Virus record (IMG/VR): IMGVR_UViG_3300040801_001436
Span: 1-36,219 of that record
Length of the DNA: 36,219 nt
From: a virus
Reading direction: 5' to 3' (one strand)
Shown: piece after piece, positions 1 through 36,219 of the stretch
Position numbering within the stretch: position 1 is the first letter of the stretch
Layout: each line of letters starts with the position of its first letter
Notes under the pieces: generated by a model
The model's input: the letters and a program-made list of their open reading frames with translations, nothing else
Databases searched by the model: none
What the model was told of the DNA's origin: nothing
Made by a program: the position numbers and the translations under genes

Positions 1-80
1 GCGTACTTGGAGGTGTTGCCGGGGTCGATCCCCAGCCTGTCGGGCGTCTTCCCGCACGGGCATGGCTTGAGTTTCCTCAT
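1..80 (-). CDS. Lar-like Cys-motif protein, cut by window start
   Basis: The frame starts with ATG at 80-78 and runs off the left edge after 26 codons. The visible N-terminus has the LKPCPCGKTP motif typical of the small zinc-binding proteins grouped with restriction-alleviation protein Lar and related phage zinc ribbons. The start overlaps the stop of the upstream 42-aa gene as TGATG, the coupling seen throughout this operon. If the window is circular, the frame continues from position 36219 and stops at 36174, inside the start of the gene at 36177. The fused tail (HVLIKSHFDERRRK) lacks the second Cys pair expected of Lar, so the family call and any anti-restriction role are tentative. Confidence 0.5.
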   Translation of the reverse strand, partial: MRKLKPCPCGKTPDRLGIDPGNTSKY

Positions 81-208
81 CACTCACCGTCCTCGTCAAG
101 GTCGTCGGGGTGGCCGGCGATCTCCGCAAACATATCGGACCACGACCAACCGCCGGCCTTGCGGTATAGATGTCTGCGGACATCTTCAAAGTATCCGTCG
201 CGCACCAT
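80..208 (-). CDS. small hypothetical protein, 42 aa
   Basis: A short frame beginning MVRDGYFEDVRRHL and ending in the acidic tail DDLDEDGE. The start ATG (208-206) follows a strong Shine-Dalgarno, GGGGGAG, with 5-nt spacing. The stop TGA overlaps the next start as TGATG. The gene lies two bases after the upstream stop, so it fits the operon exactly. I recognise no family. The Trp/aromatic-rich centre (GGWSWSDMFAE) and acidic end suggest a small folded accessory protein, but no function can be given. Confidence 0.6.
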   Translation of the reverse strand: MVRDGYFEDVRRHLYRKAGGWSWSDMFAEIAGHPDDLDEDGE

Positions 209-210
209 AC

Positions 211-483
211 TCACTCCCCCTTGCTGTCGGTAGCCCGCTCATAGGTCTGCTCGAAGATGTCCGGCTTGCATGGATAGAACTCGCCGGCTACGCCCTTGAT
301 GATCCAGTCGCCAAGGCGTGCAGTGTGGACGCCTTCAAGCGTCCAGATTAGGAGTATTGGCTCCCCGTTTTCGTTGCGGCCCGCAGACCTTGTGCATGAA
401 ATCCAGTTGAATAATTGGTCTTTGGTTTCGTTGGTGAATCGCATGGCCTCAACGACCACCGGGCGCTTGCGGAATTTCATCAT
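211..483 (-). CDS. conserved small phage protein (KFRKRPVVVEA family), 90 aa
   Basis: The product starts MMKFRKRPVVVEAMRF and contains GDWIIKGVAGEFYPCKP followed by an IFEQTYE segment. I recognise these as the hallmarks of a very common unnamed phage/prophage family, usually a single compact beta-rich domain with no known function. Two tandem ATGs (483 and 480) follow AGGGGGA, so either may start it; longer versions have no signal. The C-terminus is TDSKGE, and its codons double as the ribosome site for the next gene. The same TDSKGE ending occurs in the gene just upstream, part of a 17-bp direct repeat. Confidence 0.75.
   Translation of the reverse strand: MMKFRKRPVVVEAMRFTNETKDQLFNWISCTRSAGRNENGEPILLIWTLEGVHTARLGDWIIKGVAGEFYPCKPDIFEQTYERATDSKGE
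215..231. repeat. 17-bp direct repeat, copy 1 (gene end plus ribosome site)
   Basis: The 17 bases here match 484-500 exactly. On the minus strand they encode the C-terminal TDSKGE of one gene and supply the AGGGGGA ribosome site of the next. The same join has therefore been reused at two consecutive gene boundaries, by duplication or gene conversion. Confidence 0.7.
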
Positions 484-890
484 TCCCCCTTGCTGTCGGT
501 GATGGCGGTGCGGCACTCTTTAGCGAGTTCCAGCAGCGTGTTCGCTTTGCGCTTACTACCGTGGTACTGCTCTATCTGCGCGAGTCGGTAGAAAGCATCG
601 GCGGCAGCGGTCAACAGTGGCTCCACCTTCCGCAGCTCCTCCAGCAGCTCGGCGGCGATGGCGGCCTGGCGCTCGACCATGCCGATCTTGTCCAGCGCGT
701 GCATCGCGTCACCGAGAATTACCATGATGTCATCGAACGTTTCGAGAGATCCGTCGTCGTTGATGCGTCCGATCAACTGAGCGTTCTCCGCCTCCAGGCG
801 CTCGATCTCGGAGGCGACAGTGTTCATGCGATCAACCATCCACAGTGGACCGCCAAGCGACCTCAAAAACTCCGCGTGTTCGTTCGCCAT
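480..890 (-). CDS. coiled-coil hypothetical protein, 136 aa
   Basis: The product is mainly helical, with heptad-like stretches (ASEIERLEAENAQL near residues 27-40, and AAELLEELRKVEPLL further on), so a coiled-coil dimer is likely. I chose ATG 890 because GTGAGG sits 6 nt upstream. A GTG at 902 overlaps the previous stop as GTGA but has its only SD-like bases directly adjacent. The C-terminus repeats the TDSKGE ending of the downstream neighbour. It overlaps the next gene's tandem ATG at 480-483. No family is recognised. Confidence 0.65.
   Translation of the reverse strand: MANEHAEFLRSLGGPLWMVDRMNTVASEIERLEAENAQLIGRINDDGSLETFDDIMVILGDAMHALDKIGMVERQAAIAAELLEELRKVEPLLTAAADAFYRLAQIEQYHGSKRKANTLLELAKECRTAITDSKGE
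484..500. repeat. 17-bp direct repeat, copy 2
   Basis: Identical to 215-231. It forms the 3' end of the coiled-coil gene and the ribosome site of the KFRKRPVVVEA-family gene. Confidence 0.7.
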
Positions 891-898
891 CTCCTGCC

Positions 899-1135
899 TC
901 ACTTCCTAAGCCACCAGAATAAGTCGCCCAGTCCACCGTCCCAATCCCATCCCCAGCCGCCCTCGTTGCATTCCTCCGGGGCGTAGCTCAACTCGGGCAC
1001 ACCGTAGATCGGATCGGGCGGCGCGACCGTCACGCCGACGATCAGCGGCCCAGGCGACGGCTGATGGGGCGAGGCCACGGCCAGTCCCATCGTGAACATC
1101 GCCACCACAAGCAAAATCTCTCCGATAGTTTTCAT
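899..1135 (-). CDS. small exported or membrane-anchored protein, 78 aa
   Basis: The N-terminus MKTIGEILLVVAMFTMGLAVAS is a signal peptide or anchor: a Lys, about 16 hydrophobic residues, and a plausible AVA-S cleavage site. No lipobox Cys is present. The rest is Pro/Gly/Trp-rich (GGWGWDWDGGLGDLFWW) and short. The start ATG follows GGGGGCGGTAGGGC. Its position in the replication/early operon, far from the lysis block at 14-15.7 kb, makes a spanin role unlikely. An envelope-directed early protein (for example superinfection exclusion) is conceivable, but the sequence does not show it. Confidence 0.6.
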   Translation of the reverse strand: MKTIGEILLVVAMFTMGLAVASPHQPSPGPLIVGVTVAPPDPIYGVPELSYAPEECNEGGWGWDWDGGLGDLFWWLRK

Positions 1136-1138
1136 GCC

Positions 1139-1414
1139 CTACCGCCCCCTCTGTTCGCCGCGATACCCGAGGAAGATCGGGGCGCCACCAGCGACCCCAC
1201 CGCTGAACTGCCAAGTCCCGTTAGGGAGCATCGGCTCGTCGTGAACAGCGTTCCACAGCTTGATCGCGGTCGCCAACTTCTGATCCTTCAGGTACAACTC
1301 GTACTTGGCCCGGAACTCCTCGCGCACCCGCCGGGGGTCGTCGCCCCAGTCGTTGGTGTTCTCTGCCATGACCTTCAGCCGGTCACGCAACTCTCCCATC
1401 AGCATCCTAGCCAT
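1139..1414 (-). CDS. hypothetical protein, 91 aa
   Basis: The start ATG at 1414 overlaps the upstream gene's stop by 8 bases, and GGAGGAG lies about 9 nt upstream. An in-frame GTG at 1432 would place that SD inside the gene, so I rejected it. The N-terminal half is charged and helical (MGELRDRLKVMAENTNDW, then RRVREEFRAKYELYLKDQKLA). The C-terminal half is Gly-rich. No motif or family is recognised. Confidence 0.6.
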   Translation of the reverse strand: MARMLMGELRDRLKVMAENTNDWGDDPRRVREEFRAKYELYLKDQKLATAIKLWNAVHDEPMLPNGTWQFSGGVAGGAPIFLGYRGEQRGR

Positions 1415-1757
1415 TGCGGTACACTCCTCCACGGGTTGACTTGTCGTGCCGTGCCCGCGAGTCCAACTCCTCGTCGCTCAGATGGGCCAGCGTCTCATGG
1501 GCCTCTAGCGGCTGGGGGAAGTAGTGGCTCTTGAGCCACCACGACACCTCGCGCACAGCCGGCCAGTCAGACCTCATCGCCAGCGACCGGACAAGAGGGT
1601 ACTCTCGGTGCTTCGTCTTGCCCCCGCGCTCAAGTACCCCAAGAAGGCGGACGTTGTGAACGGCGATGCCGGCCACGCAGTCCATGCTCTCCGTGCCGTC
1701 CTGGCAGTTCTCCATCCCGCAGACAGGGCACACGGCGCTAGAACGGGAGGTCTTCAT
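1407..1757 (-). CDS. Cys-motif hypothetical protein, 116 aa
   Basis: The N-terminus carries CPVCGMENC (residues 9-17), a knuckle able to bind zinc with a partner such as the later Cys in SMDCVAG. The remainder has a basic, Trp-containing segment and an acidic helix (LAHLSDEELDSRARHD). The start at 1757 lies inside the 3' end of the SSB-like gene, a 20-bp overlap, so translation is probably coupled. The frame stays open further upstream only as a shadow of that gene. No family is recognised. Confidence 0.6.
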   Translation of the reverse strand: MKTSRSSAVCPVCGMENCQDGTESMDCVAGIAVHNVRLLGVLERGGKTKHREYPLVRSLAMRSDWPAVREVSWWLKSHYFPQPLEAHETLAHLSDEELDSRARHDKSTRGGVYRNG

Positions 1758-2046
1758 TGCCGCTCTCTTCCGCCGGGGCCGCCGCCGGGGGGTCCACCTT
1801 CTCGATGCTCTGGGCCACCAAGTCAGTGTACACCTTTTCCTTCCACTCACGGCCGCGAACCTGGAACACGATCTCCAGGTGGTCGCCCGGCTTGAACCCG
1901 GCCGCCTTGTCGGCCAGCCCGCCCCAGGCGATGAACGACACCAGGCTGTCCTCGCCCTCAAGGCCCACAAACTTGGCCAGCTTGCTATTCTTGGTGTCCT
2001 GCACGGTCGCCTTGTCCCGTAACATCACAGTGATCTCGTACTCCAT
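1738..2046 (-). CDS. SSB-like OB-fold protein with DLPF C-terminal tip, 102 aa
   Basis: The product resembles the DUF3127-type single-strand-binding-like proteins of phages: a beta-rich N-terminal domain (MEYEITVMLRDKATVQDTKN, then SFIAWGGLADKAAGFKPGD), a basic strand region (RGREWKEKVYTDLVAQ), a disordered Pro/Ala linker, and an acidic end reading EESGNEDLPF. The last residues closely mimic the SSB acidic tip (DDDIPF) that recruits replication and recombination partners. It sits four bases after the helicase gene. Binding of ssDNA at the fork, with the tip contacting host SSB partners, is inferred from fold, tail and context. Confidence 0.7.
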   Translation of the reverse strand: MEYEITVMLRDKATVQDTKNSKLAKFVGLEGEDSLVSFIAWGGLADKAAGFKPGDHLEIVFQVRGREWKEKVYTDLVAQSIEKVDPPAAAPAEESGNEDLPF

Positions 2047-2050
2047 CGCC

Positions 2051-3319
2051 CTATCCTCCTGCCGGATAAAAGGTTACAGCCTTCTTGTCGAACCGCAGCG
2101 GCACCTTGCCCAGCGGCCCGTCCTTCTGCTTCGCTATCAACAACTCTGCCGGCTCCGCCAGCACGTCCTCCCGGTGAATGAACGCCACCATGTCTGCGTC
2201 CTGCTCCAAGCTGCCAGACTCCTTCAGGTCAGTCAGCACCGGGCGCCTCATGGTCCCATCATCACTCTGCACCTGCCGGCCTAGCTGGGCCAGCACAATC
2301 ATGGGCACCTTGAGGTGCTTGCCCGTGTCACACAGCGACTCGCTGACGCGGCTCACCGCATCATGGCGCGAGTGCGTGCGCAGCCCGGGGTTTACCTTCT
2401 GAATGTAGTCCACGATCACCATGTCTAGGCTCTGTAGGCGCTGAAGCCTCATGCACTCGGAGCGCACCTTGGCCGGCGTCTCCCCGGCACAGTCCCAGAT
2501 GGTCAGGGCATCGCCCAGTTTCTCCAGGTCGGCCACGATGCGAGTGATACCTGGCCATGCGGCGTCAGGCACACGCCCGCGCTTGAGGTCCATGGTGGTC
2601 ACGCCAGTCCCCGCGCTGACGATGCGCCTGATCCATGCTTCCTTGCTCGACTCGAAGTTGCAGATCAGCACCTTCTTGCCAGACGCGATGGCCTTGGAGG
2701 CTATCTGCTTGGCCAGGGCCGACTTGCCCACGCTGGGGCGAGCCCCGATTACGTAGTACATGGACGGCTCGAAGCCGCCGATCTTGTCGTCCCATGCCGG
2801 GAACGGGGTGGGGATGCCGATGGTCCCGTCTCCGCCAGCTCTGCGCTGAAGGTCGGCGTAGAAATCAGCAGCCCCATCCCCGATCGTCACAAAGTCCTTG
2901 GAGTGGCCCGTGGTGAGCATATGCAGAGAGGTGGCCGTCTCCTCGGCCAGTTCGTCCGGCGCGAGGCTCCGATCCTCCACGCCGTCGATGATGCGCCTGG
3001 CGATCGACCGCAACATGCGACGATCCGACTCCCTCCGCACCTCTGCTGCATACCCCTTGGCCCCGGCCGCCGTGGCCGCCACGGACAGGCACTCCTCCGC
3101 TATCCGCTGGTCCTCTTCGTTGCACGCCCCCATGATCTCTAGCCTGGTGGGCGTGTTGCCCTTGGACCACAGGCTGTGCGCTGCCCGGTAGATGCGGCCC
3201 AGCGGACGGTGCCCGAAGTGGTCGGGTCCCAGGTCTCCGGCCACGTCGTTGAGCACGGACGGGTCCAGCAGGATGGCTCCTACTAGGTGCGATTCTGGCA
3301 GTTCGTGCCAGTTACTCAC
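2051..3319 (-). CDS. DnaB-type replicative helicase, 422 aa
   Basis: An ATP-driven 5'-3' helicase of the DnaB/RecA-fold family, expected to form a hexamer on the lagging strand. Counting from the GTG start at 3319, there is an N-terminal DnaB domain (HLVGAILLDPSVL), Walker A GARPSVGKS at about 192-200, the catalytic Glu in NFESS near 223, Walker B VIVDYIQ near 304, the VLAQLGRQV motif, and LKESGSLEQDADMV close to the C-terminus. All core motifs are intact. GTG 3319 gives a normal N-terminal domain; upstream codons in this frame belong to the zinc-ribbon gene, which overlaps by 8 bp. An SSB-like gene follows and a possible loader gene lies two genes upstream. Confidence 0.92.
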   Translation of the reverse strand: MSNWHELPESHLVGAILLDPSVLNDVAGDLGPDHFGHRPLGRIYRAAHSLWSKGNTPTRLEIMGACNEEDQRIAEECLSVAATAAGAKGYAAEVRRESDRRMLRSIARRIIDGVEDRSLAPDELAEETATSLHMLTTGHSKDFVTIGDGAADFYADLQRRAGGDGTIGIPTPFPAWDDKIGGFEPSMYYVIGARPSVGKSALAKQIASKAIASGKKVLICNFESSKEAWIRRIVSAGTGVTTMDLKRGRVPDAAWPGITRIVADLEKLGDALTIWDCAGETPAKVRSECMRLQRLQSLDMVIVDYIQKVNPGLRTHSRHDAVSRVSESLCDTGKHLKVPMIVLAQLGRQVQSDDGTMRRPVLTDLKESGSLEQDADMVAFIHREDVLAEPAELLIAKQKDGPLGKVPLRFDKKAVTFYPAGG

Positions 3320-3581
3320 CGGACTTCGCCTCGCCGTCTTCCAACTCCGCCACGCCCTCCCAGACCAGCGAATAGTCGTCAGGAGTGCGGCACTCCGGGC
3401 AGCTCCACATATCATCAAGGAGCAGCACGGGGCTATCAATGATGGCCCCGCATGAGTTGCAGCGGAACCACTCGAAGGTGATGCACGACTGACACAGCGG
3501 CCCGATGCGGGTTTCCACTACCGGCTCATCGTTCTTGGCGCAGCCGCATTGGCAGCCGACGCAGTAGTTGCTGGTCTCCAT
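3312..3581 (-). CDS. multi-zinc-ribbon small protein, 89 aa
   Basis: The product has about ten Cys residues in knuckle spacing: CVGCQCGC near the N-terminus, CQSC, CNSC and CPEC. This predicts two zinc ribbons in treble-clef or rubredoxin-like style. The start METSNYCV (3581) follows CAGAGGGGGAGTGAG, which also encodes the AEGE end of the upstream gene. The acidic tail ELEDGEAKSGE overlaps the helicase start. Its position between a possible loader and the helicase suggests a replication accessory role, perhaps nucleic-acid binding, but this is only context. Confidence 0.65.
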   Translation of the reverse strand: METSNYCVGCQCGCAKNDEPVVETRIGPLCQSCITFEWFRCNSCGAIIDSPVLLLDDMWSCPECRTPDDYSLVWEGVAELEDGEAKSGE

Positions 3582-3582
3582 C

Positions 3583-3948
3583 TCACTCCCCCTCTGCTCT
3601 GTCGTACACACTCGCCTGGCGGCCGGCCTTGGCCAACCCATGCCGCTCCCACTCACGGCCAAGCCACTTGTCCATGGCCAGCGAGCCGTTGGCAGGCCGC
3701 CTTGACTTGTTGGCGTCGTAATAACGCGCCGCGTTACGGGCGTGGCTCTCGATGTCCAGCCCAGGGTACTTCTTCTTCCACCGCACCAGATCAACGGGCA
3801 TGACCACAAAATCCTGGTAGTCCGGCCGGGTAGGCAGCACGATATGGTCAGGCGTTACCGGCTGCTCCTCGCCGACCAGCACGGCCAGCTTCTCCTCTGC
3901 GGAATGGATCAGTGTGTAGATGTCCGCCAGCACGTCGCCTCTATCCAT
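3583..3948 (-). CDS. possible helicase-loader/replication accessory protein, 121 aa
   Basis: The N-terminal half starts MDRGDVLADIYTLIH. The C-terminal part reads WKKKYPGLDIESHARNAARYY, then SRRPANGSLAMDKWLGREWERH. This arrangement (W..AYPG.D...E...A..W, then a basic turn and ...WL.R) resembles the C-terminal tail of phage replication proteins of the lambda-O/DnaT type that contact the helicase. No N-terminal winged helix is evident, so it may be a short loader. The start forms a TAATG overlap with the membrane-protein gene. Two genes later comes the DnaB-type helicase, which supports the inference. Confidence 0.5.
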   Translation of the reverse strand: MDRGDVLADIYTLIHSAEEKLAVLVGEEQPVTPDHIVLPTRPDYQDFVVMPVDLVRWKKKYPGLDIESHARNAARYYDANKSRRPANGSLAMDKWLGREWERHGLAKAGRQASVYDRAEGE

Positions 3949-4241
3949 TACCACACCCCCAGGAAGGCCCACAGCACCGCGCGGACTCCGAGATAGACCA
4001 GGCCAGCGCCCAGCACGCCAAGCGCAGCGCGCTCGCCCCAGTCGGCTTCTTTGTCGGCCAGCGAGCCCAGGGCACAGGCGGCGCCGCACAGGAGAAGCAG
4101 GATGCTGGCGACCTTGGCCGGCCACGCTATGATCAGCCCGACGCACAGGGCGGCCATAAAGATCACCAGCATCCCCACCATCTGAGTGCCCGCGCGCTCT
4201 TCTCGTCTCCGCTCTTCGCTCCACTCGATCTTGTCAAACAT
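3948..4241 (-). CDS. small multi-pass membrane protein, 97 aa
   Basis: After a charged N-terminus (MFDKIEWSEERRREERAG) come hydrophobic helices at about residues 22-39 (MVGMLVIFMAALCVGLII), 43-61 and 75-95, separated by the charged loop ADKEADWGER. Three membrane passes are likely. The start ATG follows GGGGAGGAATA. Position in the early operon argues against a holin; superinfection exclusion or membrane remodelling are possible but unsupported. It overlaps the next start as TAATG. Confidence 0.6.
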   Translation of the reverse strand: MFDKIEWSEERRREERAGTQMVGMLVIFMAALCVGLIIAWPAKVASILLLLCGAACALGSLADKEADWGERAALGVLGAGLVYLGVRAVLWAFLGVW

Positions 4242-4242
4242 G

Positions 4243-4740
4243 CTATTCCTCCCCGAAGGCCCGGTCTACCATGCTGGCGAAGTGGTCTCCCTGGGCGGCC
4301 CCGGCGGCGTCCCTGGCGGCTGCCCTGGCGGCTGCCCAGGCGGCGTCCCTGGCGGCGTCCCTGGCGGCGCGACTGATCTCCTCGCGGCCAGTCTCTAAAT
4401 AGTCGCGCACCACCTGCGGGGCGTCCCACATGTCAATCGCCTGAAGCGCGCACCACCGCGCGAACTCTCGTAGCATGTCCGTAGCATCAATGCGCTTGAC
4501 GATCATGCGGCGGCGGCAGACCAGCTTGTCGCCAGTCTCGTCCACAATCTCGTCACACTCGACCAGGCAGAGCGTTGCTCCAGGCGCATACGTCAAGGCG
4601 TCGAATGGGTGTATGCTTGCGTGCAGCCCGCTATGGCACATCACCGCCGGCCCGCCATGGAGAAGCCACTCGCCGTCCGGCGGCACCGGCCTGCCGTCTC
4701 TTAGCTTGTCTCCAACGAAATGGTACGCCTTCACTGACAT
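4243..4740 (-). CDS. conserved phage protein with C-terminal Ala-rich repeats, 165 aa
   Basis: Residues 1-115 form a conserved domain (VKAYHFVGDKLRDGRPVPPDGEW, then MCHSGLHASIHPFDAL and CLVECDEIV) that I recognise as a widespread uncharacterised phage family, related to DUF7666-type proteins. Next comes ALQAIDMWDAPQVVRDYLETG and a tail built from repeats of A-R-D-A-A/A-W-A-A (about residues 125-150), encoded by a GC-rich tandem repeat at about 4293-4375. Repeat number varies widely in relatives. The start at 4740 carries the shared leader (ACACGGGGAGCAAAGAC). The tail should form an amphipathic helix; its role is unknown. Confidence 0.7.
   Translation of the reverse strand: MSVKAYHFVGDKLRDGRPVPPDGEWLLHGGPAVMCHSGLHASIHPFDALTYAPGATLCLVECDEIVDETGDKLVCRRRMIVKRIDATDMLREFARWCALQAIDMWDAPQVVRDYLETGREEISRAARDAARDAAWAAARAAARDAAGAAQGDHFASMVDRAFGEE
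4293..4375. repeat. GC-rich tandem repeat encoding Ala-rich helix
   Basis: Imperfect units of roughly 12-15 bases (variants of GGCGGCGTCCCT and GGCGGCTGCCCT) recur about six times. On the minus strand they encode repeated ARDAA/AWAAA units at the end of the DUF7666-like gene. Such arrays change length by slippage or recombination. Confidence 0.7.
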
Positions 4741-4819
4741 GTCTTTGCTCCCCGTGTAAGGTGCCTGGCGGGAGGGGGGAAGCCCGTAGCGGACCCGCCA
4801 GGCTAACACGCCGCTACGG

Positions 4820-5128
4820 CTAGCCCTCGTTCTCTTGCTCCATGCGCTCCCGGTAGCACGTCGGAATCCAGTCGATTTCACAGAACATGTTTTCCACCTG
4901 TCGCATCCAGGCGTTACGGAGCGGAGTCCGGCCAAACTGAACCTGCGACATCAGGTCGAGCACCGCCTCGATCATCGTGCTATGGGGGCCCATGCAGTAC
5001 ACCTCGGCGGCATCAAGCTCTTCGTCGCTACCGTTCGCAGTGAACTCATCCAGCGCATCCCTGGCCTCGTCCATGCTCTCAAACATGGTGGTGCCGCCGC
5101 CAACGGCGGGCTCATTAAGCGGTCTCAT
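4820..5128 (-). CDS. hypothetical acidic protein, 102 aa
   Basis: The start ATG at 5128 follows GAGAGGGGGCAGACC and overlaps the upstream gene by 14 bp. A second ATG at 5086 (MFESMDEARDAL) has no better ribosome site. The product is acidic and helical (MDEARDALDEFTANGSDEELDAAEVY), with three Cys residues spread along the chain and a C-terminal WIPTCYRERMEQENEG. No family is recognised. A 79-nt gap separates it from the next gene, one of the few spacers in this operon. Confidence 0.6.
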   Translation of the reverse strand: MRPLNEPAVGGGTTMFESMDEARDALDEFTANGSDEELDAAEVYCMGPHSTMIEAVLDLMSQVQFGRTPLRNAWMRQVENMFCEIDWIPTCYRERMEQENEG

Positions 5129-5480
5129 GGTCTGCCCCCTCTCCGGCCACGTCCAGCGCCCGCTCCAGCCTGGCGGTGACGTGATAGTTGCGCGCCTCGC
5201 CGGCCCCCTGCGCGATAATGGACAGCGCCAACGCCATCGGGCTGGGTCCGTCGCCATCGCGGTAGGTCTCAAACAGGAACTCGCACGCCAGTCCTGCCGC
5301 CCACTTCTGGATCGCCTGTTCCGCGTGCGCCGATGGATACCCTTCGCGCACCTCATAGCGAACCAGCCCAGGGTCAAGGCTGGCGGGAAGGTCCGGCCAG
5401 CAACCGTCAAACACCTTGTCGATGTAGCGGATGGCCAGCTCCCGCGCCTTTACCGTCTGGTCAGTGTTTCTCGTATTCAT
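5115..5480 (-). CDS. hypothetical helical protein, 121 aa
   Basis: The product starts MNTRNTDQTVKARELAIRYID at 5480, preceded by the shared leader ACACAGGGAGTGAAGAC. It appears all-alpha: VKARELAIRYIDKVF, HAEQAIQKWAAGLACEFLFETY and SPMALALSIIAQGAGEARNYHV. No catalytic motif is visible and no family is recognised. It overlaps the next gene by 14 bp. Confidence 0.6.
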   Translation of the reverse strand: MNTRNTDQTVKARELAIRYIDKVFDGCWPDLPASLDPGLVRYEVREGYPSAHAEQAIQKWAAGLACEFLFETYRDGDGPSPMALALSIIAQGAGEARNYHVTARLERALDVAGEGADHETA

Positions 5481-5500
5481 GTCTTCACTCCCTGTGTGTC

Positions 5501-5806
5501 CTAGAACCATGGCTCGTCGACGTCGTAGCCGGCCAGGTCGCGGAGCACGGCCACCTCATGCTCCTTGTCCCGCAACATCTTGGCCAACAGAGCATCGCCC
5601 CCAAGCATCCTCTTGATTTCGCTAACCTGTCGCCGGGCGACCGCCGAATCTTCGAGGATGCCGTTGATGTACTTTCTCAACTCTTCAAACTGATCGCTGG
5701 TCAACTGATAAGTTTCTGCCCCGGGGGTAAAGTCCATGTTGTCTGATGCCCCGCAGAATCCGCCGAAGTGTGAATCGAGATATTCCATAAGCTGTTCACC
5801 ATTCAT
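5501..5806 (-). CDS. hypothetical helical protein, 101 aa
   Basis: The start MNGEQLMEYLDSHF at 5806 is fixed by the shared leader (ACACACAGGGAGTGAAGAC). After a short acidic N-terminal part (GGFCGASDNMDFTPGAET) comes a long helical region (TSDQFEELRKYINGILEDSAVARRQVSEIKRMLGG split by a few turns), consistent with a coiled coil. The end is DLAGYDVDEPWF. No family is recognised. It is the first gene after the annealing protein, with a GC-rich stem-loop between them. Confidence 0.6.
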   Translation of the reverse strand: MNGEQLMEYLDSHFGGFCGASDNMDFTPGAETYQLTSDQFEELRKYINGILEDSAVARRQVSEIKRMLGGDALLAKMLRDKEHEVAVLRDLAGYDVDEPWF

Positions 5807-5848
5807 GTCTTCACTCCCTGTGTGTGGCCGCCCGGTGATCGTCCGTCC

Positions 5849-5863
5849 CGCCCGGGCCGGGCG
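5849..5863. other. GC-rich intergenic stem-loop
   Basis: CGCCCG and CGGGCG face each other across a 3-nt loop in the 79-nt gap after the annealing-protein gene. There is no T-tract, so it is not a convincing intrinsic terminator. It could reduce read-through, or protect the 3' end of the upstream message. Confidence 0.4.
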
Positions 5864-5885
5864 ACCGCGTTCCCCGCCGAGCGGG

Positions 5886-6803
5886 CTAGACCTTGCTCTT
5901 GTACCCAGCGTCCAGTTCTTGGCGGTCTCGAAGAATCTTCCCATGATCCGCCGCCATTTGCAACAACAAATCGTGGGTTGTCTGATTGATGGCGCCGCTG
6001 GCCATCTCTGCGCCCATGGCGCCCTTAAGCCCTCCATACATCGCCCGGCGCTTCTCGATGTCGGTCTCTTCCGTCATCTCCCGGATGCGCTTGATCCACT
6101 GGATAGCGGCATCCTTCCACTTGGTGTTTGCGTTGCGCCCGCTGGCGTCCTCCAGCGCCACGTCGAGCGCCGAAACGTCGGCCACGCCAACAAGCGGCTG
6201 GAGAAGGTCGGCCATGGCTGTCGGCGTCGTGTTGTCGGACGCCTTGGCCGTGGCGGCGGCCGGCGGGTCGGGGTCGGCCTTGGTGGCGGCGGCGGGCGCA
6301 TCGTAGCCCAGGGCGGTCCACGCCTTGGCAGGCACACCCCACCAGAACACCTTTCCGTCAGCCTTGGCCCGGTACGGCGTCTCGCCGGTCTCCATGCTGC
6401 CCACCACCGCCCACGTCTCGCCGGCACGGTAGAGATAGCGGCCGACCCCGAAGTGAACGCCTGCCCGCTTGAAGGCATCGCTGATGGCACCCTTGGCGCC
6501 CTCCACGTCCGTGTCGCCCGCGCCGTCCGCCTTCCAGATCCACTCGTTTCGCTCGGGCGATCGCAGGCCGGTGCGGCAGATGATGCGGCCACCGGGGGTC
6601 TCCGTAAACTCGACCATCCAGTTCTCTAAGCCCACGGTTTCGTCGTACCGGTCCTGGAGGTCGCGGGCGTCGATATAGCACAAAATACGGGCCCAAGGCC
6701 CCCGCTTAGACGTACCCGCCGACTGTATACGCCAGTGGATGGACTCGCGGGGGAACGGTGCGGCTAACTCTTGGGCGATCTGGCTCCATGTCTTCTTGGC
6801 CAT
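5886..6803 (-). CDS. Rad52-family single-strand annealing protein, 305 aa
   Basis: The N-terminal domain carries Rad52/Rad22-type features: RGPWARILCYIDARDLQDRY (about 35-54), VGLENWMVEF, and the signature SDAFKRAGVHFGVGRYLY (108-125). Such phage annealing proteins form rings on ssDNA and pair complementary strands during recombination-dependent replication or end repair. The C-terminal half is a Pro/Ala linker followed by helices and is less conserved. The start at 6803 has the shared leader (ACACGGGAGGACAAGTAAC). It is the first gene of the leftward operon, with a promoter about 110 bases upstream. No partner exonuclease is recognisable in the window. Confidence 0.85.
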   Translation of the reverse strand: MAKKTWSQIAQELAAPFPRESIHWRIQSAGTSKRGPWARILCYIDARDLQDRYDETVGLENWMVEFTETPGGRIICRTGLRSPERNEWIWKADGAGDTDVEGAKGAISDAFKRAGVHFGVGRYLYRAGETWAVVGSMETGETPYRAKADGKVFWWGVPAKAWTALGYDAPAAATKADPDPPAAATAKASDNTTPTAMADLLQPLVGVADVSALDVALEDASGRNANTKWKDAAIQWIKRIREMTEETDIEKRRAMYGGLKGAMGAEMASGAINQTTHDLLLQMAADHGKILRDRQELDAGYKSKV

Positions 6804-6912
6804 GTTACTTGTCCTCCCGTGTTTTCTGTCAACCCGCGTCGGTTGTTTCGCCCGGTATCAACTCCGCCGGGTTGTCGGCGAGGGCGGCGCGCTTCCGTTA
6901 ACCATCGCAAAG

Positions 6913-6942
6913 AATCTACCATAGACCATCCGCGAACGTCAA
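6913..6942 (-). promoter_or_regulatory. sigma70-type promoter for the leftward early operon
   Basis: On the minus strand TTGACG (6942-6937) and TAGATT (6918-6913) are separated by 18 bp, preceded by an A/T-rich stretch (TTTTTTAAAAAAGTGC). The core GCTTGACG recurs in the promoter at 8895 and in the plus-strand site at 7191. Transcription would begin near 6906, about 100 bases before the annealing-protein start. Confidence 0.65.
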
Positions 6943-7002
6943 GCACTTTTTTAAAAAACTTCCAAGGCCAGCCATAATATGATCGGCACGCACCGCTACA
7001 AC

Positions 7003-7032
7003 TTGAGCACAAAGATAGGGGCAGCCTATAGT
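7003..7032 (+). promoter_or_regulatory. weak plus-strand promoter-like site
   Basis: TTGAGC (7003-7008) and TATAGT (7027-7032) lie 18 bp apart. No credible gene follows within 1.9 kb on the plus strand, so its role is unclear; it may be fortuitous. Confidence 0.3.
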
Positions 7033-7190
7033 GGTGATGGCGAACCGGCGGCGACGGCCCCGGCGAACCCTGCGAGCGGGTAAAACAGGCGCCGCCAGCT
7101 CGGCCCGGAGGAAAAAGTTTTCCCGCCGTATCACAATGCAAACCAACACGATGCGGCCGCCGGGGTTCGGAATGCCCTAACAACCCGCGC

Positions 7191-7219
7191 TTGACGGGTG
7201 GCCGATTTTAGGGTAGCTT
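7191..7219 (+). promoter_or_regulatory. plus-strand sigma70-type promoter
   Basis: TTGACG (7191-7196) and TAGCTT (7214-7219) are 17 bp apart, with the same GCTTGACGGGTG core as the minus-strand promoter at 8895. It faces a region without coding potential but with strong hairpins, so an untranslated RNA is the likeliest product. Confidence 0.45.
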
Positions 7220-7235
7220 GGGGGAACCATACGGA

Positions 7236-7253
7236 GGGGGTCTAAAGACCCCC
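7236..7253. other. perfect hairpin, 7-bp stem
   Basis: GGGGGTC, loop TAAA, GACCCCC. It lies about 10 bases after the expected start of a transcript from the 7191 promoter, where it could stabilise a 5' end. The dyad could instead be a protein-binding operator. Confidence 0.5.
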
Positions 7254-7346
7254 AGTGATTATCCCCCCGTGGTTTCCTGAATCTCCTTCACTACGTTCAG
7301 TCGATATCAGTAAACACACGGGGGGGTGTCGGGGGGGGGAATGTGT

Positions 7347-7373
7347 GATTTAACAGTTTGGCCTCGACAAACA
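7347..7373 (+). repeat. 27-bp direct repeat, copy 1
   Basis: It begins GATTTAACAGTTTGG and matches 8934-8960 at 26 of 27 positions in the same orientation; the one difference is G at 7366 against A at 8953. The two copies bracket the whole five-gene minus-strand operon with its promoter and terminator. Confidence 0.8.
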
Positions 7374-7378
7374 TTTCA

Positions 7379-7401
7379 GCTATCGCAGCTATCGGCTATC
7401 G
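7379..7401 (+). repeat. three GCTATCG iterations
   Basis: GCTATCG occurs at 7379-7385, 7388-7394 and 7395-7401, directly after the 27-bp repeat. Short iterated words of this kind may bind a replication or regulatory protein; copy number is low and spacing uneven (9 then 7). Confidence 0.4.
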
Positions 7402-7449
7402 CGACCACTCCGCACTAAAAAGCAAAATCAGCCTTTAGTGAAGGGAATG

Positions 7450-7480
7450 AAAAGGCCGGCCCCAAGATGTGGGACCGGCC
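7450..7480 (-). terminator. intrinsic terminator of the small minus-strand operon
   Basis: Read on the minus strand: GGCCGGTCCC, loop ACATCTT, GGGGCCGGCC, then TTTTCATT. The 10-bp stem contains one T-G wobble. It lies 23 bases after the last gene of the operon. Read on the plus strand the hairpin is followed by GTAGGTTTGT, so it would terminate rightward transcription weakly. Confidence 0.8.
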
Positions 7481-7502
7481 GTAGGTTTGTCTGGCCAGGC
7501 TA

Positions 7503-7598
7503 TTAGTAACACTCGTCCATCGGATAGGCGTTCTCATCGTCGGCGCGCCATACCCCGAACGTAATCTCTCCCCGGAGCCACGCGCGGACAGACGCCAC
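7503..7598 (-). CDS. putative micro-protein, 31 aa
   Basis: A GTG-started frame (VASVRAWLRGEITFGVW, then an acidic stretch ending DECY) lies 3 bases after the stop of the 88-aa gene and just before the terminator. Codon use is GC-rich at third positions and the stop is followed by a second in-frame TAG. The ribosome site is weak (TAGGCG), so coupling to the upstream gene is likely if it is translated. No family is recognised. Confidence 0.5.
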   Translation of the reverse strand: MASVRAWLRGEITFGVWRADDENAYPMDECY

Positions 7599-7601
7599 CG
7601 C

Positions 7602-7868
7602 CTAGATAGTGAACTGCCCTGGCATATCGTCGCCCATCCCGCGAGGGCTCACAAAGGCGTAACCCGCCTTGATCGCCCCGCCGACCCATTCGCCCGTCCA
7701 GCCGAGCTTGGCGGCGAGGGCAAACGCGGCGGCCGTGTGGTTTTCCTCTACATTCTTTGAATGGTCCCAATCAATCGTAATGGAAACTCCGCTTTCGGTC
7801 GTCGCCTTGACCCTAGATCCGCGACAGTCAGTAGGGCCGAGAAACTTTGTTTGGATTGCCTGATACAT
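7602..7868 (-). CDS. conserved small phage protein (YQAIQTKFLGPT family), 88 aa
   Basis: The product begins MYQAIQTKFLGPTDCRGSRVKA, then has ITIDWDHSKNVEENHTAAAFALAAKLGW. I recognise the pattern from many phage and plasmid accessory genes that carry no functional name. The family usually has an N-terminal beta-rich part and a C-terminal helix. The start at 7868 has the shared leader (ACACACGGGAGGAAAGACA). It is the fourth gene of the operon that ends at the 7450 terminator. Confidence 0.7.
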   Translation of the reverse strand: MYQAIQTKFLGPTDCRGSRVKATTESGVSITIDWDHSKNVEENHTAAAFALAAKLGWTGEWVGGAIKAGYAFVSPRGMGDDMPGQFTI

Positions 7869-7892
7869 TGTCTTTCCTCCCGTGTGTGTGGC

Positions 7893-8195
7893 CTAGCGGC
7901 CGGCGATACCGTCTTCTTCAAAGATGAGGGCCAAAATCGGCTGGCCCGTTCCGCGCATCTGGACTTCAACGATCGGCCATGCTTCCTCTACCGTTACCCT
8001 CCCCTTACTGTATCCCGTCAGATACCCGGCATAGCGCAGCATCTTCAAGACGCGGCGAGGCGTGATGGCGTCTTCGGCAAATAAAATCCCGCCTTCAAGG
8101 CGATATGAGGCGTTCCAATGCCATCCCCCCTCGGGCTCTGACCACACGTCGATTGACCGCAACTCGGCCTTGTAAAAAGTAGTGGCTGTCTCCAT
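7893..8195 (-). CDS. conserved hypothetical protein, 100 aa
   Basis: The product contains WSEPEGGWHWNASYRLEGG, then TPRRVLKMLRYAGYLTGYSKGRVTVEE and a last part with IVEVQMRGTGQPILALIFEE. It looks like an alpha/beta protein known from other phage accessory regions, with no assigned function. The start at 8195 carries the shared leader in a slightly diverged form (CACGCGGGAGGCAAGCACA). It is the third gene of the operon. Confidence 0.65.
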   Translation of the reverse strand: METATTFYKAELRSIDVWSEPEGGWHWNASYRLEGGILFAEDAITPRRVLKMLRYAGYLTGYSKGRVTVEEAWPIVEVQMRGTGQPILALIFEEDGIAGR

Positions 8196-8222
8196 TGTGC
8201 TTGCCTCCCGCGTGATGGTGTT

Positions 8223-8549
8223 TCAGATGGAAAAGTCTAGTTCTGGCGCCATGATTTTATCTGCGAATACTCCGAAAGCCAGCCCGCAATGATCGCAGTA
8301 CTCCGGGCCGTCGAATTCACCGTCATGCATGATGCCCGCTTCGCGGATGGTTCCGTCTAGTGCGTCTCTCAATTCGATGTCGTAACGCTCACGCACGCAA
8401 TTGCTGCAAAGCATGGCACCATCTAGTACGGCGAACATCATGTATCCGCCCGGCCATGCGTACCGCTCGCGTGCCACCAGCCGAACGACATCAGCGGGCG
8501 AATCTAGATTATACGCTCGGTCGTGAACTTCGATTGTTCCTGTTCGCAT
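8223..8549 (-). CDS. hypothetical protein with two CxxC knuckles, 108 aa
   Basis: The product starts MRTGTIEVHDRAYNL at 8549. CSNC in the middle and YCDHCG near the C-terminus form a probable single zinc site. Between the knuckles lies an acidic part (DIELRDALDGTIREAG, MHDGEFDGPE). The leader is part of a perfect 35-bp repeat shared with the upstream gene. A regulatory or adaptor role would fit a zinc ribbon of this size, but no family is recognised. Confidence 0.65.
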   Translation of the reverse strand: MRTGTIEVHDRAYNLDSPADVVRLVARERYAWPGGYMMFAVLDGAMLCSNCVRERYDIELRDALDGTIREAGIMHDGEFDGPEYCDHCGLAFGVFADKIMAPELDFSI

Positions 8550-8581
8550 TGTCTTGCCTCCCGTGTGATTGTGAACCCTGC
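8547..8581. repeat. 35-bp perfect direct repeat, copy 1 (start codon plus leader)
   Basis: Identical to 8812-8846. On the minus strand it runs from upstream CAGGGTTCAC through CACACGGGAGGCAAGACA to the ATG, so an entire translation-start cassette has been duplicated. This copy also includes the last base of the preceding gene's stop codon. Confidence 0.8.
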
Positions 8582-8814
8582 TATGCGTAGTATACTTTTC
8601 CATCAATGCCGACTCGCACGAACGCCAGCGGAACGACATAGGGGTTGCCCGCGTCGGTCCTCTTTCGCTCGCAGAGCTGGACCGGACGCCTGAGCTTGCG
8701 CTTGCGGTCTGTATCGCCCCTGGTGGCCTCATAGGCTTCTTTTGCCACCTGAATAGGGTCATTCCCGATATGTCCGTGCCCGTATCGGTCGCAGGCGTAA
8801 AATTCCCTAGTCAT
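8581..8814 (-). CDS. hypothetical protein, 77 aa
   Basis: First gene of the small operon: MTREFYACDRYGHGHIGN, then a charged helix (AYEATRGDTDRKRKLRR) and a beta-type end (VPLAFVRVGIDGKVYYA). The ATG at 8814 follows the shared leader. The promoter at 8871-8900 would give a 5' leader of about 50 bases. Two Cys and several His are present, without a clear zinc pattern. No family is recognised. Confidence 0.6.
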   Translation of the reverse strand: MTREFYACDRYGHGHIGNDPIQVAKEAYEATRGDTDRKRKLRRPVQLCERKRTDAGNPYVVPLAFVRVGIDGKVYYA

Positions 8815-8846
8815 TGTCTTGCCTCCCGTGTGATTGTGAACCCTGC
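8812..8846. repeat. 35-bp perfect direct repeat, copy 2 (start codon plus leader)
   Basis: Matches 8547-8581 at every position, 265 bp apart. Both copies end on a start ATG on the minus strand. Confidence 0.8.
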
Positions 8847-8870
8847 GAGCGTGTCTCGCCCGTCTGATAC

Positions 8871-8900
8871 AGCATATCGGCAACCACGATCACCCGTCAA
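8871..8900 (-). promoter_or_regulatory. sigma70-type promoter of the small operon
   Basis: On the minus strand TTGACG (8900-8895) and TATGCT (8876-8871) are 18 bp apart, the same spacing and the same TGCTTGACG core as the promoter at 6913-6942. An A-rich stretch (CAAGAAAATGC) lies upstream. The first start codon is about 50 bases after the expected transcription start. Confidence 0.7.
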
Positions 8901-8933
8901 GCATTTTCTTGAGAAAACAAGCCGCTACCCCCA

Positions 8934-8960
8934 GATTTAACAGTTTGGCCTCAACAAACA
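8934..8960 (+). repeat. 27-bp direct repeat, copy 2
   Basis: Same orientation as 7347-7373 with a single mismatch. It lies just upstream, in the minus-strand sense, of the operon promoter and just before the plus-strand region at 9001. Confidence 0.8.
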
Positions 8961-9000
8961 CGCAACCTAAAACCCGCCAAGGAGCACATAACGTGTAGAC

Positions 9001-9316
9001 ATGGCAAAGACTTTCGCCTGTACTAAGGAATGAGTTCTGGAACCAGGCTCAACAGGCAGCCCGGCAGACCCGCCTGACCGCGAGCAACGAGGAGCGGCAC
9101 ACGTTGGCGCAGAGACATACAGCGTACATACGCGCCAGCAGACACCAAAGAATGCTGGTGAAGTTGACCCGTCACCATGAGGCTATCAAGGGACAGTGTA
9201 GGTTCCTCTCCGCTGCCCTCTGTCCCGCTATAAGCAGCATATACATGCAGTTGCAGAGATACGATAGTTGCGAAGTAGTGCAACAGTGGGTAGGCGGAGA
9301 TGCGCGCGAGGGATGA
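9001..9316 (+). pseudogene. ORF readable only with a +1 frameshift, 104 aa if joined
   Basis: ATG 9001 opens MAKTFACTKE and meets TGA at 9031. Slipping one base forward at GAA-TGA-G gives EEFWNQAQQAARQTRLTASNEE and an open frame to TGA 9314. The joined product is helical and basic, and GC at third positions is high in the first 30 codons after the shift, as expected for coding DNA here. Either a one-base indel has broken the gene (or the assembly), or a +1 shift is programmed; an SD-like AAGGA sits directly before the stop. AAGGAG lies 16 bases before the ATG, which is long. The alternative is a non-coding region before the late genes. Confidence 0.4.
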
Positions 9317-9325
9317 CGGGGGGGG

Positions 9326-9343
9326 CCCCCGGGAGGCCGGGGG
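9326..9343. other. GC hairpin between the frameshifted ORF and the late genes
   Basis: CCCCCGG, loop GAGG, CCGGGGG: a perfect 7-bp stem without a T-tract, inside the 91-base gap before the small-terminase-like gene. The rest of the gap holds a TACAAT -10-like word at about 9383-9388 but no matching -35. I cannot identify the late promoter with confidence. Confidence 0.4.
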
Positions 9344-9407
9344 TGGGTGCAGGTGATAGGGATCCTACCCTTTCAGCGATAGGTACAATTTCGATAACGA
9401 GGGTCTT

Positions 9408-10007
9408 ATGGCAAAGCGAGTGAGGACAGGGCGCGGGGCGGCTTCTGGGGTTAAGAAGGCTTCTGTGGGCGAGGAGGAGCGTCGGGAGGCTGTGCGTGCT
9501 GAGTGTGTGGGGCCTCGGGACGTGGTGCGTGGGAGTGGTCAGGGTGGTCGGTGGACTCAGGAGCAGGTGGATGAGTTGGCGGAGGAGATACCTGAGTTGT
9601 ACGTGGAGTACATGGCCAGTTTGACTGATGTGGCCGTGGCGTTGAGGCTGGGGAGTACTCGTGCGCGGGCCATTGGGGTGATGGCCAACTTAGTGAAGCA
9701 TCACGCGGTGATCGCGAAGGCAGTGGATATGGGGAAGCGTTTGATGACTGATGAGTTTGCGAAGGTGGCTGTAGGCATTGGGTTGGGCAAGTTGACCATT
9801 CGCAACAACTATCCTGGGATGAAGTGGCTAGAGGCTCATGCGGGTGAGGACTGGAGTCCTGCTCAGAAGGTGCAGGTAGAGAACACTGGCTTCAGTGCTG
9901 ATGACCTGCGGGCCGAGGAGCGCGGGGGGGGCGGCGGTGGCCATACGGGCGCTGCTGCGCTGAAGGTTTTGTCGGGCGGAGCATCCAATGGCGGACGAGA
10001 CACCTGA
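9408..10007 (+). CDS. terminase small subunit-like DNA-binding protein, 199 aa
   Basis: After a basic disordered N-terminus, residues about 47-110 look like a helix-turn-helix region (WTQEQVDELAEEIPELYVEY, SLTDVAVALRLGSTRARAIG). Then comes MKWLEAHAGEDWSPAQKVQVENTG, which resembles the end of phage small-terminase HTH proteins where a WLK...W..K.EV.H.G pattern is usual. The C-terminus is Gly-rich. Small terminases recognise packaging sites and activate the large subunit. The large subunit lies 5.7 kb downstream, an unusual separation. Codon use is richer in G and T (many GTG, TTG, CGT) than in the neighbours, hinting at separate ancestry. Confidence 0.6.
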   Translation: MAKRVRTGRGAASGVKKASVGEEERREAVRAECVGPRDVVRGSGQGGRWTQEQVDELAEEIPELYVEYMASLTDVAVALRLGSTRARAIGVMANLVKHHAVIAKAVDMGKRLMTDEFAKVAVGIGLGKLTIRNNYPGMKWLEAHAGEDWSPAQKVQVENTGFSADDLRAEERGGGGGGHTGAAALKVLSGGASNGGRDT

Positions 10008-10251
10008 TGATGCTGTGGTAGATGGTTTGCTGGAGCGCATGGAGGGCATTCAGGATTTGATAGACGCCGTTCGGCGGGCAGATTTCGCCTTGGTGATCTA
10101 TCGCGAGGACGGTACGACGTTCTACGACGGTGTGGGGGATTTGAGCGCAGACGACATCTTGGCGATCCGCCGGTGCTGTGACGAGATCGAGGCGATCTAC
10201 ATGGGCGAGATCGACATCGAGGTGGAGCTGGAGGGCGACGACGATGACTAG
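9988..10251 (+). CDS. acidic hypothetical protein, 87 aa
   Basis: The product is strongly acidic, starting MADETPDDAVVDGLLERMEG and ending EIDIEVELEGDDDD. The centre (FALVIYREDGTTFYDGVGDL, then SADDILAIRRCCDEIE) looks like a small alpha/beta fold. It overlaps the small-terminase-like gene by 20 bases and the next gene by 8, so translation is probably coupled. No family is recognised. Confidence 0.6.
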   Translation: MADETPDDAVVDGLLERMEGIQDLIDAVRRADFALVIYREDGTTFYDGVGDLSADDILAIRRCCDEIEAIYMGEIDIEVELEGDDDD

Positions 10252-10405
10252 GCAGGAGTTTCCTCAGAAGGTCATCATGGTATACCCTGACGGCTACATG
10301 GTTTACATGGATGGATTCTGGATAGGCGACCCGATCGAGGAAGAGGAAGAGATCGAGGAGCCTTTTGACCCTGACGACCCTGAATACAGAGGAGGGCAGC
10401 TATAA
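10244..10405 (+). CDS. small acidic hypothetical protein, 53 aa
   Basis: The start ATG overlaps the previous stop (ATGACTAG), placing MTRQEFPQKVIMVYPDGYMV at the N-terminus. The C-terminal half is a run of acidic residues (EEEEEIEEPFDPDDPEYRGG). The stop overlaps the next start as TAATG. No family is recognised. Tight spacing on both sides supports it as real. Confidence 0.55.
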   Translation: MTRQEFPQKVIMVYPDGYMVYMDGFWIGDPIEEEEEIEEPFDPDDPEYRGGQL

Positions 10406-10554
10406 TGCTTGCCGTAGTAGTGGAGCATGTGGGCGGGACGAAGCCCAGCGCAGTCTACAAGGCCACTTCCCCTGACTACGATTTCAGCGGCCACGGCTCT
10501 ACTGATGCCGATGCGCTGCGGAGTTTCGCCGGTGCTCTTGAGGAGCAGGGCTAG
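10405..10554 (+). CDS. small hypothetical protein, 49 aa
   Basis: MLAVVVEHVGGTKPSAVYKA opens this short frame, which ends FAGALEEQG. The start is preceded by GGAGGG at about 10 bases and overlaps the previous stop as TAATG. Codon use is GC-rich at third positions. No function can be suggested. Confidence 0.5.
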   Translation: MLAVVVEHVGGTKPSAVYKATSPDYDFSGHGSTDADALRSFAGALEEQG

Positions 10555-10555
10555 G

Positions 10556-10675
10556 ATGCGCGGACTCAAAGGCCCCAAACACGGGGAGCGGCCTGGGGGC
10601 GCCTGCACGGCAGGAGCGGCCGCCCGTGCTCTATCTAACATCTGTAGGCCGAGGTGCCTAACTCTTGGAGGCTAA
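10556..10675 (+). CDS. doubtful small protein, 39 aa
   Basis: A basic Gly/Arg-rich frame (MRGLKGPKHGERPGG, then ARALSNICRPRC) begins one base after the preceding stop and ends one base before the next start. The ribosome site (GAGGAGCAGGGCTAGG) is reasonable. The composition is not clearly protein-like, so it may be only a spacer. Confidence 0.3.
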   Translation: MRGLKGPKHGERPGGACTAGAAARALSNICRPRCLTLGG

Positions 10676-10676
10676 G

Positions 10677-11033
10677 ATGCGCAGGTTGATCGTGGTGGCC
10701 ATGTTGGTCTTGGCCTCCGTTTTTGTCATGTCGGCCCTGGCGGCTGACGACGGGCAGCGGTTCCCGATTTCCGGGCTAGCCGCTGGCGACACGGTGTTTA
10801 CGTTGCCTGCGGACCAATCGCGGCTGCTGGACACCAACAACATCCCCAGCTTCGAGGCATTGATCACGGGGACTGGTGTAGACACTATCGGCTTCTTCAA
10901 CAAGATCGAGACGTATTCGATCGGCGGGCAGTCCGAGGCCAACCTGAAGTATTGGTCTGACGTTGGCTGGACGATCAACGTCGTGACTAACGGCGGGTCT
11001 GGCATCATCGTTCTTGGTTACGAGCCACAATAG
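10677..11033 (+). CDS. small secreted protein, 118 aa
   Basis: A clear Sec signal peptide, MRRLIVVAMLVLASVFVMSA with likely cleavage after ALA (residue 23 or so), precedes a beta-rich domain with Gly/Asp/Thr (FPISGLAAGDTVFTLPADQS, then DTIGFFNKIETYSIGG). There is no lipobox. I chose ATG 10677, with TTGGAGG upstream, over a TTG at 10665. It heads a block of three genes whose products all begin with signal peptides. A host-cell-surface or released accessory protein is inferred; no family is recognised. Confidence 0.65.
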   Translation: MRRLIVVAMLVLASVFVMSALAADDGQRFPISGLAAGDTVFTLPADQSRLLDTNNIPSFEALITGTGVDTIGFFNKIETYSIGGQSEANLKYWSDVGWTINVVTNGGSGIIVLGYEPQ

Positions 11034-11050
11034 CCCGATAGGAACTGGCC

Positions 11051-13666
11051 ATGCGTAGACTGCCGCTGATCATGGTTCTGCTGCCACTCTTGTGGTGCGT
11101 GTACGTGTTTGCTCAGACGTTCGAGCCTGGGCAACCCGGCACGATTAGCGGCTCTGGCACGTTTGGCCAGGGCTCTTTTGCATCTGGGGGTGGTTCCGAC
11201 ACGTATGTCTATGCCAACATTGAAGTTGCGTTCGAGACAGACAGCCCGGTTATCTCAGTGTCCTCCAAGCAGGACACCAACCACTGGGTGCGCGTAGATG
11301 CTGAGTACATCGACGGCGGCGGCGGCGGGTCTGATGAGGCTCGCGCTATCGTACATGCGGATACGGCCTCTGCCGATACGAACATGTACATGTTTAGCGT
11401 GGATCTCGACACATGTGCCGGAACATGGTCTGCGTATGCCGGCGACACGCTCCAGGTCTGGCTGCGGTATGCCGGTGGGCTGGCTTACAGCAACAAGTTC
11501 GTGATTCCTGCGCTGTCTGATATCACCTCTCCTACCATCGAGAACACTGCCAACTTCCTGCTGGCCTACGAGGGCAACGGCGACACGCTGACGATCGACG
11601 TGGACGCTGGATCGGACGAGGCTGCTACATGGACGCTGGCCTGCTCGTATACGAGTTCATATCCTGCCTACGGGGACGAGACCACTAGCCACTATCTATG
11701 GAAGACGGCGACCGCCAATCAATCGCACCAGGGCATCGAGGCTGCCTACGTGGACACCGTGACGGACCTGACGTGTATCGTCGGCCCTCGGGTGTATCAC
11801 AGCGACACGCTGCTGGTGACGCTGCGCGCTACTGACCAGTGGGGCAACACGTCTGATCCAGAGACATTGTACAGTGGCCTGGTTGAAATGCCTCTTGGTG
11901 AGGTGCCTGCTGTCAACCACGACATGTATGGCGTGGCGTGTTACCAGAGCGGCGGCCTCGTCCCCTATATCGAGGGCGACGAGACCCCAGAGGACTACGG
12001 GGAATATACGGTCTGGATGGGTGCCGTTGACCACGTATTCGGCACTGAGGCAGTGTCGAACGCGGGCTGGCATGGGTGGGTCCAGCAGGCTCGCGACGTA
12101 GCTGGGTCGAGGCTCGGCCCGGTTCTCGGGCACACCGAAGAATACTGTCAGTCAGAGTGGGTCTACGAGGCGTCGAAGCGCAAGGGCGCGTGGGCGCAGT
12201 CGCTATATGACTCGCTGCTGGCCGAGGACTCGGCAGACACGAATTTCCTGGTCCACCATCCGTCCGGCCATTTGACCTACGTGTGGCCATATGAGGGCTT
12301 CGGCCCGTTCGTCAACATGACTAACGAGTTCGCTCGCCGTCGGTTCGCGCAGATGCTGGTCGCAGAGTACAACCACTCGGACAACCGGGTGCCGTACACC
12401 GGCCTGCTATTCGATGTCTGGGAGCCGACGCTCTCGTTTGCATGTTGGGACACGATCGTCACGCTTGAAGGTGGAGACATCACCAACGGCACAAAAACCG
12501 GATCGATCTATGCATTCGACCAGGATCTTGACGGGACGCGGCTGGGCCTGGACCTGGACGAGCAGCAGGCCAGGCGGACGGGCATGGACAGCCTGTTCAC
12601 CTGCATACGCGAGGCGATCCGGGCCACGAATGCGGACTCGGTGGCTGAGTACTTCCTCTTGGGCGGGAACACGGACTACGCCTACTCGGACACCTCGTTC
12701 CTGAGCAACATCGACGTTGTCGAGGTCGAGGACTTCGGCTGTCCGGCCTACACGAACAACACGGCGTGGGAAGAGTACCCTTGGCACAACGCGGTTGACC
12801 CTGCGTACTACGACCAGGACTATCCGAACTATAACCTGCTAGCTGGCGTAGACTATCCGAACCCCTCGACGTTTACGGTGACGTGGGACAGTCTGGCTAA
12901 CTACATGCGGACGCAGTCGGGCGGGCCGTGGGTGATGTCCGAGGCGCGGCCTCCGGTGGGCGACACGATCGAGCCCGAGCTGCTAGAGGTGTACTCGCTG
13001 CTGTTCGACAACATCCATCCGTTCTATTTGGCCTATGACCTTGAGAGCGGCTATCGTCGGCACCGCCCTCCGAGTGAACGGGGTAAGGCCGACCTAGACT
13101 CGCTTGGCGCGTCTGACGGCGCGGCCACGCTGGATACGACGTCATATTCTGGGTACTGGTATCTGACCAGATCCTACGACAACGGCGAAGTCAAGATCAT
13201 GCTGCCCGAGCGCACCGGGTACGACTGCGAGACGGACTCGCTGGAGTATCTGGTCTATCTGACGGGCGGCGACACCTTGCGACTGTCTGACGGTTATCTC
13301 GATTTGGATATCAGTGTTCCGTCTGTCACCATCAGCGCCCTCGATTTTCAGTATACCGACGACCTGGTCCGCAACACAACCCAGCACCTCGACCTCGATG
13401 TAAACGAGGGTGGCACCTGGTATTATCGGTATCGGACCACCACAAACTCGGCTTCCGATCCAGCGGTGGACTGCGCGGCCTGGACCGGACCGCCGGCCTG
13501 GGGCTCGTGGAGTTCCTGGACGATGAGGACGTCAGGCTTCATTGACCTCAATACTGGGGTGCAGGAGTACAACGGCCAGTATACGGCCATTCATGTGCAA
13601 GTCTCCGGTTCGGCCACCGGGCCTGCGACAGATGAGGATTGCGCTTCGTTTAAGGGGCAAAAATGA
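11051..13666 (+). CDS. large secreted multidomain protein, glycosidase-like barrel, 871 aa
   Basis: The signal peptide is MRRLPLIMVLLPLLWCVYVF with likely cleavage near residue 22. Residues about 30-290 are beta-rich and look like two or more Ig/Fn3-type domains. Residues about 295-690 resemble an alpha/beta barrel of the putative glycoside-hydrolase (GHL) type: NHDMYGVACYQS, then RRRFAQMLVAEYN, YTGLLFDVWEP near 450 (strand ending in an acidic residue), LLGGNTDYAY near 536 and VVEVEDFG near 553. The C-terminal third is beta-rich. Polysaccharide cleavage is inferred from the barrel motifs only. It could be a virion fibre or a released depolymerase. The next gene overlaps as ATGA. Confidence 0.55.
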   Translation: MRRLPLIMVLLPLLWCVYVFAQTFEPGQPGTISGSGTFGQGSFASGGGSDTYVYANIEVAFETDSPVISVSSKQDTNHWVRVDAEYIDGGGGGSDEARAIVHADTASADTNMYMFSVDLDTCAGTWSAYAGDTLQVWLRYAGGLAYSNKFVIPALSDITSPTIENTANFLLAYEGNGDTLTIDVDAGSDEAATWTLACSYTSSYPAYGDETTSHYLWKTATANQSHQGIEAAYVDTVTDLTCIVGPRVYHSDTLLVTLRATDQWGNTSDPETLYSGLVEMPLGEVPAVNHDMYGVACYQSGGLVPYIEGDETPEDYGEYTVWMGAVDHVFGTEAVSNAGWHGWVQQARDVAGSRLGPVLGHTEEYCQSEWVYEASKRKGAWAQSLYDSLLAEDSADTNFLVHHPSGHLTYVWPYEGFGPFVNMTNEFARRRFAQMLVAEYNHSDNRVPYTGLLFDVWEPTLSFACWDTIVTLEGGDITNGTKTGSIYAFDQDLDGTRLGLDLDEQQARRTGMDSLFTCIREAIRATNADSVAEYFLLGGNTDYAYSDTSFLSNIDVVEVEDFGCPAYTNNTAWEEYPWHNAVDPAYYDQDYPNYNLLAGVDYPNPSTFTVTWDSLANYMRTQSGGPWVMSEARPPVGDTIEPELLEVYSLLFDNIHPFYLAYDLESGYRRHRPPSERGKADLDSLGASDGAATLDTTSYSGYWYLTRSYDNGEVKIMLPERTGYDCETDSLEYLVYLTGGDTLRLSDGYLDLDISVPSVTISALDFQYTDDLVRNTTQHLDLDVNEGGTWYYRYRTTTNSASDPAVDCAAWTGPPAWGSWSSWTMRTSGFIDLNTGVQEYNGQYTAIHVQVSGSATGPATDEDCASFKGQK

Positions 13667-14001
13667 GGAAACTGACGCAACTGATCCTGGCCGTTACGTT
13701 ATTCGCGACGATCACGGTAGTGGCCAGCCCGAACGTCACGGCGACCTGGACGGCGCCGACCACTGGTTCGCCGGTAGAGTACTACGTCGTCGAGGTCTAC
13801 GAGGGCGGCGAGCTGGCGTTCACCGCCCAGCCGGCCGACACGTTCGTGGTCTTCAATGAGTTCGTGATGCTGAAGGAGTACACCGCTCGAGTCGCCGGGG
13901 TCGACGCACTCGGTCGCCAAGGCCCTTGGAGTGACTGGAGCGAGCCTTATATGTGGGACGAAGGAGCTCCCGGTTCTTGTGGTGTGATTGTGTGGCGGTG
14001 A
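13663..14001 (+). CDS. secreted single Fn3-domain protein, 112 aa
   Basis: The signal peptide (MRKLTQLILAVTLFATITVV, cleavage near ASP) is followed by one fibronectin-III-like domain: VTATWTAPTTGSPVEYYVVE, LKEYTARVAGVDALGRQGPW and SDWSEPY are the usual strand B/C, F and G signatures. There is no lipobox. It overlaps the 871-aa gene as ATGA and may be a partner or detached accessory domain of that protein. A 113-base gap without a gene follows; it holds no recognisable promoter. Confidence 0.65.
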   Translation: MRKLTQLILAVTLFATITVVASPNVTATWTAPTTGSPVEYYVVEVYEGGELAFTAQPADTFVVFNEFVMLKEYTARVAGVDALGRQGPWSDWSEPYMWDEGAPGSCGVIVWR

Positions 14002-14114
14002 CGGCGGAGGCTGGGTCAGGACAGGGATAGCAGCGCAATAGCGCAACGATAGGCGCATAAGACTGGGTAAGGTTACACAAGACGCGACAGAAGGCGCATC
14101 CTGGGGAGGACAAC

Positions 14115-14393
14115 GTGCCAGACAACCCGAGCAACGGCACCAAACGGTTCGAGGAACTAGCGCGCGACGTGCGCGACATGAGGGGGCAACTGACCAGCCA
14201 CGGCGAGTCGCTGTCGCGCATCGAGGCGCTGATGTCGCCGCTCCCTACCAAGGTTGAGCAGCTACGACGCGACGTGGACCGGCTCGAGGACCACGCGTCC
14301 ATCTCGGTCGCGAAGGTCACCGGCCTGGCCAGCACGATCGCCGCAGTGGTCGCCGCCCTTGGCCTCTGGCTTGTGTCAAGGGGCGGATCGTAA
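14115..14393 (+). CDS. holin-like protein of XhlA topology, 92 aa
   Basis: The N-terminal two thirds form a coiled coil (FEELARDVRDMRGQLTSHGE, SRIEALMSPLPTKVEQLRRD). The C-terminus has one hydrophobic segment (GLASTIAAVVAALGLWLV) and a short SRGGS tail. This is the topology of XhlA/hemolysin-type phage proteins found beside endolysins. The start is GTG 14115 after GGGGAGGACAAC. The endolysin follows 9 bases later. Whether it is the pore itself or an accessory to the TM protein at 14940 cannot be told. Confidence 0.6.
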   Translation: MPDNPSNGTKRFEELARDVRDMRGQLTSHGESLSRIEALMSPLPTKVEQLRRDVDRLEDHASISVAKVTGLASTIAAVVAALGLWLVSRGGS

Positions 14394-14402
14394 GCAGCAG
14401 GG

Positions 14403-14855
14403 GTGGACGTGGATATGCTAGAGCCCTACGTGAGCGTACTGAAGGAAGAAGAGGGGTTTACCCCGCATGTCATGCCGGACACGCGCGGCGTGTTTGTCGG
14501 CCATGGCTGCCGGGTAGATCCAGATGGCCCCGGACTCAGCAGGGAAGCCGCCGAATGCGACTTGAGGGTGAAGCTAGACGAGGCCATGGAAGACATGATC
14601 GTGACGTTTCCCGCCTGGTGGTTCTACGGCGAGGCGCGGCAGTCGGCGCTTATCTCGATGCGATACCAGCTTGGGCGCTTTGGATTCCTAGCGTTTTCCA
14701 AGATGATCGAGGCGGTCAGGGACGAGCGGTGGAACGACGCATCCGAAGAGTGCCTTGACAGCAAGGCGGCCCGTAATCCGTTGACAGAGAAGCGGTTTGC
14801 GCGGAACGCCCGGGCCCTGCGGACAGACGAATGGCAGTGGGAATGCGACGCCTAA
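14403..14855 (+). CDS. phage lysozyme, GH24-type endolysin, 150 aa
   Basis: The N-terminus reads LKEEEGFTPHVMPDTRGVFV: Glu17 with Gly18 and Asp26-Thr27 match the catalytic Glu and Asp of T4-type lysozymes (E-x8-D-T-x-G). Later parts (ALISMRYQLGRFGFLAFSKM, RDERWNDASEECLDSKAARN) match the helical domain of the family. The enzyme hydrolyses peptidoglycan between MurNAc and GlcNAc. The Thr normally found in T-I-G-x-G-H is not present in VFVGHG, so the catalytic triad is altered or shifted. No signal peptide, so holin-dependent release is expected. GTG 14403 or ATG 14415 could start it. Confidence 0.8.
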   Translation: MDVDMLEPYVSVLKEEEGFTPHVMPDTRGVFVGHGCRVDPDGPGLSREAAECDLRVKLDEAMEDMIVTFPAWWFYGEARQSALISMRYQLGRFGFLAFSKMIEAVRDERWNDASEECLDSKAARNPLTEKRFARNARALRTDEWQWECDA

Positions 14856-14857
14856 TG

Positions 14858-14870
14858 GTACAAATTGTAC
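14858..14870. promoter_or_regulatory. perfect dyad GTACAA-A-TTGTAC
   Basis: A 6-bp perfect inverted repeat around one base lies just after the endolysin stop in an 84-base gap. It is AT-rich against a GC-rich background. It could be an operator or chance; no promoter was recognised next to it. Confidence 0.35.
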
Positions 14871-14939
14871 AAAACGCAGCCACTTGTGCCTAACTGTTGC
14901 TGTTTCGACACAGCCGCCAGAGCAATGGGAGTGTGAAGC

Positions 14940-15170
14940 ATGATCAACCATCACAGCAGATACCGCAAGCTGGCCTGTATCCTGGCCATCGCCGGGCTGC
15001 TGACCTGGGGGTACATGAGCATCAGCGGTGGAGAGAATCAGGCCGCAGCCATGAAGCCCTTCTCCGTGGCGATGACCCTGCTTGGGTTCGCCTACGTGAT
15101 CGACTCTGTTCTGCGGATCGCTGCCGAGCGGCTACCGATCCCTGAGCGGCTGAAGAAGATGATTGAGTGA
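14940..15170 (+). CDS. small two-TM membrane protein, holin candidate, 76 aa
   Basis: Two hydrophobic segments, LACILAIAGLLTWGYMSI (about 11-28) and MKPFSVAMTLLGFAYVID (about 38-55), are followed by a charged tail ending RLKKMIE. Size, topology and position between endolysin and spanin-like genes fit a class II holin. The start follows GGGAGTGTGAAGC. Its stop overlaps the next start as TGATG. Confidence 0.55.
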   Translation: MINHHSRYRKLACILAIAGLLTWGYMSISGGENQAAAMKPFSVAMTLLGFAYVIDSVLRIAAERLPIPERLKKMIE

Positions 15171-15472
15171 TGGGCGAGTTCGGCCTTGAGATCGTCATCG
15201 GCATTGTGGCGTTCCTGGCGCTCGTCTTCGGGCTAAAGGCTGGCCGGTCGGACGGCGGCAAGTCCGTGCTGAAGAAGGCCAAGGACATCTTCTCCGACGA
15301 GCAAGAAGAGGTGATGGCCGATGCCAGAGAACAGATGGAACAAAGACTTAGAGAGGTTGACTCAAGGCTGGCCCATGCTCGCAGCCTGCCTCTTGCTGAT
15401 CGCGTGCGTCTCATCCGCGAGCGAGCGGACATCCTTCGCCGAAAGCGACAGCTCAAGGTGGACGGTAAGTGA
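15170..15472 (+). CDS. N-terminal TM plus coiled-coil lysis protein, 100 aa
   Basis: One N-terminal membrane segment (GLEIVIGIVAFLALVFGL) is followed by a long charged coiled coil (VMADAREQMEQRLREVDSR, ADRVRLIRERADILRRKRQL). This is the topology of an inner-membrane spanin (Rz-like) or of a membrane-tethered structural protein. Its last 152 bases overlap the start of a lipoprotein gene in another frame, the arrangement typical of Rz/Rz1 pairs. I chose ATG 15170 over a GTG one codon earlier. Confidence 0.6.
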   Translation: MGEFGLEIVIGIVAFLALVFGLKAGRSDGGKSVLKKAKDIFSDEQEEVMADAREQMEQRLREVDSRLAHARSLPLADRVRLIRERADILRRKRQLKVDGK

Positions 15473-15692
15473 TGCATGGTATATCGAGGAAGTCCAGGCC
15501 GTCAATGATAGCCTAAGGGGACGACTGGAGTTTTCTTCGGCGAAATTGGACAGCGCTAGGATAGAGGCTCACAAGATGCAGTTGGACATCATCTACCTGG
15601 AGGCCAACCAGCGGAAGTGGTATGACGAGATTCTGTTGTTCGCTAAGTTGCTTGCACTTGCATTGTCGGTGAACTGGCTAACGGAGAACTAG
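15321..15692 (+). CDS. lipoprotein, candidate spanin, 123 aa
   Basis: MLAACLLLIAC (residues 19-29) is a lipoprotein signal with lipobox LIAC. The mature part holds a periplasmic stretch and a coiled coil (VQAVNDSLRGRLEF, SSAKLDSARIEAHKMQLD). A second hydrophobic segment lies at the C-terminus (ILLFAKLLALALSVNWL). An N-terminal lipid anchor with a C-terminal TM segment is the layout of unimolecular spanins such as T1 gp11. Alternatively it is the outer-membrane half of a two-component pair with the overlapping gene at 15170. ATG 15321 or ATG 15375 may start it. It implies an outer membrane in the host. Confidence 0.55.
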   Translation: MPENRWNKDLERLTQGWPMLAACLLLIACVSSASERTSFAESDSSRWTVSDAWYIEEVQAVNDSLRGRLEFSSAKLDSARIEAHKMQLDIIYLEANQRKWYDEILLFAKLLALALSVNWLTEN

Positions 15693-17539
15693 TGGCCAAG
15701 GCCAAAGTACAGAAGCTGCCCAAGGCAGACCTAGAACTGATCCACTCCAAGCTCGCCGAGGTGTGCTTCCGTGGCACGCCAGAGCAGGGGTACATGGACA
15801 GTGGCTTCTGGAAGTTCATTGACTACGTGTACACCTACGACGCCCACGACCCTGAGCGGGCGATCAAGAAGCTGCCGGCCGACAAGGAGTATGTCGCCTG
15901 GTGCTTTGCCCACATGCTGAGTTGCGACAAGCTGCTGCTGCCGAAGTCCCGGCAGATCATGGTGTCCTGGATGCTGGCGGCGTTCGCGGTGTGGTTTGTG
16001 CGTACCCAGCCCTACTGTCTGGTCCTGGTTCAGAGCGAGGACGCGGACAAGGCCAACGCCCTAGTCTCTAAGGGGGCCGATGCCCCCGCGCTGGGCCGCA
16101 TGGACTTTATTGAACAACATCTACCCCAGTGGCTTCGCGACCCAAATATAGTCGATGGCCCCGGCAACAAGGTGGGGGAGCTGGTATACACGCCTACGCC
16201 CAAGACGGAGCAAGGCGTTAAGGTGCCCTGGCACGGAAGCCGTATCAAGGGGCTCCCCCAGGGGGCGCGCAAGGTGGCCGGCTACACGGTGTCGTTGTTC
16301 ATCAGCGATGAGGCGGCCCATCAGGAGAGTTTCGAGGAGACGGTCACGGCCCTGCTCCCGGCGCTGATGTCGCCCAAGAGTTCTACGCGGTTCATCGCGG
16401 CGTCCTCGGTGATCGGCGGGTCTCACTTCAATCGGATGGTGCTGGAGAGCAACAAGGCCCCTGGGCGCGGCGAGATCTTTGTCGAGCCCGAGAACACGGG
16501 GTGTGCTGAGACTGAGGGGCTGGTGCTGTCTAGCCAGCGCGGTGCGCTGATCGACGGTATGCGCTCTTGGGACACGCCTAGCGGGTACTCGGTGCTGGAG
16601 ACTCACTACAGGAGCGACCCAGACAAGAACCCTGGGACCGAGGCCGGCGCGGCGTGGCTGAAGCGGGCTGCCAAGGCCTACATCGGCGGTATGCGGTCTC
16701 CCGGCTGGCAACAGGAGATGGAGATCGACTACTCGGCCCGTGGCGGGCTGCCGGTCTTCCCGTTCCTGACCGACCAGCATACTCCGGTGTTCATCCCGCG
16801 CATGACGGTGCGCGAGGTGAAGCAGCGCCGGATGAAGATCGTCTCTGGCTACGACTACGGGACGCTGAACCCTTCGGCGCATGTGATCATCGGCGTGGAC
16901 CCGCAGTATGGCGACTGGTACTTCCTTGATGAATTGTACGAGCCCTGTTCCGGCGTGAAGCGCCATGTGGCCAGGCTAAAGCAAAGCCCCTATGTAAAGG
17001 GCGGCCTGATCCAGTACACGAAGTGCGATCACAGCCTTGGATTCAAGAACCAGCAGCAGGCCGGCGGTCTGTCTTGCGTAGTGGATCTCTTTAGGAAAGA
17101 GGGCTTTCACATGACCCCCGGACGCAAAGGCGCCGGGGACACCCTGCGGGTGATGCTGCTGGACCGCTGGAGCAATGTGGACGAGTGGGCTGCGTGGGAC
17201 CGGGAGGAGGCCAAGCGCCTCCAGGCCGGGGAGCCCCCGCGCCGTAGGCCGCCTAGGGCATACATCACCGCCGGCTGCCCGAAGTTGTGGTGGGAGTGCC
17301 AGCGGCTTCGGCTGAAGGAGCACACCAGCGCCGCCGTGGCGGCCCGCAAGAACGAGCCCGACCAGATCATGGACAAGGACGACCATGCCTACCAGGCAGC
17401 GGCCTATGTCCTGGACACGATGCCGGAGGCAAAGGTAGCGCGAGCCCGACAGGGCAGAGGAGTGACTTGGGATGACATCGACCGCCAAATCAGAGAGCGC
17501 GAGCAAGAAGGCCGATACAAAGGCGAGTACGTCGCCTAG
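15692..17539 (+). CDS. terminase large subunit, 615 aa
   Basis: The packaging motor: an ATPase that pumps DNA through the portal plus a nuclease that cuts concatemers. The ATPase part has LLLPKSRQIMVSW (about 81-93) in the Walker A place, Walker B VSLFISDEA with D206-E207, and the coupling motif FIAASS (234-239). The RuvC-fold nuclease part has SGYDYG (D388), DELYE near 413, a D near 448 and DKDDHAYQAAAYVL near the end. The Walker A lacks the usual GK[ST] and has MVS instead, a deviant form. The start is GTG 15692, overlapping the previous TAG. Confidence 0.92.
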   Translation: MAKAKVQKLPKADLELIHSKLAEVCFRGTPEQGYMDSGFWKFIDYVYTYDAHDPERAIKKLPADKEYVAWCFAHMLSCDKLLLPKSRQIMVSWMLAAFAVWFVRTQPYCLVLVQSEDADKANALVSKGADAPALGRMDFIEQHLPQWLRDPNIVDGPGNKVGELVYTPTPKTEQGVKVPWHGSRIKGLPQGARKVAGYTVSLFISDEAAHQESFEETVTALLPALMSPKSSTRFIAASSVIGGSHFNRMVLESNKAPGRGEIFVEPENTGCAETEGLVLSSQRGALIDGMRSWDTPSGYSVLETHYRSDPDKNPGTEAGAAWLKRAAKAYIGGMRSPGWQQEMEIDYSARGGLPVFPFLTDQHTPVFIPRMTVREVKQRRMKIVSGYDYGTLNPSAHVIIGVDPQYGDWYFLDELYEPCSGVKRHVARLKQSPYVKGGLIQYTKCDHSLGFKNQQQAGGLSCVVDLFRKEGFHMTPGRKGAGDTLRVMLLDRWSNVDEWAAWDREEAKRLQAGEPPRRRPPRAYITAGCPKLWWECQRLRLKEHTSAAVAARKNEPDQIMDKDDHAYQAAAYVLDTMPEAKVARARQGRGVTWDDIDRQIREREQEGRYKGEYVA

Positions 17540-17747
17540 GCCCGTTACTCGGACGCCGCCGGGGCGCAAGCCTACGGTGACCAAGTGGGTGGCTGGTGAG
17601 GGAGATGTGTTCCGCGTGGAGTACACCTGTGAGATCTGCGGGATGAAGGATGCGCACAACGCGCGCTCGTACAACCCGCGTGTGTTCTGTTGCCGATGCA
17701 AGTCCCAGATGATCGTGAGTGTCGCAGAACTCTCGGACGGGCGATAG
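17472..17747 (+). CDS. small zinc-ribbon protein, 91 aa
   Basis: After a disordered Ser/Thr/Lys-rich N-terminus (about 40 residues) comes a compact ribbon, EYTCEICGMKDAHNARSYNP, then FCCRCKSQMIVSV: CxxC and CxxC knuckles able to hold one zinc. The gene starts inside the terminase gene (68-bp overlap) and ends 9 bases before the portal gene. A role in packaging or head assembly is suggested by position only. Confidence 0.6.
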   Translation: MTSTAKSESASKKADTKASTSPRPVTRTPPGRKPTVTKWVAGEGDVFRVEYTCEICGMKDAHNARSYNPRVFCCRCKSQMIVSVAELSDGR

Positions 17748-17756
17748 GGAACTGAA

Positions 17757-19742
17757 ATGTACGGTTCGAGCATCCAGAAGCCGAGTGGCGCCGATGGCCT
17801 GGTGAAAGACTATTTCACCGAGCTGGAGCGCGGCCTGAGTAAGCGGAACGACCTTCTCGAAGAGTGGGAACAGAACGAGAAGTACGCTTACCGAGACCTT
17901 GGGTTGGACTCCGACGACGACAACACCCAGGTCAACAAGCTTGGCTCCTGGGTAGAAAGCCGGACGGCGGCTCTTGCGTACCGGAATCCTCGCGCCAAGC
18001 TGACCCCGCGCAACGAGACGGGGTGGGAGGCCGTGGACGTCCCGGTGATCGACCCGGAGACAGGGCCGGTCTCTGAGCCGGTGATGGACCCGATGACCGG
18101 GCAGCCGGCGTTCAATCCCATGACCGGCGAGCCCATGATGCGCCCCTTGATGCGCAAGGTGCCGCGCTACAAGGTGCTTGAGCACACTGTCAACTATCTT
18201 CTCAACCGGCCATCGTTCAGGACTGCTGCCACCGGGCGGCTTGCGATCAAGGCTGCACTGCTCACTGGCACGGGGGCGGCCAAGGTGGGGTACACGGCGG
18301 ACTTCCGCGATGACGAGGACAGCCCTCCGCCCATTCCGCAGGAAGACATCGCCTTCCTGGACCCTGAGATGCTGAGAGAGGACTACGAGTTTGACGGCGA
18401 TGTGCCCCTGATTGTTGACGGGGCGCTGGTCCCGAAGGACTCGCTGCCGATTGACGAGCAATGGTTCATCGACTGGTGCGACACCAAGAAGATGATCTTT
18501 GATCCTGATGGTGAGAACGACTTTTGCCAGCACCGGTGGGTGGCCTACGAGTACATCCGGCCGCTGAAGGACGTGAAGGCCGACAAGACGCTGAAGAACA
18601 CCAAGGATCTGAAGGCCACCGGCTCGGACTATGAGGAGTATGACACAGGCGTTCGCAAGGCGATAGGGTCGTTCAACAAGTCGAATGACTCGACAGACGA
18701 GGAGTGGCGGCGCAAGCACAAGATGGTGCGGCTGTTCGAGATATGGGACTTTGAACGTAAGCGGCTTGTGGTGCTGGCCGATGGGCACCAGGAGATCCTG
18801 CGAGACGACCCGATTCCCGATGGCGTAGACGAGACCACCGGGCCGTGGTCGTTCTACCGGCCTATCGAGCGGCTGGCCGAGTGGTATGGCAAGGCCCCGG
18901 CGACTGATCTGCGTATCCTGAACGAGTGGTACAACCAGGCAAACAAGCAGTCGATGCGCGAGATGCGTAAGGCTGCATGGAAGATTCTTGGTCGGAAATC
19001 TCGCCTAGACGGCTCAGAGATCAACAAGATCACCAGCCCCAAGAACGAGTTGGTGATGATTGACGACTCTGACTGGGAGCAGGGCGCGTCCATGGCGGAT
19101 GCCGTGATGCCCATGCAGATCCCGACCATCGCCCCCGAGATGTTCAACTACAGCAAGATCATTGCTGCGAACTTCGATGAGGTGGCCGGGCAGCCGGGTG
19201 AGAGCCGGGGCGTGGCTAGCGCAGACACCGCCACGCAGGTGAAGCAGCTCAGTGCTCGCGAGACGATGCGCGAGGACTTCCAGCGGGCTATCTACGCAGA
19301 GTGCTGGCGGGACATTCTGACGAAGCTGGTGAACAGCATCCAGGCGAACATGACCATGGAACAGGCCATAACCATCAACGACGGCGACGGATACGCCTTT
19401 GTGACGATGGTAGACAGCAAGATGATCCAGGGCGATTTCGACGTGGACCTGGACGTTGAGGACATGGCCCCGCGAGACAAGGAAGTGGATAAGGCCAATT
19501 TCGTCAACGCCATCACGGTGCTAGCGCAGATGCCCGGGTTCGGGGCCGACGAGGCTACCGCCAATGCGTTTCTGGACGCCTTCGGGGTCCACAACAAGGC
19601 GTTGGCCAAGGGGATCAAGCAGTGGGCCGAGTTGCAGCAGATGATGATGATCTTCCAGGCCCAGGGAAAGCAGGCCGGTACGCCGGACAACGCCCCCCCT
19701 AGAGACGAGGCTACGGCCATCAGCCAGAAGGGCGGCATGTAA
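17757..19742 (+). CDS. portal protein, 661 aa
   Basis: The product has the size and position of P22-type podovirus portals: directly after the terminase and before scaffold and capsid genes. Recognisable parts are an N-terminal acidic helix region (TELERGLSKRNDLLEEWEQN), RLAIKAALLTGTGAAKVGY, RILNEWYNQANKQSMREM, FDEVAGQPGESRGV and a helical C-terminus with SARETMREDFQRAIYAECW. Portals form the dodecamer at one capsid vertex that passes DNA and anchors the tail. The Pro-rich repeated piece near 85-125 (MDPMTGQPAFNPMTGEPM) is a local duplication. No signal of truncation. Confidence 0.88.
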   Translation: MYGSSIQKPSGADGLVKDYFTELERGLSKRNDLLEEWEQNEKYAYRDLGLDSDDDNTQVNKLGSWVESRTAALAYRNPRAKLTPRNETGWEAVDVPVIDPETGPVSEPVMDPMTGQPAFNPMTGEPMMRPLMRKVPRYKVLEHTVNYLLNRPSFRTAATGRLAIKAALLTGTGAAKVGYTADFRDDEDSPPPIPQEDIAFLDPEMLREDYEFDGDVPLIVDGALVPKDSLPIDEQWFIDWCDTKKMIFDPDGENDFCQHRWVAYEYIRPLKDVKADKTLKNTKDLKATGSDYEEYDTGVRKAIGSFNKSNDSTDEEWRRKHKMVRLFEIWDFERKRLVVLADGHQEILRDDPIPDGVDETTGPWSFYRPIERLAEWYGKAPATDLRILNEWYNQANKQSMREMRKAAWKILGRKSRLDGSEINKITSPKNELVMIDDSDWEQGASMADAVMPMQIPTIAPEMFNYSKIIAANFDEVAGQPGESRGVASADTATQVKQLSARETMREDFQRAIYAECWRDILTKLVNSIQANMTMEQAITINDGDGYAFVTMVDSKMIQGDFDVDLDVEDMAPRDKEVDKANFVNAITVLAQMPGFGADEATANAFLDAFGVHNKALAKGIKQWAELQQMMMIFQAQGKQAGTPDNAPPRDEATAISQKGGM

Positions 19743-20185
19743 TGCCGATCTACGAGTACGCTTGCGAGAAGTGTGGGGTCAGCCGCGACGAGATGCGCAC
19801 GATCGCAGAGCGCGACGACGCTCCTACGTGCGAGTGTGGCCTGAAGATGGAGCGGGTGCTGTGCGCTCCTGCGTTTGGCGGAGACCTCGACAACACGGGC
19901 TGGCGGCAGGGCGTGAGCGGCTGGGACGAGGGGCTAGGATGCTACGTGCGAGACACGGCAGACCGCAAGAAGATCATGGAGCGCAAAGGGTTAACTGAGT
20001 GGAACCCTGACTCCACGCACAAGAAGATGATAGAGGAGTCACAGTACATTCGGAAGCATGGCCGGGGCCGCGAGGCGACCCGGGCGGTGCAAGAGGTGGG
20101 CGAGAAGGTGATCAGAGATCACCGGAAAGCCGTAGTCAAGGAGAAGTTCCGCCCAGTGCGGGACGCAATTAACGAGGTGTGCTAA
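19742..20185 (+). CDS. FmdB-type zinc-ribbon protein, 147 aa
   Basis: The N-terminus MPIYEYACEKCG is the classic FmdB/CxxC_CxxC_SSSS regulatory-protein start. Its second half-site is CECGLKMERVLCAPAFGG; here the pair reads CxC (C30, C32) instead of CxxC. The rest is a charged helical extension (KKMIEESQYIRKHGRGRE, EVGEKVIRDHRKAVVKEKF). Such genes often lie between portal and capsid genes in phages of this type, where their job is unknown. Start and stop both overlap neighbours by one base. Confidence 0.75.
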   Translation: MPIYEYACEKCGVSRDEMRTIAERDDAPTCECGLKMERVLCAPAFGGDLDNTGWRQGVSGWDEGLGCYVRDTADRKKIMERKGLTEWNPDSTHKKMIEESQYIRKHGRGREATRAVQEVGEKVIRDHRKAVVKEKFRPVRDAINEVC

Positions 20186-21138
20186 TGAGCGAGCAGAGTC
20201 TCCGTGACGCCATGTTCGAGGACTTTGGAGAGTCCGTGGACGACGGCGCCGAGGGTACTGGCGAAGCTCTTGAGGAGCAGGCGGCTCCCGAGACGGACGA
20301 CCAGGAGAGCGACGAGGAGCAGCCTGACGAGGCCGGCGAAGAGACGGAGCCTGTGGCAGATGAGTCTGCCGAGGAAGACGTTGCGGCCGGCGAGGAGTCA
20401 TCTGACGATGGCGAGGTGGATTGGCTGGACATGGTTCCGGCCGATGCGATGTCTCGCTTGGAGCAGATGCGTATGGATGACCCGAAGATGCCCACATGGT
20501 ATCGGCAGTTGAAGCAGGGCAGGGATCGCGCCGCCAGCGAGGCAGATCGGTGGCGACGGGAACTTGAGAGTCTTCAGGCGCAGATGCAGCAGGGCGAACA
20601 GCCGAAGCAGGACAGTTCCTTACCTGCGGAGCCGCAGCCTCCCGCTGACGACGCTGACCCTAAGGAGTGGCAGAAGTACGCGCTAGAGCACGACAGGTGG
20701 CTAGTGGAGACTTCCCAGCAGAAGACGCTGGAGGCCATCAGGGGTGAGCAGGAGAAGCGAGAGCAGTTGAGGCAGCAGGAAGAACAACTGCGCAGGCAGC
20801 AGGAATGGGGCCAACGACAGTACGAGGCGTTGCAGAAGCGAGAAGGGTTTGACTCCGAGGTAGAGGCGGCCATGTACCAGATGGCCTCCGAGAAGCCCTA
20901 CTTCAAGGCAATGCTTTTTGACGAAGGTGGCCTCGATCTTTTGTTCGACATGGCGCGCAAGAACGTAGAGTCGCGCCGTGACAAGTTGCAGCAAATCAAG
21001 CGCAAGACCACCGCTGGACAGAGAACGACTCCGCGTCCCAAGCCAACGCCCAAGGGTGCGGCTCAAGACCCGGACATCCCGGATGGCGCTGACTACAGTG
21101 AGACCATCCAGGGTATTGTCGGCTCGTTCGGCGGGTAA
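20185..21138 (+). CDS. capsid scaffolding protein, 317 aa
   Basis: Highly acidic N-terminal third (EQAAPETDDQESDEEQPDE and similar), then a long Gln/Glu/Arg coiled coil (RQQEEQLRRQQEWGQRQYEA) and a basic C-terminal tail (QIKRKTTAGQRTTPRPKP). This charge layout and the position between portal and capsid genes are typical of tailed-phage scaffolds, whose basic C-terminus binds coat protein and which leave the procapsid before DNA entry. The start ATG 20185 follows the previous stop as TAATG; a GTG at 20179 is less likely. Confidence 0.85.
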   Translation: MSEQSLRDAMFEDFGESVDDGAEGTGEALEEQAAPETDDQESDEEQPDEAGEETEPVADESAEEDVAAGEESSDDGEVDWLDMVPADAMSRLEQMRMDDPKMPTWYRQLKQGRDRAASEADRWRRELESLQAQMQQGEQPKQDSSLPAEPQPPADDADPKEWQKYALEHDRWLVETSQQKTLEAIRGEQEKREQLRQQEEQLRRQQEWGQRQYEALQKREGFDSEVEAAMYQMASEKPYFKAMLFDEGGLDLLFDMARKNVESRRDKLQQIKRKTTAGQRTTPRPKPTPKGAAQDPDIPDGADYSETIQGIVGSFGG

Positions 21139-21154
21139 CAAGGAGTTATAGGCG

Positions 21155-22243
21155 ATGCCTGCTAATTTTCTTGGGTCGAGTTCTGCTGTAGATATTGATG
21201 GGCTTCTGTCCCATACTACGCAGTTCATCGACAAGAAGGGAGTGATTCAGGACGCGATTGCGGACAGCTCTCCGTTCCTGAAGGCTCTCAGCCTCAAGGG
21301 CCGCTTCGGCCAGCCCGCATCGGGCGGTACGCACCTTGAGGTGCCCCTGATGTACGGACTCAACAGCACGTTCGGCTCCTACAGCCGGGCGGAGGTGCTG
21401 AACACTGCCATCGTTGACGGGATGGGCGCCGCGTTCTATCCCTGGGCTCAGTACGCTGAGACCGTCTCGATTGATGGCCTGACTGCGCTCCAGAATGCTG
21501 GTGCGGCCAAGATCAAGGACATTGTGGCCTCGAAGTTCGAGCAGGCTACGATGACCATTGGTGACGGCTTCAACAAGCATATCCTGGCGTGCGAGACGAT
21601 CGTGGCTGCGGGCGCGACGGGCAATGGCGGCAAGAACGTCATCTCCCTGCCGATGCTGGTGGACTACGACCCCGACCGCAATGTGGCCGTCGGCGGCATC
21701 AACCCGAGCACCTACTCTTGGTGGGAGAATCAGGTTCTCGATGCCGACAACGGCACCACGAACACTCCGCAGCGTCTCAAGAAGAAGATGCAGAAGATTT
21801 ACACCGACTGCGCCAAGCAGGGCATGGGCGGCCGCGAGCCGGACCTGGTTCTGATGTCGCAGCAGGCGTATCTCAACTACCTGGCCTGCATCGACGAGCA
21901 GAAGCGGTACAGCACGTCGGACAAGAGCCCGACTGCTGGGTTCGGCAACCTGATGTTCAACAACGCTGAGGTGATCTGGGACATGCATGTGCCCGATCCC
22001 GAGGCTGGCTACGACTGGGACAGCGGGAGTTACGCCGCTGAGTCCATGTACTTCCTGAACAGCAAGTCTCTGGCGCTGTACGTGCTGGGCGGCCGTGACT
22101 GGAAGTGGCGTGGCTGGATGACTCCGCACGACCAGGACGCGAAGGCCAACACGGTGCTGTGGGCGGGTCAGCTTGCTGTCCGCAACCGGCGCTCGAACGG
22201 TCTTCTGTACGGCATTAACTCGACCGAGCCGACCCCGGCTTAA
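21155..22243 (+). CDS. major capsid protein, 362 aa
   Basis: The product has the usual HK97-fold length and context: after the scaffold and before the decoration protein. Recognisable parts are a helical N-arm (LLSHTTQFIDKKGVIQDAIAD), a Gly-rich E-loop-like section (GRFGQPASGGTHLEVPLMYG), a spine-helix region (KDIVASKFEQATMTIGDGF) and PDLVLMSQQAYLNYLACIDE. The end (WAGQLAVRNRRSNGLLYGIN) is typical of coat proteins. AAGGAG stands upstream. There is no N-terminal protease domain and no protease gene nearby, so capsid maturation without cleavage is likely. Confidence 0.88.
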   Translation: MPANFLGSSSAVDIDGLLSHTTQFIDKKGVIQDAIADSSPFLKALSLKGRFGQPASGGTHLEVPLMYGLNSTFGSYSRAEVLNTAIVDGMGAAFYPWAQYAETVSIDGLTALQNAGAAKIKDIVASKFEQATMTIGDGFNKHILACETIVAAGATGNGGKNVISLPMLVDYDPDRNVAVGGINPSTYSWWENQVLDADNGTTNTPQRLKKKMQKIYTDCAKQGMGGREPDLVLMSQQAYLNYLACIDEQKRYSTSDKSPTAGFGNLMFNNAEVIWDMHVPDPEAGYDWDSGSYAAESMYFLNSKSLALYVLGGRDWKWRGWMTPHDQDAKANTVLWAGQLAVRNRRSNGLLYGINSTEPTPA

Positions 22244-22258
22244 GGGAGGTGAAATAGC

Positions 22259-22678
22259 ATGGCACAGATTTCTGCTGCTTCCAATTATGATCCCTCCGGC
22301 CCGATCTGCATCGAGACGTTCATCGCTGGAGAGGCGATCACTGAGGGCGATGTGGTCATTCTCGACCACACCGACGAGAATGGCTACACGGTGCTTCAGA
22401 GTAATGCCGATAGTGTGGCTATCGGTGTCGCCCAGGAGGACGCCGCTGACGGGGCCGAGGTCAAGGTTCAGACCTACGGTCTCGGCATCAAGGCGATCAC
22501 GACCGGCGGGTCCGCTGCTGCGAACTCGTCCCTGATCGCTGGCGCTTCCGGGGCGACTGCCGAGGTCGCCGCCGGCACTGCTGCGTATGCGCCGTTCGCG
22601 TATGCGCTGGAGGCCGACTCTAGCACGACCCTGGCCGCTGAGGATTATTTCATCACCTTCGGCCCGGTGTACTTCTAA
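22259..22678 (+). CDS. capsid decoration (cement) protein, DUF2190-like, 139 aa
   Basis: Beta-rich, with ETFIAGEAITEGDVVILDHTD, then SVAIGVAQEDAADGAEVKVQ and a Gly/Ala/Ser-rich region. These are hallmarks of DUF2190-type cement proteins (EGDVV..., A.G.A...A..GE.V.V), which bind the outside of HK97-fold capsids and stabilise them. Position directly after the coat gene agrees. GGGAGGTGAAATAGC gives a strong ribosome site, fitting high expression. Confidence 0.75.
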   Translation: MAQISAASNYDPSGPICIETFIAGEAITEGDVVILDHTDENGYTVLQSNADSVAIGVAQEDAADGAEVKVQTYGLGIKAITTGGSAAANSSLIAGASGATAEVAAGTAAYAPFAYALEADSSTTLAAEDYFITFGPVYF

Positions 22679-22687
22679 CCGTCAACC

Positions 22688-22713
22688 GGGGGCGGGGTAT
22701 CCGCCTCGCCCCC
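22688..22713. terminator. GC stem-loop after the capsid genes, possible weak terminator
   Basis: GGGGGCG and CGCCCCC pair across a 12-base loop in the gap between the decoration and adaptor genes. There is no T-tract. It may reduce read-through after the highly expressed capsid genes or mark an RNA processing point. Confidence 0.45.
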
Positions 22714-22732
22714 ACCAAGGAAGGAGAAGGCG

Positions 22733-23395
22733 ATGCCTGCGCTGGTTTCCGGCGTCACCTCCATGGTCAGGACGATGGCTCCCGGCCACGATGACCGCTG
22801 GAGCGATGCGCGTATCTATCGGACCATCCACATGGCCGACCTTGCTATCTGTGAGGCCGCCGAAGTGGAGTGGGCCAGCTATGTGATCGAGCTTAACGAC
22901 GGAGAGATGTACTACACGCTGCCATCGGATATCATCTCCGTGCGCACCGTGGAGTACAGTTTCGACGGCGTGACCTATGAGAAGGTGCTGACGCCGGCCA
23001 CGCTAGAGGATCTTGACAGGATCTCTATCGGCTGGCAGGACGACACCGGGAGCGACCCCAGCCTGTACGTGCTGCTGTCTGCTCCGGGCTCGGGAGACAA
23101 CAGCCAGATCCTTGTGTGGCGGCCAGTGGCCTCCACGTCTGGAGAAAAGATCAGGATCAATTACACGAAGTGCAGGGAAAATGTCTCCAGCCTGGCGAGC
23201 GTGACAGCGCCCAACGACATCATGGAGACGGTGTACCTGCCCTACGTGCTATCTATCCTGTTCACCGACGAGGACATGGAGTTGGCCAACATGTACATGG
23301 GCCAGTTCCAGCGTGGTCTGAGCCGTCTCAAGGTCCGCTACAACCATAGAACCCAAGAGCGGGTGGAGGCACTGAGTGACATGGGCGGATATTAA
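22733..23395 (+). CDS. head-tail adaptor protein 1, 220 aa
   Basis: Starts MPALVSGVTSMVRTMAPGHD with helices typical of adaptors (WSDARIYRTIHMADLAICEA), then a beta-rich centre with YTLPSDIISVRTVEYSFDGV and a helical end (LANMYMGQFQRGLSRLKVRY). This layout (DUF6682-like adaptors) is found directly behind coat genes in podoviruses of this type, where a ring of adaptors sits under the portal. AAGGAAGGAGAAGGCG is its ribosome site. It overlaps the next gene by 20 bp. Confidence 0.7.
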   Translation: MPALVSGVTSMVRTMAPGHDDRWSDARIYRTIHMADLAICEAAEVEWASYVIELNDGEMYYTLPSDIISVRTVEYSFDGVTYEKVLTPATLEDLDRISIGWQDDTGSDPSLYVLLSAPGSGDNSQILVWRPVASTSGEKIRINYTKCRENVSSLASVTAPNDIMETVYLPYVLSILFTDEDMELANMYMGQFQRGLSRLKVRYNHRTQERVEALSDMGGY

Positions 23396-24215
23396 AACAC
23401 GCTTCTGGGAGATTTACGGCGGCGATGAGACGCTGTACCCGGAGTTGTCCGATCAGTTGCTTGCGCTTGCAAACATGACTGTTCGGAGGTTCGTGGCCGA
23501 GACTGACTCGCTGGTCGGCCGCGCTTCGATCGTATGTGAGGCGGGCACTCAGAACTACGACATGCCGACCAACTGCGACAAGATCATCCGGGCAGCCTAC
23601 GACGGGGACAAGCTCACGGCAGTCTCCAAGTGGTCTCTGCACTGCGGTGTCTACGGCAACGGGTGGGACCGCCTTCAGGGCACCCCAAGGCACTACTTCC
23701 TGGACGGCCTCAACGAGCAGATCGGCCTCTATCGTATCCCGAGTGTAGATACCACCCTGGAGGAAACGGACAATAGCGAGACCATCGGGTCCGGCTACGG
23801 GGCAGTTATCGCACCCTCTGGCACGGGGGCCAGGATCTCCAACACCGGCTACGGGGCCGTGGTGGTAGACTTCGGCGGCTCCACGTATGACATCTCTGCC
23901 AACGCGCTGGACCTGTTCTTCTACGCCAGGCCGAGCGACCTTGAGTATGACTCAGATGTCCCCGACCTGCCCGCCTGGATGCACACTTATGTCCTATATG
24001 ACATATTGCGGGCCGTATATACAATGAAGTTCCCGAGTCAGGACTACGAGCGCGCCGCGTTCTTCGGGCGCCTGGTGCAGTCTGGGCTCAAGAAGCTGCG
24101 CTCAGTGGCCACCAAGCCCACCCCAAAGAGTTACGTGTTCCGGGAGCAGGACGGCCTGGAGACCGTGGGGACATGGCCGTTCCAGTACCCCGAGCACATT
24201 GAGGAGTCGTCGTGA
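23376..24215 (+). CDS. head-tail adaptor/connector protein 2, 279 aa
   Basis: The N-terminus TWADIKTRFWEIYGGDETLY, followed by LSDQLLALANMTVRRFVAET and then MPTNCDKIIRAAYDG..., resembles podovirus connector proteins (gp4/gp11-like role) with a helical bundle and beta insert. Residues about 125-170 have a Gly-rich beta part with two similar GYGAVI/GYGAVV motifs, a small internal repeat. The end is helical (VLYDILRAVYTMKFPSQDYE). GTG 23376 overlaps the previous gene. It probably joins portal or adaptor ring and tail hub. Confidence 0.65.
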   Translation: MTWADIKTRFWEIYGGDETLYPELSDQLLALANMTVRRFVAETDSLVGRASIVCEAGTQNYDMPTNCDKIIRAAYDGDKLTAVSKWSLHCGVYGNGWDRLQGTPRHYFLDGLNEQIGLYRIPSVDTTLEETDNSETIGSGYGAVIAPSGTGARISNTGYGAVVVDFGGSTYDISANALDLFFYARPSDLEYDSDVPDLPAWMHTYVLYDILRAVYTMKFPSQDYERAAFFGRLVQSGLKKLRSVATKPTPKSYVFREQDGLETVGTWPFQYPEHIEESS

Positions 24216-25858
24216 TGAAGCGGTTTATCGCTGCTGGCGTAATCTGTCTTGCCGTCGCCGGCGTGGTGCTGGCGCAGGTGAGCGACCGGCTTGGCGTGCA
24301 GGACATGCGGTATGGCAACAGTTGGGACCGAGACCTCGGGACCATCTCTGTCGAGATCAAGGGGATCACTCCGATCAACGTGCAGGGGTTCCCTTTTGAT
24401 GCGGACGGCTCTGATGGCTCTAATGACGAGGTGGCCATCCAGGCGGCCATCGACAGCGCCTACTCCTGGGGCGGCGGCACGGTCTATCTGCCGGCAGGAA
24501 CGTACTATGTCGGCGGCAACGGCTACGTTGACAGCGTGGACAGTTGGTGTCTGCGGCTAAAGAGCAACGTGACCATTATGGGCGACGGCCCGGCTACCGT
24601 GATCAAGCTCTACGCTCAGAAGGGCCGCGACGTACAGCCCAATGGATACCCGGTCTCTCATGTGTTCTACACGGGCAAGCGGACGTGGGCGTACCCTACC
24701 CAGACGTCCGGGCAGGCGACCGGCGAGCGGGTGTACGAGGACTTGATCGACACCACGCACGTTAGTACGAACGGTGAGGTATACGCCAGCAACATCGAGA
24801 TCCGTGACCTGTGCATCGACACGGACTATGAGAACCAGCCGAGCGCGTCCGGGCAGACGAGCAGCCCTATCAGCATCAACTCTGCCACCAACGTAAGAGT
24901 GATCAACTGCAAGCTGACGGGCGCTGTGTCTACGGCTGCCAACTTCTACGGCAACCACCCTGACAGCAGCACGACCAATATCATCTTCTCTGGGAACATC
25001 GTCAGCGAGGCCGGCGAGGATGGCGTGGGCGGTATCGGGGCCACGTTTGATCGAGTGGATGGCATCTTGTGTACGAACAACGTATTCAAGGACATCGGCC
25101 TGCGGGCGGTGGTGGTCACCAGGGCATACAACGCGGTCGTCGCCAATAACGAGATCCGCGATGTCTACGACGACGGTATCCGCTGTATCGGCGGAACCTT
25201 TGTCAGCATCACCGGCAACCACATGCACAATGTTGGGCAGTATGGAGTGCAGGTTGGGCCGAACGGGAGCAGCTTCAGCGTCGGAGTATCCGTTACCGAC
25301 AACAACCTGGTCCTGTCTGCCACCTCTGGCGAGTGCGGGGTGCTTGTCCTTGACGCCCAGCGGGTACATGTCTCCGGGAACGTGACGTGGTTCCCCCACT
25401 GGGACGGGACCGGCGCAAGCTCTTACATCGGCGGCATTTACGTGGCAAACAGCGACACACTGGCCGATGGGACAGCCTGGACGCGGGAGATTTCCGTCAT
25501 CGGCAACTCCCTGTACAGCACCGACGAGGTGTACTCGGACTCTGGGGACACGCTGAACTATGCTCCTGCTGCGATCCAGCTAGTCAACACGGTCAGCACA
25601 TACGAGAGTCGGCCCCAGCACACGATGGTGGCCAACAACTTCTCAAGCTGGTCGTTCGACGGCTTCAGGGTTGTGAACTTCGATTCTGTCGCCGCGTCAG
25701 ACAACTACTTTGCCAACGTGGTGCGGACGGGGCTTGATACCACCAACGTCGGCTGGCTTGGCGATCCGGGCTACTTCTTCGGAGCCGCCGCTGGAGATGC
25801 AGACCGAGACTCTACGGGCTCCAAGGACGATTACCACTTCACGTCCCCGGAGGATTAG
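24215..25858 (+). CDS. beta-helix (pectate-lyase-like) tailspike candidate with signal peptide, 547 aa
   Basis: Residues about 60-105 (DADGSDGSNDEVAIQAAIDS, GGGTVYLPAGTYYVGG) are the entry motif of the pectate-lyase-3/right-handed beta-helix superfamily, used by tailspikes to hold and cut surface polysaccharide. Parallel-helix rungs follow (NIIFSGNIVSEAG, AVVVTRAYNAVVANNEIRDV, SITGNHMHNVGQ, ISVIGNSLYS). Unusually for a virion protein it starts with a signal peptide (MKRFIAAGVICLAVAGVVLA). The neighbours are connector and tail-hub genes, so a virion role is likely, but an exported enzyme is possible. I chose ATG 24215 over the GTG one codon earlier. Confidence 0.7.
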   Translation: MKRFIAAGVICLAVAGVVLAQVSDRLGVQDMRYGNSWDRDLGTISVEIKGITPINVQGFPFDADGSDGSNDEVAIQAAIDSAYSWGGGTVYLPAGTYYVGGNGYVDSVDSWCLRLKSNVTIMGDGPATVIKLYAQKGRDVQPNGYPVSHVFYTGKRTWAYPTQTSGQATGERVYEDLIDTTHVSTNGEVYASNIEIRDLCIDTDYENQPSASGQTSSPISINSATNVRVINCKLTGAVSTAANFYGNHPDSSTTNIIFSGNIVSEAGEDGVGGIGATFDRVDGILCTNNVFKDIGLRAVVVTRAYNAVVANNEIRDVYDDGIRCIGGTFVSITGNHMHNVGQYGVQVGPNGSSFSVGVSVTDNNLVLSATSGECGVLVLDAQRVHVSGNVTWFPHWDGTGASSYIGGIYVANSDTLADGTAWTREISVIGNSLYSTDEVYSDSGDTLNYAPAAIQLVNTVSTYESRPQHTMVANNFSSWSFDGFRVVNFDSVAASDNYFANVVRTGLDTTNVGWLGDPGYFFGAAAGDADRDSTGSKDDYHFTSPED

Positions 25859-25863
25859 GGACA

Positions 25864-27912
25864 ATGGCCAGCAAGAAGTACGGCACAGACAGGTTCTCTG
25901 GCCTAGATAGCCAGACCGCCCCGCACTTGCTGGACCCGAGCGCCTTGCAGGTGGCCACCAACGTGGACTACTCCGAGCGCGGGGCCATCAAGTCGCTCAA
26001 GGAGGGCGACCTGATCAAGCAGGCCGGCGGAGAGTTGATGGGCGGCGGTTGGGTAAAGGTTGGCGGTGTAGACTACTACATCTACAAGGAGTACGACGGC
26101 GGCGAGGTGATCCGCGCCTACAACCTGAGTTCCGGGACCGCAGGCGCCCCGATCGGCAGTAGCCTAGCCTGGGGGCAGAACGATCTCCAAGTGGTCCAGG
26201 GCGACGGCGTGGCCATTCTGACGGACGGCGCGGTCAACCGAATCTACGACGGCACCAACCTGTACGGCTTCGGCGCTCCCGCCGCTACGGACGATGCCGG
26301 CATCCGGTCTGAGGACCAGGTGATCGTCTACGCCGTGCCGGCGGTGAGCATCACGAATGTGTCTGTCGGGGCAGATCCGTATCCCGTCACGGTGACCGCC
26401 GCCGGCCACGGACTTACCGACGGCGACAAGGTGTGGATAACTGGCGTGGGCGGAGCCACCGAGATCAACGATGCCCTCTACACGGTAACCAACGTTGACG
26501 GCAACGACTTTGACCTTGATGGCATCGACGGCAGCGGGTGGGGTGCATACACCACGGGCGGGAGCGCCTACCCCGACGCCTGCGGGTACGCCGGGACGTA
26601 CAAGTTCCGGGTGTCCAATGTGGTGACCCTGCCGAGCGGAGAGGTCATCGAGGGCAGCGCGGAGTTGATGCCGATAAGGGAGACAGCCCACGGAGAGTCC
26701 TTTGACGAATATGAGATCGCAGAGACCGACAGGGTTACGCTGATCTGCATCGGCTTCGAGGACACTGACGTGAGCGACTGGGTGGCCGGCGACTATACGG
26801 CCGGCACCGATCTCACCGTCTCGCGGCGGGTGTACCGCAACAAGTACGGGGACACGTCGCAGGGGTATCTGGCCTACACGTTCCCGCACGCAGACATCTA
26901 CGATGTGGTCAACCACTACGACTCTGTGCTGGACCACACGTCGGACATTGACCTTGGAGCCCAATGGCTTCCGTCGTCCTTTGACGCCCATGACGCGCCC
27001 GACACGTTCTCCGTGGCCGCTACGCACGCCTTCAGGCTCTACGTGGGCGTGGGCAACGAGGTCTACTGGAGCGGCACGGACGGCCAGAACTACTTTAAGC
27101 CCACGGACACCATCGCTGTCGGTGAGGACGTGACCGGCCTGGTATCTGTCGGCAACTACCTGGTCATCTTCAGCCAGAATGGTGCGTGGCTGTGGGATCC
27201 ATCTGAGCCCCGGCTACTGGATCTGAAGGTGCGGTACGGTGTCGAGGACTTCCACGGAATCGAGACGTTCGACGGCCGGGTGTGGTTCGCCAACCATCTC
27301 GGGCTGTTCACCCTGGACGCCGCCCAGATCGGCGGCTTCTCGGTGGACATGGTGCAAAGCTCCCCGGCGTCCGGTCCGGTAGATGATGAGTGGCGCGCGT
27401 GCAGCGGTGACTGGTCGCTGGGGAGTACGCACGACACGCTCTATTGCAACTGTAGGGGGGACTCGTCCTCGGATACATTCGTGCTGCATGTTGGGGACAA
27501 TTCCCGATGGGGAAAGTTTGCCCCCGCCGACGTGGTTGGCCACGGTTTTATCACCGATCGGGAAAACAACCGGGTGCTGTACGCCGACAGCGACGGCTCG
27601 ATCACGGCCATCAGCGAGGGCGATGACGACATGACGGTGACGGCGAAGACGCCCCTGTACGGGGGTGGACTCGACTCCCGCGTGACGCGATTGAAGGTAG
27701 ACGTGGGGCCTCAGACCACCCTTTCGGCCACGATCACCAGCAACAGGGGCGGGACTTCCACCGTGTCTGTTGCGCCGACGGCCGGCCGGACGGTGGCCTA
27801 CCTGGAGCCGACCAAGCTGGCTGGAGAGTTCTTTGACGTAGAGTTCAGTTTCACTGGAACCTTGTACGGGTATGTGCTGGAGACGACCCCGGTACACGGG
27901 CACGGATACTAA
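25864..27912 (+). CDS. tail-hub/DNA-stabilisation-like protein, 682 aa
   Basis: An all-beta protein of podovirus tail-nozzle size. The start KYGTDRFSGLDSQTAPHLLD, then LQVATNVDYSERGAIKSLKE, is the pattern of phage stabilisation proteins (P22 gp10-like, tubular-B-like) in which early residues bind the adaptor. Later repeated W/G/D-containing blades (GQNDLQVVQGDGVAILTDGA, VTGLVSVGNYLVIFSQNGAW, GIETFDGRVWFANHLGLF) suggest a beta-propeller. Residues about 160-240 look like an inserted Ig-type domain (VTVTAAGHGLTDGDKVWITG). Family assignment is by pattern and context. Confidence 0.65.
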   Translation: MASKKYGTDRFSGLDSQTAPHLLDPSALQVATNVDYSERGAIKSLKEGDLIKQAGGELMGGGWVKVGGVDYYIYKEYDGGEVIRAYNLSSGTAGAPIGSSLAWGQNDLQVVQGDGVAILTDGAVNRIYDGTNLYGFGAPAATDDAGIRSEDQVIVYAVPAVSITNVSVGADPYPVTVTAAGHGLTDGDKVWITGVGGATEINDALYTVTNVDGNDFDLDGIDGSGWGAYTTGGSAYPDACGYAGTYKFRVSNVVTLPSGEVIEGSAELMPIRETAHGESFDEYEIAETDRVTLICIGFEDTDVSDWVAGDYTAGTDLTVSRRVYRNKYGDTSQGYLAYTFPHADIYDVVNHYDSVLDHTSDIDLGAQWLPSSFDAHDAPDTFSVAATHAFRLYVGVGNEVYWSGTDGQNYFKPTDTIAVGEDVTGLVSVGNYLVIFSQNGAWLWDPSEPRLLDLKVRYGVEDFHGIETFDGRVWFANHLGLFTLDAAQIGGFSVDMVQSSPASGPVDDEWRACSGDWSLGSTHDTLYCNCRGDSSSDTFVLHVGDNSRWGKFAPADVVGHGFITDRENNRVLYADSDGSITAISEGDDDMTVTAKTPLYGGGLDSRVTRLKVDVGPQTTLSATITSNRGGTSTVSVAPTAGRTVAYLEPTKLAGEFFDVEFSFTGTLYGYVLETTPVHGHGY

Positions 27913-27923
27913 GGAGTAGAGAG

Positions 27924-28466
27924 ATGGCTATCGACCCTCTAGGCGCTGGACTCATGGTGGGCGGCAACGTCTTGTCTGGGCTTCTCCAAGGAGACCAGGA
28001 GATGCCGGCCGTGCCCCGGTCCTACACTGGACTTTTGAGCCCTGAGCAGGTGTCCGCCACCAACAGCCTGATCGGGCTCCTGATGTCCGGCGGCGGTGAC
28101 TTTGGCGGCGCGGCCACCCGACAGGCCAACACGACCTTGATGGACCAGATGGCGCGGCGCGGCATTGATCCTAACGGAAAGTTTGCTGCGTCGGCGCAGG
28201 CTGGTATGATGGGCAACATCGCCGCGCAGGCCGGTCAAAACAGGCACAACACCCTGCTGCAACTGCTCAACAGCCGCCCTGGCAACCAGATCAACTATCA
28301 GAACCTTGGCTACGGGTTCGAGGGAACGCCGTTTGGCCAGGGCGCAAGCGCCATGTCCGGCATCACTGCTGCGCGCCCGAGCGGCGGCGGCACCAGGTTC
28401 CAGCGCGCATGGGATGACCTTGAGAACCAGGCGGCTAACCGCTACCGCAGCGGAGGGACGTACTAG
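27924..28466 (+). CDS. putative internal virion (ejection) protein A, 180 aa
   Basis: Gly/Ala/Met-rich with little charge at the N-terminus (PLGAGLMVGGNVLSGLLQGD), then helices (EQVSATNSLIGLLMSGGG, ANTTLMDQMARRGIDPNG, QAGMMGNIAAQAGQN). Such Gly-Ala-rich, partly hydrophobic proteins in front of larger helical ones are typical for podovirus ejection cassettes. No enzyme motif is visible. The start follows AAGGAGTAGAG. The next gene is 2 bases away. Confidence 0.5.
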   Translation: MAIDPLGAGLMVGGNVLSGLLQGDQEMPAVPRSYTGLLSPEQVSATNSLIGLLMSGGGDFGGAATRQANTTLMDQMARRGIDPNGKFAASAQAGMMGNIAAQAGQNRHNTLLQLLNSRPGNQINYQNLGYGFEGTPFGQGASAMSGITAARPSGGGTRFQRAWDDLENQAANRYRSGGTY

Positions 28467-28468
28467 CC

Positions 28469-29365
28469 ATGGCTACCAGCAGAGGGAACAGGGCTGGATC
28501 TGCTCTAGGGCAAGGGCTGTCTCAGTTGGGGCAGTTGATGATGCAGGCCCAGCAGCAGGAAGCCGACGACCAGCGCCGGAACGCCGAGTGGGAACGCCGG
28601 TTCCAGATGCAGGCAGACCAGCGGGAGCAGGAGTTGCAGGACCGGCGTGACTATGAGAACGAGCCGGTGCCCCTGCTGAGCCTGCCCATGCTCGGGGACG
28701 TGCAGGTTCCCCGCAACCTCGCCTCTCAGTTGGCCCAGCCGTTGATGTACATGATGCGGGATGCGGCCAAGGGCGAGGGCGGTGCGTACAACCCGGAGAC
28801 AGACCCAGTAGTCCGGCGGAAGCTGTACCTTGATCAGCTCGGAGTGGGGGAAGACCCAAAGCCGAGAGACCCCCAGCTTGACCTCGGCACCCGCCTGGGG
28901 AACCAGCAGAAGATTGATGACATGTGGATTGAGAACCTTCCCCCAGGCCCTCAGTGGGATTGGCTGCTGGCCACTGGTGGCGCTGCGCCGGCCAAGGCGC
29001 TGTTCTCGGAGTTGGTCTCTGGTGGGATGCCGGCCGCAGAGGCGTCTACGAAGGTCGCCGCGAAGCTCGGCGATATGCCAGACAACTACTACTTCAAGCC
29101 ATCTGGAGACACTTACACCGTCCGCGAGGACCGCAGCCGGTGGCCGGACCGAACGATTAGCGACCAAAAAGATGTCGAGTCTCTGCGCCAGATGCTTCTG
29201 TCCGGATATGGCGGCGGCGAGGATACCGGCGGTCAGGCCGATAGCTATCGCCTGAGTGACGGGTCCGAACTTGTGAACGAGGGCGGACAATGGGTGGTCT
29301 ACGGGCCGGACGGCAAGCCCTATCGGGCGCTACCGGAGGATCTGGCCGAAGCCGGGGTGCGGTAA
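28469..29365 (+). CDS. putative internal virion (ejection) protein B, 298 aa
   Basis: Helical Gln/Glu/Arg-rich N-terminal region (LGQLMMQAQQQEADDQRRNA, ERRFQMQADQREQELQDRR) likely to form a coiled coil, then LSLPMLGDVQVPRNLASQLA and a mixed C-terminal part. Position between two other ejection-type genes supports membership of the internal core that leaves with the DNA. No enzymatic motif is seen. It abuts the 1201-aa gene without a gap. Confidence 0.5.
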   Translation: MATSRGNRAGSALGQGLSQLGQLMMQAQQQEADDQRRNAEWERRFQMQADQREQELQDRRDYENEPVPLLSLPMLGDVQVPRNLASQLAQPLMYMMRDAAKGEGGAYNPETDPVVRRKLYLDQLGVGEDPKPRDPQLDLGTRLGNQQKIDDMWIENLPPGPQWDWLLATGGAAPAKALFSELVSGGMPAAEASTKVAAKLGDMPDNYYFKPSGDTYTVREDRSRWPDRTISDQKDVESLRQMLLSGYGGGEDTGGQADSYRLSDGSELVNEGGQWVVYGPDGKPYRALPEDLAEAGVR

Positions 29366-32300
29366 ATGCGTAAGCGAGAACCACTTGTCCGAGATCGCGA
29401 GCCGCTGGCCAGGGCCCGAGAGCCCCTGGCGCCAGGGCGGGACGAGCCCGGGGCGCTCATGCGGCTTTTGATGTCTGCCAAAGAGGGCGGGGCCAACGTC
29501 CTGTACGGGGCGGAACATGCGGCGAGGAGCCACTTTGCCGACTGGATGAACCCGGACCCTGAGTCTATCTCCGGCATGTCGTGGGACGAGTTGGAGCGGC
29601 TGTACTCTGGCAATGATGAAATGCTTGGTCAGGTGGCCGAGGCGCGCCGGCAGAACGAAGCCGCCCGCGCTAGCGCGTCCGCCGGTGTTCGTGCCAGGGC
29701 GGACGAGCAATCTGAGTCGCTTGCTGGGATGCACGTAGACGACAAGAATGTTCTGGAAAAACTGGCCGGCGCTGTCGGGTCTGCTGCCGCAATCGCCCCC
29801 GTTGCGCTAGCTGCTGCCGCCACCCGCAATCCTGGCCTGGCCATGATGCTTCCTGCGGCCCTTGAGGGTGCTGCCGAGACTGGGGGAGCGCAGAAAGAGC
29901 TTATTTACGGACACGATGCAGACCCGCTAGAGGCGTCTCAGGACACGAAGCCCCTGATGTTGGCCAACCTGTTGTTGGCTAGAGTCATGCCAGGCATCTG
30001 GGGGTCTGCCGGCAGGGCCGGGTCTGGTACTGCCCTGAGCAGGTTCGCCAGGACCGCCGCCGAGGAGGCCGGGCAGGAGGGCTTGCAGAACGTCATGTCT
30101 GGCACCCAGGTGTCTGCCGCGTCAGGCACCCCGCTGTCAGAGAACATTGAGCCGTCTCAGACGCTTGAGGAGATGGCCCTTGGCGGGGCTGTCGGCATCT
30201 TGGGCGAGAGCGTCACTACTGGCATTGATTCTGCGGTGGAGTTCATCAGGCGCCGGGATAGCGCCGCCGCTTCTGGCCGCGAGGAAGCTGCTGACAGGCT
30301 GCTGGAAGAGGTGGAGGCCGTAAAGTCCGGGAACGTCTCCGCCATGGAAGAGATCCACTCAAGGATGATCAAGGAAGAGCGCGCGGCGCGGGAGGAGTCG
30401 GAGCGCCGAACTGCCAGGATGAACCCGATCGCCCGGCGGCGCGCTCGGCGTGAAATGGAGAACGCCCAGGCAGACAGGGCCGCCCTCGGTCGCGCCATTG
30501 AGGCGGCCAAGTCCAACCTTGACGAGTACAAGGCCGGGGTAGAGGCGGCCGAGGTCGCCGGCGGCGAGGCCCAGGTAGCCTCGGTTGAGGCCGAGGAAAC
30601 CCTGGACGCCGGCCAGATCAGGGCTATCGCAGAAGCCCGCGAGACTGAGAGGATCAGGCGCCCCGCCCTTGAAGGCGACATCGCGCCGACTGATACCGGG
30701 ATTGACAGGCTTGCAGAAGAGCGTGCGTCTGCCAGCCTCGACGCCGTGGCCCCGGAGGGTGCCCAGGAGGCTGGCCAACCAGCGCCAGAACCGCCGCAGG
30801 GCGGCACGGGGGACATCTACCTAGGGGCGGGACTTGGCGGCGCTCAGGCGGCCCTAAAGCCCCCGCAGATGGCTGGGATGCCAGAGTACCAGGCCATTGA
30901 CGGCAACGGCGTTTCTGTTGGCGCCACAGTGTACAACAAGACTGGAGATGTGCGGGCCGCTGCTGACGCTTTTTCCGCGAATCTCGGCGCACCGCAGCAG
31001 TTGCTTGACGCCATCCCCAACATGTCAGATGCATCTCCTGGGATGTTTAACCTGAGCGGCCGGAAGGCCGAGGGCAATATCGCCGGCGGCGAGGCCCAGG
31101 GCGTGCTTGAGCGACATTCTATCCAGCCCCAGCTAGAGGCCGAGGCTGCGCGAGCCAAGTACATGGAGCGCCTTGCCAACAGGGCTCGCGGGGTGATCAG
31201 GGGGCTCACCAAGGCACAGCGCGTTGACTTCACCAGAAGGATGGAAGACCCCAACCATGCCGGAGACAAGGACGTGGCCGCTATTCGCGGTCTCCTTGAC
31301 ATGATCCGCGAAGAGGTGAATTACGCGAGGGTCAAGCGGGGCGACACCCCGATGGGGCGGATTCCGAACTACATCACGCACATGCGCAGCCAGAGTTTCT
31401 GGGACCAGTTGTTGGCCAGAAACGACCCGGCAGTTGAGCGGGCAGTCGGCCGGGGTGCTGACAATTTCTTTAATCCGTTTGCCCAGGTCCGCGACACGCA
31501 GGACATGGCCAACCGCGAGATGGATATCGCCGTTCTGTTGGGTGCGTATATCCGCGCCGCCGCCAAGGACATCTTTAACTCCCCCGTGATTCGCCAGCGG
31601 CAGGAGTTTGCGGACGCGCTGGAGGCTTCTGGCCGGGCCAGGTCTGCAAAGATGGTGCGCGACATTACGGATAGGGTCTGGCGAGACACGCCGCATGGGT
31701 TCAGCAAGGCTGTATCGGAGTCCCCGAGGATTGTTCGGGGCGCCGCCGCCGCTCTCAAGTGGAGCCGCCGCAGGCTAAGTGAGGCCGCCCTTGTCGGCAA
31801 CCTCACGTTCCTTGTGGCCATCCAGCCGGCGTCCATGGCCAACACGCTCATGCGGTACGGGATCAGGAACACCGTGCTTGGCGGCCTGAATGTATTTAAT
31901 CCCAAATTCCGCCGGTATGTGTTCAACGAGTTGCGCGGTGGCATTGAGAAGGCGTCCGGTCACAACTTGCTACAGGGTGACGCCGGGTCTTCCACCTCGG
32001 CCACATCCAGGGGCGACTTGGTTCCCCGCAGTCGGCACAAGCTCATCGTGGACACGATCAACGTGGTCTCAAAGGAGCTTGAAAAGAATCTGTACCTGAT
32101 GAGCGCGGCCGCTGGGTATCACCACGCCACCAAGGATCTTGGCTGGACTGACCCTAACGACATCAAGCAGCACATGCATGAGGCGGGGAACACCACGCAG
32201 CAGGCGTACTATCGCGCCGACCAGATCGGGTGGCAGCACAGCCCTGAGTTGACTGCCCTGTTCCCGTTCCTCACGTACTTGTTCGAGACCGGCAACACGT

Positions 32301-32971
32301 TCGCCGAGGTTATCGCGTCCCCCGCCGTCCACGCCGCGACCGGCAAGAGGCTTGGCATCCTCAAGGACGAAGCGTTTGTTGGGAAGTCGCGGGCCTCGTC
32401 CGCCATGCTGGCAGCCAAGCGCCTGGCCAGTTACCTGATTGCCCTTTGGATGTGGGAAGAGGCGTGGGCCACGGGCACCGGGCGGCGCCCGTTCAGGGAC
32501 ATCCTGTTTGGCAAGGAGCCGTCCCCGGTCATGCCAGAGCAGCAGTTGGCGGACTTCGCCAGGGCGCTTGAGCGCGCCATGAAGTACGAGGACGTAGAGC
32601 CCCTTGTGAAGTTCATGACCAGGTACTACGTGGCCGGTGGTGCGCAGATCAACCGCTTGCGGCAGACCTTGAGGGCCGTCAACAGCGGCGGAGAAGTTAC
32701 CCGCAAGGAGCGCAGGAACGGTCGGATAGTAGAGCGCCCAATGTTCAGCATCGAGGGCGAGGAGCTTCGGTCGGCAGCGTTCGGCCCGTATGCGACCAGC
32801 GAGGGCTCGGAGTATGCCGACAAGCACTTTGGCGGATCTCCCGGCTGGTCGCTGTTCACGCAGTTCATGGAGAGCACCGGGCTGTCTGACGATGAAGAGG
32901 CGGCCCTTGGGATGGGCCGCCGTACAGAGAGGCGCCGGGGCAGCGGGCGCGGCAGGCGTGGCCGGAGGTAG
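29366..32971 (+). CDS. giant internal virion (ejection) protein, 1201 aa
   Basis: The largest gene of the window. The N-terminus has three REPL repeats (KREPLVRDREPLARAREPL), then Ala-rich amphipathic helices (GAVGSAAAIAPVALAAAATR, SLEGM-type linkers) and a long charged coil (about 300-420). The C-terminal half carries ITHMRSQSFWDQL, AALKWSRRRLSEAALVGNLT and FLVAIQPASMANTLM, which may be membrane-interacting. Size, helical composition and last place in the late operon fit the T7 gp16/P22-type ejection proteins that make a conduit across the envelope. I see no transglycosylase or RNA-polymerase motif. The C-terminus is basic (RRTERRRGSGRGRRGRR). Confidence 0.6.
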   Translation: MRKREPLVRDREPLARAREPLAPGRDEPGALMRLLMSAKEGGANVLYGAEHAARSHFADWMNPDPESISGMSWDELERLYSGNDEMLGQVAEARRQNEAARASASAGVRARADEQSESLAGMHVDDKNVLEKLAGAVGSAAAIAPVALAAAATRNPGLAMMLPAALEGAAETGGAQKELIYGHDADPLEASQDTKPLMLANLLLARVMPGIWGSAGRAGSGTALSRFARTAAEEAGQEGLQNVMSGTQVSAASGTPLSENIEPSQTLEEMALGGAVGILGESVTTGIDSAVEFIRRRDSAAASGREEAADRLLEEVEAVKSGNVSAMEEIHSRMIKEERAAREESERRTARMNPIARRRARREMENAQADRAALGRAIEAAKSNLDEYKAGVEAAEVAGGEAQVASVEAEETLDAGQIRAIAEARETERIRRPALEGDIAPTDTGIDRLAEERASASLDAVAPEGAQEAGQPAPEPPQGGTGDIYLGAGLGGAQAALKPPQMAGMPEYQAIDGNGVSVGATVYNKTGDVRAAADAFSANLGAPQQLLDAIPNMSDASPGMFNLSGRKAEGNIAGGEAQGVLERHSIQPQLEAEAARAKYMERLANRARGVIRGLTKAQRVDFTRRMEDPNHAGDKDVAAIRGLLDMIREEVNYARVKRGDTPMGRIPNYITHMRSQSFWDQLLARNDPAVERAVGRGADNFFNPFAQVRDTQDMANREMDIAVLLGAYIRAAAKDIFNSPVIRQRQEFADALEASGRARSAKMVRDITDRVWRDTPHGFSKAVSESPRIVRGAAAALKWSRRRLSEAALVGNLTFLVAIQPASMANTLMRYGIRNTVLGGLNVFNPKFRRYVFNELRGGIEKASGHNLLQGDAGSSTSATSRGDLVPRSRHKLIVDTINVVSKELEKNLYLMSAAAGYHHATKDLGWTDPNDIKQHMHEAGNTTQQAYYRADQIGWQHSPELTALFPFLTYLFETGNTFAEVIASPAVHAATGKRLGILKDEAFVGKSRASSAMLAAKRLASYLIALWMWEEAWATGTGRRPFRDILFGKEPSPVMPEQQLADFARALERAMKYEDVEPLVKFMTRYYVAGGAQINRLRQTLRAVNSGGEVTRKERRNGRIVERPMFSIEGEELRSAAFGPYATSEGSEYADKHFGGSPGWSLFTQFMESTGLSDDEEAALGMGRRTERRRGSGRGRRGRR

Positions 32972-32994
32972 GCTACACCTCCCGCTCTAGCGGG
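32964..32994. terminator. two adjoining stem-loops between convergent operons
   Basis: GGAGGT/ACCTCC (32964-32969 with 32977-32982) and CCCGCT/AGCGGG (32981-32986 with 32989-32994) lie exactly where the rightward late genes and the leftward genes end, one base apart. The hairpins can form on both strands but lack T-tracts, so they are at best weak or factor-dependent bidirectional terminators. Confidence 0.4.
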
Positions 32995-33200
32995 GCCTGC
33001 TGGATAAACCGCTCCCGCATATCAATCAGCTCATCAATCAGAGCGTCCAGCCCGCTGGCCATGCCGAAGAACACACATCGGCCGTCAGCGGGCACTCCCT
33101 GTCTAACCCAGAACCCCTGCTCTGTAACGAGAATGGACGTGGGCACGCCGTCGATCACGGTCATGCGCTCGATGGTGGTGCGCTCAACTGTCTTGGCCAT
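32973..33200 (-). CDS. hypothetical protein, 75 aa
   Basis: MAKTVERTTIERMTVIDGVP opens a small alpha/beta protein with FWVRQGVPADGRCVFFG and a C-terminal helix (LDALIDELIDMRERFIQ). The start follows GGAGG with six-base spacing and overlaps the RuvC-like gene by 17 bp. It is the last leftward gene before the late operon. No family is recognised. Confidence 0.6.
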   Translation of the reverse strand: MAKTVERTTIERMTVIDGVPTSILVTEQGFWVRQGVPADGRCVFFGMASGLDALIDELIDMRERFIQQAPLEREV

Positions 33201-33675
33201 TGTGAACCTCCGCAGCTAGTGCGATACCCATGGCGTCGGCCACGGCCTCGCGCGACTTCTTGGTTAGATCAGAGATATCCAGCAACTCCATGGCGGCCAT
33301 GGACATATCCCGCTTGTCCGCCTTGCCGCTGCCGGTGAGCGCCTTCTTGGCCGACGTCGGTGCGACCCGCACCACCTCCATGCCTAGCCCGAGCGCCCTC
33401 TCGGCCATGACCCCGATCAGTTCCCGCTGCTTGAACGCGGACTGCATGGAGTGGCCGTGCGTGGCATGGTTCTCCTCGATGGCAAAAATCGCCCCCTTGT
33501 GGACGTATTGGTCTACATATGCCAAGACGTGCCCCCTGATGTACTCACACTTGCCCTCCACCTTCATGCCGGTAGGGCCGCCCACGGCGTACACGTCTAT
33601 GAACGACTGTGTTCTGGTATCGTAGACTGCTACCCCCGTCATGGTGAGCCCCGGGTCTATGCCGATGATGATCAT
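33184..33675 (-). CDS. RuvC-like Holliday-junction resolvase, 163 aa
   Basis: An RNase-H-fold nuclease that cuts four-way junctions. The first acidic residue is D7 in IIIGIDPGLTMTG, the second E67/E68 in FAIEENHATHG, and the last D147 in SREAVADAMGIALAA; a basic loop TGSGKADKRDM (about 114-124) precedes it. All acidic sites expected for RuvC are there. In this phage it would resolve recombination intermediates made with the Rad52-type protein and prepare DNA for packaging. The start overlaps the SLOG-gene stop as ATGA. Confidence 0.88.
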   Translation of the reverse strand: MIIIGIDPGLTMTGVAVYDTRTQSFIDVYAVGGPTGMKVEGKCEYIRGHVLAYVDQYVHKGAIFAIEENHATHGHSMQSAFKQRELIGVMAERALGLGMEVVRVAPTSAKKALTGSGKADKRDMSMAAMELLDISDLTKKSREAVADAMGIALAAEVHNGQDS

Positions 33676-34013
33676 GGCTGCACCACATACACGTCGAGGT
33701 CGGACGACCTTGCTTGGCCTATCATGTTCTCAGTCCCCTTCCCGCCGGGGAACGCCACAAGCGCCCCAGCGTACTCTGCCATTTCTCCATTTCTTGCGGG
33801 ACCGGCGGCCCGGCCGAGCCCTTCCCAGTCCGCTGGGAATCTTTTGACCGGGATGCCCCGCGCGGACGCCCAATCCTCGCCGGCCGCATCGGCCCCGCTA
33901 GCGCCACCGCTTACTACTTCCGACACCTTCACGAACGAATTGAACGCATCCATGTACCCGAATAGATACGCCCGGTAGTTGAACCTGCGTCCGCCTGCGA
34001 TTATCACCTTCAC
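33672..34013 (-). CDS. SLOG-fold DUF2493 (YspA-like) protein, 113 aa
   Basis: VKVIIAGGRRFNY at the start, VVSGGASGADAAGEDWASAR and PVKRFPADW in the middle, then ARNGEMAEYAGALVAFPGGKGT: the complete signature of DUF2493, a Rossmann-like SLOG domain thought to bind nucleotides or nucleotide-derived ligands. GTG 34013 is my start (AAAGGTGGGCAAGATC upstream); an earlier GTG would add VGKI. It is translationally coupled to the resolvase gene. SLOG proteins take part in nucleotide signalling and defence; in phages their task is not settled. Confidence 0.85.
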   Translation of the reverse strand: MKVIIAGGRRFNYRAYLFGYMDAFNSFVKVSEVVSGGASGADAAGEDWASARGIPVKRFPADWEGLGRAAGPARNGEMAEYAGALVAFPGGKGTENMIGQARSSDLDVYVVQP

Positions 34014-34045
34014 GATCTTGCCCACCTTTCTGGCCGCAGCCGCCG

Positions 34046-34267
34046 CTATCGGCCGTATTTGCGCCCATATGACCGCCGCGCCTGGCTCGCCTTCACGAAA
34101 GCAGACACGACCGCCACCACGAATACGATGGCAAACTGCCCCCATAGCGGTGATGTCACCCACCACCACGACCAGTCTATCGCTCCAGCCAGTTTCATGG
34201 CGATAAACACGATGGAAAGCGCCCCCATAAACCCGATCCCTCCACCGGACGCACTGCTGCTGCTCAT
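34046..34267 (-). CDS. small two-TM membrane protein, 73 aa
   Basis: After a Ser/Gly-rich start come two membrane segments (FMGALSIVFIAMKLAGAI at about 13-30, and LWGQFAIVFVVAVVSAFV at about 41-58) and a basic tail SQARRSYGRKYGR. The layout resembles small holins, but the gene lies among early genes, far from the lysis block, so a different membrane role is as likely. Start ATG 34267 is preceded by AAAGGTGGGCTAGAT. Confidence 0.6.
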   Translation of the reverse strand: MSSSSASGGGIGFMGALSIVFIAMKLAGAIDWSWWWVTSPLWGQFAIVFVVAVVSAFVKASQARRSYGRKYGR

Positions 34268-34342
34268 ATCTAGCCCACCTTTCTGCCCCTAAAACAGCCC
34301 CAATTTCTGCCCGACCTACCACACCTGCCGGGCCTCGATCGT

Positions 34343-34549
34343 CTATTCTTGGGCGGCTTTGCCCCCCCTCCTGCCGGGGCGATAGGGGTACAGCGGGCAT
34401 CCGGTGTCCGTGCAGTCGGCAACGGCGGCCCTCTCGTACCCCATGCACTCCCAGCAGAAGGACTTGATGGCGTTGGCGTGGCTCCTGCCGGACATGGCCT
34501 TCTTGTAGGCCGGCTTGCACACGGACGGGATGTTCTTGCGATCAATCAT
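34343..34549 (-). CDS. small Cys-rich phage protein, 68 aa
   Basis: The core SFCWECMGYERAAVADCTDT, followed by GCPLYPYRPGRRGG, is a pattern I know from many phage genomes (C..CC.G....V..C....CPL.PYR), a likely zinc-binding module of unknown function. The N-terminus is basic (MIDRKNIPSVCKPAYKKAM). It overlaps the upstream gene by 8 bases. A 75-base gap follows it on the minus strand, before the two-TM gene. Confidence 0.65.
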   Translation of the reverse strand: MIDRKNIPSVCKPAYKKAMSGRSHANAIKSFCWECMGYERAAVADCTDTGCPLYPYRPGRRGGKAAQE

Positions 34550-34757
34550 TTCCGGAAGCCTCCAATGCTGCGTGCAGCATATCACACGCCCTGCAAAATG
34601 CGTCGGCCTCCCCGTCGTCGTACCCGCGCCAATATTCGGTGCGGACTGGACTTCTTTCGCGGGCGTCATGTTCCATTTTCCCAAACTGCTGCACAAGGTC
34701 TTGAATGATATCGTCAAGCTGTGGCTGTACAGAATTCCCGCCAAGTCCGGCAACCAT
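34542..34757 (-). CDS. hypothetical protein, 71 aa
   Basis: MVAGLGGNSVQPQLDDIIQD begins at ATG 34757, fixed by AAGGAG five bases upstream. A longer frame would start at 34796 inside the upstream gene. The rest is helical and acidic with EYWRGYDDGEADAFCRACDM, a GYDDGEADA segment common in small phage proteins that pack Cys and acidic helices together. Function unknown. Confidence 0.6.
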   Translation of the reverse strand: MVAGLGGNSVQPQLDDIIQDLVQQFGKMEHDARERSPVRTEYWRGYDDGEADAFCRACDMLHAALEASGND

Positions 34758-34759
34758 GT

Positions 34760-35032
34760 CTACTCCTTGCTTTCTGCGGCGATCTCTTTCCACCACCGCC
34801 GGAAGGTGCCGTCTGCCACGCTGGTCACACCAGACTCGCGGGCAATCGCCCAGGCAGTGCCCGGCCGCATCCTCGGGTTGGTCTCAGCGATCTCCTGCAT
34901 GTTGAGAATGAACTCCCGACACGCAGGGGATGGATCCTTCTGCGCGTGGTGCGGACCCGCCGTTCGCTCCTCCGCTAGTTGCTCTATCCGCGCCCACCGC
35001 TCAGGGCTGATGTGCTCCGTCCGCTTAGTCAT
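34760..35032 (-). CDS. small helix-turn-helix-like protein, 90 aa
   Basis: The C-terminal part (GTAWAIARESGVTSVADGTFRRWW) looks like a helix-turn-helix with a recognition helix ending in RRWW. The N-terminal part is a charged helix (SPERWARIEQLAEERTAG). DNA binding is inferred and could make this a regulator of early genes. ATG 35032 has GGGAGGAACCC before it and overlaps the phosphoesterase gene by 8 bases. Confidence 0.5.
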   Translation of the reverse strand: MTKRTEHISPERWARIEQLAEERTAGPHHAQKDPSPACREFILNMQEIAETNPRMRPGTAWAIARESGVTSVADGTFRRWWKEIAAESKE

Positions 35033-35960
35033 GGGTTCCTCCCATAGATGGCAGTGTCGGGTCCAAGAAGAAGGTCTCACACCACGCCACTACCCGCCCA
35101 TCCTTCATCCTCTCCACGATCACCACGCCCATCCTCGGATTGCCCGTCCGCCCGCCACGAACCTTGTAGCCAAAGGCGTTCGGTGCTACCCAGGGCGGGT
35201 TGACCAGCGTCCACCGCATCCCCTGCGGGCTGCCCTCGCCGGCCGCGTGCTCCACATGCCGGTGACCACGGCAGATGATGTCAGGAGCAGTAGACCCCAC
35301 CTCGCCAGCCGAGTACATCAACTCCGCCAGCTCACCCCACGGCCCGGCACTGCGCCGGGACGCCGTGCCGGTCGTCGGAATGTGGTGGGCAAGATGCACT
35401 ATCTGGTCATGCCACCGGAACAGCCACACCTGAGAGCTGTACTGGCCAAGTGCGTTCTGGTCTGCGCCCCACGCCTGCGCCACATGCTCCTCGGTCTCTG
35501 ACTCCTGGCCCGTGTGGGCCGGGGTGCCCCTGGCCATCTTGAGCCACGCGCCACCGTCGATCAGGCGGCGGTAGGTCACGATGCAGTTGTCTACCTGGGC
35601 CTTGAGGTTGTTGGTCAGGAGATCCTTGGCGCGGTGGTGCTCGCCCTCCACCACGTCCCCGGTACACAGCAGCCCGTAGGACCGGCCGCCGGCGATCTCC
35701 TCCACCCTGTCGAGGCACCTGTCGAGGTGCCGGTTGATGGCCGCCTGTACCTGGTTGGGCGGGATGACGTGACCCGCGTCCGTGGTGAACCCCTGCGGCG
35801 GGCAGGCGGCGTGCTGGTGCCCACAATGCAGGTCTCCGAAGTGTACCAGCAGGTCCGGGCTGTGCCCGCGCACCAGGATCTCAGGCTTGGCCGGCTGCTC
35901 GCGATCTAGCAGCCCGAAGGCGTAGGCCAATCTGGTGTCATCGCATTCGGCGTCAGACAT
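35025..35960 (-). CDS. calcineurin-like metallophosphoesterase, 311 aa
   Basis: The metal-site motifs come in order: HFGDLHCGH (D43, H45), TGDVVEGEHH (D102), ARGTPAHTG near 143-151 where GNH[ED] is normally found, HLAHH (H192-193) and CRGHRHV (H233, H235). The fold should bind two metal ions and hydrolyse phosphoesters. Phage homologues act on nucleic acids or nucleotides; which substrate applies here is unknown. The GNHE-to-GTPAH change keeps the His but drops the Asn, a common variation in phage versions. Confidence 0.8.
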   Translation of the reverse strand: MSDAECDDTRLAYAFGLLDREQPAKPEILVRGHSPDLLVHFGDLHCGHQHAACPPQGFTTDAGHVIPPNQVQAAINRHLDRCLDRVEEIAGGRSYGLLCTGDVVEGEHHRAKDLLTNNLKAQVDNCIVTYRRLIDGGAWLKMARGTPAHTGQESETEEHVAQAWGADQNALGQYSSQVWLFRWHDQIVHLAHHIPTTGTASRRSAGPWGELAELMYSAGEVGSTAPDIICRGHRHVEHAAGEGSPQGMRWTLVNPPWVAPNAFGYKVRGGRTGNPRMGVVIVERMKDGRVVAWCETFFLDPTLPSMGGTHD

Positions 35961-35961
35961 T

Positions 35962-36177
35962 CTAGCCCTCCAGCAGTTCTAGGAAGGTTTGGCGATAAGT
36001 CCCGCATATTTCAGAAAGCCGCACAAGTTCGGCCTTTCCGTCGAGGTGCTTTACAGCGTCCCGGACCTCGTTGCAGAACTCAAACGCCAGCAACCCTAGC
36101 CTGGCCGCGTTGGCGTAATCCCTCGCCTCATCGTCGGTGTATGCGTAGAACGCTGCCACCGGCTGAAACTCGCTCAT
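35962..36177 (-). CDS. hypothetical protein, 71 aa
   Basis: All-alpha by appearance: TDDEARDYANAARLGLLAFE, EVRDAVKHLDGKAELVRLSE and ICGTYRQTFLELLEG. A strong ribosome site (GGCGGAGGAA) sits before ATG 36177. It ends one base before the phosphoesterase start. No family is recognised. If the window is circular, its start overlaps the end of the Lar-like gene as ATGA. Confidence 0.6.
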   Translation of the reverse strand: MSEFQPVAAFYAYTDDEARDYANAARLGLLAFEFCNEVRDAVKHLDGKAELVRLSEICGTYRQTFLELLEG

Positions 36178-36219
36178 TTCCTCCGCCTTTCGTCAAAATG
36201 CGACTTGATCAAAACATGA
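36174..36219 (-). pseudogene. possible 3' end of the Lar-like frame if the ends join
   Basis: Read on the minus strand from 36219 in the frame that leaves position 1, the codons give AHVLIKSHFDERRRK and then TGA at 36176-36174. The stop overlaps the next start as ATGA, as at other junctions in this operon. I label this only as a possible continuation; it depends on the window being circular. Confidence 0.35.

Follow-up and report, generated by a model that had tools for sequence, protein, structure and literature searches.

The window analysed here is the complete 36,219-base record IMGVR_UViG_3300040801_001436 of an uncultured tailed virus. Its gene order shows a single late block on the plus strand (9408-32971), and the early genes, among them those for DnaB, Rad52 and RuvC, are located on the minus strand. 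Near the start of the late block, 5' of the lysis and terminase genes, three plus-strand genes (10677-14001) encode proteins with Sec signal peptides. The first (10677..11033) encodes a small beta-type protein of 118 aa with a cut predicted after residue 22 (SALA|ADD), the second (11051..13666) a giant of 871 aa whose signal peptide covers residues 1-21 and leaves Gln at position +1 (FA|QTFEP), and the third (13663..14001) a single Fn3 domain of 112 aa with the site VVA|SPN. The N-termini of the three proteins are MRRLIVVAMLVLASVFVMSALA|ADD, MRRLPLIMVLLPLLWCVYVFA|QTF and MRKLTQLILAVTLFATITVVA|SPN, respectively. The three ORFs and their leaders were recovered as described in the initial annotation. 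A positive n-region, an uncharged h-region and a small-x-small site were seen in all three leaders, and a ribosome-binding-like sequence lies 5' of each ORF. The Fn3 domain was likewise recovered, with a match to fn3 (PF00041; E 4.1e-7, 30.6 bits) above the gathering cutoff of 25. The stop codon of the giant gene and the start codon of the Fn3 gene overlap as ATGA, so the two genes are probably translationally coupled.

The three genes are followed, all on the plus strand, by a lysis cassette with a leaderless gene for a lysozyme-like endolysin (14403..14855; PF00959, E 0.0013, 19.5 bits, below the cutoff of 22.3), by a spanin-like membrane protein (15321..15692; 27% identical to L008_2411 of a related contig, E 5e-4), which was left out of the module count, and by the large terminase (15692..17539; phrog_2, E 5.1e-16). 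Then come the genes for the portal (17757), a zinc-ribbon-like protein (19742-20185), a scaffold-like protein (20179), the capsid (21155, assigned by position), a cement-like protein (22259) and two SU10-type adaptors (22733 and 23376). The nozzle-like gene (25864) follows, with large internal proteins further on. The presence of the SU10-type adaptors suggests a podovirus-like phage. The window terminase had no match among 50,697 phage records, and the best alignment of the window portal to Schitoviridae-type portals reached only 27% over 200 residues. Between the second adaptor gene and the nozzle-like gene lies a fourth leader-bearing gene, encoding a right-handed beta-helix tailspike of 548 aa (24212..25858), so that the initial count of three consecutive secreted proteins holds for those three but is an undercount for the window. 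As the module genes overlap by their starts or stops with each other, with an adaptor gene or with the terminase gene, they belong to the late operon, and we infer from this gene order that the module is probably co-produced with the virion and lysis proteins. A promoter and terminator scan gave results at chance level only.

Several other features of the window were recorded. The zinc-ribbon-like protein, of about 150 aa with CxxC motifs, is present in most relatives that have sequence at that place, and such proteins often carry a motif like QGDTxAGGCNYxxYD. The assignment of gene 9408 as the small terminase, taken from a comparison with the first ORF of contig L007, was unsupported. On the minus strand, the leader CACGGGAGG[A/C]AAGACAATG, a ribosome-binding site with its ATG, is repeated at 7866-7884, 8547-8565 and 8812-8830 (three copies against 0.09 expected). 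Identical 25-nt repeats occur at 5475 and 5801, a near-identical 27-nt repeat at 7347 and 8934, and a 12-bp tandem repeat with units such as GGCGTCCCTGGC at 4282-4377, inside a minus-strand ORF of the early region. A YspA/SLOG-family protein (33672-34520, minus strand; PF10686, E 2.9e-15) adjoins a RuvC-like resolvase.

About 30 related contigs were gathered by terminase and portal profiles, with the large terminase at 15692 as the anchor gene. They are distant relatives, about 33-51% identical in terminase and portal, and several are fragments. Among the contigs that extend upstream of the large terminase, leader-bearing genes recur directly before it in L007 (283, 126, 1822 and 499 aa), L020 (135, 103 and 2106 aa), L008 (115 and 648 aa), L006 (129 aa), L046 (666 aa) and L048 (378 aa); genes of the same kind at the same place argue that those of the window are not there by chance. 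Across the relatives, this slot holds small Fn3 and beta proteins together with giants of varied carbohydrate-acting folds. The window Fn3 protein has homologues in L020_1988, L007_1240 and L006_860. A small beta-type leader protein is common to L007_2593, L008_2824 and L020_3354, and the leader proteins adjoining the terminase in L025, L032 and L035 probably belong to the same family. The 118-aa protein of the window agrees with this family in position and length, but no homology between them was detected by hhalign, and its membership found no support.

Among the larger slot proteins, that of L036 resembles Polysacc_deac_1 (E 1.4e-4, just under the cutoff), and that of L046 resembles it weakly (E 0.039) and is homologous to the N-terminal half of the L020 giant (E 7e-56). 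The L048 protein is polysaccharide lyase-like (PF14099, E 1.5e-4, under the cutoff) and the L008 protein is GDSL esterase-like. Because the slot is filled in relatives by deacetylase-like, GDSL-esterase and polysaccharide-lyase-like proteins, an action of the module on surface or matrix glycans appears probable. Giants are absent from the slot in L025/L027, L032 and L035, which means that phages of this group can do without the complete module.

The ends of some of these proteins differ. The Fn3 protein of L020 (1988-2413) has a signal peptide and, at its C-terminus, a membrane helix whose last residues are KVRRR, and that of L100 (12126-12512, minus strand) likewise has a C-terminal membrane helix, with IIRKRS as its end; the version in L005 and L100 is without a signal peptide. 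Several module proteins, in L006, L007, L031, L041 and L048, have a short C-terminal tail of the type TAPSNLTVE or GPPGPPTAPVMEGG. Such tails resemble a truncated Fn3 start and may reflect capture from longer host proteins.

Signal peptides were scored by a simple heuristic alone. It was positive for 19 of the 20 module and tailspike proteins versus 1 of the 181 other late genes. The raw values were 20/21, before the spanin-like L008_2411 was removed, and 4/184, three of these four being tailspikes that were likewise removed. The only protein missed, L008_13413, has an obvious signal peptide. In 10/20 proteins, a small residue followed by Gln comes immediately behind the hydrophobic core (background 0.12 per segment, P 3.6e-5); these include 5/5 tailspikes and two of the four leader-bearing proteins of the window. 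A looser Gln test gave 11/21, with shuffles of residues 15-45 giving a mean of 5.26, an sd of 1.83 and a maximum of 13, which makes this test weaker when taken alone. The genes behind these counts are not independent samples, some being homologous. Low lysine in the amino-acid composition was rejected as a sign of export, as it did not set the exported proteins apart from ordinary tailspikes.

Gln at +1 after the signal-peptidase cut is the Q-rule of Bacteroidetes, which is also seen in some neighbouring groups such as Ignavibacterium; the Bacteroidetes mean is about 71% (PMC5837995), and the share found here is enriched but below it. With Gln directly after the predicted cut in half of the proteins, the leaders look like real signal-peptidase substrates, and export of the leader-bearing proteins is likely. 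The cleavage-site pattern, the one source for this assignment in a group with no cultured phage or host, points to a Bacteroidota-like host. The terminase-profile scan of 84,980 genomes identified no prophage or host of this group. The N-termini could instead stay uncleaved and anchor ordinary virion or ejection proteins in a membrane or in the tail. In favour of this, a textbook site is missing in some of them: in the L020 spike the hydrophobic core is followed by a long charged segment, and the +1 residue of L007_8445 is Pro. However, the small-x-small sites and the Gln enrichment fit cleavage, and the leader alone is common to otherwise unrelated proteins of very different size, other late genes being without it, which leaves this explanation distinctly unlikely. 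No NCBIfam model of a Type IX secretion C-terminal sorting domain matched, and no outer-membrane secretion signal was found that would account for passage beyond the periplasm before lysis.

Residues 286-756 of the 871-aa giant (11906..13318, plus strand), where a GH-like barrel is suspected, are homologous to regions of two further giants from phages, L020_3672 (blastp, E 1e-5) and L007_2980 (E 1.5e-4). The window giant carries GLLFD (451-455), DQDLDG (490-495), LLGGNTD (536-542), VVEVED (556-561) and RSYDNG (707-712), of which hhhD at 455, DxDxDG at 490-495, E at 558-560 and Y-D-N-G at 709-712 are common to the giants. These motifs resemble the hhhD, DxDxDG, EQxA and R-x-Y-x-N-G-like pattern of the putative glycoside hydrolase barrels of GHL15 type (PF14885). 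The likeness serves as a lead only; PF14885 did not match the giant even at E 10. Neither the giant nor its central region matched any Pfam GH family; no sequence match was found in Pfam, PHROG or PDB, searches of phage and plasmid sequences with the giants returned no matches, and scanning of viral and genome contigs added no relatives of the central region. The AlphaFold models of this region, from the window (pLDDT 34, three-sequence alignment) and from L020 (pLDDT 30, four-sequence alignment), were too poor to be used. A Foldseek search with the pLDDT-34 model placed GH5, GH1 and GH18 barrels among the top rows, the best at E 8e-3 and TM 0.16, which is not significant. The glycosidase-like barrel first proposed for this protein is thus suggested by the motifs but not backed by profile matches, structure prediction or fold search; it is plausible, with the chances about even.

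The tailspike at 24212 has a beta-helix region matching PF13229, PF12708 and phrog_2234 (E 1.9e-13) and a Sec signal peptide with the predicted site VLA|QVSDR and Gln at +1. Homologues with signal peptides occur in L006, L008, L020 and L036, and a post-leader motif, roughly [SG]xxDxx[YW][GA], is kept in all five spikes. Profile positions 1-182 of phrog_2234 are unmatched in the window spike, with the signal peptide standing in their place. Among known phages, nine spikes match the same beta-helix; none of the nine has a signal peptide, and the matched region is preceded in them by 47-259 residues. The window spike thus shares its beta-helix with podovirus tailspike depolymerases (phrog_2234, PF12708/PF13229), but where these have an anchor domain it has a signal peptide and a short conserved segment.

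As commonly taught, tailed phages build their virions in the cytoplasm and export little beyond lysis proteins. The premise that a protein with a signal peptide is not a virion protein nevertheless meets contrary hints here, namely the leader on the tailspike and the signal-peptide GDSL protein of L008, whose C-terminal end matches the phage head spike fiber domain (NF048003; E 7.6e-14, which is above the cutoff). These hints would be consistent with an exported receptor-binding set, in which the tailspike, and perhaps the giant, matures outside the cytoplasm via Sec and is then fitted to the virions while the cell lyses or afterwards. The same explanation would accommodate the position of the spike gene, which overlaps with its first codon the end of the adaptor gene, and the conserved post-leader motif. 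The signal-peptide spike is also the sole receptor-binding candidate found in the window, as no further spike or fibre candidate follows the nozzle-like gene there, in L036 or in L008. Relatives without a signal-peptide spike have signal-less spike-type proteins at that place, pectate-lyase-type in L032 (E 2e-8) and a weak beta-helix in L005 (E 0.0078). On the other hand, the usual N-terminal anchor domain is absent, assembly is cytoplasmic, and among the fragmentary contigs L006 and L020 end too early for spikes after the nozzle gene to be judged. To our knowledge, no tailed phage exports virion spikes via Sec, and no report of Sec-exported tailspikes was found in the open-access literature searched, which is part of the whole literature. 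Outside mounting of such a set is a tentative alternative, and its wider form, in which the receptor-binding spikes as well as accessory glycan enzymes leave the cell via Sec, lose their leaders to the host's signal peptidase and are attached to virions from outside during or after lysis, is possible though doubtful.

The closest known case comes from phages of Porphyromonas gingivalis, for which a family Nixviridae has been proposed; in these, five genes whose function is unknown encode proteins with Q-rule signal peptides (PMC10367356). Their products are phage-encoded Sec/SPI substrates that carry Gln at +1 and are believed to pass through the host's secretion system, and the window proteins, with Gln at the predicted +1 in two of four, would be of a similar kind; unlike those five genes, the window has a recurrent late-operon module of several genes, with giants and a tailspike, in podovirus-like phages. 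The P. gingivalis phage proteins were read as potential outer-membrane modifiers (PMC10367356), which would favour a remodelling of the infected cell's envelope that blocks superinfection or shields the cell and does not serve progeny release. The membrane helix of the L020 Fn3 protein and the lipobox-like LISC of the L007 Fn3 protein point the same way. However, genes placed beside the lysis genes in a late operon would come on too late to serve exclusion well, enzymes of giant size would be an expensive means to this end and the window Fn3 protein has no C-terminal helix, and remodelling is therefore unlikely.

The giants are mosaic, vary from phage to phage and look like multi-domain secreted proteins of bacteria, as would be expected of host-derived passenger genes (morons or auxiliary metabolic genes) for the use of polysaccharides, with no virion role. 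The overlaps of module genes with the terminase and adaptor genes, the filling of the slot across deep divergence and the absence of prophages from the genome scan make this highly unlikely.

Exported phage endolysins, such as Lys44 of fOg44 and the SAR endolysins, have long been known (PMC6116005). The window proteins would likewise be late phage proteins sent via Sec before lysis, but exported endolysins act on peptidoglycan, whereas no lysin domain was found by Pfam and PHROG behind the leaders of the window's exported proteins and the endolysin-like gene itself is leaderless. Phage DGR proteins are stated to be without signal peptides (PMC6199706).

Taken together, the initial proposal of an exported system acting on the host surface or matrix stood as regards export, recurrence as a system and probable glycan action, but not as regards the glycosidase or barrel identity of the 871-aa protein. 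We favour, with a probability of roughly one half, a late-expressed, Sec-exported phage set that would act on glycans of the host envelope or matrix. The set would be made late, alongside the virion and lysis proteins, and signal peptidase I of a Bacteroidota-like host would remove the leaders, often leaving Gln at +1, a predicted cleavage with good sequence support. The giant may then modify or cut a surface glycan via its central GH-like region, in the periplasm or outside the cell, and the small Fn3 and beta proteins may assist, perhaps by binding or anchoring. The tailspike, of beta-helix depolymerase type by its profile matches and presumably by activity, would be a second member of the set. 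Most likely, the set would serve to remove or remodel the capsule, EPS or matrix round the dying cell so that progeny leave and spread, with spike and giant acting as free enzymes or mounted on virions after export.

Q-rule leaders on phage proteins were already known; what is described here is their recurrence in a late-operon module that includes giants and a tailspike. The pattern of Gln at +1 may help host assignment for uncultured phages. If true, a recurrent exported glycan-acting set that includes a tailspike would mean that these phages either release free matrix-opening enzymes or have virions that are finished outside the cytoplasm.
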